Positions 1 to 57,809 of a stretch of DNA of 57,809 nucleotides are shown piece by piece. The notes below the pieces were generated by a model. It did no database searches. It was given only the letters and a program-made list of their open reading frames with translations, and was not told where the DNA came from. Position 1 is the first letter of the stretch. Each line of letters opens with the position of its first letter. The DNA comes from Polaromonas sp. (lineage in GTDB: Bacteria > Pseudomonadota > Gammaproteobacteria > Burkholderiales > Burkholderiaceae_C), in assembly GCA_030655515.1 (NCBI GenBank), contig JAURVI010000008.1, positions 1 through 57,809 of the forward strand. The letters run 5' to 3'. The position numbers were made by a program, and so were the translations under genes.

Positions 1-3169
<3,169 letters not shown>

Positions 3170-3173
<4 letters not shown>

Positions 3174-3268
3174 GCATCGGCGACCGGATGCTTTCTGAGC
3201 AAGTTCAGCCCCCTCGGGGGGCAGAGCGCCACACGCAGTGGGCGAACGTGGGGGCGCACCCATCTTGA
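3170..3268 (+). CDS. Repeat-derived 32-codon leader ORF linking smc to zipA
   Basis: This short frame starts with an ATG overlapping the smc stop (ATGA) and ends with a TGA overlapping the proposed TTG start of zipA (TTGA). Most of it (3206-3256) is a copy of the GC-rich intergenic repeat found elsewhere in the window. A ribosome finishing smc could reinitiate here and then again at zipA. I see no domain and infer no function for the peptide. The coupling role is an inference from the exact overlaps. Confidence 0.4.
3206..3256. repeat. GC-rich intergenic repeat, copy 1
   Basis: A copy of the repeat with core CCCCCTCGGGGGGCAG and a tail ending in CGTGGGGGCGC, lying between smc and the zipA start. 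It is shorter and more diverged in the middle than the copies at 14.6, 31.8, 32.7 and 46.6 kb. Confidence 0.8.
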
Positions 3269-4323
3269 GCACACTCCAGATCAGTTTGGCGATCATCGGC
3301 GGCCTGGTACTGGCCCTCGTGGTCGCCCACGGCGCCTGGTCAGCCCGCAAAAACCTGCCCCGACAGCCTGAGCCCGACCCGGTCGCTGCTGAACCAGCCG
3401 GAGACGCTTCTTTTGACACGCAGCCGGAGCGCGAGGAACCCGGCTTTGACCGGGACTCCAGCCTGGACACGTTGGCCGCGCTGACTGCGCCCGAGAAAAA
3501 AACCGGGCTCGATGCGCTGATCGACGTGATTGCCCCGGTCGCCGTCGACTCGGTGGTCTCCGGCGAAGCAGCCCTGGCCGCCATGCCGGGCGCGCGCCGC
3601 GCCGGGAGCAAACCGTTTGCCATTGAAGGCCTGAGCGTGACGACCGGCGCCTGGGAAACCCCGAAGCCGGGCCAGCGCTACAGTGCGTTTCAGGCCGGTG
3701 TGCAGTTGACCAACCGCACCGGGGCGCTGAACGAGATCGAGTTTTCGGAATTTGTCATGAAAGCGCAAGCCTTTGCCGATGCGATTGACGGCCAGCCCGA
3801 GTTTCCGGACATGCTCGACGCGGTCGCCCGCGCCAGAGAGCTGGACCAGTTCGCCAGCGCCCACGATGCGCAACTGAGCTTCACCCTGCGCGCCAAGCAC
3901 ACAGCCTGGAGTCCGGGTTATGTGCAGCAAAGCGCGGCCAAGCAGGGTTTTGTCGCCGGCGCCATTCCGGGCCGCATGGTGCTGCCCGCCAGCCAGAGCG
4001 GCCACCACGCGCCGATACTGGGCCTGGCGTTTGATGCGATGGCTGCCTTGGCGGAGGACCCGGAGCAAACCGCCTTGCGCGAGCTGACGCTGTCTCTCGA
4101 CGTGCCGCAGGTGCTGCGTTCCGAGCAGCCCTTTGTGCGCATGTGCGAGGCAGCCATTGCACTGGCCGCCAGTATGGACGGCGTGATCATCGACGACCAG
4201 GGCCAGCCGATCCGGCCCGCGACCATGGAAGTCATCCACGCTGATCTCGAGCAGCTCTACGACACGCTGGAAGGCCGCGACATGCCGGCCGGTTCGGCGC
4301 TGGGGCGGCGTTTGTTCTCTTAG
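3265..4323 (+). CDS. zipA: Cell division protein ZipA homologue
   Basis: ZipA anchors FtsZ to the inner membrane during divisome assembly. I place the start at TTG 3265, which gives STLQISLAIIGGLVLALVV, a single N-terminal membrane anchor; a GTG at 3238 in the same frame would add nine residues read from the repeat. After the anchor come a charged, Pro/Glu-rich linker and a C-terminal globular region (about residues 120-352) that fits the ZipA FtsZ-binding domain. The position between smc and ligA is the usual place for zipA in Burkholderiales and supports the call as much as the sequence does. The TTG overlaps the stop of the preceding mini-ORF. The start may once have been an ATG beside the smc stop, displaced by repeat insertion. 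Confidence 0.8.
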   Translation: MSTLQISLAIIGGLVLALVVAHGAWSARKNLPRQPEPDPVAAEPAGDASFDTQPEREEPGFDRDSSLDTLAALTAPEKKTGLDALIDVIAPVAVDSVVSGEAALAAMPGARRAGSKPFAIEGLSVTTGAWETPKPGQRYSAFQAGVQLTNRTGALNEIEFSEFVMKAQAFADAIDGQPEFPDMLDAVARARELDQFASAHDAQLSFTLRAKHTAWSPGYVQQSAAKQGFVAGAIPGRMVLPASQSGHHAPILGLAFDAMAALAEDPEQTALRELTLSLDVPQVLRSEQPFVRMCEAAIALAASMDGVIIDDQGQPIRPATMEVIHADLEQLYDTLEGRDMPAGSALGRRLFS

Positions 4324-4376
4324 GCGTTTTCACCGGTGAAATGATGTGAACCGAGAATATTTCGACTTTTGTGAAC

Positions 4377-4412
4377 AACTTTGCTAAAAAGTCGCGACTT
4401 TTTAGCAAAGTT
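4377..4412. promoter_or_regulatory. Perfect 36-base palindrome upstream of the ATPase gene
   Basis: Eighteen-base arms (AACTTTGCTAAAAAGTCG and its exact complement) meet with no spacer. A TATAAAAT-like -10 box lies at 4415-4421, directly between the palindrome and the ATG at 4428, and no Shine-Dalgarno sequence is visible. This arrangement suggests an operator over the -35 region and a leaderless or nearly leaderless transcript. It could also form a cruciform or RNA hairpin. Confidence 0.7.
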
Positions 4413-4427
4413 ATATAAAATAGTCGT

Positions 4428-7657
<3,230 letters not shown>

Positions 7658-7694
7658 GCAGGAAGCCGCGCATGTTTGAAACGAAGTTGACCTG

Positions 7695-8234
7695 ATGACA
7701 ATCCGTGAAATCCTCAAAATGGGCGACCCGCGCTTGCTGCGTATTGCCCCGCCCGTCACCGAATTCGACACCGACGCCCTGCATCTGCTGGTGGCCGACA
7801 TGTTCGACACCATGCGCTCCGCCGAGGGGGCCGGCCTGGCTGCGCCGCAGATCGGCGTGAATTTGCAACTGGTGATCTTTGGCACCGACGAGGTCAACCC
7901 GCGCTACCCGGATGCGCCGCTGGTGCCGCGCACCGTGCTGCTGAACCCGGTCATCACGCCTTTGTCGGACGAGGAAGAAAGCGGTTGGGAAGGCTGCCTG
8001 TCGGTGCCCGGCCTGCGCGGCCTGGTGCCGCGTTTTTCGCGGATTCGGTACACCGGATTCGATCCCTATGGGGATGTGATCGACCGGACGGTGGATGGCT
8101 TTCATGCCCGGGTGGCGCAGCACGAGTGCGACCACCTGATCGGCAGGTTGTACCCGATGCGAATCCGGGACTTCACGCAGTTTGGCTTTACCGAGGTCTT
8201 GTTCCCGGGGCTGGACGCCTCAGCCGACGACTGA
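7695..8234 (+). CDS. def: Peptide deformylase
   Basis: Removes the formyl group from the N-terminal methionine of new proteins. All three family motifs are present in the 179-residue protein: [10 protein letters not shown] (residues 45-54), EGCLS with metal ligand Cys101, and HECDH with His143, Glu144 and His147. The gap after ligA is 37 bases, so it may be read from the same transcript. It converges with the minus-strand gene starting at 8246; the 11-base gap holds no visible terminator. Not being next to fmt, it may be one of several deformylase paralogues. Confidence 0.95.
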
Positions 8235-8245
8235 CGGCGAAAATC

Positions 8246-8776
8246 TCAGGAAGCGCGGACAGCGGGGCGGTCTGCCGGCAGCTTGATGCCAGACCCCGTG
8301 CCCAGCACGGAGCGCCACCACTGGGCGGACCCATCCGGTGGCACGGGCGGGGCCGTCAAGGCATTGCGCCGGAGGTAGTCAATCGTGACGCGGCGGCGGT
8401 AACGTCCCACATCGTTGCCGGCCATTTCAATCAGCGGGCGTGCGGCCCCCTGGCTTTGCACCAGCAGTTGCCCGGGCGCCGCACCGGCTTTGACCAGCGC
8501 CGCCCGCACGGCAATGGCCCGGCGGTCCCCCATCAGCCAGAAAAAACGGTGGCTGCCAGTGCCGTAACTGTGGCCGGAGATCACGGCGGCGAGGTACGGG
8601 TGGGCGATCAGGTATGCGGCATGGGCGCGCAGCATTTCTTCATAGCAACTGGGTAGCAGCCAACTGTCGGGCTCGAAAAATACCTGGCGGGCCAGCGGGC
8701 GGCCGTCGCTGGCGCAGGCGCCGGACGCGCGTAAAAACTGTTCGCGGGTCAAGAGGGTCAGTGCGTTGTTTGTCAC
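8246..8776 (-). CDS. OmpA/MotB-like domain protein with altered binding site
   Basis: The start is GTG 8776, with AAGGAG eight bases upstream on the minus strand; an in-frame ATG further up has no such site. The 176-residue product shows an OmpA C-terminal-like pattern: FFEPDSWLL, then VISGHSYGTGS, then RRAIAVRAALVKAGA and RYRRRVTIDY. Family members bind peptidoglycan through an Asp in GHTD and an Arg in the RA.AV helix. Here the Asp position reads Tyr (GHSY) while the Arg is kept. I see no signal peptide or lipobox. The protein may therefore be cytoplasmic or use the fold differently. Lying downstream of glnD on the same strand but separated by an AT-rich spacer, it probably has its own promoter. 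Confidence 0.6.
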   Translation of the reverse strand: MTNNALTLLTREQFLRASGACASDGRPLARQVFFEPDSWLLPSCYEEMLRAHAAYLIAHPYLAAVISGHSYGTGSHRFFWLMGDRRAIAVRAALVKAGAAPGQLLVQSQGAARPLIEMAGNDVGRYRRRVTIDYLRRNALTAPPVPPDGSAQWWRSVLGTGSGIKLPADRPAVRAS

Positions 8777-8779
8777 GAA

Positions 8780-9001
8780 AATCTCCTTGGGTTGGGTACA
8801 CGTCGAAGCGATGCGTGAATGCTGCGAGGCCGACGACAGCCTGAACAGAACAACCATTCTGGGCTTCGAGCCAGCCCCTTGTCTACCCGGTTTCGATGAC
8901 AAAAAGTGCGCTTTGTTTATTGATGTATTACTTTAATAAACAAATTTAACTTGATGATTTATATATAAAATTTATTAAATTAATTCACGGGTCGTGGACA
9001 G
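8780..9001 (-). promoter_or_regulatory. AT-rich intergenic region with a 10-base inverted repeat
   Basis: This gap between glnD and the OmpA-like gene is very AT-rich from about 8900 to 8985. TTTGTTTATT at 8912-8921 and AATAAACAAA at 8935-8944 are perfect inverted arms with a 13-base spacer, a plausible operator for the minus-strand gene. No strong GC hairpin terminator for glnD is visible. Confidence 0.5.
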
Positions 9002-11695
9002 TCAAGCCGCCAGGGCTTCCAGCAACTCGGTCTCGATCGCAATCTGCGCCTTGTTTTGCTGCAATTCCGGCCCGTCAATCAGGAAAGTGTCTTCCACGCG
9101 TTCACCCAGGGTCGTGACTTTGGCAAGCTGCAAGTTGATGCGGTGGCGCGCCAGTACGCGGGCGATTGAATACAGCAAACCCACACGGTCGCTGGCCGAG
9201 ACACTGAGCAACCAGCGCTGGGCTTTTTCATCGGGGCGCAGATCGACCCTGGGCGCAATCGGGAAGCTCTTGACGCGGCGCGACACCCGGCCTTTGCCGG
9301 GGGCCGGCAGCGGGCCGCTTTCTTCGATGGTGCGGTCCAGCTCGGCTTCGACCATGGCCACCAGTTCACGGTAGTGGTCGGCCAGCGTCGAACTGACCAC
9401 CTGGAAGGTGTCCAGCGCATAACCGGGCGCACCCTTGCAGGGCTTGGCGGTGTGGACCTTGGCATCAAGAATGCTGAAGCCCGCCCCCTCAAAGTAGCCG
9501 CAGATGCGGGCAAAGAGGTCGGGCGCATCGGGTGTGTAAACCAGCACCTGCAGGCCTTCGCCGGCCGCCGAGCGGCGTGCCCGCACAATACATTTGGCGG
9601 TGCCCACATGGCGCGACAGATGGCGGGTGTGCCAGGCAATGTCGCCGGCCTCGTGGCGCATGAAATAACTGATATCCAAGGTGTCCCACAAGGCCTTGTG
9701 CGCCTCGAAGGGTTCGGCGTGCAGGGCCAGGATGGTCAGCGCTTCGCGTTTGCGGGCTTCCACCTCGGCGTCCGGGTCGGGCGCGCGGCCGCCCAGCACG
9801 CGCAGGGTGTAGCGGTACAGGTCTTCCAGCAGCTTGCCTTTCCACGCATTCCACACTTTGGGGCTGGTGCCTCGGATGTCGGCCACTGTCAGCAGATACA
9901 GCGCGGTCAGGTAACGCTCGTTGCCGACGCGTTGGGCAAAGGCGGCAATGACCTGCGGGTCGCTCAGGTCTTCCTTCTGGGCAATGCGGCTCATGCTCAG
10001 GTGTTCGCCGACCAGGAACTCGATGAGCAGGGCGTCTTCGGCGGCGATGCCGTGCTGGCGGCAAAACACGCGCACCTCCCTGCAGCCGAGTTCGGAATGG
10101 TCGCCGCCGCGGCCTTTGGCGATGTCGTGAAACAGCGCGGCGACGTACAGAATCCAGGGCTTGTCCCAGCCGGCGGCCAGTTGCGAACACGCCGGGTATT
10201 CATGCGCGTGTTCGGCCATGAAAAAGCGCCGCACGTTGCGCAGCACCATCAGGATGTGCTGGTCCACCGTGTAGACGTGGAACAGGTCGTGCTGCATTTG
10301 TCCGACGATTTTGCGGAACACCCACAAATAGCGGCCCAGCACCGAGGTCTGGTTCATCAGACGCATCGCGTGGGTGATGCCCGAGGGCTGCTGCAAAATT
10401 TGCCGGAAGGTGTCGCGGTTGACCGGGTCGCGCCGGAACCCGGCGTCCATCACACCGCGCGCGTTGTACAGCGCCCGTAAGGTGCGGGCCGACAGGCCCT
10501 GGATGCCGGGCGTGGTCTGGAACAGCAGGAAGGTTTCCAAAATCGCGTGCGGCTGCCGCACATACAGGTCGTCGCTGGCGACTTCCATCAGGCCGCCCTT
10601 GTCGAAAAACCGTTCGTTGATGGCGCGCAGCGGCCAGGTGTGGGGGTTGAGCCGCTCTTCAATATTGAGCAGCAAAATCTGGTTGAGCTGCGTCACCGCC
10701 TTGGCGGCCCAGTAGTAGCGGCGCATCAGTGCTTCGCTGGCCCGAACAAGGCCCCCACGCTCGGCACTGGCGTGTTCTTCCTGCCCGTCGAGGGGGCCGT
10801 TACGCCTAGGGGCGGCCCGTCGGCGAAACGCGTCTTCACCATAACCGAAGGACTCCGCCACTGCGGTTTGCAAGTCAAAGACCAGCCGGTCCTCGCGCCG
10901 TCCGGCAATGAGGTGCAGGCGCGCGCGGATCAGGCAGAGCAGGGCTTCGTTGGCCTTGATCTGTCGTACTTCAAACGCCGTTGCCAGGCCGCTTTGCGCC
11001 AGGTCGTCCCAGGACTTGCCCAGCCCGGCAGCGTGGGCCACCCACAAAATGACTTGCAGGTCGCGCAGGCCGCCGGGAGATTCCTTGCAGTTGGGTTCCA
11101 GCGCGTAGGGCGTATTTTCAAACTTGTTGTGGCGCTGGCGCAGCTCCAGCGTCTTGGCGACAAAAAAAGCCTGGGGGTCATGAACGCTGTCGAGTTGTCG
11201 CATCAGCGTTGAAAATATCTCTTTCGAGCCGGATACCAGGCGTGCTTCCAGCATCGAGGTTTGCACCGTCACATCTTTGACGGCTTCCTCGACACAGTCT
11301 GCAACCGTGCGAACGCTGGAGCTGATCTCTAATCCGCTGTCCCAGCAACTGCCTATGAAGTTTTCGATTTTGGCCTTCAGGGCGGCATCGTGGTCCACCC
11401 CGGCGTCATGGGGCAGCAGCAGCAGCACGTCAACATCGGAATGCGGAAACAGCTCGCCCCGGCCGAATCCACCGACCGCCACCAGCGCGCAGCCGGCGGG
11501 AAAATCGGCGCGCAGCCAGAGCTGGCGCAGCGCCGAGTCGGTGTGCCTGGCCAGTTTGTGCAGCAGGCTGTGAATGCCGCGCGTGGACGCCCCACTGCCG
11601 GCCAGCGAGGCCAGCAGCGCGTTTTTACCGGCCCGGTAGTGCTCGCGCAGCAGAACCGGTGCGGTCGCCAGGGAAGAAGGCAGCGCGGAGTGCAT
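9002..11695 (-). CDS. glnD: PII uridylyltransferase/uridylyl-removing enzyme GlnD
   Basis: GlnD is the glutamine sensor that adds UMP to PII proteins when nitrogen is scarce and removes it when glutamine is high. The 897-residue protein has the nucleotidyltransferase motif [15 protein letters not shown] (residues 75-89, with Asp87 and Asp89), an HD hydrolase domain around [16 protein letters not shown], and two C-terminal ACT domains beginning at about [14 protein letters not shown] and [15 protein letters not shown]. Residues about 290-315 ([20 protein letters not shown] and neighbours) are encoded by a copy of the GC-rich repeat and look like an in-frame insertion between the nucleotidyltransferase region and the conserved [13 protein letters not shown] helix. 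The gene follows map by 34 bases and probably shares its transcript. Confidence 0.95.
10750..10825. repeat. GC-rich repeat inside glnD, copy 2 (diverged)
   Basis: The plus strand shows GGCCCCCACGCTCGGCAC, then GTCGAGGGGGCC, then GGGGCGGCCCGTCGGCG, the same blocks in the same order as the copy at 46.6 kb but with more substitutions. It stays in frame with glnD and adds about 25 residues. Its divergence suggests an old insertion. Confidence 0.7.
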
Positions 11696-11729
11696 TTGCG
11701 GCAGGCCCGTGCGCTGTTACTGCGCTGGC

Positions 11730-12596
11730 TCAGGCGACGGAATCAGCCGTGGACGGCGCCACGGCCTGTCCGGCCGCACCGGCTTGCGGCGCGGGGACAA
11801 AGGCCGGTATCGGCGGGCTTGCGCTTGAGAGCGTCAGCACTTCGTAGCTGGTTTCGGTCACCAGCACCGTGTGCTCCCATTGCGCCGAGAGGGAATGGTC
11901 GCGCGTCACAATGCTCCAGCCGTCTTTCTCGGGGCCGTCCTTGATGTCTCGCTTGCCGGCGTTGATCATCGGCTCGATGGTGAAGGTCATGCCGGGTTTG
12001 AGCTCTTCCAGCGTACCGGGCCGACCATAGTGCAGGACTTGCGGTTCTTCATGAAATTTTTGACCGACACCATGCCCGCAGAATTCGCGCACGATGGAAA
12101 AGCCCTGTTTTTCCGCAAAGGTCTGGATTGCAAAACCAATGTCACCCAGCCGCACGCCCGGTTTGACGCGCATGATGCCGTGCCACATCGCCTCATAAGT
12201 CACCGCGCAAAGGCGTTTGGCGGCAATCGAAGCCTCGCCGACCAGAAACATCCGGCTGGTGTCGCCGTGCCAGCCGTCCTTGATGACGGTCACGTCGATA
12301 TTGACGATGTCGCCTTTTTTCAAAGGCTTGTCGTTGGGGATGCCGTGACAGACCTGGTGGTTGACCGAGGTACACAGCGATTTGGGGTAGGGTGCATAGC
12401 CGGGGGGCTGGTAGCCCAGCGTGGCCGGAATCGTGCCCTGGACCTGGGTCATGTAGTCATGGGCCAGCCGGTCGATCTCGTTCGTGGTGACGCCGGGTTT
12501 GACGAAGGGGGTCAGGTAGTCCAGCACGTCAGAGGCCAGCCTGCCAGCGACACGCATGCCTTCTATGCCCTGGACGTCTTTATAGATAATGCTCAT
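11730..12596 (-). CDS. map: Type I methionine aminopeptidase
   Basis: Removes the initiator methionine from nascent proteins after deformylation. The 288-residue protein carries the type I metal-site pattern: NHQVCHGIPN with the substrate-binding His, NIDVTV and HGDTSRMF with the two Asp ligands, GHGVGQKFHEEP with the His ligand, TIEPMI with Glu, and QWEHTVLVTE with the last Glu. The C-terminus after TETSYEVLTLS is a 30-residue Ala/Pro-rich tail not needed for catalysis. A perfect palindrome GGATAATTATCC (12598-12609) lies immediately before the ATG and contains a possible -10 box, so the transcript may be very short-leadered. It is divergent from purL and upstream of glnD. Confidence 0.96.
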   Translation of the reverse strand: MSIIYKDVQGIEGMRVAGRLASDVLDYLTPFVKPGVTTNEIDRLAHDYMTQVQGTIPATLGYQPPGYAPYPKSLCTSVNHQVCHGIPNDKPLKKGDIVNIDVTVIKDGWHGDTSRMFLVGEASIAAKRLCAVTYEAMWHGIMRVKPGVRLGDIGFAIQTFAEKQGFSIVREFCGHGVGQKFHEEPQVLHYGRPGTLEELKPGMTFTIEPMINAGKRDIKDGPEKDGWSIVTRDHSLSAQWEHTVLVTETSYEVLTLSSASPPIPAFVPAPQAGAAGQAVAPSTADSVA

Positions 12597-12782
12597 AGGA
12601 TAATTATCCCACTTGCCCCGGCGGAAGTGGGCAGGCTCGGCCAGCGCCCACGATGCCGGCAGGGCCTGGGGCGGACGGCCGGTCGCTGATAAAATCCAAC
12701 GCTAAAAAGCAGTCTCCCCAGACGGCCAAACCCCGGTAGAGGCCCGCAGCGGCCTGCCGACAACCACAAGGCCACCGCCACC
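12597..12782. promoter_or_regulatory. Divergent map/purL intergenic region
   Basis: This 186-base gap must hold both promoters. Visible items are the palindrome GGATAATTATCC at 12598-12609, a 7-base hairpin CCCACTT/AAGTGGG at 12608-12631, and a GATAAAAT box near 12688 that could be the purL -10. I do not recognise a convincing -35 or a PurR-type operator. Confidence 0.45.
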
Positions 12783-15700
12783 GTGACCCTGCATCTGACG
12801 ACTTTTGAGGGCGAGCCCCACGGGATCAGCGCCCTGAGCGACTTTCGAGTCCGGCAACTTCTCCCGCGCCTGCAAGCCCTTCACGACAAAATTGCCGGGA
12901 TCAGCGCCCGTTTCGTGCATCTGGTGGCGACAGAAATGCCGGCTACCGAGGCCGTCAAAAGCCAGTTGTCGGCCCTGCTGACCTACGGCGAACCTTTGCC
13001 GGCCTCGGCTGCGGCACGGGATACCCGTCTGTTGTTCATCGTGTCGCCGCGTTTCGGCACGGTCTCGCCCTGGGCCTCCAAAGCCACCGATATCGCCCGC
13101 AATTGCGGCTTGGCGGTCAAACGGATAGAACGCATCACCGAATACCAACTGACACTCAAGACCGGCCTTTTCGGCAAAACCGTGCTCAGCGAGCCGCAGC
13201 GCCAGCAAATCGCCGCGCTGCTGCATGATCGCATGACGGAAAGCGTGATGTTCGACCGGGCACAGGCCTCTGGCCTTTTCACCGAGCTGCAGGGCGCGCC
13301 GCTGCAAACCATTGACGTGCTGGCCGGCGGCAAGGCGGCGCTGGAGCGCGCCAACAGCGAGTTCGGTCTGGCGTTGGCGCTCGATGAAATCGACTACCTG
13401 GTCCATGCCTTCACCCAGCTCCAGCGCAATCCGACCGACGTCGAGCTGATGATGTTTGCGCAAGCCAACAGCGAGCATTGCCGCCACAAGATTTTCAACG
13501 CCGATTTCACGATTGACGGTGTGCGCCAGGACAAAAGCCTGTTTGCGATGATCCGCAACACCGAGAAACTCCATTCCCGGCACACGGTGGTGGCGTATTC
13601 CGACAACGCCTCGGTGATGGAAGGTGGAAAAATCCAGAAGTTTTATCCGAAATTGGTCTCTGATCCAATCAATGCGGGCGCAACCAGCTATCAAGCCTAT
13701 AGCGCTTCGGATGACGTGCTGACCCATGTGCTGATGAAGGTCGAGACGCATAACCATCCCACGGCGATTGCACCGTTTCCGGGCGCATCCACCGGTGCCG
13801 GCGGCGAAATCCGCGATGAAGGCGCCACCGGGCGCGGCTCCAAACCGAAAGCCGGTCTGACGGGTTTTACCGTCTCCAGATTGTGGGGCGGTGATGACGG
13901 CAAACCGGAGCACCTTGCCAGCCCGCTGCAGATCATGACGGAAGGCCCGCTGGGCGGCGCGGCATTCAACAATGAGTTCGGCCGGCCCAACCTGGCTGGC
14001 TACTTCCGCGAATACGAGCAAACCGTGGACGGCCAGCGCTGGGGTTACCACAAGCCCATCATGATCGCCGGCGGCGTCGGCACCATTGATGCGGCGTTGA
14101 CAAAAAAAATCCTGTTCCCTGCCGGCACCTTGCTGATCCAGCTTGGCGGCCCCGGCATGCGCATCGGCATGGGCGGCAGCGCGGCCAGCTCCATGGCCTC
14201 GGGCGCCAATGCGGCGCAACTCGACTTCGATTCGGTGCAGCGCGGCAATCCCGAGATCGAGCGCCGGGCCCAGGAAGTCATCAACCAATGCGCGCAGATG
14301 GGTGCAGCCAATCCGATTCTGGCGATTCACGATGTCGGCGCGGGCGGCCTGTCCAACGCGTTTCCCGAGCTGGTCAACGATGCCGGCCGGGGCGCGCGTT
14401 TTGATCTGCGCGCGGTGCCGCTGGAAGAAAGCGGGCTGTCGCCGAAAGAAATCTGGAGCAATGAAAGCCAGGAGCGTTATGTGATGGCGATTGCGCCCGA
14501 GTCGCTGGCGCAATTCCAGGCTTTTTGCGAGCGCGAGCGCTGCCCGTTTTCGGTGGTGGGTGTTGCCACCGAAGAAAAAGACCTCGTGCTGTTTGATGGT
14601 GATATCGGAGAGGCCGCGCGCCGCGCTGGGCCGCCCCAAGCAAGCGCAGCCCCCTCGGGGGGCAGCGCAGTACGCGAAGCGACAAGCGTGGGGGCTCCGG
14701 TTCACATGCCCATGAGCGTGCTGCTCGGCAAACCGCCCAAAATGCACCGCGACGTGACCAGCGTGGCGCGCCCCGTCAAGCCGCTGGATTTGACCGGTGT
14801 CGACCTGGAAAAAAGCTGCATCGCCGTGCTCGGCCACCCCACGGTGGCGTCCAAACGCTTTTTGATTACCATCGGCGACCGCACCGTCGGCGGTCTCACG
14901 CACCGCGACCAGATGGTCGGTCCGTGGCAAGTGCCGGTGGCCGACTGTGCGGTGACCCTGGCCGACTACCAGGGTTTTGCCGGCGAAGCGATGAGCATGG
15001 GCGAGCGCACGCCGCTGGCAACCCGCAACGCCGCCGCTTCGGGCCGCATGGCGGTGGCCGAAGCCATTACCAATTTGCTGGCGGCGCCCATGGAGTTGCC
15101 GCGCGTGAAGCTGTCGGCCAACTGGATGGCCGCCTGCGGCGAGCCGGGGCAGGATGCGGCACTGTACGAGACCGTCAAGGCCGTGGGCATGGAACTGTGC
15201 CCGGCCCTCGGCGTGTCGATTCCCGTCGGCAAGGATTCGCTGTCCATGCGCACGGTCTGGCGTGACGGGGCCGACAGCAGAAAGGTGATCTCACCGGTGT
15301 CGCTGATCGTCAGCGCCTTCGCCACGCTGGCCGATGTGCGCGGGACGCTGACGCCGCAACTGAACGCGCTGGAGGCCGACACCACCTTGATCCTGATCGA
15401 CCTGGGCAAAGGCCGGAGTCGCATGGGCGGCTCCATCCTGGCGCAAAGCCTGAACCTTGAGGGCGGTGACGTGCCCGATCTGGACGACCCGAAAGACCTG
15501 GTCAACCTGGTCAATGCCATCAACGCCTTGCGCGCGCAAGGGCAGCTCCTGGCCTACCACGACCGCAGCGACGGCGGCTTGTTTGCCACTGCCTGCGAAA
15601 TGGCCTTTGCCGGCCATGTCGGCGTGTCGCTCAACATCGACATGCTGCTGGTCGAGGGCGATGGTATTTCGGACAGCCGCATGGACACCGGCGACAGCAA

Positions 15701-16901
15701 AAACTGGGCAAGCCAGGTCAGCGCGCGCCGCGAAGAACTCACGCTCAAGGCACTGTTCAACGAAGAACTGGGCGCCGTCATCCAGGTGCGCACTGAAGCG
15801 CGCAACGATGTGATGCAAACCTTGCGCGAACACGGGCTCTCGAAGTTCAGCCACTTCGTCGGTAAAACCCGTCCGCAACATGCCGCGCTTGAACTCGGCA
15901 AGGGCGAAGTGCAGGTCTGGCGCGACACCAAGGCGGTGTTCAGCGCCAGTCTGCAGGACCTGCACCAGGTGTGGGACAGCACCAGTTGGAAGATTTGCCG
16001 GCAGCGCGACAACCCGGCCTGCGCCGACGCCGAGCACGCTTCAGCCGGCGATCCCGCCGACCCCGGCTTGCATGTTTTCCTCGCTCTTCCTCTGGGAGAA
16101 GGTTGGGGCAAGGGCCGCGCTCCAGCGCTCAATCTCGCCAAACCCAAAGTCGCCGTGCTGCGGGAGCAGGGCGTCAATTCGCATGTGGAGATGGCCTACG
16201 CCTTCACGCAGGCGGGTTTTGAGGTCTATGACGTCCACATGACCGACCTGCAAAGCGGCCGCGCCAGGCTGGCCGACTTCAAGGGCGTGGTGGCCTGTGG
16301 CGGCTTCAGCTACGGCGACACCCTGGGCGCCGGCATCGGCTGGGCCCGGTCGATTACCTTCAACCCGGTGCTGGTCGAGCAGTTCAAAGCCTTCTTCGCA
16401 CGCACCGACACCTTCGGCCTGGGCGTGTGCAACGGTTGCCAGATGTTTGCCGAGCTGGCCGACATCATCCCGGGCGCCGAGGCCTGGCCGCGCTTCACCA
16501 CCAACCGCAGCGAGCGCTTCGAGGCGCGGCTGAGCATGGTCGAAATTCTTGGCTCCCCCAGCCTGTTTCTGCAAGGCCTGGCCGGCAGCCGCTTGCCGGT
16601 TGCCGTGGCGCACGGCGAGGGTTATGCCAACTTTTCCTACCGGGGTGATGCGTCCAGGGTCATGGCGGCGATGCGTTTCACTGACAACCACGGCCAGCCC
16701 ACGCAAGCCTATCCGGCCAACCCCAACGGCAGCGTGGGCGGCCTGACTGCGGTGACCACCGCCGATGGCCGTTTCACTGCGATGATGCCGCACCCCGAGC
16801 GCGTGTTCCGCAACATCCAGATGAGCTGGACGGATCAGGATATCAGCGCCCACAGTGCATGGATGCAGCTCTGGTACAACGCCCGCAAGTGGGTGGGCTG
16901 A
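12783..16901 (+). CDS. purL: Phosphoribosylformylglycinamidine synthase PurL
   Basis: The large single-chain PurL converts FGAR to FGAM in purine synthesis, using ATP and ammonia from glutamine. It starts at GTG 12783 and has 1372 residues, a little longer than usual. Seen in order: an N-terminal PurS-like region, the FGAM synthase core with [12 protein letters not shown] and [19 protein letters not shown], a second synthase half with [17 protein letters not shown], and a C-terminal glutamine amidotransferase with the nucleophile motif GVCNGCQM. Two repeat-derived insertions explain the extra length: residues about 613-638 and about 1098-1112, the latter in the linker before the glutaminase domain. 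Both keep the frame. Confidence 0.96.
14621..14696. repeat. GC-rich repeat inside purL, copy 3
   Basis: A full and well-preserved copy inside the purL coding sequence (GGGCCGCCCCAAG at the left, CCCCCTCGGGGGGCAGCGCA in the middle, GCGACAAGCGTGGGGGC at the right). It is read in frame as a stretch containing [14 protein letters not shown], between the sequences for LFDGDIGEA and [10 protein letters not shown]. Confidence 0.85.
16075..16116. repeat. GGGAGAAGGTTGGGG-type repeat inside purL
   Basis: This segment contains CTCTGGGAGAAGGTTGGGG flanked by CCTCGCTCTTCC and CAAGGGC. It matches a repeat type seen in many proteobacterial genomes (an inverted CCTC...GAGG element). It is read in frame as [13 protein letters not shown] within the purL linker before the amidotransferase domain. 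Confidence 0.65.
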
Positions 16902-16936
16902 CATGAATGACTGAGCGTCGCGAGCACTTTTGAGGG

Positions 16937-16976
16937 TTGACTGTGCGCCAATTCTTGTATAGACTTTGTTTATACA
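16937..16976 (+). promoter_or_regulatory. Promoter and candidate operator of the mazEF-type operon
   Basis: TTGACT at 16937-16942 and TATAGA at 16958-16963 (15-base spacing) or TATACA at 16971-16976 could be the promoter. TGTATA at 16957-16962 and TATACA at 16971-16976 form an inverted repeat over it, the kind of site that a MazE-type antitoxin would bind for autoregulation. Confidence 0.5.
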
Positions 16977-16995
16977 TTTCATGTCGAGGTAGATC

Positions 16996-17250
16996 ATGGC
17001 CGAAGCAGTTCTGGACATCAAGCAATGGGGCAACAACCTGGGGGTTCGCCTGCCTGCGGCCATTGCTCGCGAGGCGCACCTGCGCGTTGATCAGCGCGTG
17101 CGCATTTCGGTTGAAAGCGGCCAGGTGGTCATCACGCCCATGAACGATGCGCCCCTCACGCTGGCGCAGAGGCTGGCTTTGTTTGACCCGATCCGTCATG
17201 GCGGCGAGGCGATGGCGACTGGCCAAGCCCTCGGGGCCGAGCGGTGGTGA
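16996..17250 (+). CDS. mazE: AbrB/MazE-type antitoxin
   Basis: An 84-residue protein with the swapped-hairpin AbrB/MazE DNA-binding pattern at the N-terminus: the segment WGNNLGVRLPAAIAREA followed by LRVDQRVRISVESGQVVITP. The C-terminal part from about residue 50 is the likely toxin-binding tail. Antitoxins of this kind neutralise a MazF ribonuclease and repress their own operon. The stop overlaps the toxin gene start, as expected for a coupled pair. The ATG is preceded by GAGGTAGATC. The pair follows purL and looks like an accessory insertion. Confidence 0.88.
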   Translation: MAEAVLDIKQWGNNLGVRLPAAIAREAHLRVDQRVRISVESGQVVITPMNDAPLTLAQRLALFDPIRHGGEAMATGQALGAERW

Positions 17251-17651
17251 CTGCGAAGCTGCCAGTTCCTGCCAAACGCAGCGCCTGGGTACCCAACCGC
17301 CAGGAAATCATCTGGATCGACTGCAACCCCCAGATGGGGCGGGAGATGCGGGATGTTCATCCGTTTCTGGTACTCTCGCCGAGCGTTTTTAACGAGAAAA
17401 CCTCGCTGGTCATCGGTCTGCCGATGACCACGGCAGCGTACAACGCCGACAACCCGTTCGCAGTCGCCGTCGCCGTCGGCAAAGCGTCAGGACGAAAAGC
17501 CGGGAAAACCAGTTACGTCCTGTGCCATCAACCCAAGTCTTTCGACTGGCGCCTGCGTGGTGCCAAGGCGCATCCGCTGGGCATTTTGCAGGATGCTGTT
17601 TTTCAGCAGGTCTGTGAACGCCTGAACCAGATCATTTGCCTGGGGTCGTAG
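17244..17651 (+). CDS. mazF: MazF/PemK-type mRNA interferase toxin
   Basis: Toxins of this family cut single-stranded RNA at short sequences and stop growth when the antitoxin is lost. The product, 135 residues from GTG 17244 or one fewer from GTG 17247, has the PemK/MazF pattern: VPNRQEIIWIDCNPQMGREM at the start (usually GDIVWVDFDPTxGHE), HPFLVLSP, then VIGLPMTT and a C-terminal Leu/Ile-rich helix. Asp and Arg of the first motif are kept. The start overlaps the antitoxin stop. An N-terminal extension of about 15 residues is longer than in the shortest family members. Confidence 0.88.
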   Translation: MVTAKLPVPAKRSAWVPNRQEIIWIDCNPQMGREMRDVHPFLVLSPSVFNEKTSLVIGLPMTTAAYNADNPFAVAVAVGKASGRKAGKTSYVLCHQPKSFDWRLRGAKAHPLGILQDAVFQQVCERLNQIICLGS

Positions 17652-17661
17652 ACGAGGAAAG

Positions 17662-17689
17662 AAAAATCGCGGACGGGGCCGCGATTTTT
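17662..17689. terminator. Bidirectional intrinsic terminator
   Basis: A perfect 11-base stem (AAAAATCGCGG and CCGCGATTTTT) with a six-base loop lies between the convergent toxin and PPIase genes. A-run on one side and T-run on the other make it usable from both strands. Confidence 0.85.
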
Positions 17690-17723
17690 AAGGGGTGGGC
17701 GGAGCCAAGGCTTGCCTTGACGG

Positions 17724-18509
17724 TCACTCCACCTTGGCTTTTTCGCGCAGTCCTTGCTGGAAAGCGCCCAGTTTTTGCTGCTGCATCTGCTGCGCAATCT
17801 GCGGCTTGAGTTCTTCAAACGGCGGCAGTTGGGCGGTGCGGATATCGTCGACACGGATGATGTGGTAACCGAACTGCGTCTTCACCGGCACATCCGTCAA
17901 CTGGCCCTTGTTCATCTTGGTCATCGCTTGAGAAAACTCAGGCACATAGCTGCTCGGGGCGGCCCAATCCAGGTCACCGCCATTGGCGCCTGAGCCGGGG
18001 TCTTTCGAGGATTTTTTGGCGATCTCTTCAAACTTGCCGCCTTTTTTCAGGCTGGCAAGGATGGCTTTGGCTTCGTCCTCTTTTTCCACCAGAATATGCC
18101 GCGCCTTGTATTCCTTGCCGCCATTGGCTGCGACGAACTTGTCGTATTCGGCTTTCAGGTCGGCGTCCAGCACCGGGTTTTTCTTCTGGAAATCGGCAAA
18201 CAGCTCGCGGATCAAAATGGCCTGGCGCGCCAGTTCCATCTGGGCTTTGAAGTCGTCGGTCGCCGACAGGCCCAGTTTTTCGGCTTCCTGCATGAACACT
18301 TCACGGGCGATGACTTCTTCGCGAATCTGACCCTGCATTTCGGGGGTGACCGGACGACCGGAACGCGACAGTTGCAGCGCCAGCGCATCAATGCGGGCTT
18401 TGGGCACCGCTTTGCCATTGACAATGGCCACATTCTGGGCGAAGGCGCCTGTCGCGCCCAATGCCATCAGGCCGGTGAGGGCGCTCGCCAGTAAAAGTTG
18501 TTTTTTCAT
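17724..18509 (-). CDS. Periplasmic parvulin-type peptidyl-prolyl isomerase
   Basis: The 261-residue protein begins with a Sec signal peptide, MKKQLLLASALTGLMALG up to GAFAQN, so it acts in the periplasm or outer membrane assembly. An N-terminal SurA/PrsA-like helical segment precedes a parvulin domain that starts at about KARHILVEKEDEAKA and includes GGDLDW and FGYHIIRVDD. Such enzymes speed proline isomerisation and help outer membrane proteins fold. It ends a minus-strand group with bolA, yciB, msrB and selO; the 64-base gap from bolA means it may have its own promoter. Confidence 0.9.
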   Translation of the reverse strand: MKKQLLLASALTGLMALGATGAFAQNVAIVNGKAVPKARIDALALQLSRSGRPVTPEMQGQIREEVIAREVFMQEAEKLGLSATDDFKAQMELARQAILIRELFADFQKKNPVLDADLKAEYDKFVAANGGKEYKARHILVEKEDEAKAILASLKKGGKFEEIAKKSSKDPGSGANGGDLDWAAPSSYVPEFSQAMTKMNKGQLTDVPVKTQFGYHIIRVDDIRTAQLPPFEELKPQIAQQMQQQKLGAFQQGLREKAKVE

Positions 18510-18573
18510 GAGTTTCCTTGGGTGATCCTTGTTGGGAAATGACCAGCCCTGTTGCCGGGCAGGTCGGTAAAAA

Positions 18574-18864
18574 TCAGGTGGTTTTCATGATTTCAATGGC
18601 CAGCGCGTGCAGGCCGTCGTCGATGAAATTTTGCAGTGCATCATACACAAGCCGGTGGCACGCCACGCGGCTCTTGCCCGCAAACGCCGGGCTGGCGATG
18701 CGCACGCGAAAATGGCTGCCAAAACCCTGGGCATTGGCGCCTGCGTGGCCCGCGTGGGCGGCGCTTTCGTCAGTCACTTCCAGCCGGCTCGGGTTCAGGC
18801 GGGTGCGCAGTTGTTCCTCGATCCGGGCGGCATGGACCGGCAGGGGGGCAGTGTCATGGGGCAT
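18574..18864 (-). CDS. BolA family protein
   Basis: A 96-residue protein with the BolA class II KH-like pattern: IEEQLRTRLNPSRLEVTDES, then HFRVRIASPAFAGKSRVACH with the conserved loop and RLVYDALQ. BolA proteins pair with monothiol glutaredoxins to handle iron-sulfur clusters and also influence cell shape. The conserved C-terminal His/Cys metal-binding set is only partly visible (His in the VACHRLVY segment). It lies nine bases after yciB, so it is surely co-transcribed with it. Confidence 0.9.
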   Translation of the reverse strand: MPHDTAPLPVHAARIEEQLRTRLNPSRLEVTDESAAHAGHAGANAQGFGSHFRVRIASPAFAGKSRVACHRLVYDALQNFIDDGLHALAIEIMKTT

Positions 18865-18873
18865 GAATGGGGC

Positions 18874-19488
18874 TCAGGTTTTGACGTGCTTGTTCAGGAA
18901 AACCGCCTGCGCCAGCACAAAAGCCAGCATCAGGCCAAGGCCGCCGAACAGCTTGAAGTTTACCCAGGCGGCGGTGGAGAAGTTGTAGGCAACCCAGAGA
19001 TTGATGAAGCCCATGGCGGCGAAAAAGCCCATCCAACTGTAATTGACCTTGCACCAGACCGGATCGGGCAACGCCATTTGCGCCCCCATCAGCGACTGAA
19101 TGCCGTTTCTCTTGAAGACCAGTTGTCCGACCAGCAACGCGCCGCCCATGATCCAGTAAAGCACCGTGGGCTTCCACTTGATAAAACTCTCGCTGTGAAA
19201 GTAAATTGTCGCGCCTCCGAGCAAGGTTACCAGCCCCAGGCTGATCCACAACATGGGTTCGATCTTGCGTCCGCGCGTCACCAGCCAGGCGATTTGGGCC
19301 AGTGTCGCCAGGATGACAACGACGGTTGCCAGCAGCACCGGCGCTTCCGGCATTCCCACGACACCACCGGAGACCATGAAGCCAAGCCAGTCGGTGCCGG
19401 TCCGGGCGGCCCACTCGGTATGGGCTTCGGCGTACTTGAACATGCCGAAGAAAAGAACAATGGGAAGGAAATCGAAAAGAATTTTCAT
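18874..19488 (-). CDS. yciB: Inner membrane septation protein YciB
   Basis: A 204-residue polytopic membrane protein of the YciB/IspZ (septation protein A) family. The start MKILFDFLPIVLFFGMFKYA and the segments FKRNGIQSLMG, WCKVNYSWMGFFAAMG and NLWVAYNFSTAAWVNFKLFG are typical. About five hydrophobic helices are visible. In Escherichia coli the homologue affects envelope synthesis and septum formation. The gene is seven bases after msrB and nine before bolA. Confidence 0.95.
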   Translation of the reverse strand: MKILFDFLPIVLFFGMFKYAEAHTEWAARTGTDWLGFMVSGGVVGMPEAPVLLATVVVILATLAQIAWLVTRGRKIEPMLWISLGLVTLLGGATIYFHSESFIKWKPTVLYWIMGGALLVGQLVFKRNGIQSLMGAQMALPDPVWCKVNYSWMGFFAAMGFINLWVAYNFSTAAWVNFKLFGGLGLMLAFVLAQAVFLNKHVKT

Positions 19489-19495
19489 GGTCGGA

Positions 19496-19906
19496 TTATC
19501 GCGGTACGAAGTCCAGCGAAGCTGAATTCATGCAGTAACGCAGCCCGGTGGGTGTGGGGCCATCGGGAAACACATGACCCAGGTGCGCGCCACAGTTCCC
19601 GCAGACGGTTTCGGTACGCACCATGCCGTGGGCGCGATCCACATGCTCTTCAATCGCGCCTTCCCTGACTTCCTGCGAAAAGCTGGGCCAGCCGCAGCCG
19701 GCGTCGAACTTCGCCGCAGAATCAAAGAGTTCAGCATCGCAGCAAATGCAGCGGTAAGTGCCTTCGGCAAAGTTCTTGTCGTATTTGCCGGTGAATGCCC
19801 GTTCGGTGGCCGCCTGGCGGGTGACCTGAAAAGCGCCGGGCTCGGCGCCTTTTGCGGTCAACAGGGCCGTCCATTCGGCATCGGTTTTCTGGATTTTCGC
19901 GGTCAT
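19496..19906 (-). CDS. msrB: Peptide-methionine (R)-S-oxide reductase MsrB
   Basis: MsrB reduces the R form of methionine sulfoxide in proteins. The 136-residue protein has zinc pairs CICC and CGNCG, the substrate motif GCGWPSF, and the catalytic Cys near the C-terminus in [12 protein letters not shown]. The neighbour selO, 27 bases upstream, encodes a redox-linked AMPylase, so an oxidative-stress operon is a reasonable inference. Confidence 0.96.
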
Positions 19907-19933
19907 CGTTCTACTTTATGGGATCGGGTGTGT

Positions 19934-21433
19934 TTACGAACTGCAACTGATTTCGATGGATGCAGCCCAGTCGGGCGGAAAGCCGGCATAACGGTCGTGG
20001 CCCGGATGCTCTTCAAATGGGGCCTGCAGCAATGTCAACAAGGTATCGACCCCGGAAAAGTCGTTTAGTTTCGCGGCCTGGATGGCTTGCTCGCCCAGAT
20101 GGTTGCGCAGCACGTATTTCGGGTTGTTCTTGAGCATCAGATCGGCCCGCCGCCCTTTGTCCACATGTTCAAGACGCTCTGAATATTGTAGTGACCAGGC
20201 ATCGAAAGCGGGGGGAGCCAGAAACAGGTCGCGCACCGACTCGCGTCCTTGCGGGCTGTCGAAACGGCACAGGCGGCGCCAGAAGATCGTGTAGTCCACC
20301 TTGCCTGCGGCCAGCAGCTTGAAGGCGTTTTCAATCAGCGTCTTGTCATCAGGGTGGCTGTCCGGCAGGCCCAGTTTGGCGCGCATCCGGTCCTCCAGCG
20401 CCTGCGGAAACACGGTTTTGTACGACCCCAGCGCAGCCAGCGCCTGGTCTTGTTCCTCGATCAGCGGCAGCAAGGCCTGGCCCAGGCAAAACAGGTTCCA
20501 GTAGGCGATGCTGGGCTGCTTGCCGTAGGCATAGCGGCCCTGGGTGTCGGAGTGGTTGCAGATGTGGTTCGGGTCAAAAGCATCGAGAAACTGGAACGGG
20601 CCGTAGTCTATCGTCAGGCCCAGAATGCTCATGTTGTCGGTGTTCATCACGCCGTGGCAAAAACCGGCCGCCTGCCAGGCGGCCATCAGGTGCGCCGTGC
20701 GTTCGCTTACCGCTTGCAGCAAGGCGGCATAGGGCTGGGCGGCTTCGCGGCAGGCCGGGTAAAAGCCGTCAATCACGTAGTCAGCAAGAATTTTGAGCTG
20801 CTCGTGCTGGCCGTTGTCGCTGAAATGCTCGAAGTGACCGAAACGAATGAAACTGGGCGCGGTGCGCGTCACCACGGCAGCGGTTTCGATCTCCTCTCGA
20901 CGCACCTTCGCGTCAGAACCCGTCACGCACAGCGCGCGCGTGGTCGGTATACCCAGGCCGTGCAGGGCCTCCGAGCACAAATACTCGCGGATCGAGCTGC
21001 GCAGCACCGCGCGGCCGTCGCCCATGCGCGAGTAAGGCGTTCTGCCCGCGCCTTTGAGCTGAATTTCCTGCGGTCCGTGGGCGGTTTCCAGTTCACCGAG
21101 CAGGAGCGCTCGCCCGTCGCCCAGTTGCCCGGCCCATTGGCCGAATTGGTGGCCGCTGTAGACGCTGGCCAGCGGCTGGCAGCCAGCCGCCACGAGGTTG
21201 CCGGTGAAAAGCGCCAGCGCTGCCTGCGATTCAAACCAGGCGGGATCCAGGCCCAGTTCACGCGCCATGGCCTGATTGCGGCTAACCCAGTAAGGGGAGG
21301 GCAAGGGGCTGGGCTGGCGTTCGGTATAAAAATCAGGGCCCAACCGGGCAAAGCGCTTGGCCCATTTCAGGGGCGAAGCAAGATTCAATTTTTCAGAAAC
21401 GGTGGCTAGGGTTGGGGCGAGGGCAGGGGTCAT
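19934..21433 (-). CDS. selO: Protein adenylyltransferase SelO (YdiU)
   Basis: SelO is a pseudokinase-fold enzyme that transfers AMP to Ser/Thr/Tyr of target proteins and protects cells under oxidative stress. The 499-residue protein shows [59 protein letters not shown] and the C-terminal [18 protein letters not shown]. The very C-terminus reads SCSS, which aligns with the Cys-Sec-Ser-Ser end of eukaryotic SelO, with Cys at the selenocysteine position. It is first in the minus-strand group and divergent from the liv genes. Confidence 0.95.
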
Positions 21434-21473
21434 GGCGCCATTGTGCTATCGCGTCAGCAGCCCTGCACGGCAG

Positions 21474-21608
21474 GGGTCAAGCCCCAATGCTGTTCATTTA
21501 AGCGCTACAACCCCGTTCGCCCTGAGCCTGTCGAAGGGTCGTCACAGTGCAAACAGGCTTCGACAAGCTCAGCCCGAACGGTTAAGCGAACAGTATTGGG
21601 TCAAGCCC
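21474..21608. repeat. MITE/REP-like element with 11-base flanking direct repeats
   Basis: GGGTCAAGCCC occurs on both sides (21474-21484 and 21598-21608), like a target duplication. Inside are imperfect inverted ends (AATGCTGTTCATTTAA and its partner TTAAGCGAACAGTATT), and inside those a REP-type palindrome: CCGTTCGCCCTGAGCCTGTC ... and GCTCAGCCCGAACGG (21513-21581). No coding sequence. Confidence 0.7.
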
Positions 21609-21815
21609 TCATTGAACAGGGCTTAACCACAGCCGCTCAAATCAAAGACGGCCTCGACCCTCTGACGTTGCCGCAGTGCAGGACGCTGCGACTTTGCTTG
21701 AGCGGCTGCGTGTCGCATGGGCGATAGAAACGGCCTCGTTTAGGGACAATCCCTGATCGCTGCACTGCACAAAACTTGTACCCTCGATACATTGCTGATT
21801 ACCAAAGAGACATTG
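21609..21815. promoter_or_regulatory. Leader region before livK with long inverted arms
   Basis: AGCCGCTCAA at 21631-21640 and TTGAGCGGCT at 21698-21707 are perfect inverted arms around 57 bases, extended by a short AAG/CTT match. This could be a structured leader of the transport operon or an operator pair. I do not recognise a riboswitch class. Confidence 0.35.
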
Positions 21816-23099
21816 ATGACATTTCCGATGAAACACCTCGCCATGGTCGCGGTTTTTGCCTGCGCGGGCACCGCATTTGCACAGCAGGCGGCGCCCGCCA
21901 AGCCGGCAGCAACCATGGCCGCGGGCGTGCTCAACGGGCAGACCGTCAGGATTGCGTTCATGGACCCGCTGTCGGGATCGTTCGCCAGCGTCGGGCAGAA
22001 CCTGCTCAAGAGCTGGCAGTTCGCCGCCGAGCGCCTGTCGGGCGCCAAGAACCCGGCGGGCGTCAAATTCGAGGTGGTGGGCTTCGACAACAAAGGCTCG
22101 CCCCAGGAAAGTCTGAACACCCTGAAGGCCGCGATCGACCAGGGTTTTCGCTACGTGACGCAGGGCAACGGTTCGGGCGCGGCGGCGGCCATTCTGAACG
22201 CGGTGGCCAAGCACAACGAGCGCAACCCCGGCAAGGAAGTGATTTACCTCAACTACTCGGCCGTGGATCCGGCGCTGACCAACGAAAAATGCGACTACTG
22301 GCACTTCCGCCTGGACGCTGACACCACGATGAAAATGGAGGCGCTGACCTCCTTCATGAAGGACCAGCCCAAGGTCAAGAGCGTCTACCTGCTCAACCAG
22401 AACTACGCGCACGGCCACCAGGTCGCCAAGTACTTCAAGGAAGGCATGGCGCGCAAGCGCCCGGACGTGAAAATCGCCGGCGAAGATCTGCACCCGCTGG
22501 GCCAGGTCAAGGACTTCGCGCCCTACGTGGCCAAGATCAAGCAGTCGGGCGCGGACACCATCGTCACCGGCAACTGGGGCGCCGACCTGACGCTGCTCGT
22601 CAAGGCCTTGAACGATGCCGGCCTGAAACTGCCGATGTATACCTACTATGCCAGCGCCACCGGCACGCCCACCGCCTTGGCCGCCAGCGGCGAGAGCGAG
22701 GTTTACATCGTCTCCTACAGCCACGCCAACCACACCGGCGAGATCGGCCAGATGCGGGCCGACTACAAGAAGAGGTTCAACGACGACTACATTTCTTACT
22801 CCAACTACAACGGCATCCAACTGCTGGGCGCCGCCATGGCCAAAGCCAAATCCACCGACCCGGTCCAGGTGGCCAAGGCGTTGGAGGGCTTGTCGGTCAA
22901 AAGCTTCGCGGGCGACATCACCATGCGCGCCTCCGACCATCAGTTGCAAATGTCGATGTTCATCAGCAAGTGGCAGAAGGTGGACGGCAAGAACCCCTAC
23001 AGCCTGGAAAACACCGGCTACACCTTCGCGCCCATCAAGCAGATGGACGCCTACGTGGCCAGCACCCCGACCAGTTGCCAGATGAAGCGCCCGTCCTAA
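21816..23099 (+). CDS. livK: Branched-chain amino acid-type ABC transporter, substrate-binding protein
   Basis: Periplasmic binding protein of a HAAT-family importer. I start at ATG 21816, with AAAGAGA upstream, which gives a signal peptide (MTFPMKHLAMVAVFACAG through TAFAQQ). The mature part has the type I periplasmic fold: VRIAFMDPLSGSFASVGQN, the FEVVGFDNKGSPQESL segment, AAAAILNAVA and IVTGNWGADLTLLVKA. The protein is 427 residues, long for LivK, as in relatives that bind aromatic or other organic acids. Followed by acyl-CoA genes, it may import a carboxylate rather than leucine. The substrate cannot be read from the sequence. Confidence 0.92.
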   Translation: MTFPMKHLAMVAVFACAGTAFAQQAAPAKPAATMAAGVLNGQTVRIAFMDPLSGSFASVGQNLLKSWQFAAERLSGAKNPAGVKFEVVGFDNKGSPQESLNTLKAAIDQGFRYVTQGNGSGAAAAILNAVAKHNERNPGKEVIYLNYSAVDPALTNEKCDYWHFRLDADTTMKMEALTSFMKDQPKVKSVYLLNQNYAHGHQVAKYFKEGMARKRPDVKIAGEDLHPLGQVKDFAPYVAKIKQSGADTIVTGNWGADLTLLVKALNDAGLKLPMYTYYASATGTPTALAASGESEVYIVSYSHANHTGEIGQMRADYKKRFNDDYISYSNYNGIQLLGAAMAKAKSTDPVQVAKALEGLSVKSFAGDITMRASDHQLQMSMFISKWQKVDGKNPYSLENTGYTFAPIKQMDAYVASTPTSCQMKRPS

Positions 23100-23178
23100 T
23101 CACGGGTTGCCGGGTGACGCGCCAGGTCCGCCTGGCGTTTTTGTATGCGCCTCCGGCTAGTGTCCGACGAACCGACCC

Positions 23179-24126
23179 ATGGAATTTTTCACCATCTCCC
23201 TGCTCAACGGTCTGAGCTACGGCCTCTTGCTGTTCATGCTGAGCTCGGGCCTGACGCTGATCTTCAGCATGATGGGCGTGCTCAACTTCGCCCACGCCAG
23301 CTTCTACATGCTGGGCGCCTATTTTGCTTTTTCCGTCGGCCAGTGGCTGGGTTACTGGCCGGCCCTGCTGGCAGCGCCGCTGCTGGTGGGTCTGTTCGGC
23401 GCGGGCTTCGAGAAGTATTGCCTGCGCCGGGTCCACAAGTTCGGCCATGTGCCCGAGCTGCTGATCACCTTCGGCCTGTCCTTCATCATCCTGGAGATGG
23501 TGCAACTGGTCTGGGGCGCCGGTTCAATGGACTACCGGGTGCCCGCGGGGCTGGACGGCCCGCTGTTCACCCTGTACGGCACCCAGTTCCCGGCCTACCG
23601 GGGTTTCATGATGGCGGTGGCGGTGCTGATGCTGATCGCCATTTGGCTGCTGCTGACCCGCACCCGCATCGGCCTGGTGATCCAGGCGGCGCTGACGCAC
23701 CCCGAAGCCGTGGAGGCGCTGGGCCACAACGTGCCGCGGGTGTTCATGCTGGTCTTCGGCGGCGGCGCAGCGCTGGCCGGGCTGGCCGGCGTGATCGGCG
23801 GCAATGCGTTTGTGACCGAACCGGGCATGGCCGCCACCGTCGGTTCCGTCATCTTCGTGGTGGTGGTGGTCGGCGGCCTGGGCTCGCTGTCGGGCGCATT
23901 CGTGGCTTCGCTGCTGATTGGCATCATCCAGACCTTTGCCGTCGGCATCGACAGTTCGCTCTTGGGCGCGGCCGGCATGGCGGGCCTGCACATCACGCCC
24001 GACACCTTCGGCTACTCGCTGTGCAGGCTCAAGATCAGCCAGATCGCGCCTATCCTGCCGTATCTGTTTTTGGTGCTGATGCTGATTTTCCGGCCCAGGG
24101 GCCTGCTCGGAACGCGGGAGGGATGA
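23179..24126 (+). CDS. livH: Branched-chain amino acid-type ABC permease LivH
   Basis: A 315-residue inner membrane permease with about eight hydrophobic segments. The start MEFFTISLLNGLSYGLLLFM, the segment GVLNFAHASFYMLGAYFAF and the EAA-like region with GLGSLSGAFVASLLIGI are standard for LivH. It forms a heterodimeric channel with LivM. Its stop overlaps the livM start by four bases (ATGA), so translation is coupled. Confidence 0.94.
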   Translation: MEFFTISLLNGLSYGLLLFMLSSGLTLIFSMMGVLNFAHASFYMLGAYFAFSVGQWLGYWPALLAAPLLVGLFGAGFEKYCLRRVHKFGHVPELLITFGLSFIILEMVQLVWGAGSMDYRVPAGLDGPLFTLYGTQFPAYRGFMMAVAVLMLIAIWLLLTRTRIGLVIQAALTHPEAVEALGHNVPRVFMLVFGGGAALAGLAGVIGGNAFVTEPGMAATVGSVIFVVVVVGGLGSLSGAFVASLLIGIIQTFAVGIDSSLLGAAGMAGLHITPDTFGYSLCRLKISQIAPILPYLFLVLMLIFRPRGLLGTREG

Positions 24127-25388
24127 GCATGATCGGCCGCTGGACCGTCTGGACCGGGTTTGCCCTGGTACTGCTGGCAGCGCCGCTGCTGTTCACCAGC
24201 TCGCTGTCGCAGACCATGCTCAGCCAGATGGGCATCGCCATCATCGTCTGCCTGTCCTACAACATGCTGATGGGGCAGGGCGGCATGCTCAGTTTCGGCC
24301 ATGCCGTGTATTCGGGCATGGGCTCGTTTCTGGCCATCCACACCCTCAACCTGGTCAGCAAGGGAAGCCTGCCGCTGCCGGTGAGCCTGATTCCGATTGC
24401 CGGCGGCCTGGCCAGCGCGCTGTTTGCGCTGATTTTCGGCTGGGTCACGACCAAGAAGGCGGCCACGACCTTTGCCATGATCACCATGGGCGTGGGCGAG
24501 CTGGTCTGGGCCAGCGCGTTGATGTTCCCCGAGTTCTTTGGCGGCGAGGGCGGGATTTCCGGCAACCGGGTGACCGGCCCGAAGCCGTTGGGCATCACCT
24601 TCGGGCCGCAAATTCAGTTGTATTACCTGATCGCGGTTTACACCTTCGTCTGCACCGCGCTGATGTTCGCCTTCACCGGCACCCCGCTGGGCCGCATGCT
24701 CAACGCGGTGCGCGACAACCCGGAGCGGGTCGAATTCGTCGGTTACGACGCCCAGCGGGTGCGTTATACCGCCTTCGTCATCGCAGCGTTTTTTGCCGGC
24801 ATTTCGGGCGGGCTGGCGGCACTGAACTTCGAGATCGTCACCTCCGAGGTGGTCAGCGCCTACCGTTCCGGCGCCTACCTTCTGTTCACCTTCCTGGGCG
24901 GCGCGACCTTCTTTTTCGGCCCCATCATCGGCGCGATTTTGATGGTGCTGGCCTTCGTGCTGCTCTCCGAATTCACCAAGGCCTGGCTGCTTTACCTGGG
25001 CCTGGTGTTTCTGTTCATGGTGATGTATGCGCCCGGCGGCATCGCCAGCCTGATCATGATGAACCTGCGGGTGGCGTCCTTCGGGCGCTTGAAGGCGCTG
25101 TGGTTGAGCTACCTGGCGCTGGCCGCGACGGCGCTGATCATGCTGCTGGGCGCGGCGGCGATGATTGAGATGGTCTATCACCTCAAACTCAATGCCGCGC
25201 TGGGTCCCGAGCTGAAATTCCTCGGCACGACGCTCAACGCCGATGACCGGGGCAGTTGGTTCGGCTCGGCCTTCGTGATGCTGACCGGCTTGGCCTTGTT
25301 CGAGCTGGCGCGCCGGAAGTTCGTGCGGCAGTGGGACGCGATTCAGGAGTTCATCGCGAAACAAGCGCAGCAGAGGGAGGCGCCATGA
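24123..25388 (+). CDS. livM: Branched-chain amino acid-type ABC permease LivM
   Basis: The start is the ATG overlapping the livH stop; the product is 421 residues. It has LivM features: YNMLMGQGGMLSFGHAVYSG, ATTFAMITMGVGELVWA and GLAALNFEIVTSEVVSAYRSG, with about ten hydrophobic segments. The C-terminal extension of about 80 residues, with two more hydrophobic stretches before the final charged tail, is longer than in the E. coli protein. The gene ends in another ATGA overlap with livG. Confidence 0.93.
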   Translation: MSMIGRWTVWTGFALVLLAAPLLFTSSLSQTMLSQMGIAIIVCLSYNMLMGQGGMLSFGHAVYSGMGSFLAIHTLNLVSKGSLPLPVSLIPIAGGLASALFALIFGWVTTKKAATTFAMITMGVGELVWASALMFPEFFGGEGGISGNRVTGPKPLGITFGPQIQLYYLIAVYTFVCTALMFAFTGTPLGRMLNAVRDNPERVEFVGYDAQRVRYTAFVIAAFFAGISGGLAALNFEIVTSEVVSAYRSGAYLLFTFLGGATFFFGPIIGAILMVLAFVLLSEFTKAWLLYLGLVFLFMVMYAPGGIASLIMMNLRVASFGRLKALWLSYLALAATALIMLLGAAAMIEMVYHLKLNAALGPELKFLGTTLNADDRGSWFGSAFVMLTGLALFELARRKFVRQWDAIQEFIAKQAQQREAP

Positions 25389-26167
25389 GCCAGTCCCCGT
25401 CCTGCGCTTTGGAGTTGAAGGATTTGCGCAAGCGCTTCGGCAAGACCGAAATCATCCGCGGGGTTCACCTGGCCGTGAATGCCGGCGAGCGGATCGGCAT
25501 CATCGGCCCGAACGGCGCCGGCAAATCGACGCTGTTCAACCTGATCAGCGGCCGCTTCGCGCCCAGCAGCGGCGAAGTTCTCCTCCATGGTCAGCGTATC
25601 GACGGCAAGCGGCCGTTCGAGATCAATCGCCTGGGCCTGTCGCGCAGTTTTCAGGTCACGAATATTTTCGGCAAGCTCAGCGTCTTTGAAAACCTGCGCT
25701 GCGGCGTGCTCTGGAGCCTGGGCTACAAGTACACCTTTCTGAAGTTCCTGGCCGACCTCGATGACGCCAACGAGCGGACCGAGCAACTGATGCAGATGAT
25801 CCGGCTCGGCAAAAAGCGCGATGTGCCAGCCATGAACCTGACCTACGCCGAGCAGCGGGCGCTGGAAATCGGCATCACCATCGCCGGCGGCGCCAACGTC
25901 ATCTTGCTGGACGAGCCCACCGCCGGCATGAGCAGGAGCGAAACCGGACGCTTCATCGAGCTGATCAAGGAAGTCACCGTGGGCAAGACGCTGCTGACCG
26001 TCGAGCACGACATGGGCGTGGTCTTCGGCCTGGCCGACAAGATCGCGGTGGTGGTCTACGGCGAGGTGCTCGCCTTCGACACGCCCGAGGCGGTGCGCGC
26101 CAATCCGCGAGTGCAGGAGGCCTATCTCGGATCCTCGGTGGCCGACCCGCAGGCGGGAAGACACTGA
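25385..26167 (+). CDS. livG: ABC transporter ATP-binding protein LivG
   Basis: A 260-residue ATPase subunit. Walker A is GPNGAGKST, the Q-loop region follows as [20 protein letters not shown], the signature region reads [12 protein letters not shown] instead of LSGGQ..., and Walker B is [13 protein letters not shown]. The switch His is in [14 protein letters not shown]. The signature variant lacks the usual SGG, reading TYAE, as often seen in LivG-like proteins. Start overlaps the livM stop. Confidence 0.93.
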
Positions 26168-26168
26168 C

Positions 26169-26864
26169 ATGCTGAAGATTGAAAACCTCCACGCCTACTA
26201 CGGCAAGAGCCATGTGCTGCACGGCGTCGCCTTCGAGGTCCAGCCCGGTGAGATCGTCGCGCTGCTGGGGCGCAATGGCTCGGGCCGCTCGACCACGGCC
26301 AAGGCCATCATGGGCATGGTCGACTGCAGTGGCACGGTGAACTGGAAGGGCCGTCCCCTCCTGGGGCTCAAGCCCTATGAAATCGCCCACCGGGGGCTGG
26401 GCTATGTGCCCGAGAACCGCGATATCTTCCCCAAGCTCACGGTACACCAGAACCTGATGCTGGGCCAAAAGGGCAGGGGAAAAGGCAGCCGCTGGCAGTT
26501 TGACGACATTTACCAGATGTTCCCGCGCTTGAAGGAGCGACAGCACACCGAAGCCGGCGTGCTGTCGGGCGGCGAGCAGCAGATGCTGACGCTGTGCCGC
26601 ACGCTGATGGGCGACCCGGACCTGATCATCGTCGACGAGCCGACCGAAGGGCTGGCGCCAAAAATTGTCGAGTTGGTGGGGCAATACCTTCAAACACTGA
26701 AAGCCAAGGGCATCGCGGTGCTGCTGATTGAGCAAAAACTGACCATCGCGATGGTGGTTTCTGACCGGGTCCTGGTCATGGGGCATGGCCGCATTGTGTT
26801 TCAGGGCACCCCTGACAGCCTGCGCGCCGACGCCTACACTCGCAAGGAGTGGCTGGAGGTGTAG
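26169..26864 (+). CDS. livF: ABC transporter ATP-binding protein LivF, Walker A Lys to Arg
   Basis: Second ATPase subunit, 231 residues, one base after livG. It has the signature LSGGEQQMLTLCR, Walker B LIIVDEPTEGLAP and a Gln (IEQKLTIAMVVSD) at the switch position. The P-loop reads GRNGSGRSTT, with Arg (codon CGC) where Lys is normally invariant. This probably lowers or changes ATP hydrolysis at one of the two sites. The variant may be shared by a subfamily of relatives. Confidence 0.92.
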   Translation: MLKIENLHAYYGKSHVLHGVAFEVQPGEIVALLGRNGSGRSTTAKAIMGMVDCSGTVNWKGRPLLGLKPYEIAHRGLGYVPENRDIFPKLTVHQNLMLGQKGRGKGSRWQFDDIYQMFPRLKERQHTEAGVLSGGEQQMLTLCRTLMGDPDLIIVDEPTEGLAPKIVELVGQYLQTLKAKGIAVLLIEQKLTIAMVVSDRVLVMGHGRIVFQGTPDSLRADAYTRKEWLEV

Positions 26865-26951
26865 AGATTTTCTGCGCTGGTCATGCCTGCAATGACGGCA
26901 AGCGTTTGTCCCGGCAGCGACAAAGTTTCATGCGGTGCAGCATAAACTTCG

Positions 26952-26976
26952 TACAATCAAAAAAGAACGACCGTTC
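26952..26976 (+). promoter_or_regulatory. Promoter with TetR-type palindrome before the beta-oxidation genes
   Basis: TACAAT at 26952-26957 could be a -10 box. Just after it, GAACGACCGTTC at 26965-26976 is an inverted repeat with five-base arms (GAACG/CGTTC), similar to operators of TetR-family regulators of acyl-CoA genes. A repressor here would block transcription start. The regulator is not in the window. Confidence 0.45.
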
Positions 26977-27001
26977 GCTTATTGACTCAAGGAGCAACAG
27001 C

Positions 27002-29101
27002 ATGACAACTGAATACAAAGTGCATGGCGATGTAGCCGTGATCACGATGACGCACCCTCCCGTGAACGGCTTGGACCACACGACCCGACAAGGCATTACC
27101 GATGGCCTGGACAAAGCCCAGGCCGACGCGGCTGTCAAGTCCATCGTCATCACCGGGGCGGGCAAGGCCTTTTCCGGTGGCGCCGACATCAAGGAGTTCG
27201 GTTCGTCCAAGGCACTGGCCGAGCCGAACCTGTTCAGCGTCATTGCCGCGCTGGAAAACTCACCCAAACCGGTGATCGCCGCCATCCATTCGGTGGTGAT
27301 GGGCGGCGGCCTGGAACTGGCGCTCGGTTGCCACTACCGCATTGCCGCGCCCGGCTGCAGCGTCGCATTGCCCGAAGTCAAGCTGGGTCTGATCCCCGGT
27401 GCCGGCGGTACCCAGCGGTTGCCGCGCGTGCTGGGCGCCGAGACGGCGCTGAACATGATCGTCAGCGGCGAGCCGGTCAAGAGCGAGTTGCTGGCCCAGA
27501 TTCCCGGCCAGAAGCTGTTCGACAAAATGGCGGCGTCTGCCGAAACACTGGCGCAGGAAGCGATGGCTTTCGCGCAAGCCGTCTCGGGCACCCGGCCTTT
27601 GCCGCTGGTGCGCAATCTGCCCTGCAAACACCCGAACGGCGACGCCTATTTCCAGTTCGCGCGCAACATGGTCAAAGGCATGGCCAAGAACTTCCCGGCG
27701 CCGCTCAAGGGTGTCGATGCCGTCGAAGCCGCCACCAACAAGAAGTTCGACGACGGCATGGCGGTGGAGCACGAACTCTTCACGGCCCTGATGCTCTCGC
27801 CGGAAAGCCGCGCGCTGCGCCACATTTTCATCGCCGAGCGCGCCGCCTCCAAAATTCCGGATGTCCCGGAAGACACGCCCAAGCGCGAAATCAAGTCGAT
27901 AGCCGTTATTGGTGCGGGCACCATGGGGGGCGGTATTTCGATGAACTTTCTGAACGTCGGCATCCCGGTCATGATTCTGGAAGTGAAACAGGAGGCGCTC
28001 GACAAAGGCATCGCGACGATCCGAAAAAATTACGAAGCCCAGGTCAAAAAAGGCAAACTCAAGCAGGACAAGTACGAGCAGCGCATGAGCCTGCTATCGA
28101 CCACGCTGAGCTACGATGACCTGAGGGACGCCGACATGGTGATCGAGGCCGTGTTTGAAGAAATGGGCGTCAAGGAAAAAGTTTTCAAGGAACTCGACCG
28201 CGTGATGAAGCCGGGCGCCATTTTGGCCTCCAACACCTCGACGCTGGACATGAACAAGATTGCCGGCTTCACCAAGCGGCCGCAAGACGTGATCGGCACG
28301 CACTTTTTCAGCCCTGCCAATGTCATGAAGCTGCTGGAAGTCGTGCGCGCCAAAAAGACCGCCAAGGACGTGCTGGCCACGGTGATGGCTCTGGGCAAGA
28401 AGATCAAGAAAACCGCTGTCGTATCGGGTGTGTGCGATGGTTTTATCGGCAACCGCATGATCGAGCAATACAGCCGCCAGGCCGGGTTTCTGCTCGAAGA
28501 AGGCTGCACCCCGGCACAGATTGACAAAGCCATAGAGACGTTCGGCTTTGCGATGGGTCCTTTCCGCATGGGCGACCTGGCCGGCAACGACATCAGTTGG
28601 GCCATCCGCAAGCGCCGCTACATTGAGAAGCCCGACGTGAAATACAGCAAGACCGCGGACCTGCTTTGCGAAATGGGCCGCTACGGGCAAAAAACCGGTG
28701 CCGGCTGGTACGACTACCTGCCGGGCAAGCGCGACGCCATCCCGTCGCCGCTGGTGGAGGGCATGATCGAGAAGCACCGCAAGGACATGGGTGTGACGCC
28801 ACGCAAGATTTCGGACGAAGAAATCGTTCAGCGCCTGCTCTATGCCATGGTCAACGAGGCGGCCCGCATTCTGGAAGAGGGCATTGCTTCCAAGGCCAGC
28901 GACATCGACATGGTGTACCTGACCGGTTACGGCTTCCCGGTCTACCGCGGCGGTCCCATGCTGTACGCCGATCAGGTGGGCTTGTTCAACGTCGTCCAGA
29001 GCATGAAGCGTTTTGCGAAAAATCCGCTGGACGACGCCAAGTTCTGGCAGCCGGCACCGCTGCTGGCCAAGCTGGCGGCCGAAGGCAAGACTTTCAATTA
29101 A
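27002..29101 (+). CDS. Fused enoyl-CoA hydratase/3-hydroxyacyl-CoA dehydrogenase
   Basis: A bifunctional beta-oxidation enzyme, 699 residues from ATG 27002 with AAGGAG upstream. The N-terminal crotonase domain (residues 1-190) has [24 protein letters not shown] and [20 protein letters not shown] with the two catalytic Glu. The NAD-binding domain begins at about residue 297 with [14 protein letters not shown], followed by [10 protein letters not shown] and [18 protein letters not shown] with catalytic His. The C-terminal domain has GFIGNRM and [12 protein letters not shown]. This is the FadB/FadJ or peroxisomal bifunctional type without thiolase. The thiolase gene follows. Confidence 0.95.
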
Positions 29102-29175
29102 CCTGCCATTTTGCGGGACAGACCGCGGCGGTAATGCCGCAAGCGCTGTCCCCAACACTTTTAAAGGACGTCATC

Positions 29176-30351
29176 ATGACCTCAGCCCTGATCGTTTCCA
29201 CTGCCCGCACACCCCTGGCCAAAAGCTGGAAGGGCTCTTTCAACATGACCCACGGCGCCACCCTGGGCGGCCATGCCGCCCGACACGCCTTGCAGCGCGC
29301 CGGCATTGACTCGTCCGAAGTCGAGGACGTCATCATGGGCTGCGCCAACCCCGAGGGCGCGACAGGCAACAACATCGCGCGCCAGATCGCGCTGATGGCC
29401 GGCTTTCCGGTCACGGTGTCGGGCATGACCATCAACCGTTTTTGCTCGTCGGGCCTGCAAACCATCGCCCTGGCCGCGCAGCGCGTGATTGCCGGCGAGG
29501 GCGAGGTCTATGTGGCCGGCGGCGTGGAGAGCATCTCTTGCGTGCAACAAGAAATGAACCTTCACATGATTAAAGACCCCGAACTCGCCAAGCTCAAGCC
29601 CGAAATTTATTGGCCCATGCTGCAAACCGCCGAGCAGGTGGCCAAGCGCTACCACATCGCTCGTGATGTGATGGACGAGTACGGCGCGGCCAGCCAGCAA
29701 AAAGCTTGCGCCGCGCAAGCCGCGGGCAGGTTCGACGCCGAGATCGCGCCCATCACGGTCAAGGCTGGCGTCGCCGATCCGGTGATGGGACTGCGCACCA
29801 AGGAAGTGACCGTCAGCAAAGACGAGGGGCCGCGCGAAGGCACGACCAAGGAAGGCATCAGCGGCATCAAGCCCGCCGTGCCGGGCGGCGTGGTCGCGGC
29901 CGGTAACGCCAGCCAGTTTTCCGACGGCGCCGGCGCCTGCGTGGTGGTGAGCGAAGCCTACGCCGGCAAACACAAGCTCAAGCCGCTGGGCCGCTTCCTC
30001 GGTTTTGCGGTGGCCGGCTGCGAGCCTGACGAAATGGGCATCGGCCCGGTGTTCGCGGTGCCTAAGGTGTTGAAAAAACTCGGACTCCAAGTCGGTGACA
30101 TTGATTTATGGGAACTCAACGAAGCCTTTGCGGTGCAGGTGATCTACTGCCGCGACAAGCTGGGCATTCCCAACGACCGGCTCAATGTCAACGGTGGCGC
30201 GATTGCCCTGGGCCACCCCTACGGCGTCTCGGGCCAGCGCCTGACGGGCCATGCCCTGATCGAAGGCAAGCGCCGCGGTGCCAAACGGGTTTGCGTGACG
30301 ATGTGCATTGGCGGGGGAATGGGGGCGGCGGGTATTTTCGAAGTTCTCTGA
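29176..30351 (+). CDS. Acetyl-CoA acyltransferase (thiolase)
   Basis: Cleaves 3-ketoacyl-CoA to acetyl-CoA and a shortened acyl-CoA. The start is ATG 29176 with AAAGGA upstream; 391 residues. The acyl-accepting Cys90 is in [10 protein letters not shown], and the C-terminal pair is [14 protein letters not shown] with catalytic His and [10 protein letters not shown] with the second Cys. It follows the hydratase/dehydrogenase by 74 bases, so the two form a FadBA-like operon. Confidence 0.95.
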
Positions 30352-30429
30352 GCGACAAGCTCAAAGGGACTGATGGCGGGCACAGTACGGAAATCAGAGA
30401 TTGCGTGACGGTGGTTCTAAACTCCAACC

Positions 30430-30933
30430 ATGAAAAGCATCCCTGACATTTTGCGTGCTCTGACAGATGCCGACGTTCGGTTTGTTCTGGTCGGCGGTTT
30501 TGCCGTGCAATTGCACGGCTTTGTGCGAACCACGATCGACCTCGACTTGGTGCTGGCGATGGAGGACGACAATTTGTCTAAATTCATCACTGTCGCCAAA
30601 CAGTTTGGACTGGCCCCCATCATTCCGGTCAATATCGACTCACTTAAGAACGCGCAGCAGATTGACCAGTGGCACCGCGAAAAGGGTATGCTCGCTTTTG
30701 CGCTGCGCGAGCCCCAGGTCGCCGGATCGGTGATTGACGTGCTGGTGCGCCCCGAAGTTTTGTTCGACAAGTTGCAGGCCGAGGCTGTCACCGTGCATCT
30801 GTTTGATCGCGCAGTCAAGATCGCGTCCATTGACCATTTGCTGTTCATGAAGCGTATTGCCAACAGACCGAAAGACCGCATCGACATTGAGGCGCTTGAA
30901 AAGATCAAGCGCGGGGAAGACCCTTATGCCTAA
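30430..30933 (+). CDS. MNT/AbiEii-like nucleotidyltransferase
   Basis: A 167-residue protein with the minimal nucleotidyltransferase pattern: VLVGGFAVQLHG with Gly22-Gly23, then RTTIDLDLVL with acidic Asp37 and Asp39, and a likely third Asp in SVIDVLVRPE. Such proteins occur as toxins of type IV or VII toxin-antitoxin pairs and in antibiotic or tRNA modification. The tail ERGEDPY-like end (IKRGEDPYA) is typical of family members. The next small gene overlaps its end by eight bases, which suggests a functional pair. Confidence 0.8.
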   Translation: MKSIPDILRALTDADVRFVLVGGFAVQLHGFVRTTIDLDLVLAMEDDNLSKFITVAKQFGLAPIIPVNIDSLKNAQQIDQWHREKGMLAFALREPQVAGSVIDVLVRPEVLFDKLQAEAVTVHLFDRAVKIASIDHLLFMKRIANRPKDRIDIEALEKIKRGEDPYA

Positions 30934-31132
30934 CATACCGAACCCACAAACCAAAACCATCAATGCGCAGGACGCCAATGCGCGATGGGAACAGTCGCTT
31001 GAGTTAACCACTGCGTTTGCGCAAATCTGGCTGGCGAATCCGCAACTAGCCAAACAGGCAGGTCGCAGGGTCGAGGAGTTCGTGATGCCGCTGGTTGAGG
31101 TGCAAAAACGTCACATCAACGATCTGGCCTGA
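30926..31132 (+). CDS. Small protein paired with the nucleotidyltransferase
   Basis: A 68-residue protein from ATG 30926, preceded by GGGGAAGA inside the upstream gene. It is polar and probably helical (WEQSLELTTAFAQIWLANPQ, VEEFVMPLVEVQKRH). I do not recognise a family. Its overlap with the nucleotidyltransferase gene suggests it is the partner, possibly an antitoxin-like subunit. That is inference from position only. Confidence 0.55.
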   Translation: MPNIPNPQTKTINAQDANARWEQSLELTTAFAQIWLANPQLAKQAGRRVEEFVMPLVEVQKRHINDLA

Positions 31133-31239
31133 TGCCCTTCTCATTTTTATTACTGCGAGTTACCCAAAATAGACGTCTGGCTGAAAGTGGTTGCCTTCCG
31201 CGACCTGGCTTGCGCCGAACTGCCGGAGGAGGTTTTCTA

Positions 31240-31470
31240 ATGGGGTTTTTCAAGGAATCAGGCGGCGCGACCTCGAACAAGGCCATTGCCCGGCTGCAGC
31301 AATTGATCTGGGTCCTGATTTACGGCGGCCTGCTGACGCTGATCCTGGGCTTGTCGGTACAGCGCACCGATGACGCCTTGGGCGAGTTGCTGGTGGTCGG
31401 CGGCGCGCTGGTGGCTGTGCTTGGCTTTGTGCTGATTTATGTCCGTTCAAAAATAAATGTGAAGCAATGA
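31240..31470 (+). CDS. Small two-helix membrane protein
   Basis: Starts at ATG 31240 with a strong GGAGGAGG ribosome site. The 76 residues contain two hydrophobic helices (about residues 20-40, LIWVLIYGGLLTLILGL, and 47-68, LGELLVVGGALVAVLGFVLI) with a short polar turn and a basic C-terminus. It overlaps the Dabb gene by four bases (ATGA). The function is unknown. Confidence 0.7.
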   Translation: MGFFKESGGATSNKAIARLQQLIWVLIYGGLLTLILGLSVQRTDDALGELLVVGGALVAVLGFVLIYVRSKINVKQ

Positions 31471-31748
31471 TCAAACATATCGTGATGTGGAAACTCAAGA
31501 ACGCAGCCGATGCAAGCAATTTCAAGGCGCAACTGGATACTTGCCGCCAATTGGTTCCGGGTATGCTGGCATTTGAAGTCGCCACCAGCACGGCGGGATT
31601 GGAGGCTAACTGCGATGTTGTGCTTTACTCGGTATTTGAAGACAGCGCAGCACTGGCTGCCTATCAGAATCACCCCCATCATCAGCAAATCAGCAGCGGC
31701 CTGGGTGTCTTGCGCGACACTCGCTCCGTGCTTGATTACGAAACCTAA
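31467..31748 (+). CDS. Dabb (dimeric alpha-beta barrel) family protein
   Basis: A 93-residue protein with the stress-responsive A/B barrel pattern: MIKHIVMWKLK at the start with a His on the first strand, then LVPGMLAFEVATS, NCDVVLYSVFED, LAAYQNHPHHQQIS and a final strand SVLDYE. These small proteins dimerise and bind or convert hydrophobic ligands, or act as monooxygenase-like or cyclase subunits. The role here is unknown. It sits between acyl-CoA genes, and the region after it has been remodelled by repeats. Confidence 0.85.
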   Translation: MIKHIVMWKLKNAADASNFKAQLDTCRQLVPGMLAFEVATSTAGLEANCDVVLYSVFEDSAALAAYQNHPHHQQISSGLGVLRDTRSVLDYET

Positions 31749-31757
31749 GGAGATCCC

Positions 31758-31931
31758 ATGAACGCAGCGCAGAACCGCTTCAAGCAAGTGAACGCACCTT
31801 CGGGAGGCAGCGCCGTACGCGAAGCGACAAGCGTGGGGGCCAAGGTTTTTCCGCCGGGCCGCCCCAAGGAAAAATGCGCCCCCTCGGGGGGCAGCGTAGT
31901 ACACGAAGTGACAAGCGTGGGGGCCATATGA
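31758..31931 (+). CDS. Repeat-derived 57-codon leader ORF before the SDR gene
   Basis: ATG 31758 has an excellent AAGGAG six bases upstream. The first ten codons (MNAAQNRFKQ) look native. The rest reads through two repeat copies ([14 protein letters not shown], then a second SGGS...TSVGA) and stops at a TGA overlapping the SDR start as ATGA. The native start of the SDR gene may have been split off by the insertion, leaving this frame to feed ribosomes to the new start. The peptide itself probably has no function. Confidence 0.45.
   Translation: MNAAQNRFKQVNAPSGGSAVREATSVGAKVFPPGRPKEKCAPSGGSVVHEVTSVGAI
31793..31925. repeat. Double copy of the GC-rich repeat before the SDR gene (copy 4)
   Basis: A partial copy (31793-31841) is followed by a full one (31853-31925), both in the orientation that ends in GACAAGCGTGGGGGCC. 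The right end of the second lies directly on the SDR ribosome-binding region, so GGGGG can serve as the Shine-Dalgarno sequence. The unit is repeated in inverted orientation after the gene. Confidence 0.88.
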
Positions 31932-32722
31932 CCGTCCGTACCATTCAGCAACTGTTCGACCTCACCGGAAAAACCGCACTCGTCACCGGCGGTTCGCGCG
32001 GCCTGGGCCTGCAACTGGCGCAGGCGCTGGGCGAAGCCGGCGCAAAAGTCATGCTGAGCTCGCGCAAGGCCGACGACCTGGTGCAGGCGGCAGCCCAATT
32101 GAAGTCCGCAGGCATTGATGTCGATTGGATCGCCGCCGACTGTTCCAAGGAAGCCGATATCCGCGCGCTGGCTGATGAAACCATCAAGCGCTTCGGCCAC
32201 GTTGACATTCTGGTCAACAATGCCGGCGCCACCTGGGGCGCGCCCGCCGAGGACCACCCGGTGGAAGCCTGGGACAAGGTGATGAACCTGAATGTTCGCG
32301 GTTATTTCATTTTGAGCCAGCATATTGCCAAGCACAGCATGATCCCGCGCAAGTCAGGCCGCATCATCAACGTCGCGTCCATCGCCGGCCTGGGCGGCAA
32401 TCCGCCCGAGATGACCATGCTGGCCTACAACACGTCCAAAGGCGCGGTCATCAACTTCACCCGCGCGCTGGGCTGCGAATGGGGCAAGTACAACATCACC
32501 GTCAACGCCATCTGCCCAGGATTTTTCCCCAGCAAGATGACGATGGGAACGCTCAAGGCACTGGGCGAAGAACAGCTCGCGGCCCACGCACCGCTACGCC
32601 GCCTGGGCGACGATGAAGATCTCAAAGGCCTGTGCGTGCTCTATGCCTCTAGCGCCGGCAAACACATCACGGCGCAGTGGCTGGCCGTAGACGGCGGCGT
32701 CTCGGCGGTCACTGGTGGCTAG
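31928..32722 (+). CDS. Short-chain dehydrogenase/reductase
   Basis: A 264-residue NAD(P)-dependent oxidoreductase of the classical SDR type. The cofactor motif is TGGSRGLG (residues 20-27), then NNAGATWG, a catalytic Ser region NVASIAGLGG, and the active Tyr/Lys in AYNTSKGAV. CPGFFPSKM follows. Among acyl-CoA genes it may oxidise a hydroxyacyl or alcohol intermediate. Start ATG 31928 overlaps the stop of the leader frame; the frame is also open upstream through the repeat, so a longer form is conceivable. The gene is bracketed by inverted repeat pairs. Confidence 0.93.
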   Translation: MTVRTIQQLFDLTGKTALVTGGSRGLGLQLAQALGEAGAKVMLSSRKADDLVQAAAQLKSAGIDVDWIAADCSKEADIRALADETIKRFGHVDILVNNAGATWGAPAEDHPVEAWDKVMNLNVRGYFILSQHIAKHSMIPRKSGRIINVASIAGLGGNPPEMTMLAYNTSKGAVINFTRALGCEWGKYNITVNAICPGFFPSKMTMGTLKALGEEQLAAHAPLRRLGDDEDLKGLCVLYASSAGKHITAQWLAVDGGVSAVTGG

Positions 32723-32728
32723 GAATAT

Positions 32729-32836
32729 GGCCCCCACGCTTGTCGCTTCGCGTACTACGCTGCCCCCCGAGGGGGCGCATTTTTCCTTGGGGCGGACCGG
32801 CGGAAAAACCTTGGCCCCCACGCTTGTTGCTTCGTT
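32729..32836. repeat. Inverted double copy of the GC-rich repeat after the SDR gene (copy 5)
   Basis: Near-exact reverse complement of the unit at 31.8 kb, including the GGCCATAT edge, the AAGGAAAAATGCGCCCC segment and the beginning of the partial second copy. With the upstream unit it forms an inverted repeat of about 100 bases around a roughly 0.8 kb gene. Confidence 0.88.
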
Positions 32837-32845
32837 TGCATCAGC

Positions 32846-33277
32846 ATGAACTTCGGCATCGACATTCCCTTTGTCAGCCTCCTGGGTTTCGATCTGACGT
32901 TGTTCGAGGGCGGGCGCTCGCAGATCGACTATTGGCCCAAACCTGAACATCTGAACTCGTTTCACGCCACGCACGGCGGCGCGCTGATGACCTTGCTGGA
33001 CGTGGCCATGGCCCGGGCAGCGCGCAGTGTGCAGCAGGACATGGGGGTGGTCACCGTCGAAATGAAAACCAGCTTCATGCAGCCGGCGAGCGGCAAGCTG
33101 ATCGCCAAGGGCCGGCTGATGCACCGGACCGCCACCATGGCATTCACCGAAGCCACGGTTTACGATTCAGAAGGTCGGGCCTGCGCCCATGCCACCGGCA
33201 CTTTCAAATACGTCAAGGGTGTTGCCGTGGGGCCGAAAAACGTGAACCGGCTCAATACTGTCATTTCAACGGATTAA
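32846..33277 (+). CDS. PaaI-type hotdog thioesterase
   Basis: A 143-residue hotdog-fold protein: the LNSFHATHGGALMTLLDVAM helix with the HGG motif and catalytic Asp, followed by VVTVEMKTSFMQPA and AKGRLMHRTATMAFTEATVY. PaaI-type enzymes hydrolyse aromatic or acyl-CoA thioesters, often to recover CoA from dead-end products. It is next to the SDR and close to beta-oxidation genes, which fits. Its TAA stop overlaps the left edge of the MITE-like element. Confidence 0.92.
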   Translation: MNFGIDIPFVSLLGFDLTLFEGGRSQIDYWPKPEHLNSFHATHGGALMTLLDVAMARAARSVQQDMGVVTVEMKTSFMQPASGKLIAKGRLMHRTATMAFTEATVYDSEGRACAHATGTFKYVKGVAVGPKNVNRLNTVISTD

Positions 33278-33400
33278 GGCAATGCTGAATAAGTCTCCCC
33301 GTTCGGACTGAGCCTGTCGAAGTCCTTCGCAAGTTGTTGATTTGCAAGGGCAGCGTTTCGACAGGCTCAACGCGAACGGACTTATTCAGCGTAGCCTTAA
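33275..33400. mobile_element. MITE-like element, copy A
   Basis: A 126-base element bounded by TTAAGGC.../...GCCTTAA with inverted ends GCTGAATAAGTC. Inside is the REP-type sequence TTCGACAGGCTCA in both orientations around AAGTTGTTGATTTGCAAGGG. No coding sequence. The reverse-complement copy at 45619-45745 differs at about two positions. It overlaps the stop of the hotdog thioesterase gene and may act as a terminator. Confidence 0.8.
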
Positions 33401-33481
33401 TTTTCTTTGTCAAAACAGTCTTCGCCACTTTCTGACGTGCGTAAGAATCTCATAAATCGATAGCAGGTACCGGAGCCGCAG

Positions 33482-34498
33482 ATGCCAGAAAATCAGCAAA
33501 TCCTGTTGGACAGTCGTCCCAGCGGCGAAGCCAGCGTCAGCAACTTCAGGCGCGTCAGCAGCGCCACCCCGGCGCTGCAGGACGGTCAGGTGCTGGTGCG
33601 CCACCACTACCTGAGCCTGGACCCTTACATGCGCGGGCGCATGAACGATGCCAAGAGTTATGCCCCGCCGCAGGCCCTGGGCCAGGTCATGGGTGGCGGC
33701 ACGGCCGGTGAGGTGATCGAGTCGAAGAATTCGCAGTTTTCGGTGGGCGACCAGGTGGTCGGCATGGGTGGCTGGCAGCAGTACAGCGTGGTCGATGCGA
33801 ATCAGCCGGGTGTGCTGCGCAAGGTCGATAGCGCGCAGATTCCGCTGAGCGCCTACCTCGGCACGGTCGGCATGCCCGGCGTCACCGCCTGGTACGGCTT
33901 GACGAAAATTTGCGAACCCAGGGCCGGTGAAGCCGTGGTGGTCAGCGCCGCCAGCGGCGCGGTGGGCAGCGCCGTCGGGCAACTGGCCAAAGCGCGCGGC
34001 TGCCGTGCTGTCGGTCTGGCCGGCGGGCCGGACAAATGCAGGTATGTGGTCGAAGAACTGGGCTTGGACGCCTGCATCGACTACAAGGCGCATCCAGACG
34101 CCAGGTCGCTGTACAACGCGTTGAAGGAGTCCACGCCTGCTGGCGTGGACTGCTATTTTGAAAACGTCGGCGGCCGCATTCTGGACGCGGTGCTCAGCCG
34201 CATGAACGCCTTCGGCCGCATCGCCGTCTGCGGCATGATCGCCGGCTATGACGGCCAGCCGGTGCCGCTGGCCCAGCCGCAACTGATTCTGACCAACCGC
34301 CTGAAAATGCAGGGCTTCATCGTCAGCGAGCACATGGAAGACTGGCCCGCCGCGCTGACCGAGCTGGGTACGCTGGTGGCGACCGGCAAACTCAAGTTCC
34401 GCGAGTCGGTGGCGCAGGGCCTTGAATCGGCGCCGCAAGCTTTCATCGGGTTGCTAAAAGGCAAAAACTTCGGCAAGCAACTGGTCAAAATGATCTGA
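33482..34498 (+). CDS. Zinc-independent MDR NADP-dependent oxidoreductase
   Basis: A 338-residue medium-chain reductase of the leukotriene B4 dehydrogenase/CurA-like type. It has YLSLDPYMRGRM near residue 45, GDQVVGMGGWQQY, and the nucleotide-binding segment VVSAASGAVGSAVGQLAK, with GLAGGPDKCRYV following. The structural zinc cysteines of alcohol dehydrogenases are absent. Such enzymes reduce enones or 2-alkenals with NADPH. Start ATG 33482; only weak ribosome-binding sequence is visible. Confidence 0.92.
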   Translation: MPENQQILLDSRPSGEASVSNFRRVSSATPALQDGQVLVRHHYLSLDPYMRGRMNDAKSYAPPQALGQVMGGGTAGEVIESKNSQFSVGDQVVGMGGWQQYSVVDANQPGVLRKVDSAQIPLSAYLGTVGMPGVTAWYGLTKICEPRAGEAVVVSAASGAVGSAVGQLAKARGCRAVGLAGGPDKCRYVVEELGLDACIDYKAHPDARSLYNALKESTPAGVDCYFENVGGRILDAVLSRMNAFGRIAVCGMIAGYDGQPVPLAQPQLILTNRLKMQGFIVSEHMEDWPAALTELGTLVATGKLKFRESVAQGLESAPQAFIGLLKGKNFGKQLVKMI

Positions 34499-34541
34499 CG
34501 CGGCGGCGTGCCTTGCCCGCCCAGCCGCTGAAAGGAAAACC

Positions 34542-36203
34542 ATGAACACCACGCATGACGTCTTCAACCAGCCGCAGCCGCTGGTCGATTACAACCTGTT
34601 CGAGACCAACCGGGCCTTGCGCGACGCTTTGACATTCAACGCGCCGGAGTTGGACACGGCGGCGCTGGCGACGCTGGGGGCGACGCTGGGCCGCGCCGAC
34701 ATGCAAACCCATGCGCGCCTGGCCAACACCCAAACGCCGCAGTTGCACAGCCACGACCGTTTTGGCCAGCGCGTGGATCAGGTCGAGTTTCATCCGAGCT
34801 ACCACGCGTTGATGGCGCTCGCCACCAGCGCGGGCCTGCATGGCACCCCTTGGGGAAGCCCTCACCCCCTCCCGAAGGGTGGGGTTTCTTCACCGCACGT
34901 CCAGCGCGCCGCAGGTTTCATGCTCTTTACCGAGCTGGAGCCTTCCATCCTGTGCCCGATTTCGATGACCTACGCCGTCACGCCGGCGCTGCGCAGCAAT
35001 GCGGCCATTCATGCCGACTGGGCGCCCAAACTCACGAGCCGTGCCTACGACCCGGCACTCAAGCTGTTTTCCCAAAAAACCGGCGTGACCATGGGCATGG
35101 GCATGACCGAAAAGCAGGGCGGCTCCGACGTGCGGACCAACACAACACAAGCCACGGCGGATGGTTCCGACGCCTGGGGCCAGCGCTTTCGCCTGGTGGG
35201 GCACAAGTGGTTTTTATCGGCGCCCATGTGCGATGCATTCTTGGTGCTGGCCCAGAGCCGGTCCGGCCTGAGCTGCTTTTTCATGCCGCGGGTGCTGCCC
35301 GACGGTAGCCTCAACGCGATCCGCATCCAGCGCCTCAAGGACAAGCTGGGTAACAAAGCGAACGCCAGTTCCGAAGTCGAGTTCGAGCACGCCACCGCCT
35401 GGCTGGTCGGCGAGGAGGGACGGGGCGTGCCTCAAATCCTTGAGATGGGCAGCATGACGCGGCTCGATTGCGCCCTGGGAACGAGCGGGCTGATGCGTCA
35501 GGCGCTGAGCCTGGCACTGCATCACACCTCACAGCGGCAGGCCTTCGGCAAGCGCTTGATCGAGCAGCCGCTGATGCGCAATGTGCTGGCCGATCTGGCG
35601 CTGGAGTCCGAGGCGGCAACCGCGCTGGCCCTGCGGCTGGCACGGGCGGTTGACCGCGCAGGCGACGCCCGCGAGGCCGTCATGGCCCGACTGCTCACGC
35701 CGATTGCCAAGTTCTGGATCTGCAAGCGCGGCAGCCATTTTTCGCAGGAAGCGATGGAATGCCTGGGCGGCAACGGCTACGTGGAGGAGGGCGGCGAGGG
35801 CATCATGGCCCGCATCTACCGAGAAATGCCGGTCAATTCCATCTGGGAGGGCGCCGGCAACATCATGGCGCTGGACCTGCTGCGCGCCTTGCGCCGCGCC
35901 GATGCCGCCGCCGCGCTGGCGCAGGAACTGGCGCCGGCCCGGGGCGCCCATGCGGCGCTGGACCGTCTGGCCGCCGCACTGCCCAGCCGGGTGGACGCGA
36001 TGGTCACCGAGATGGAGGCGCGCCGTCTGGCGCAGGATGTCGCCCTGGCGGTGCAGGCGGCACTGCTGTTCCAGACCGCGCCAGCGGCCGTGTTTGCCGC
36101 CTTCTGTGATTCCCGCCTGGGGGATCACTGGGGCCAAGCTTTTGGCACCTTGGGCGGGGCGCTTGATTTTGACGCCATCATCAGCCGCGCCATGCCGCAG
36201 TAA
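34542..36203 (+). CDS. AidB-like acyl-CoA dehydrogenase
   Basis: A 553-residue FAD enzyme of the AidB/isovaleryl-CoA dehydrogenase type. The start NTTHDVFNQPQPLVDYNLFE is typical. The dehydrogenase core has GMGMTEKQGGSDVRTNTT, HKWFLSAPMCDAFLVLAQ, and the C-terminal GGNGYVEEGG...PVNSIWEGAGNIMALD. AidB proteins bind DNA and protect against alkylation in E. coli; whether this one does is unknown. Start ATG 34542 with GAAAGG. Residues about 105-116 (SPHPLPKGGVSS) come from a small in-frame repeat at 34859-34888. Confidence 0.92.
   Translation: MNTTHDVFNQPQPLVDYNLFETNRALRDALTFNAPELDTAALATLGATLGRADMQTHARLANTQTPQLHSHDRFGQRVDQVEFHPSYHALMALATSAGLHGTPWGSPHPLPKGGVSSPHVQRAAGFMLFTELEPSILCPISMTYAVTPALRSNAAIHADWAPKLTSRAYDPALKLFSQKTGVTMGMGMTEKQGGSDVRTNTTQATADGSDAWGQRFRLVGHKWFLSAPMCDAFLVLAQSRSGLSCFFMPRVLPDGSLNAIRIQRLKDKLGNKANASSEVEFEHATAWLVGEEGRGVPQILEMGSMTRLDCALGTSGLMRQALSLALHHTSQRQAFGKRLIEQPLMRNVLADLALESEAATALALRLARAVDRAGDAREAVMARLLTPIAKFWICKRGSHFSQEAMECLGGNGYVEEGGEGIMARIYREMPVNSIWEGAGNIMALDLLRALRRADAAAALAQELAPARGAHAALDRLAAALPSRVDAMVTEMEARRLAQDVALAVQAALLFQTAPAAVFAAFCDSRLGDHWGQAFGTLGGALDFDAIISRAMPQ
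34859..34888. repeat. CCCTCACCCCCTCCC-type repeat inside the acyl-CoA dehydrogenase gene
   Basis: CCCTCACCCCCTCCCGAAGG followed by GTGGGGTTTC is a short inverted element similar in type to the one in purL. It is in frame and adds a loop between the HPSYHALMALATSAGL helix and the AAGFMLFTELEPS segment. Confidence 0.55.
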
Positions 36204-36282
36204 ACCTCGGCCCTGGCACGGCAAACCGGGCGCCTGCAAGGTTTTGCCGCTTTGCGGCGCAAACAGTCGTCCGGTTCCCGGC

Positions 36283-36298
36283 TTGCCACGTGTGGCAA
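36283..36298. promoter_or_regulatory. Palindrome TTGCCACGTGTGGCAA before tex
   Basis: Seven-base arms with a two-base centre lie 50 bases before the tex start and are followed by CCCCCTTTTTT. This can be read as a weak terminator of the upstream gene or as an operator for tex. A second small hairpin GCCGC-TTT-GCGGC lies at about 36246-36258. Confidence 0.4.
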
Positions 36299-36346
36299 AC
36301 TGCCCCCTTTTTTGTTTCACATTCCATCAGCGTCATTTCGAAAAGC

Positions 36347-38689
36347 ATGCAGAAAATCATCCGCCAGATCGCGGCAGAAATCCGGGTTCAGGAACATCAG
36401 ATCAAAACTGCGGTCGAGCTGCTTGACGGCGGGGCCACTGTGCCGTTTATCGCGCGTTACCGCAAGGAAGTCACCGGCGGGCTGGACGATATTCAGTTGC
36501 GCGAGCTGGCGTTCCGTCTGGGTTACCTGCGCGAGTTGCAGGAACGGCGCGAGGCGGTACTCAAAAGCATTGACGAGCAGGGCAAGCTCACGCCCGAGCT
36601 GATTGCAGCCATTGCCGCCGCACCGACCAAACAGGCGCTGGAAGACCTGTATTTGCCCTTCAGGCAAAAACGCCGCACCAGGGGCCAGGTGGCGCGCGAA
36701 GCCGGCATCGAGCCGCTGGCCGACAAACTGTTTGCCGACCCGACCCTGGCGCCCGCTGACGAGGCCGTGGTTTTTGTGAAAGCCGAAAAGAGTGAAACTG
36801 GCGACGACTTCACCACCGTGCAGGCCGTGCTCGACGGCGTGCGCGACATCCTGAGCGAGCGTTGGGCCGAGGATGCCGCGCTGCTGCAATGGCTGCGGCA
36901 GTGGTTGTGGAGCGAAGGCCTGTTTTCGTCAAAACTGGTCAGCGGCAAGGATGAAAACAATCTGGACAACGCCAAGTTCCGCGATTACTTCGACTACGAC
37001 GAGCCGATTTGCCGCGTGCCATCGCACCGCGCCCTGGCGGTGTTCCGCGGGCGCGGCCTGGAGATGCTGGACGCCAAGCTGGTGCTGCCCGAGCAGTCGG
37101 AGCCCGGCAAACCCAGCATTGCCGAAGGAAAAATTGCGCTGCACCTGGGTTGGAGCCACAAGGGCAGGGCGGCCGACGACCTGCTCCGAAAATGTGTGGC
37201 CTGGACCTGGCGCGTCAAGCTCAGCCTGTCGATAGAGCGCGACCTGTTCAGCCGCCTGCGCGAAGAGGCCGAGAAAGTGGCGATCAAGGTTTTTGCCGAC
37301 AACCTGCGCGACCTGCTGCTGGCCGCACCGGCCGGCCCGCGCGTGGTGATGGGACTGGACCCGGGCATACGCACCGGCGTCAAGGTGGCGGTGGTCGATG
37401 CCACGGGCAAGCTGGTCGAAACCGCCACCGTCTTCCCGCACGAGCCGCGCAGGGACTGGGACGGCTCGCTGCACACCCTGGGCAAACTTTGCGAAAAACA
37501 CGGCGTCAACCTGATTGCCATCGGCAACGGAACGGCCAGCCGCGAGACCGACAGGCTGGCCGCCGACCTGATGAAACGCATGGACGGCATGCAGCGCGTC
37601 GTGGTCAGCGAAGCCGGCGCTTCGGTCTACTCGGCCAGCGAATTCGCGTCGCAGGAAATGCCCGACGTGGACGTGAGCCTGCGCGGCGCGGCCAGCATTG
37701 CGCGCCGCCTGCAGGACCCGCTGGCCGAACTCGTCAAGATCGACCCGAAATCGATAGGCGTCGGCCAGTACCAGCACGACGTGAACCAGAGCGACCTGGC
37801 GCGCAGCCTGGACGCCGTGGTCGAAGACTGCGTGAACAGCGTCGGCGTGGACCTGAACACCGCCAGCGTGCCGCTGCTGGCGCGTGTGTCGGGCCTGAGT
37901 CAGACAGTCGCCAAGGCGGTGGTACGCTGGCGCGACGCCAACGGCGCGTTTGCCAGCCGCGCCGACCTGCTCAAGGTGACGGGCTTGGGCGCCAAAACCT
38001 TCGAGCAGAGCGCCGGTTTTTTGCGCCTGCGCGGGGGCAGCAACCCGCTGGACATGACCGGCGTGCATCCAGAAACCTACCCGGTGATCGAAAAAATCAT
38101 GGCCCACACCGGCAAACCCGTGGCCGAGCTGATGGGCCGCGCCGAGATGCTCAAAACCCTCAAGCCCGAACTGTTTGTCAATGAACGGTTCGGCGTGATC
38201 ACCGTCAAGGACATCCTGACCGAGCTGGAAAAGCCGGGCCGCGACCCGCGCCCCGATTTCAAGGTCGCGCGCTTCAACGACGGTGTCGACGCCATCCAGG
38301 ACTTGAAGGAAGGCATGACGCTGGAAGGCACGGTCAGCAACGTCGCGGTCTTTGGCGCGTTTGTCGATATCGGCGTGCATCAGGACGGCCTGGTGCATGT
38401 GAGCCAGCTCGCCGACAAATTTGTCAACGACGCGCGCGAGGTGGTGAAAACCGGCGACATCGTCACCGTGCGGGTCACCGAGGTCGATGTCGCGCGCAAA
38501 CGCATCGCCTTGAGCATGAAGAAGCTGGGCGAACCGGGCGCGCGCCGCGATGCGCCGCGCGAGAACCGCTTCGAAGGCAGCCAATACGCACCGGGCCGGC
38601 CCTCCCAGCGGCAGGGTGGCAGCCCTCAGGCGCCAGGCAACACCGCAATGGCCTCGGCGTTTGGCAAATTGGCGAGACTGAAACGATAA
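36347..38689 (+). CDS. tex: Tex family RNA-binding transcription accessory protein
   Basis: A 780-residue protein that binds RNA and affects transcription or RNA turnover. It starts at ATG 36347 (MQKIIRQIAAEI). Seen in order: the N-terminal HTH region with VPFIARYRKEVTGGLDD, an YqgF-like RNase H fold beginning VMGLDPGIRTGVKVAVVDA, helix-hairpin-helix motifs (NTASVPLLARVSGLSQTVAK), and a C-terminal S1 domain (EGMTLEGTVSNVAVFGAFVD and GLVHVSQLADKFV). Length and order are normal. It converges with the RT-Cas1 gene, with a terminator between. Confidence 0.96.
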   Translation: MQKIIRQIAAEIRVQEHQIKTAVELLDGGATVPFIARYRKEVTGGLDDIQLRELAFRLGYLRELQERREAVLKSIDEQGKLTPELIAAIAAAPTKQALEDLYLPFRQKRRTRGQVAREAGIEPLADKLFADPTLAPADEAVVFVKAEKSETGDDFTTVQAVLDGVRDILSERWAEDAALLQWLRQWLWSEGLFSSKLVSGKDENNLDNAKFRDYFDYDEPICRVPSHRALAVFRGRGLEMLDAKLVLPEQSEPGKPSIAEGKIALHLGWSHKGRAADDLLRKCVAWTWRVKLSLSIERDLFSRLREEAEKVAIKVFADNLRDLLLAAPAGPRVVMGLDPGIRTGVKVAVVDATGKLVETATVFPHEPRRDWDGSLHTLGKLCEKHGVNLIAIGNGTASRETDRLAADLMKRMDGMQRVVVSEAGASVYSASEFASQEMPDVDVSLRGAASIARRLQDPLAELVKIDPKSIGVGQYQHDVNQSDLARSLDAVVEDCVNSVGVDLNTASVPLLARVSGLSQTVAKAVVRWRDANGAFASRADLLKVTGLGAKTFEQSAGFLRLRGGSNPLDMTGVHPETYPVIEKIMAHTGKPVAELMGRAEMLKTLKPELFVNERFGVITVKDILTELEKPGRDPRPDFKVARFNDGVDAIQDLKEGMTLEGTVSNVAVFGAFVDIGVHQDGLVHVSQLADKFVNDAREVVKTGDIVTVRVTEVDVARKRIALSMKKLGEPGARRDAPRENRFEGSQYAPGRPSQRQGGSPQAPGNTAMASAFGKLARLKR

Positions 38690-38692
38690 TCA

Positions 38693-38710
38693 AAAACTGA
38701 TGTCAGTTTT
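38693..38710. terminator. Intrinsic terminator between tex and RT-cas1
   Basis: AAAACTG and CAGTTTT pair as a seven-base stem with a four-base loop. The T-run on either strand makes it bidirectional. Confidence 0.65.
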
Positions 38711-38761
38711 AAAGATATTGACTTCATTTTTTCTCGGGGCATGTTCCACTGTGATTACCGG

Positions 38762-41700
38762 TTACCATCGAAATCTGAAGGCTCGGTAATCATCCTTTCC
38801 AAGATAGGCGTTTTGCAGGCTCGTGACCTGCAGTTCGAGGATGTCGGACGGTGCGCGTGCCCTGCCGCGCCAGCGCACCTCGCGATGCCATTGCTTGTGG
38901 AAGGCATGAACGAGTTTATGGCGGGAAGCAGCGCGTAAGCGCCCCTCTTTATCAAGCTCGAGGGCGAAGCCTCGACCCAGCATGCCAAGTACGAGCCGGT
39001 CCCCGAATGGTGCGCGAAACTCTTCGATCAGGTCGAACACGAGACTCCCCTGATCGCGCTCCGTGCCGTGAATGATTCCGAAGTAGGGATCCAGGCCAGC
39101 ACGTATGACCGCTCGCCAGACTTCACCGTACAGCATGCCGTAGATATAGTTGAGCGCGCTATTGACGGGGTCTGTCGCATGACGTGTATGGCGCCCGGGA
39201 AACGATAATTCGCCGGGGATGAGGATGGCGAACGAGGACCAATACTTCGCCGCCGCACGGCCTTCGTGCCCCATGGCCGAGGCGCGTGCGGCCACGGCGG
39301 ACGGATCAAGGCCATCGAGCGTTTCGGCGATGCCGCGGATGCCATCGGCGCATCGTGTGAGCTCGCTATAGGCCGCATCGTTCGTGCGCTTGCGATAGCG
39401 GGCGAAATACTTCAAAACGGAAGCTTGGTTGGCGACCTTGGCGGCAAGCATGCTCAAACCGACCTTTAGGATATCCGGATCGTTCCTGCGCAAGACTTGC
39501 TGTTGCCTCAGATTCGACCGGGTGGTCTGGACAGGCAAAGCAATGGCCGCCGGTATCCCCACCAGGGGGGTGAAGACAACTGGAATGTCTTTTTCGCACA
39601 GGCGCATCGTCAGGTCGGCCGAGAGGCCAATCCCCTTGCCTTCCAGGTACACCATTGTCAGTTCGGCAATCGCCATGCGGAATATCTCATTCTTTCGCCG
39701 TCGTACCACCAGGTTGTCTCCGTTTACGGTGACAAAACAGCCGCTCGTCATAACGTGCAATCGCCCGTCGATGACCAGGACATCCGGGTCGGTCACTTGA
39801 TCCGTCAACTGATCGGTGTTCGTACGGTTTGAACTTGAGCGTGGTTCACCGGACGGAGGAGAGGCGTTTGGCAGGCCCGAAGTTCGACTCATCTGATCTG
39901 TCGCGAACTCGTCGGCAAGGTGCGAGGGGCGATCCAGCGGGTAGGCACCAGTCAGGATGGCGACTTCGGCAACGGTTCGGGCCTGGCGCGTGACGACATC
40001 CATATCGGGCAGGAACTTCTCGCGCGACTCCCACGCCAGATCAATTCCGGGAGCCGTCGCAAACCGCTGACTGGCCAGGGCGTCGACAGCGGCATCCATC
40101 TCTGCCAGTTGCGCCCGAATGACTGGTGCATTGTCGATCAAGAAATAATTTCGGAAGCCCCGGATCAGCGCATTCATACCCATGACGGCGTGGTATTTCT
40201 CCATCGATGTTGACTGGGGGATGGCGATGGTTTCAACAAGCTTGCCGACAGTTTGCACGGTACGATCCATTTTGTCCTGCGGTAGACGAACGTCCGACAA
40301 GCCAATCTGAAAGCCAAGAAACCCAATCCCCTCTTCTACGCGGCAATAGTGTGTCTTTGCCGGTTTGAGGGCCAGCCGCAGAACACCCTGGAGAAATTCG
40401 CCCATCAGGCGCAGCGCAGCCTGCGCCTCGGCTTCTGAATTGCAGAGTACGACGTAGTCGTCGGCGTATCGTACAAACGTGGTGCCGGTTTTCTCGAATT
40501 CCTTGTCCAGTGGATCGAGATAGATGTTGGCCAATAGTGGAGAAATTGCCTCGCCTTGTGGTACGCCCAACTCGGAAGGGATGACGTCCATGAAGTCGAT
40601 GACGTCCGCCACCAGCCAATGCCGGATCAATTGAATCAGGTCGCGGTCTCCGATCACGTCGCCAACCAGTCTAAGGACGATTTCATGGTCGATGCTATCG
40701 AAGCACTTGCGAATGTCAGCGGTGACGGCCCATTGCTTACCTGAATAGATCGCGGAACGCGCCAGAGCGACGGCGTGATGGGCACCGCGACCTGGCCGGT
40801 AGGCAAAGCTCGACGGGCTGAATCGCGCATCAAACAACGGCTCGATGAGATGCAGGCAAGCCGCCTGCACCACGCGGTCGCGAACGCAGGCGATCTTGAG
40901 GGTTCGATAGTCCCCGTCAGGCTTGGGTATGCGCGCGGTTCGCAGTGGACGGCAACGGTAGAGGCCTTCGGCGAGTTCCTCGACCAGATGCTGGAGTTCG
41001 ACATCCAGCATGGTGCCGAACTGCTCAATCGTGATGCGATCATGGCCGTGGGAGTATTTATTGTGTCCCTTGACGCGAAACCAGCCGGCGTACAGGGCTT
41101 CCTTCGTGCATAGCTTGCGGTACAGGTCGGCGTTCTGCGGAGCCTGTGAGTCGTTACTCGCAAGGGCAGTCGAGAACTGCTTTACCGGCGACAAGCGCAG
41201 CCGTTTTAGTGCTTGCCGACGAAAGCCCTGGGACAAAGAGCCGCTGGCTTCAGGAGGCCGCACAAGTGCGGTCACCGCTTTATGGTTGGCACCGGATCGC
41301 ACCCAGACTTGTCCGGACTGCAAATCCCGCAGGCGATTGCGCTCGGCGTCGTCGAGCCACCCTGTTTTGATTGTGGCAGGTAAATCGCCGATATCTCCGA
41401 CGATCCAACAGTCGGCATTGGCTTCGAGCCAGTGTCGCGCTGGCGCGGGTAGCGGATGCGCGGCGGAAAATGAGAACAGCCCGACATGTTTGGCGTCCAC
41501 CTCGCCGGCCGCCAGCGGCAGTGGGCAGGCAGTCGGAAAACCGTACATAAGGATGGGCGAATGCCGAATCGCTTCGCCCTGTGGTTTGTCGCCGTTACGG
41601 GAAAGCAGCGCATCCATAAGCGCCGCATCGACCATCCATGAAACCACCTGATGCTCCAATCGCTCGAAATGCGAACCTGGCATTTCGATCCATACTGTTC

Positions 41701-42277
41701 CTCCGAGCGTCAAAGCGTGGCTCAAGTCGACGCAATTATTTCCTTCCGAGAGACTCCATACGGCGGGAAACCGCAAGGTCCAATCCAGCAGTTCGATCAG
41801 GCGATCGAATTCGCCCGAAAGGCTTTGGTTGCGGCGTAGCAGATGCGATGTCTCGGGGCGGCGAAGACTGCGAACCAAAGCAGCCAGCCCAACGCTTCCC
41901 TGGTCCGCAAGGTGATACGCCAAGTCAACGACGGCGTCTATCGTCGGCCCTGAAACAGGTGCAGCGACATGTTGGACGCAACTTTCGAGAAATCCACGCA
42001 AAGCGGATTTCATCCCCGGTGAACGCCTGAAGCGAAACAAAGCGGTGGGCCGCCGCCGGTTGGCAAGATCGCACCAGAGCAGCGGCCCTTTGTGCAGATT
42101 ACCTTTGTTTTTCTCAGTCAACAAGGACGCGAGACTACCCTGATAGTCCACGACGACAAGTGACTGTCCCCGCTCCTTGGCGTGCAGAATCCGGCGCAAC
42201 GCGAGGCCGGCGGCGTTTACAACGCGCCCAAGGATCAGCAGCGGCCGCGGCCCCTCACGGTGGGCACTGGTTTTCAT
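38762..42277 (-). CDS. cas1: ATPase-like/reverse transcriptase/Cas1 fusion protein
   Basis: Proposed start ATG 42277, overlapping the upstream gene by 23 bases; 1171 residues. Residues 1-345 follow a HerA/TraG-type P-loop ATPase pattern: LLILGRVVNAAGLALRRI where Walker A would lie, LVVVDYQGSL (the DPKGE-like strand), TVWIEMPG, LMYGFPTACPLP where Walker B would lie, and LQSGQVWVRSG. The Walker Lys and acidic Walker B are missing. Residues 430-730 are a group II intron-like reverse transcriptase: IPKPDGDYR, ADIRKCFDSID with Asp521, GVPQGEAISPLLANI, and YADD 604-607. Residues 832-1171 are Cas1: Glu1005 in GHEGRAAAKYW, His1070 in IIHGTERDQGSLVFD, then Asp1082 and Glu1085. RT and Cas1 sites are intact. 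RT-Cas1 proteins can take spacers from RNA. GC is lower than in neighbours. No cas2, array or effector is visible nearby. Confidence 0.9.
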   Translation of the reverse strand: MKTSAHREGPRPLLILGRVVNAAGLALRRILHAKERGQSLVVVDYQGSLASLLTEKNKGNLHKGPLLWCDLANRRRPTALFRFRRSPGMKSALRGFLESCVQHVAAPVSGPTIDAVVDLAYHLADQGSVGLAALVRSLRRPETSHLLRRNQSLSGEFDRLIELLDWTLRFPAVWSLSEGNNCVDLSHALTLGGTVWIEMPGSHFERLEHQVVSWMVDAALMDALLSRNGDKPQGEAIRHSPILMYGFPTACPLPLAAGEVDAKHVGLFSFSAAHPLPAPARHWLEANADCWIVGDIGDLPATIKTGWLDDAERNRLRDLQSGQVWVRSGANHKAVTALVRPPEASGSLSQGFRRQALKRLRLSPVKQFSTALASNDSQAPQNADLYRKLCTKEALYAGWFRVKGHNKYSHGHDRITIEQFGTMLDVELQHLVEELAEGLYRCRPLRTARIPKPDGDYRTLKIACVRDRVVQAACLHLIEPLFDARFSPSSFAYRPGRGAHHAVALARSAIYSGKQWAVTADIRKCFDSIDHEIVLRLVGDVIGDRDLIQLIRHWLVADVIDFMDVIPSELGVPQGEAISPLLANIYLDPLDKEFEKTGTTFVRYADDYVVLCNSEAEAQAALRLMGEFLQGVLRLALKPAKTHYCRVEEGIGFLGFQIGLSDVRLPQDKMDRTVQTVGKLVETIAIPQSTSMEKYHAVMGMNALIRGFRNYFLIDNAPVIRAQLAEMDAAVDALASQRFATAPGIDLAWESREKFLPDMDVVTRQARTVAEVAILTGAYPLDRPSHLADEFATDQMSRTSGLPNASPPSGEPRSSSNRTNTDQLTDQVTDPDVLVIDGRLHVMTSGCFVTVNGDNLVVRRRKNEIFRMAIAELTMVYLEGKGIGLSADLTMRLCEKDIPVVFTPLVGIPAAIALPVQTTRSNLRQQQVLRRNDPDILKVGLSMLAAKVANQASVLKYFARYRKRTNDAAYSELTRCADGIRGIAETLDGLDPSAVAARASAMGHEGRAAAKYWSSFAILIPGELSFPGRHTRHATDPVNSALNYIYGMLYGEVWRAVIRAGLDPYFGIIHGTERDQGSLVFDLIEEFRAPFGDRLVLGMLGRGFALELDKEGRLRAASRHKLVHAFHKQWHREVRWRGRARAPSDILELQVTSLQNAYLGKDDYRAFRFRW

Positions 42278-42647
42278 CTTTGGGGAGTGCCGACACAGCG
42301 GCCTGTTCTGGCGTATCGTCATAGGATGCCGTGCGCCGCAGCCGAGAGCGCGCATGGTATTCAGGCCAGTGAAGAAACAGCTTGATTTCGGGGAACCCAG
42401 GTACGAGCGCGTCCGCCACTGCCTTGCAGACGAGGCGGTGTTTCTTGCGCGTGAGACCGGACTGCTGAGGGTGGGCGGGCGACGCACTGCCGTCTTTATC
42501 GTCCAGCGGGGAAAATTGGTTAATCACGCGCTGCAGACTGGCAGCGCGATCATTGAGCTCGGCGAGGAGGTCATGCGCTTCTCGTCGGTTGAGAACAAAC
42601 CCCTGCTCAAGATCAAATTGAACGCCCGTCAGGAAACAATGAACCAT
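42255..42647 (-). CDS. Small protein encoded upstream of RT-cas1
   Basis: Starts at ATG 42647 with AAGGAG six bases upstream; 130 residues. The N-terminus reads MVHCFLTGVQFDLEQGFVLN, followed by a helical region RREAHDLLAELNDRAASLQR and a basic middle part (LTRKKHRLVCKAVADAL). I do not recognise a family and it does not look like Cas2. It overlaps the RT-Cas1 start by 23 bases, so the two proteins are probably made together. A role in adaptation or as a partner subunit is inference from position. Confidence 0.75.
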   Translation of the reverse strand: MVHCFLTGVQFDLEQGFVLNRREAHDLLAELNDRAASLQRVINQFSPLDDKDGSASPAHPQQSGLTRKKHRLVCKAVADALVPGFPEIKLFLHWPEYHARSRLRRTASYDDTPEQAAVSALPKDENQCPP

Positions 42648-42795
42648 GATTGGCTCCTTGAAAGTTGATGGTGACAAGTCAGCAGCGATATCCCTTCCTT
42701 GCACCGCTATCTTCTGCCATGAGTTCTTTCAGTTGCAAGTCCTATCGTGTGTATGGCGCCAGTTAAACTCCAATTGGAATTCGCGATTGGAGAGG
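42648..42795. promoter_or_regulatory. Divergent promoter region of the RT-cas1 operon
   Basis: About 150 bases separate the divergent small gene and the plus-strand gene. The palindrome TCCAATTGGA lies at 42769-42778 near the plus-strand start. No clear -35/-10 pair can be assigned. Confidence 0.4.
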
Positions 42796-43632
42796 ATGTC
42801 GGAACACATGAACTTTTTAACATTGGCGGAGGTTCGGGAACGTGCCCCAGAAATTCGAGCCTGGTTCGATGTCCTGATGGGCAATCGCAGTCTGGCCCCA
42901 AAAAAGAATGCCGCGCAATGGCAATTCTTCCGTTTGTGCCTGGACCAAACCCTGGGCGCCTCACCCCAATCAGCGGATTGGCGTCCGCTTCAAATTGCGC
43001 AATACAAATTTGAAGTAGAGAACAAGTTGCGACGCTTGTACTTACGCGATGGTCAACCGCCGGCGTTTGTCTTTCGGCTAGCCAGCCGCCGCGACGCACA
43101 GCGCGAAAACCTTGTTGTCGATGACGAGTATCCCGAAATTGGGGGATACCACCTGCTGGTGAGCGACAGACGTGACACCTCAGACTCCCTGCAATCGGCG
43201 ACAACAAACCGTGAGCATATTGAAATGGTTATCGCCGCTTGCATTGATACCGAATTTGAAGCGTACCGGACACTGCCCAAGATAGACGACACAAAGATCT
43301 CGCCGTGGTTTGTCAGCCAAGGGCCAGCGCATCGGGATTTACTTCACGCCTTGGAACGGGTAGCACAACGCGCCCTGGTTTTGACGAATCCGCGCAATCC
43401 ATCGACACGACGACTTTTGTCGATTAACATCAAAGAAATAGTCGGCGACACAGCAGAGGTGAGAACCGTCGAGTATTGGTATCTGAGGTGGTGGAGTTTA
43501 ATCGAGAGTAAATATCATTACACCTATCGTGAAACGACGCGCCACACATACATTCTCAAGCAACATGCGGGCAATTGGCTGGTAGAAGAAATAATCCGAC
43601 CCCAACCCTTGCAAAATACTCCACATCGCTAA
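42796..43632 (+). CDS. Protein with possible IMS/NTF2-like C-terminal domain
   Basis: Start ATG 42796 or ATG 42808; GGAGAGG lies just upstream of both. About 278 residues. The N-terminal half is unrecognised and charged (EVRERAPEIRAWFDVLMG, then RRDAQRENLVVDDEYPEIGG). The C-terminal 110 residues (HALERVAQRALVLTNPRNPS, then TAEVRTVEYWYLRWWSL and HTYILKQHAGNWLVEEI) resemble the IMS/NTF2-like fold in which a helix is followed by a sheet ending in WxVxxI. GC is clearly lower than in the surrounding chromosome. Divergent from the RT-Cas1 operon, it may be an accessory partner or an unrelated cargo gene. Confidence 0.6.
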   Translation: MSEHMNFLTLAEVRERAPEIRAWFDVLMGNRSLAPKKNAAQWQFFRLCLDQTLGASPQSADWRPLQIAQYKFEVENKLRRLYLRDGQPPAFVFRLASRRDAQRENLVVDDEYPEIGGYHLLVSDRRDTSDSLQSATTNREHIEMVIAACIDTEFEAYRTLPKIDDTKISPWFVSQGPAHRDLLHALERVAQRALVLTNPRNPSTRRLLSINIKEIVGDTAEVRTVEYWYLRWWSLIESKYHYTYRETTRHTYILKQHAGNWLVEEIIRPQPLQNTPHR

Positions 43633-43987
43633 TTAAATATCTGAAATGTTTTAGATTTCAATATGGAAACCAATCACCTGTCAGATTATACCGATCAATA
43701 CCAGTTCGATTGTTTATACGAAGTTCGACGACCAGCCTTATGTAAATTTATGCTTTTAAATGAGTTTGGAGATAAATCATGAAATCGTACACCTGAATCC
43801 GTGACCTCGTTGTAAAAAATCCAAATTTATCGTTATAACTCAATGAGTTGGATGTAAAATGGTGTTCGCCCTGAAGGTGAATACGAACATGACCGACTTC
43901 ATTATCAAAAAGCTGCCCTACGACCTTTTTTCGGAGTTGATCAATACGGTCAACGAATTTTGATCCTACATCTTTGGGGTAAATTTT
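43633..43987. other. AT-rich non-coding stretch
   Basis: No convincing gene. A good ribosome site and ATG at 43779 lead only to a six-codon frame, and a 24-codon frame at 43889-43963 (MTDFIIKKLPYDLF...) has a weak site. CTGAAAT-N8-TTTCAAT at 43642-43663 recurs with 4 mismatches at 44240-44261. I see no regular repeat-spacer pattern. Confidence 0.5.
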
Positions 43988-44191
43988 ATGAAGCGCTCTC
44001 TTTCCCTCACTGCTCTCTCCCTCACTGCTCTGATGCTGGCCTTCGGTGCCCAGGCCGCAGCGCCTGAAGAAGCCATGAACAAAGCCGGATGCATGGCTTG
44101 TCATGCCAAAGACAAAAAAATGGTTGGGCCGGCCTTCAAGGACATTGCGGCCAAAGGGTACGCAGCATCTTTTACAATCAGCGTTATGTAA
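43988..44191 (+). pseudogene. Truncated class I cytochrome c gene
   Basis: The first 55 or so codons are a normal cytochrome c551/c8-type start: signal peptide MKRSLSLTALSLTALMLAFG up to AQAAAPEE, the heme motif CMACH, and KDKKMVGPAFKDIAAKG. Then the sequence changes to an unrelated YAASFTISVM and stops. The C-terminal half with the Met heme ligand is missing. A 15-base tandem duplication (two copies of CTCACTGCTCT... within the signal peptide) gives LSLTALSLTAL. The gene was probably broken by insertion or deletion at about 44155. Confidence 0.75.
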
Positions 44192-44559
44192 ACAGCAGGT
44201 TTTAATGATGATTTTTCCCTGCATCAGTCCAACTATCACCTGAAATCCTTTGTATTTCAATGCGCTGCGGTGTTATCGGAACATTGTCGAAACCCCCGGA
44301 TTCGACAGCCTTCCGCCCCCCGGTTTCGACAAGCCTCCAAGTCATTGAAAACAGGGCGGTTTTGATGCATGGCAACGTCGTCGTTCAAGCCAGATGTCGA
44401 AATCGTTCTGCCGATTGCCCGCGAGCTGGGCGCGGCGCCCGGAATCGAGGGCGATGGCGCAGGGTTTGGTCGATTGCGCGCGGGAATTTGAACCCGGGAA
44501 TCGTGTTTCGACAATACGAAAAATCCCGATCATGCCCATCCCCCATTCAGTTCCCCGGC
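44192..44559. other. Degenerate region between gene remnants
   Basis: No intact gene. It contains several TTCGAC-type short repeats (44275-44330) and frames that stop quickly. It reads like scrambled remains between the cytochrome fragment and the DUF3368 remnant. Confidence 0.5.
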
Positions 44560-44751
44560 AGAAACGCACCCGCGATCATCGCTCAGCGTCTGGGCGTGAG
44601 CGTAGTCGGCTGCGGCGCTGTGCTGCTGGCGCTCAAATCCCACGGTTTGATAGCCGGTGTGCAACCTGCCTTGGCCGCTTGGCAGGCGCACGGGTATTAC
44701 GTATCGCCAAAGTTGCAGGCAGAGTTGCTGGAACGGCGGTTTCCAGGTTGA
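44560..44751 (+). pseudogene. Remnant of a DUF3368 PIN-like toxin gene
   Basis: The frame ending at 44751 reads APAIIAQRLGVSVVGCGAVL followed by LALKSHGLIAGVQPAL and a C-terminal helix, matching the C-terminal third of DUF3368 proteins, toxin partners in UPF0175-type pairs. The N-terminal PIN acidic residues and any antitoxin gene are missing, and no start codon with a ribosome site precedes it. The last base of its stop codon is shared with the start codon of the following gene. Confidence 0.6.
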
Positions 44752-45614
44752 TGAACCGGCAGGACTTCCGCTGTTTCCACCGGCTGCGGGTGCGCTGGGC
44801 CGAGGTGGACATGCAAAAAATCGTCTTCAACGCGCATTACCTGATGTACTTCGACACGGCGGTCTCCGATTACTGGCGCGCGCTGGCCCTGCCTTACGAG
44901 GCCGCGATGCACCAGCTCGGCGGTGACCTGTATGTCAAGAAGGCCACGGTCGAGTACCATGGCTCGGCCCGGTATGACGACCAGCTCGATGTCGGCATGA
45001 AGCGTTCCCGTATCGGCAACTCGTCAATGGTGTTCGCAAGCGGCATCTTTCGCGGCGACCAGTTGCTGATCAGCGGCGAGCTGATTTATGTGTTTGCCGA
45101 TCCGGCGACGCAAACCTCCAAACCGGTGCCCGCCGAGCTGCGCCGCATCCTGACCGGCTACGAAGCCGGCGAGCCGATGGTCACGGTCCGGCTTGGATCG
45201 TGGGCCGATCTGGGCACCGATGCGGCCACCCTCCGAACCGACGTTTTTGTGCAGGAGCAGGGCATTGCACTGGACATGGAATGGGACGACGCCGACAAGA
45301 CCGCCATCCATGCGGTGGCCTACAACGGCCTGGGCCAGCCGATAGCCACCGGCAGGCTGCTGCAACATGCGCCCGGCATCGGCAAAATTGGCCGCATGGC
45401 CGTCAGCCGCGTACTTCGGGGTTCGGGCCTGGGGCGCACGCTGTTGCAGGCGCTGATGGCAGCGGCCCGGCGGCGCGGCGACACCGACGTGCTGCTGCAC
45501 GCCCAGCGCAGTGCCGAGGGTTTTTACAGCCGCCTCGGTTTCCGTTCGCGCGGCCAGCCTTTCGATGAGGTGCAAATTCCGCACATCGAGATGGTCAAGT
45601 CTTTATCCTCATGA
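44751..45614 (+). CDS. YbgC/FadM-type thioesterase fused to a GNAT acetyltransferase
   Basis: A 287-residue two-domain protein. Residues 1-140 are a hotdog 4HBT thioesterase: RLRVRWAEVDMQKIVFNAHYL contains the catalytic Asp, followed by YLMYFDTAVSDYWR and KRSRIGNSSMVFASGIF. Residues 145-287 are a GNAT domain: LRTDVFVQEQGIALDMEWDD, GKIGRMAVSRVLRGSGLGRT with the acetyl-CoA loop, and AEGFYSRLGFRSRGQPF. Fusion of a thioesterase with an ElaA-like acetyltransferase is known in Burkholderiales annotation as I recall. Both active regions look complete. Start ATG 44751; it overlaps the stop of the upstream remnant. Confidence 0.88.
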   Translation: MNRQDFRCFHRLRVRWAEVDMQKIVFNAHYLMYFDTAVSDYWRALALPYEAAMHQLGGDLYVKKATVEYHGSARYDDQLDVGMKRSRIGNSSMVFASGIFRGDQLLISGELIYVFADPATQTSKPVPAELRRILTGYEAGEPMVTVRLGSWADLGTDAATLRTDVFVQEQGIALDMEWDDADKTAIHAVAYNGLGQPIATGRLLQHAPGIGKIGRMAVSRVLRGSGLGRTLLQALMAAARRRGDTDVLLHAQRSAEGFYSRLGFRSRGQPFDEVQIPHIEMVKSLSS

Positions 45615-45618
45615 GGCT

Positions 45619-45745
45619 TTAAGGCTACGCTGAATAAGTCCGTTCGCGTTGAGTCTGTCGAAACGCTGCCCTTGCAAATCAACAACTTGCGAAGGACTTC
45701 GACAGGCTCAGTCCGAACGGGGAGACTTATTCAGCATTGCATTAA
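45619..45745. mobile_element. MITE-like element, copy B (inverted relative to copy A)
   Basis: Begins five bases after the stop of the thioesterase-acetyltransferase gene and carries at its other end the stop codon of the convergent NRDE gene. It is the reverse complement of 33275-33400 with about two substitutions (GAGTCTG for GAGCCTG, and GCATTAA for GCCTTAA). The palindromic structure could act as a shared terminator. Confidence 0.85.
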
Positions 45746-46593
45746 AGGGCGCCAGTGGAAGCGAAGGCAGGGCTGGGCTGCCACGTCAATTGGCAACTGT
45801 GATCAAGCCGCGCATCTGACCCGCCATATGCATGGGTGGTTTCCTCGACCCGCACGTCCCAGGTCAAAGCGGGCTCGATTGCTACGGCACTGGCCACCAG
45901 CAAGGTGCTGCAGCGGGTGCCATAACCATTTTCAGGAAAATCGACAAAGGCGCTGGACAGCGCGTGCTCCTGCGCCAATGGCACACCGGTGCTGGGCAAC
46001 AGTTCTGCGCTGGCGCGCCGGCGATCTTGCAGGGCGGACCAGAGCTCGGTGCGCAGTGCGTCCTGCCCAGGTGCGGCCAGCGCGGTTTGCAGCGCGTGCT
46101 TCAGCGCCCGGGTTTTGGGCCAGGGGGTGTCCAGCGCGCCATTGGACAAGCCATAAATGCCGGGGCCCAGTGCGCGTGAATGCCAGCCCGTCGCATCCTC
46201 GGACCGGTTGGTCAGCCAGTGCCAGGATGCGGCCTGAAAATCGCCCAGCACCAGGTTGAACGCGCCATAGGCCGCGCTGTCGGTTTGCGCCATGAATTGG
46301 GCGGCATCCATCCGGCCTTCCAGCCAGCGCAGGACCAGTTCGCCCCGGGATTTCTCGCCGGTGGTCGGCTGGCGCTCGCGCACATTGGTCAGCATCGCCA
46401 GGCGGCCGCCGGGGCTCAGGCCCAGCCAGGTGCCGCCTGCACGCAAGTCACGTCCGGAGATGATTTCGGTGCCCGCATCGGTGTGCCAGCGCGCCAGCGG
46501 CAGGGTGGGCCGGTTCAGAAATTCATCGCGGTTGGACGCGATCACCAGCGGCCAGCGGGTCGAGGCGTTGATGGCAAACGCAATCAGGCACAT
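45742..46593 (-). CDS. NRDE (TANGO2-like) family protein
   Basis: A 283-residue protein starting MCLIAFAINASTRWPLVIAS and containing the family motif NRDEF at residues 21-26, then RDLRAGGTWLGLSPGGRLAMLTN. The initial Cys is conserved in the family. TANGO2 relatives are linked to heme or lipid handling, but bacterial function is not established. The stop codon is inside the MITE-like element. Its start lies at the edge of a GC-rich repeat that separates it from hpnE. Confidence 0.9.
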   Translation of the reverse strand: MCLIAFAINASTRWPLVIASNRDEFLNRPTLPLARWHTDAGTEIISGRDLRAGGTWLGLSPGGRLAMLTNVRERQPTTGEKSRGELVLRWLEGRMDAAQFMAQTDSAAYGAFNLVLGDFQAASWHWLTNRSEDATGWHSRALGPGIYGLSNGALDTPWPKTRALKHALQTALAAPGQDALRTELWSALQDRRRASAELLPSTGVPLAQEHALSSAFVDFPENGYGTRCSTLLVASAVAIEPALTWDVRVEETTHAYGGSDARLDHSCQLTWQPSPAFASTGAL

Positions 46594-46598
46594 ACGCT

Positions 46599-46679
46599 GG
46601 CCCCCACGCTTTTCACTGCGTGTAATGCGCTGCCCCCCGAGGGGGCTATTTTTCCTGGGGGCGGCCCGGCGGAAAAATC
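46599..46679. repeat. GC-rich repeat between the NRDE gene and hpnE, copy 6
   Basis: Starts GGCCCCCACGCTTTTCACTG, continues through GCTGCCCCCCGAGGGGGCT and ends GGCGGCCCGGCGGAAAAAT. It fills almost the whole gap between the two divergent start codons, so both promoters must lie in or beside the repeat. Confidence 0.88.
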
Positions 46680-46697
46680 ATTCCTGGCACTCGCGCG

Positions 46698-47975
46698 ATG
46701 AAGACAGCCGTCATAGGCGCGGGCTGGTCCGGCTGCGCGGCGGCGGTCGAAGCGACACGGCTGGGCCAGCAGGTCACGGTGTTTGAAGCGGCGCGTATTC
46801 CCGGCGGTCGAGCGCGGCGAGTAGACGGTCAATGGCCTGATGGCACAGCGCTGCCGCTGGACAACGGCCAACACATCCTGATTGGGGCTTACAGCGACAC
46901 CCTTCGCTTGATGCGCGATGTGGGCGTTGACACCGAAACCTCGCTACTGCGGCTGCCGCTGACCATGCAGTTCCCGGACGGCACCGGCCTGAAGCTTCCC
47001 CAACTGCCCACGCCACTGGACACGCTGGTCGGCATTGCGGGTGTACGCGGCTGGACCTGGCGCGACAAACTGTTGCTGATGCACGCGGCCGTGCGTTGGC
47101 AATGGGCGGGCTTTCGCTGCGCGCCGCAACAGTCGGTCGCGCAACTGTGCCAGCGCCTCAGCCCAGCCGTGATGGCCGGCCTGATCGAACCACTGTGTGT
47201 GTCGGCGCTGAACACCCCGGCCGAACGCGCCAGCGCCCAGATGTTTTTGCGGGTGCTGCGTGATGCGCTGTTTTCGCACTCCGGTGGCTCCAACCTGCTG
47301 CTGCCGCGCGCCGATCTGAGCGCGCTGCTGCCGGATGCGGCGCTGGCGTGGGTCGCGCAGCGCGGTGGCGAGGTTCGCTTGGGGCACCGTGTCCAGGCAT
47401 TGGTCTTCACCGCGTCCGGCTGGCGGGTCGATGACGCGGTGTTTGACCGGGTGATTCTGGCCTGCCCGCCGACGCAAGCTGCGCGGCTGGCGCAAGCCTG
47501 CGGCCTGCCCTGCGAAGCCTGGCTGGCGCAAGCCCGTGCCCTGCAGTTTGAAGCCATCACCACCGTCTATGCTTTTTCGCCGGGCACCGTGTTGGCCCGG
47601 CCCATGCTCGCCCTGCGCACCTGCACCCCGAACGGCCCGGTACCGGCGCAGTTTGTGTTTGACCGGGGTCAGCTCGGCGGACCCATCGGCCTGCTGGCTT
47701 TTGTAGTCAGTGCCAGCACCGGCGACAGCGCCGCACTCGGCAGCCAGGTGCTGGCGCAAGGCCAGCGGCAACTGGGGCTGAGGACACTGAACGCCGTACA
47801 AACCATTGTGGAAAAACGCGCCACCTTTGCCTGCCTGCCCGGCCTGCAGCGGCCCAGCGCGCAAATACTGCCGGGGCTGCTGGCCTGCGGCGACTACATT
47901 GACGGCCCTTACCCGGCGACACTGGAAGGTGCGGTGCGTTCGGGTTTGCAGGCCGCAAGAGCTGCCATCCATTAA
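46698..47975 (+). CDS. hpnE: Hydroxysqualene dehydroxylase HpnE
   Basis: FAD enzyme that converts hydroxysqualene to squalene in the HpnCDE route to hopanoids. The 425-residue protein starts with the dinucleotide motif VIGAGWSGCAAAVEA, then GGRARRVDG and LPLDNGQHILIGAYSDTL. The C-terminal FAD segment is LLACGDYIDGPYPATLEGAVRSG. hpnC and hpnD are not visible here; in relatives they precede hpnE, so this copy may be separated from them. The region directly upstream is the GC-rich repeat, so the promoter may be in or altered by it. Confidence 0.9.
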   Translation: MKTAVIGAGWSGCAAAVEATRLGQQVTVFEAARIPGGRARRVDGQWPDGTALPLDNGQHILIGAYSDTLRLMRDVGVDTETSLLRLPLTMQFPDGTGLKLPQLPTPLDTLVGIAGVRGWTWRDKLLLMHAAVRWQWAGFRCAPQQSVAQLCQRLSPAVMAGLIEPLCVSALNTPAERASAQMFLRVLRDALFSHSGGSNLLLPRADLSALLPDAALAWVAQRGGEVRLGHRVQALVFTASGWRVDDAVFDRVILACPPTQAARLAQACGLPCEAWLAQARALQFEAITTVYAFSPGTVLARPMLALRTCTPNGPVPAQFVFDRGQLGGPIGLLAFVVSASTGDSAALGSQVLAQGQRQLGLRTLNAVQTIVEKRATFACLPGLQRPSAQILPGLLACGDYIDGPYPATLEGAVRSGLQAARAAIH

Positions 47976-47994
47976 TCTGCCCGTCAATTATTCG

Positions 47995-48011
47995 GGGCCT
48001 TGTACAGGCCC
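47995..48011. terminator. Hairpin between convergent hpnE and HAD genes
   Basis: GGGCCT and AGGCCC pair around TGTAC. There is no T-run, so it is at best a weak terminator or a pausing hairpin. Confidence 0.35.
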
Positions 48012-48034
48012 TGCTGCCGTCCCGGCCTTCCGTC

Positions 48035-48745
48035 TTACGTCTGTGCGCCGGAAGCCCTGAACAGATCACACAACTCGGTCAGGTTGGCCACGGTTTCATG
48101 CGGCGAGGACGGGTGTGTCCACAGATGGTCGGCCCGGTTGACCCAGGCGGTCTGCATGCCGGCATTGAGCGCGCCCAGCACATCCAGCGCCGCGTCATCG
48201 CCCACATGCAGAACATTGTGCGGATCGACATCCGCGGCACCGGCGGCCGCATGAAAAATCCGCGAATCGGGTTTGCCCACGCCAAACTCTTGCGCACTGA
48301 TGGCGGCGCGAAAATAGGCGCCCAGCCCGATGCGCTCGATATCGGCATTGCCGTTGGAGAGCGCCACAACGGGATAACGGGTCGAAAGAAACTCCAGCGC
48401 CAGCAAAGCGTCGTCAAACAGCGTCACCTGATGCCGTGCGGCAAAAAAAACTTCGAAGGCTTCTTCCGCCAGCATGGGATTTTCTTCCGCGCGGGACAAG
48501 GCCAGGCGGATCGCCTCGCGCCGGATCGCGCTGAGGTTGTGCTTGAGCTCGGGCCGCGTGCGGGCAATTTCCGCGCGGATATCATGCCTTGCGCTGGGGT
48601 TGGAAAACAACGCCGCCGTCATGGGTGCATGGTGTCCCAGCCATTCGTCGAGTGCGGCCTCGGCCCGCTCGATGACGGGCCAGACCGGCCACAGAGTGTC
48701 GTCAAGGTCCAGGGTGATGGCTTTGATGATTGTCAGATCAAGCAT
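48035..48745 (-). CDS. HAD-superfamily hydrolase
   Basis: A 236-residue phosphatase-like protein. Motif I is ITLDLDDTLWP with nucleophile Asp and acid Asp, motif II VVALSNGNADI, motif III Lys in GKPDSRIF, and motif IV HVGDDAALDVLGA. The cap inserted after motif I is helical (C1 type). Substrate unknown. An upstream ATG at 48766 with GGAG eight bases before it would add seven residues (MGYSPLP); that ATG shares bases with the hemH start. Confidence 0.9.
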   Translation of the reverse strand: MLDLTIIKAITLDLDDTLWPVWPVIERAEAALDEWLGHHAPMTAALFSNPSARHDIRAEIARTRPELKHNLSAIRREAIRLALSRAEENPMLAEEAFEVFFAARHQVTLFDDALLALEFLSTRYPVVALSNGNADIERIGLGAYFRAAISAQEFGVGKPDSRIFHAAAGAADVDPHNVLHVGDDAALDVLGALNAGMQTAWVNRADHLWTHPSSPHETVANLTELCDLFRASGAQT

Positions 48746-48764
48746 AGGTAGTGGAGAATAACCC

Positions 48765-49868
48765 ATGTCTTTTTCTCCCGAACCGCCGTTTGCCCACGGA
48801 CAGCCACCCAAAGCCTTCAGCGGCACCGCTGTGTTGTATTGCAACCTCGGTACACCCGACGCACCGACTGCTGCCGCGCTGCGCCCTTACCTCGCCCAGT
48901 TCCTGAGCGACCACCGCGTGATCGAAATCCCCAAAGTGCTGTGGTGGCCGATCCTGCATGGCATCATCCTGCGGGTTCGACCCAAAAAGTCAGCGGCCAA
49001 ATACGCCAGCATCTGGACGCCGGAGGGCTCGCCCCTGAAAACATGGACAGCCAGGCAGGCGACGCTGCTGCGCAGTTACCTCGGTGAGCGCGGCCACCAG
49101 GTCGCGGTGCGCTACGCCATGCGCTACGGCCAACCGTCCATCGCCTCGCAGCTCGACGCACTGAAGGCCGAGGGTGCCACGCGTATCTTGATACTGCCCG
49201 CCTACCCGCAATACAGCGGCACCAGCACTGCCAGTGTGTTCGATGCGGTGTACAACTGGGCCGCCAGGACACGCCGCCTTCCCGAGCTTCGTTTTGTCAA
49301 CCACTACCACGACCACCCCGGCTACATCGCCGCGCTCGCCGCCAAAGTCCGCGCGCACTGGATGGCCCATGGCCAGTCTGACAAACTGGTCATGAGTTTT
49401 CACGGCGTGCCCGAGCGCACGCTGCATCTGGGTGACCCTTATCACTGCGAATGCCACAAAACCGCGCGACTGCTGGCCGCGCAATTGGGCCTGAGCAAAG
49501 AGCAGTACACCGTCACGTTCCAGTCGCGCTTCGGCAAGGCCAAGTGGCTTGAACCCTCTACCGAGCCCACCCTCGTGGCCATGGCGCGGGCCGGCGTCAA
49601 AAGCGTCGATTTGATGTGCCCGGGCTTTACCGGCGACTGCCTGGAAACGCTGGAAGAAATTGCGCAGGAAGCCAAAAAGGCTTTCCTGCATGCAGGGGGG
49701 CAAGCGTTCCACTACATTGCCTGCCTCAATGACAGTCCCGCATGGATTCGCGCCCTCAGCGACCTGGCGCAACAGCATCTGGCCGGCTGGCCGACGCAGC
49801 CACCGCCCGAGACGCAGGCGCTGGCCGCCTCGCGTACTGCGGCCTTGGCGCTGAGGGCCAAGCAGTAG
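48765..49868 (+). CDS. hemH: Ferrochelatase
   Basis: Inserts iron into protoporphyrin IX in the last step of heme synthesis. The 367-residue protein has the family pattern: VLYCNLGTPDAPT, ILILPAYPQYSGTSTASVFD, MSFHGVPERTLHLGDPYHCE with the metal His, and TFQSRFGKAKWLEPSTEPTL and CPGFTGDCLETLEEI, with the C-terminal ACLNDSPAWI. Ribosome site GGAG is ten bases upstream. The start codon lies across the alternative start of the divergent HAD gene. Confidence 0.96.
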   Translation: MSFSPEPPFAHGQPPKAFSGTAVLYCNLGTPDAPTAAALRPYLAQFLSDHRVIEIPKVLWWPILHGIILRVRPKKSAAKYASIWTPEGSPLKTWTARQATLLRSYLGERGHQVAVRYAMRYGQPSIASQLDALKAEGATRILILPAYPQYSGTSTASVFDAVYNWAARTRRLPELRFVNHYHDHPGYIAALAAKVRAHWMAHGQSDKLVMSFHGVPERTLHLGDPYHCECHKTARLLAAQLGLSKEQYTVTFQSRFGKAKWLEPSTEPTLVAMARAGVKSVDLMCPGFTGDCLETLEEIAQEAKKAFLHAGGQAFHYIACLNDSPAWIRALSDLAQQHLAGWPTQPPPETQALAASRTAALALRAKQ

Positions 49869-49917
49869 GCGAAAAGCGCACCGGCCGCCGCCTCTCGATT
49901 TATTCCTTAAACGGAGA

Positions 49918-50574
49918 TCAAACCAACTGCCTGGGCAGCTCGCTCGCTTGCCGCGCCAATTCGCTCACCCGCGCCCAGTCGTTACCAGCCAGCGCATCGG
50001 CGGGCACCAGCCATGAGCCGCCGACGCAGACCACATTGGGCAAGGCCAAAAACGCTGCCGCGTTGGCAAGTGTGATGCCGCCCGTGGGACAAAACTTCAC
50101 ATCCCCGAACGGGCCGCCCCAGGCCTTGAGCATGGCCAGCCCGCCGGCCTGCAGCGCGGGGAAAAACTTCAGTTCGGTGAAACCGTCTTCCTGCGCCGCC
50201 ATGATTTCGCTGCCGGTGGCGACACCGGGCAGCAGGGGCAGGTGCGCATCGCGGCAGGCCTGGCCGACCGCGTGGGTGTAGCCGGGGCTGACGATGAAAC
50301 GCGCCCCCGCCATCGCGCAGGCCTGCACGTCGGCCGCACTGCGCGCGGTGCCGGCGCCGACCACCGCCTCGGGCACATCGCGGGCAATGGCCTCGATGCA
50401 GCCAAGGGCCTGCGGCGTGCGCAAAGTCACTTCCAGCATGCGAATCCCGCCTGCCACCAGCGCACGCGCCAGCGGCACGGCATGCGCCACATCGGTCAGC
50501 ACAATCACCGGAATGACCGCGGCGTCCTGCATGACCTGCAAGGCCGTCAGCGGCCCCTTGATATCGATACTCAC
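49918..50574 (-). CDS. eda: KDPG/KHG aldolase
   Basis: Splits 2-keto-3-deoxy-6-phosphogluconate into pyruvate and glyceraldehyde-3-phosphate. From GTG 50574 the product is 218 residues. Motifs: [20 protein letters not shown] with the catalytic Glu, [10 protein letters not shown], and the Schiff-base Lys in [12 protein letters not shown]. The GTG overlaps the edd stop (GTGA), so edd-eda is a coupled Entner-Doudoroff pair. A second GTG at 50580 would add two residues. Confidence 0.96.
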
Positions 50575-52409
50575 ATCCACGACAAAGCGCCTTCTTCGGC
50601 GGTCAGCGCGTGTCGGCGCATGCCGGCAAACAGCTCGCGCCCCATGCCCAAACCATTGCTGATGCAAAGCGCCTCCGGCATGCTTGCCGGCTGGCGGGCG
50701 GCCCATGCGTCATCCGGCACATTGACCTGCAGTACGCCGGTGATGGAATCGAGCAGGATCACATCGCCATCGCGCACCTTGGCCAGCGGGCCGCCGGCCG
50801 CCGCTTCCGGCGACACATGGATGGCCGCCGGCACCTTGCCCGAGGCGCCGCTCATGCGCCCGTCGGTGACCAGCGCCACCCTGAAGCCCTTGCCCTGCAG
50901 CACCGCCAGCGGCGGCGTCAGCTTGTGCAGCTCGGGCATGCCGTTGGCTTGCGGCCCCTGCCAGCGCACCACGCAGACCACGCCGCCTGCGGCGTTTTCC
51001 AGGCACACGCGGTCCAGCTCGCCGGCGTTGAAGGCGGCGTGCAGGCCTTCCTGCGAATCAAACACGCGGGCGGGCGCCTCGATGACATGGCGGTCATCCG
51101 GCACGGCCGAGACCTTGATCACGCTGCGGCCCAGGTTGCCCTGCAGCAGCTTGAGGCCGCCGCTGGCGCTGAAAGGCTGGCTGACGGGCCGCACGATGGC
51201 CTCGTCTTTGCTCTCGCCCATCTCGTGCCAGGCCAGCACGCCCTGCACCAGCGCGGGCTCGCGGGTGTACTCGCGGATGCCGCCCGCGCGCACCGTGAGC
51301 ACGTCCTCATGCATGAAACCGCCATCGAGCAGCTCGCGGATCACGAAGCCCGTGCCGCCGGCGGCCTGGAACTCGTTGACATCGGCGCTGCCGTTGGGGT
51401 AGACATGGGTGAGCAAAGGAACGACCTCGGACAACTTTGAAAAATCGTTCCAGTCGATCAGGATGCCGGCCGAACGCGCCACCGCCACCCAGTGGATCAG
51501 GTGGTTGGTGGAGCCGCCGGTGGCCAGCAGCGCGACCATCGCATTGACGATGGCGCGTTCATCCACAATTTTCCCAATCGGTGCAAAGCGTTTCGCCTTG
51601 ACGATGCCCAGCACGGTGCGCGCGGCCTCGCGGGTCAGTTCGTCACGCAGGGCGCCACCGGGCTGGACAAAAGCGGTGCCGGGCACATGCAGGCCCATCG
51701 CTTCGAGCAGCATCTGGTTGCTGTTGGCCGTGCCATAAAACGTGCAGGTGCCGGGGCTGTGGTAGGACTTGAGCTCGGCATCGAGCAAACCCTCGCGCCC
51801 GACCAGGCCCTGGGCCGCCAGCTCGCGCACCCTGGCTTTTTCCTTGTTCGGCAGGCCGGACGGCATCGGCCCGGCGGGCACAAACACCGTGGGCAGATGG
51901 CCGAAATGCAGCGCGCCGATCAGCAGGCCCGGCACGATCTTGTCGCACACGCCGAGCATCAGGGCCGCATCGAACATGTCGTGGCTCAGCGCCACCGCGG
52001 TCGCCATCGCAATCACGTCGCGGCTGAACAGGCTGAGCTCCATGCCGGAGGTGCCCTGCGTCACGCCGTCGCACATGGCGGGCACGCCGCCGGCCACCTG
52101 GGCGGTCGCGCCCCACAAGCGCGCCTCCTGCTTGATCAGGTCCGGGTAGGACTGCAGCGGCGTGTGCGCCGACAGCATGTCGTTGTAGGCGGTGACGATG
52201 CCGATGTTGGGCGCGCGCTGCGTGACGACCTTGAAGCGGTCGTCCAGCGGCATGCCGGCGAAGGCATGGGCGACGTTGCCGCAGCCCATGCGCTCGACGC
52301 TGACGGCCCGTGCGGCCGCGCCGTCCAGCCGCTGGAGGTAGGCGCTGCGGGTGGCGCGACTGCGTTCGCGTATCTGGTCGGTGGCGTCGGCGATGGTGGA
52401 GTGCGTCAT
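50571..52409 (-). CDS. edd: 6-phosphogluconate dehydratase
   Basis: Iron-sulfur dehydratase that makes KDPG from 6-phosphogluconate. The start is ATG 52409 ([20 protein letters not shown]); 612 residues. Cluster cysteines are in [18 protein letters not shown] and [13 protein letters not shown], and the C-terminal active region has [20 protein letters not shown]. Together with eda it indicates that sugars or gluconate are used through the Entner-Doudoroff route. Confidence 0.96.
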
Positions 52410-52467
52410 GGAGTTGTAGCGTCGGAGCCAGACAGGGTGGCGATGATGATTCGGCAACTTTAACTTT

Positions 52468-52629
52468 GGAAGCGCGGATTTATTCGTCGTGGATTCCCGG
52501 CGCTTGGCTTGGGATGGGCTGCAAGGCGCAATTTGCAGCCAATAGCCGTAGCTATTGGCAAAAATTGCAACGCCGCAGACCGCCCAAGCCAGGGGATCGG
52601 GGGCCGCGAGGAATAAATCCGCGCTTCCC
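52468..52629. repeat. 162-base imperfect palindrome (large hairpin element)
   Basis: Outer arms GGAAGCGCGGATTTATTC and GAATAAATCCGCGCTTCC are exact complements. Toward the centre the halves continue to pair with mismatches, through the CTTGGCTTGGG region to an inner stem GCCAATAGC/GCTATTGGC around CGTA. It looks like a repeat element seen in Comamonadaceae genomes, by memory. It fills the gap between edd and the cyclase gene. Confidence 0.8.
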
Positions 52630-52633
52630 AAGG

Positions 52634-52660
52634 GGTTTTCCGGTCGCTGACCGGAAAACC
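52634..52660. promoter_or_regulatory. Perfect 12-base hairpin before the cyclase gene
   Basis: GGTTTTCCGGTC and GACCGGAAAACC pair around GCT, 30 bases before the start codon. No T-run follows, so it is not a normal terminator for the plus strand. It could be an operator or a leader hairpin controlling the cyclase. Confidence 0.6.
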
Positions 52661-52690
52661 GCTTCATGGCGCTGCCCTTTTAGGGGTCTT

Positions 52691-54940
52691 ATGCGACTTC
52701 TTTCCCGGCACTGGCCTCGCATTGCCGTCACGCTGATCCCGCTCGTTTTTGCATTGCTGCATGCTGGCGGCGTGCTTCGCATCGACGTTTTGCAGCGGCT
52801 CGACGACATTCTTTACGATGCCCGTCTTCGCGCCACCATGCCCCGCACGCTTGATGAGCGGATCGTCATTGTGGATATTGACGAAAAAAGCCTGGCCGAA
52901 GGAGGCCGCTGGCCTTGGGCGCGCAACAAGCTGGCTGAATTGGTGGAAGAACTGCTGGACCGTCAACAAGCCGCCCTGCTGGGTTTTGACGTGGTTTTTG
53001 CCGAGGCCGATGACAGTTCCGGCCTGAAACGGCTCAAGCAACTGGCCCAGAACGAACTGAAGGATCAGCCCGCTTTTGCGGACAAGCTCAACCAGATACA
53101 AGGCCGTCTTGATTACGATGCCGTCTTTGCGAAATCCCTCGAAAAGCGGCCAGTCGTTCTGGGTTATTACCTCACCAGCGACCGGGAGGGCCGGGTCAAC
53201 GGCGTTTTGCCCGCGCCGGTGATGGGCAGCGAGGCGCTGAAAGGGCGGCCCATCAGGTTCACCAACTGGAATGGCTACGGCGCCAACATCGACACACTCG
53301 CCAAAGCCGTGCCGATGGCGGGGTTCTTCAACTCGATCACTGAAGGCGATGGCGTTGTACGCTCCATCCCTTTGCTGGCTGAATACAAAGGCCGGTACTA
53401 CGAGTCCCTGTCGCTGGCGATGTTCCGGATGCTGGTTGGCCTGCCCGGTGTGGAGCCGGGTTTTCCGCAAGAAAAACTTCTCACGCGGAATTACCAGAGC
53501 CTGGAAAGCATTTTGCTCAGGCAAGGCAGTAGAACGCTGGCGATTCCGGTGGACGACCGGGTCGCCACCCTGGTGCCGTTTCGGGGTCCGGGCGGTGCCA
53601 ATGGCGGCTCTTACCGGTATATCTCGGCGTCCGATGTGCTGGCCAAAAGGGTGGCGCCGGGTCAATTGAAAGACAAAATTGTTTTGCTCGGCACGACGGC
53701 GCCGGGTTTGCTCGACCTGCGGGTCACGCCCGTGGGCGAAACCTATCCCGGTGTCGAGACCCATGCCAACGTGATTTCCGGGCTTCTGGACGGCCAGGTA
53801 TTGGTCAAACCGGACTACGCAGTCGGTTTTGAGGTGCTCGTTCTTGTTCTGGCGGGGCTGGCGCTGGCGTTCGCGCTGCCCCTGCTGTCTGCGCCCAAGG
53901 CGGTCGCGGCCAGCGTGGGCGTGACTGCGGCGCTGGTGGGCCTCAATTTCTGGCTGTATTCGGCCCATGGCCTGGTCTTGCCGCTGGCCGCCGCCCTGGT
54001 GATGGCGTTCACGGCGTTTGCCCTGAACATGAGTTATGGCTACTTCGTCGAGAGCCGCTCCAAGCGGGAATTGGCCAATCTGTTTGGAACCTATGTGCCG
54101 CCCGAGCTGGTCGATGAAATGGTCAAAGACCCCGACAGCTACAGCATGAAAGCATCGGCCAAGGAGCTGACGGTGATGTTTTGCGACATGCGCGGCTTTA
54201 CCCGGATTTCCGAAACCATGGAGCCCACGCAACTGCAGGCCTTGCTCAACAGTGTGTTCAGCCGGCTGACGGACCTGATTCGCGGCAACCGCGGCACCAT
54301 CGACAAATACATGGGCGACTGTGTGATGGCTTTCTGGGGTGCGCCCGTGGACACGCCGGACCATGCCAGCCTGGCGGTCAAGACCGCGCTGGAGATGGTT
54401 CATGCCGTGCGTCAGCTCAACGAAGAGCACCGTGCCAAAGGACTGCCTGAAATTGGCATCGGCATCGGGCTGAACACCGGCACCATGTGTGTCGGCGACA
54501 TGGGGTCGGATATTCGCCGCAGTTACACCGTCATTGGTGACGCGGTCAATCTGGGCTCCCGCCTGGAGGGGCTTTCGAAAACGTATGGCGTCGAAACAGT
54601 GGCCAGCGAGTCCACCCGCAAACTTTCCGCCGATTTCGCCTGGCAGGAACTTGATAAAGTCCGGGTCAAAGGCAAAGACCGGGCGGTGGTCATTTTTTGC
54701 CCGGTGACGCCTTTGGGCCAGCTCGACCAGCAGGTGAGCGGCGAACTGAAAGAATGGGCGTTGGCGATCAAGGCCTATCGGGATCAGGCGTGGGACGACT
54801 GCGACGTGCATTTGCTCAATTTACAGCGCATGAATGCGCAAAAATACCTTTACCGCCTGTATGCAGAGCGTGTAGCCTCCATGAGACTGCTGCCCTTTGA
54901 TCCCGAGTGGGACGGGGCAACCAACTTCGAAACCAAGTAG
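52691..54940 (+). CDS. CHASE2-domain adenylate/guanylate cyclase
   Basis: Membrane sensor that makes a cyclic nucleotide. Start ATG 52691 with AGGGG upstream; 749 residues. An N-terminal helix (IAVTLIPLVFALLHAGG) leads into a periplasmic CHASE2 domain (IVIVDIDEKSLAEGGRWPWA ... IVLLGTTAPGLLDLR), then three membrane helices at about residues 375-455, and a class III cyclase domain with metal Asp499 in FCDMRGFT and Asp543 in GDCVMAFWGAP. The substrate choice of ATP or GTP cannot be fixed by eye. A phosphodiesterase gene follows 29 bases later. Confidence 0.93.
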   Translation: MRLLSRHWPRIAVTLIPLVFALLHAGGVLRIDVLQRLDDILYDARLRATMPRTLDERIVIVDIDEKSLAEGGRWPWARNKLAELVEELLDRQQAALLGFDVVFAEADDSSGLKRLKQLAQNELKDQPAFADKLNQIQGRLDYDAVFAKSLEKRPVVLGYYLTSDREGRVNGVLPAPVMGSEALKGRPIRFTNWNGYGANIDTLAKAVPMAGFFNSITEGDGVVRSIPLLAEYKGRYYESLSLAMFRMLVGLPGVEPGFPQEKLLTRNYQSLESILLRQGSRTLAIPVDDRVATLVPFRGPGGANGGSYRYISASDVLAKRVAPGQLKDKIVLLGTTAPGLLDLRVTPVGETYPGVETHANVISGLLDGQVLVKPDYAVGFEVLVLVLAGLALAFALPLLSAPKAVAASVGVTAALVGLNFWLYSAHGLVLPLAAALVMAFTAFALNMSYGYFVESRSKRELANLFGTYVPPELVDEMVKDPDSYSMKASAKELTVMFCDMRGFTRISETMEPTQLQALLNSVFSRLTDLIRGNRGTIDKYMGDCVMAFWGAPVDTPDHASLAVKTALEMVHAVRQLNEEHRAKGLPEIGIGIGLNTGTMCVGDMGSDIRRSYTVIGDAVNLGSRLEGLSKTYGVETVASESTRKLSADFAWQELDKVRVKGKDRAVVIFCPVTPLGQLDQQVSGELKEWALAIKAYRDQAWDDCDVHLLNLQRMNAQKYLYRLYAERVASMRLLPFDPEWDGATNFETK

Positions 54941-54969
54941 CCTGTGGACGCATCAAGCCGGAAAAGACC

Positions 54970-55761
54970 ATGAAAGTACGCGTACTGGGCTGTTCAGGAG
55001 CCATCGCCAAGGACTGCCGGACCACGTCCTTCCTGCTGGATCACGACGTGCTGGTCGATGCCGGGACCGGGGTCGGCGATCTCACGCTGGACGAGATGCG
55101 CGGCATCGACCACGTTCTGCTCACGCACTCCCACCTGGACCACGTGGCCGCATTGCCGCTGATGGTTGACGCGATTGCGGGGCAACGAACGACGCCGATA
55201 CAAATCCATGCCCTGCAGGGCACGATTGACGCGCTGAGGGCGCATATTTTCAACAACACGATCTGGCCTGATTTTTCGAGGATTCCCACGCCGGAAGCCC
55301 CTTTTCTCAGCTTCCACCCGCTGACGACAGGCCAAACGCTGCTGATGGCAGGAAAACACGTGGAAGTATTGCCTGCGGTGCATACGGTGCCGGCGGTCGG
55401 TTATGCGGTGACCGCCGGCACCGGTTGCTGGGTGTTTACCGGCGACACGGAGCGCAACCCCGCGCTGTGGGCCCGGATCAATCAGCTCAACGTATCCATG
55501 CTGGTGATTGAAACCGCCTTCAGCAACCGGGAGCGCGACCTGGCCAGGCGAAGTTTGCACCTGTCGCCTCACTCGCTTGCCAGTGAACTGGACTGCATCG
55601 ACAAGGGCAGGAACTATCCGATTTACATTACCCATACCAAGCCGGCGGAAACCGAATTGATCATGGCCGAGATACAGCGTTTCGACCAGACGGCGCCGTT
55701 CGGTCCCAACGTCACCCACGACATACGCTGGTTGCGCGCAGGTCAGGAGTTTGAACTATGA
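54970..55761 (+). CDS. Metallo-beta-lactamase-fold cyclic nucleotide phosphodiesterase
   Basis: A 263-residue protein of the class II cAMP phosphodiesterase type. The metal motif is THSHLDHVAALPLM with His53, His55, Asp57 and His58; further ligands are in VHTVPAVGY, FTGDTERN with Asp, and ITHTKP with His. No signal peptide, so it is cytoplasmic. Placed between a cyclase and a secretion-type ATPase, it probably removes the cyclase product. It ends in an ATGA overlap with the next gene. Confidence 0.9.
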   Translation: MKVRVLGCSGAIAKDCRTTSFLLDHDVLVDAGTGVGDLTLDEMRGIDHVLLTHSHLDHVAALPLMVDAIAGQRTTPIQIHALQGTIDALRAHIFNNTIWPDFSRIPTPEAPFLSFHPLTTGQTLLMAGKHVEVLPAVHTVPAVGYAVTAGTGCWVFTGDTERNPALWARINQLNVSMLVIETAFSNRERDLARRSLHLSPHSLASELDCIDKGRNYPIYITHTKPAETELIMAEIQRFDQTAPFGPNVTHDIRWLRAGQEFEL

Positions 55762-57809
55762 GTGCCGTACTGCAGCGCGACCCCGAGGGCGCATTTTTTG
55801 ACTCGCAGATGCTTCCGCCCCAAGAGCGGGGCGTGACTTTTGAAGCGCTGTATTTTCGCCAATTGCAACTGGTGACCAACCGCATTCATGAAACCGAAAA
55901 CATTGACCAGATCATGCTGGAAGCCAGCCAGGACATCTGCAAACTGTTCAATGCGGACCGGCTGACCTTGTACGCCGTCAATGAAGACCGCACGGCCATC
56001 ACCTCCAAAGTCAAGACGGGCCTGAACACCAGCCGCGACCTGAAGCTGCCCATCAGTGCGCAAAGCATCGCCGGGTATGTGGCGATGTCCAGGCAAATGG
56101 TGAACATTGCCGATGTGTACGACGACGACGCGCTCAAGAATATCCATCCGAACCTGAGCTTTTTGCAGGAAGTCGACAAACGCTCCGGCTACCGTACCAA
56201 GCAAATGCTGGTCGCGCCGGTGATGGACGGGAACACCTTGTATGGTGTGCTGCAGGTCATCAACAACCGCAGCGACCAGCCCTTTGCCAAGCTGGAAGAA
56301 GACGGCGCGCAGCAATTGTGCAAAACATTGGGAATCGCCATTCGCCAGCGCATGCAGAAGGCGCAAGACAGCCAGCGGCGCAAGGCCACCAAGTACGACG
56401 GTCTGGTGGCCGAAGGGGTGCTGTCCCAGAACGAGCTGCAGCAATGTATTCAAAAGGCGCGCGAGGAAGTCCAGTCGGTGGAGCATCTCCTGATGGCCGA
56501 CCATCACATCCGTCCGGCGCAAATCGGCGCATCATTGTCCAAATTTTTTGGTGTGCCTTATGAAGGCTTTAACGCGGGGCGCATACGTTCTGAAATGCTG
56601 CATGGCCTGCTCAAGCGGCATTTTATCGAGCAGCAGGGCTGGATGCCGCTGGAAGAAACACCGGACGGGCTGGTCATCATGTGCGTTGACCCCGAGGCGG
56701 TGCGTGGCGCCCGGGTGGTTCCGCAGGTGTTTTCGAAAATCAGCAAATTTGCCTATTGCGTGACCACCCAGACCGAATTTGACGAAACCCTGAGCCAACT
56801 GTTTGGCGCAGGCAACGAGGGCGGCTCCATTGACCAGCTTCTGGCCGACATGGACTCGCCGCTCGAAAACGATGCCAATGACGATTCGGCGCTGGAGTCG
56901 GCGGCTGCCGACAACGAACTCGTCAAGTTTGTCAACAAGGTCATCATTGACGCCTACAAGCAGAAGGCGTCCGACATCCATATCGAGCCCATGCCGGGCA
57001 AGGCCAAGACCGGCATTCGTTTTCGCATCGACGGCACCTTGCTGCCTTACGTCGAAGTGCCGGCCCAGTTTCGCCAGGCCATGGTCACGCGGCTCAAAAT
57101 CATGTGCGATCTGGACATTTCCGAAAAGCGCAAACCGCAGGACGGCAAAATCAAGTTCAAGAAATACGGGCCGCTCGATATCGAACTGCGTGTCGCCACC
57201 ATCCCGTCCGCAGGGGGGGTCGAGGACGTCGTCATGCGGATTCTGGCGGCGGGCGAACCGATTCCGCTCGAAAAGCTCGGGCTGACGGTTCATAACAGGG
57301 AGCGGCTGGAGAAAACCGTCTCCAAGCCTTATGGCCTTTTTTACGTTTGTGGCCCGACGGGTTCCGGCAAAACGACGACGCTGCACTCGATTTTGAAATT
57401 CCTGAACACGCCAGACCGGAAAATCTGGACGGCCGAAGACCCCGTCGAGATCACGCAGAAAGGTTTGCGCCAGGTTCAGATCAACAGAAAGGCGGGCATT
57501 GACTTTGCGTTGGTCATGCGCGCCTTCCTGCGCGCCGACCCGGACATCATCATGGTCGGCGAGTCACGCGACAAGGAAACCGTGTCCATGGGCGTGGAGG
57601 CGTCGCTCACCGGCCACCTGGTGTTTTCGACGCTGCACACCAATTCGGCGCCAGAGTCCATCACGCGGCTGCTGGACATGGGCATGGACCCCTTCAATTT
57701 TGCCGACGCCTTGTTGGGCATATTGGCCCAGCGCCTGGCCAAAAAACTGTGCGACTGCAAGCAGGCGTATCCGCCGGGTTCACAGGAGGTCAAGGACTTC
57801 ATCAAAGAG
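55758..57809 (+). CDS. GAF-domain GspE/PilB-family ATPase (3' end outside window)
   Basis: Starts at ATG 55758 with AGGAG upstream. The visible 684 codons contain an N-terminal GAF domain (about residues 35-195, DQIMLEASQDICKLFNADRL to GVLQVINNRSDQPF), a GspE N-terminal-like domain (VLSQNELQQCIQKAREEV, FFGVPYEGF), and a secretion ATPase: KASDIHIEPMP, Walker A GPTGSGKTTT near residue 532, the Asp box AEDPVEI, Walker B-like DPDIIMVGESRD and the His box STLHTNSA. A GAF domain on a pilus or type II secretion motor suggests direct control by a small ligand, perhaps the cyclic nucleotide made two genes upstream. Confidence 0.93.
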   Translation, partial: MSAVLQRDPEGAFFDSQMLPPQERGVTFEALYFRQLQLVTNRIHETENIDQIMLEASQDICKLFNADRLTLYAVNEDRTAITSKVKTGLNTSRDLKLPISAQSIAGYVAMSRQMVNIADVYDDDALKNIHPNLSFLQEVDKRSGYRTKQMLVAPVMDGNTLYGVLQVINNRSDQPFAKLEEDGAQQLCKTLGIAIRQRMQKAQDSQRRKATKYDGLVAEGVLSQNELQQCIQKAREEVQSVEHLLMADHHIRPAQIGASLSKFFGVPYEGFNAGRIRSEMLHGLLKRHFIEQQGWMPLEETPDGLVIMCVDPEAVRGARVVPQVFSKISKFAYCVTTQTEFDETLSQLFGAGNEGGSIDQLLADMDSPLENDANDDSALESAAADNELVKFVNKVIIDAYKQKASDIHIEPMPGKAKTGIRFRIDGTLLPYVEVPAQFRQAMVTRLKIMCDLDISEKRKPQDGKIKFKKYGPLDIELRVATIPSAGGVEDVVMRILAAGEPIPLEKLGLTVHNRERLEKTVSKPYGLFYVCGPTGSGKTTTLHSILKFLNTPDRKIWTAEDPVEITQKGLRQVQINRKAGIDFALVMRAFLRADPDIIMVGESRDKETVSMGVEASLTGHLVFSTLHTNSAPESITRLLDMGMDPFNFADALLGILAQRLAKKLCDCKQAYPPGSQEVKDFIKE

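Follow-up and report, generated by a model that had tools for sequence, protein, structure and literature searches.

RT-Cas1 fusions, which join a reverse transcriptase (RT) to the Cas1 integrase, are known as components of CRISPR adaptation. In the RT-Cas1 and Cas6-RT-Cas1 proteins of type III (and VI-A) systems, a Group II-type RT lies N-terminal to an intact Cas1, and the protein described here shares this arrangement. Inspection of seven records of canonical RT-Cas1 loci showed cas2 immediately downstream in six; the seventh, a Nostoc record, has no cas2 in its gene table, which is incomplete. The locus analyzed here is located in the window, namely, the entire 57,809-nucleotide stretch of Polaromonas sp. 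DNA under study, and its host genome (G000) is a metagenome-assembled genome (MAG) that is 84.8% complete with 5.2% contamination. Its features are listed in Table 1. The locus does not have the appearance of a CRISPR adaptation module: neither Cas2 nor a periodic array nor an effector adjoins the fusion in the window or at the other carrier loci examined. The preliminary description, which envisaged a new adaptation architecture, was thus not upheld in the CRISPR sense. We regard the small partner gene and the block of leader, repeat, and captured gene piece, on which that description is silent, as more telling.

Table 1. Features of the fusion locus (window positions unless a locus is named; loci L001, L012, and L032 are other carriers of the fusion)
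Feature	Position	Strand	Remarks
Three-part fusion gene	38762..42277	-	1171 aa from ATG at 42277
N-domain, ~residues 1-360	41198..42277	-	Predicted HerA/TrwB/VirB4 fold, without Walker A lysine and Walker B acid
Group II-type RT, ~residues 385-700	40178..41125	-	YADD retained
Cas1 integrase domain, ~residues 838-1171	38765..39766	-	E1005/H1070/D1082 retained
Small partner gene, 130 aa	42255..42647	-	23-nt overlap with fusion start; 89 homologues
Divergent third gene	42646..43632	+	328-aa frame, ~299 aa conserved; common to window and L032
Large protein gene replacing the 299-aa gene	L001 7275-9581; L012 623-2761	-	P-loop-like GKARKGFGKTHLL-type motif, by eye
Repeat R1	43724..43746	+	Identity to R2, 72% (32-nt register)
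Copied piece of host cytochrome c gene	43925..44155	+	Source G000:C28:41744-41974; 230/231 identical
Repeat R2	44170..44193	+	Ends ...TTATGTAAAC; L001 homology begins at 44171
Leader-like conserved non-coding block	44194..44514	+	Rich in TCGA-centred motifs

The frame of the fusion gene is open over 38762-42487 (-), corresponding to 1241 codons, and an alternative GTG start at 42487 would yield a protein of 1241 aa; the length obtained from the ATG (Table 1) is the usual one in the fusion family. The RT and Cas1 domains were both matched by Pfam and NCBIfam, with their active-site residues in one chain, and the first 380 residues gave no Pfam or NCBIfam match. The three-part organization of ATPase-like domain, RT, and Cas1 that had been noticed previously was confirmed. 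In agreement with the same description, the family alignment revealed that the RT and Cas1 sites are intact, the Cas1 active site being retained in 116-117 of the alignment rows with letters at these positions.

At the sequence level, the N-domain did not match the sequences of solved structures and had no significant similarity to TrwB or its VirB4. Its predicted model matched HerA/TrwB/VirB4-type structures over ~290-320 residues, as a member of the HerA/FtsK superfamily would, and the fold matches included the TrwB/VirD4, VirB4, HerA, and DndH ATPases. The HerA/TraG/VirB4-type fold proposed in the preliminary description is therefore borne out as a prediction by the model and its structure matches, and the claimed loss of the catalytic lysine and of the Walker B acid was found to extend to the relatives. 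In the alignment, none of 107 family members has K at the Walker A position, and at Walker B (positions 245-247) there is no D, with E in 2 of 111 members; the combination of Walker A lysine and Walker B acid that marks the superfamily is missing. Cas6 was also considered as the identity of this domain and ruled out, the fold matches being P-loop ATPases. Residues G17, D44, G47, G127, W196, E208, and W291 are conserved in a 30-member family alignment. The domain is predicted to be a motor domain of HerA/TrwB fold that lacks the residues for ATP catalysis.

Relatives with an identical domain order were found in the family search and the alignment, in support of the preliminary description. Among the matches listed, 60 proteins are related to the N-domain (38-100% identity), and at least 238 proteins, from the best 7990 candidates scored (120 listed), are related to the RT-Cas1 part. 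The length of the 121 aligned fusion proteins was 1150-1199 aa in 92 cases and 1100-1250 aa in 106; the short members have likely been cut by contig ends. The copy at locus L011 (genome G035) consists of two frames of 515 and 622 aa, with a frameshift at L011 11217-11237, for which decay and assembly error are both possible. The N-domain as a separate gene was rejected, given that the two L011 frames are broken within the RT part and not at the N-domain. Because one member is named Bryobacteraceae, the family crosses phyla. We constructed trees of 18 family members with either 13 RT or 8 Cas1 references, and in both a single branch separated the fusion family from all references (RT, 100/99; Cas1, 99/97). 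Canonical RT-Cas1 proteins were placed elsewhere, except for a long-branched Arcobacter protein. In the Cas1 tree, this protein was the nearest to the family (99/96), whereas in the RT tree the two belonged to a group that was not resolved. The family RT was placed nearer to the RTs of group II introns, although this position is weakly supported.

The fusion is rare in genomes. It was detected in 3 of 399 genomes in the family-level search, G000 included; the order-level search returned G000 and four partial matches (E, 5.3e-4 to 9.0e-4), and at the phylum level the single carrier among 369 genomes was the one on which the search was centred. Similarly, G785, the Polaromonas genome that contains locus L001, was the only carrier among 86 genomes searched in its genus. 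G785 harbors two copies, L001 and L032, along with a separate cas1. The viral contigs scanned contained no confirmed relative. On plasmids, the RT-Cas1 part was matched at <60% identity and no record covered 80% of the query; those of the listed matches that span RT and Cas1 begin at residue 375 or later. No phage record covered 80% of the fusion, and the ten phage matches listed are RT only.

The small partner gene, whose ATG is preceded by AAGGAG, lies upstream of the fusion in all seven distinct loci that have upstream DNA (the window, L001 = L033, L032, L034, L035, L011, and L012). As a proxy counted by eye, 27 of 60 fusion clusters match a partner cluster in the exact size of the longest contig. 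The predicted model of the partner protein (pLDDT, 79.3; pTM, 0.57) had no PDB match at E ≤ 0.001, and its identification as Cas2 was rejected on these grounds. For the large protein of L001 and L012, no Pfam or PADLOC match was found. Related H-NS-like genes with ~70% DNA identity are present near the leader block of both G785 copies (L001 6732-7088 [-] and L032 15143-15499 [+]). In L001, a VapD-family gene (6187-6648 [-]) separates the H-NS gene from the leader block; with an NCBIfam value of 1.7e-13, below the cut-off, and a match to the PADLOC Cas2 model at 3.5e-7, it could conceivably provide a Cas2-fold partner at that locus. Three loci have a putative secreted gene directly after the fusion, namely, L034/L002 (after 19694/13498), L004 (after 3135), and L035 (15009-15755 [-]). 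Its similarity to the Pfam SprT-like family was below the cut-off in L035 (3.8e-5) and L004 (0.0029), and the short end piece present in L002 gave no match.

Always on the upstream side of the fusion, the window, L001, and L032 share a 344-bp non-coding block composed of repeat and leader-like sequence (window 44171-44514). Block identity between the window and L001 was 72.0% (250 of 347 columns), as compared to 47.9% and 42.4% in the 150 bp outside the block on either side and to shuffled values with a mean of 45.9 and a maximum of 50.9. The block occurs once per RT-Cas1 copy for all three copies in G000 and G785, and elsewhere in these genomes there is one 30-bp stretch only. Five of the seven carriers had no leader match at E ≤ 0.001, plasmids had no match to the block, and 22 of the 399 genomes of the family-level search had a leader match, the listed ones other than the window measuring 22-54 bp. 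The sequence TATGTAAAC was found 4 times in 232,238 bases (expected, 0.18), in each case beside a cassette (window, L001, L032, and L012), and TTATGTAAA was found 6 times (expected, 0.14), once away from a cassette, in L036. L011 contains TTATGTAAAG and a weak leader match (z, 6.2; 0/200 shuffles; best of 42 comparisons), followed by a 26-bp match in L012 (z, 5.0). Neither repeat nor leader was found in L034, and L035, the contig of which ends ~400 bp upstream, is not informative for either. A model of the RNA structure of the block (model R1), built on 3 sequences, had strong matches at one place each in the window, L001/L033 (a single place), and L032, and otherwise weak matches; no Rfam match at gathering scores was obtained in the window.

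R1 and R2 are separated by ~420 bp and do not form a regular array. Two pairs of degenerate direct repeats (74-82%), 43744-43777/43823-43860 and 43641-43662/44240-44261, are situated inside and before this interval and may be remnants of the leader or earlier copies of the repeat. On a larger scale, a 127-bp inverted repeat pair (33274-33400 and 45619-45745; 98.4% identical) bounds ~12 kb that include the locus; this repeat is in part palindromic with itself and resembles dispersed repeats.

The copied cytochrome c piece lies between R1 and R2, 14 bp from R2 at the inner edge of the block, and both of its ends are sharp. Its source gene encodes a 106-aa protein (Pfam Cytochrom_C, 2e-6) and is found beside a cytochrome D1 gene. 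The copy starts 63 nt upstream of the source ATG and stops mid-gene, its sense direction points toward the leader, and the copied frame continues into foreign sequence, where it ends at 44191. In the source, a terminator-like stem was noted by eye immediately before the start point of the piece. A search of the source gene listed other stems, including a terminator-like site within the 5' portion that was copied, and detected no promoter-like site. Between R1 and the piece, 178 bp had no useful match in the G000 genome; they contain a sequence that reads like a further gene start, and both this and the first pair of degenerate repeats are no more than suggestive. The evidence for capture thus consists of one locus with one insert of known parent: the corresponding regions of five other carriers yielded no second near-identical copy in the respective genomes, except for scattered short repeats in G035. 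Since the same-genus homology starts near 44749-44763 (first base of the DNA match) and the upstream side differs, there is no clean empty site.

We consider it likely that the host cytochrome c piece was captured by the fusion. The RT-Cas1 part would have made the insertion, and the intermediate would have been RNA, because the piece starts 63 nt before the start codon and reads in the sense direction toward the leader. As a tentative reading, which we regard as possible, the stand-alone fusion of dead motor, RT, and Cas1 copies cellular RNA into DNA and inserts the pieces at the nearby leader-repeat site, without Cas2 or a CRISPR array. Host RNA would be reverse transcribed by the RT and captured, independently of Cas2, into the CRISPR-like site; the dead motor may hold the nucleic acid or serve as an assembly platform, the partner protein may take over the measuring role of Cas2, and template switching, which a reference title in PMC11014452 links to group II RTs, would account for joined pieces. 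The stored pieces may serve immunity, regulation, or gene capture. More doubtful is a heritable RNA recorder, free of Cas2 and CRISPR, in which a dead HerA-type platform with RT-Cas1 reverse transcribes cellular mRNAs, links the resulting pieces, and deposits them at a leader-repeat site of its own next to its gene; the window would then hold a fossil cytochrome c transcript. Several points argue against capture, namely, that there is one insert, that R1 and R2 are 72% alike, that the interval is irregular, that L034 has no repeat or leader, that five of the seven carriers lack a leader match at the above threshold, that the L011 match is weak, and that the source gene has no promoter-like site.

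Other explanations were also weighed. The piece may stem from misassembly, or from a partial gene duplication that has no connection with the neighbouring RT-Cas1 gene and leaves the latter without an explanation, in accordance with its being a single case in a MAG of the above completeness and contamination. However, the two copies differ by one base, the ends of the piece are sharp, and it lies 14 bp from the repeat where cross-locus homology starts; we judge such an artefact to be quite unlikely. It also appears improbable that the fusion is a CRISPR adaptation protein that acts in trans, feeding RNA-derived spacers to arrays elsewhere by using the host Cas2. Type III RT-Cas1 fusions are known to acquire RNA-derived spacers (PMC5513706), and separate cas1 and cas2 genes are present in G000, G035, and G785. 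Contig C47 of G000 carries a type I-C locus, as judged from NCBIfam names (Cas8c, Cas7, Cas5c, and Cas1c), with a 16-mer repeated 37 times. On the other hand, these three genomes possess their own Cas1, and they are the only three of the seven carriers in which Cas2 was found, always away from the fusion; the other four had no Cas2 match (drafts; completeness figures for three of the seven). No locus has a Cas2-family match beside the fusion, and a scan for periodic exact 16-mers, which degenerate arrays would escape, detected arrays on G000 C47 and G035 C28, but in none of the 12 window/carrier stretches.

A casposon-like, Cas1-driven retroelement that spreads its own module, with the leader block as one element end, would agree with the constant upstream position of this block, the different neighbouring genes at each locus, and the two copies within G785. 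Yet homology ends at the stop codon of the fusion, the flanks of the three loci compared share 7-mers only, with no terminal repeat or target duplication, and the two G785 copies share no more than 72.7% DNA identity and hence do not reflect recent transposition, so that we attribute little probability to this explanation. RT-based phage defence of the DRT or retron type is unlikely in our view; the block would then act as a promoter or a non-coding RNA, and the cytochrome c piece would have been duplicated by chance. The RT does adjoin a non-coding block and a small gene, both of which are conserved, and the block folds with a z of -3.99 on one strand, but the opposite strand has a z of -1.59 with similar covariation, and because the folds are alike on both strands, no RNA is supported for the block. 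Moreover, the active site of Cas1 is retained across the family, and the PADLOC DRT models scored far below the RT/Cas1 models.

Should the stand-alone fusion indeed copy cellular RNA into DNA, RNA-to-DNA memory can exist outside CRISPR, in a clade with a conserved dead motor, apart from CRISPR and Cas2, and with what seems to be a private insertion site. This reading makes testable the storage of host transcripts by Cas1 integrases, the setting of piece length without Cas2, and the contribution of a catalytically dead translocase. The locus is also a candidate for recording transcription in the form of long inserts and would represent a new kind of genetic recorder.

In the titles and abstract openings listed from the open-licence PMC literature, we found no RT-Cas1 with a HerA/VirB4-type domain, and no such domain was mentioned in the main-text passages retrieved by term from PMC5513706, PMC5541045, PMC6013744, PMC6753606, and PMC12669027. 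In contrast to the type III/VI-A proteins, the N-domain here is a predicted dead HerA/VirB4-type motor and not Cas6, and, unlike canonical RT-Cas1 loci with their downstream cas2, the locus has no adjoining cas2, array, or effector and belongs to a separate clade. With casposons and cas1-solo, it shares a Cas1 without Cas2 or a CRISPR array; it differs from casposons in the fusion to an RT and in that no terminal inverted repeats or target-site duplication were found at three loci. The TrwB/VirD4, VirB4, HerA, and DndH ATPases resemble the N-domain in predicted fold, whereas the latter is devoid of the catalytic lysine and the Walker B acid. Finally, the locus resembles a CRISPR leader-repeat array in its conserved leader-like block, the repeat at the inner edge of this block, and the insert between repeat copies, but differs from it in having one or two diverged repeats and an irregular interval of ~420 bp that includes host-gene sequence.
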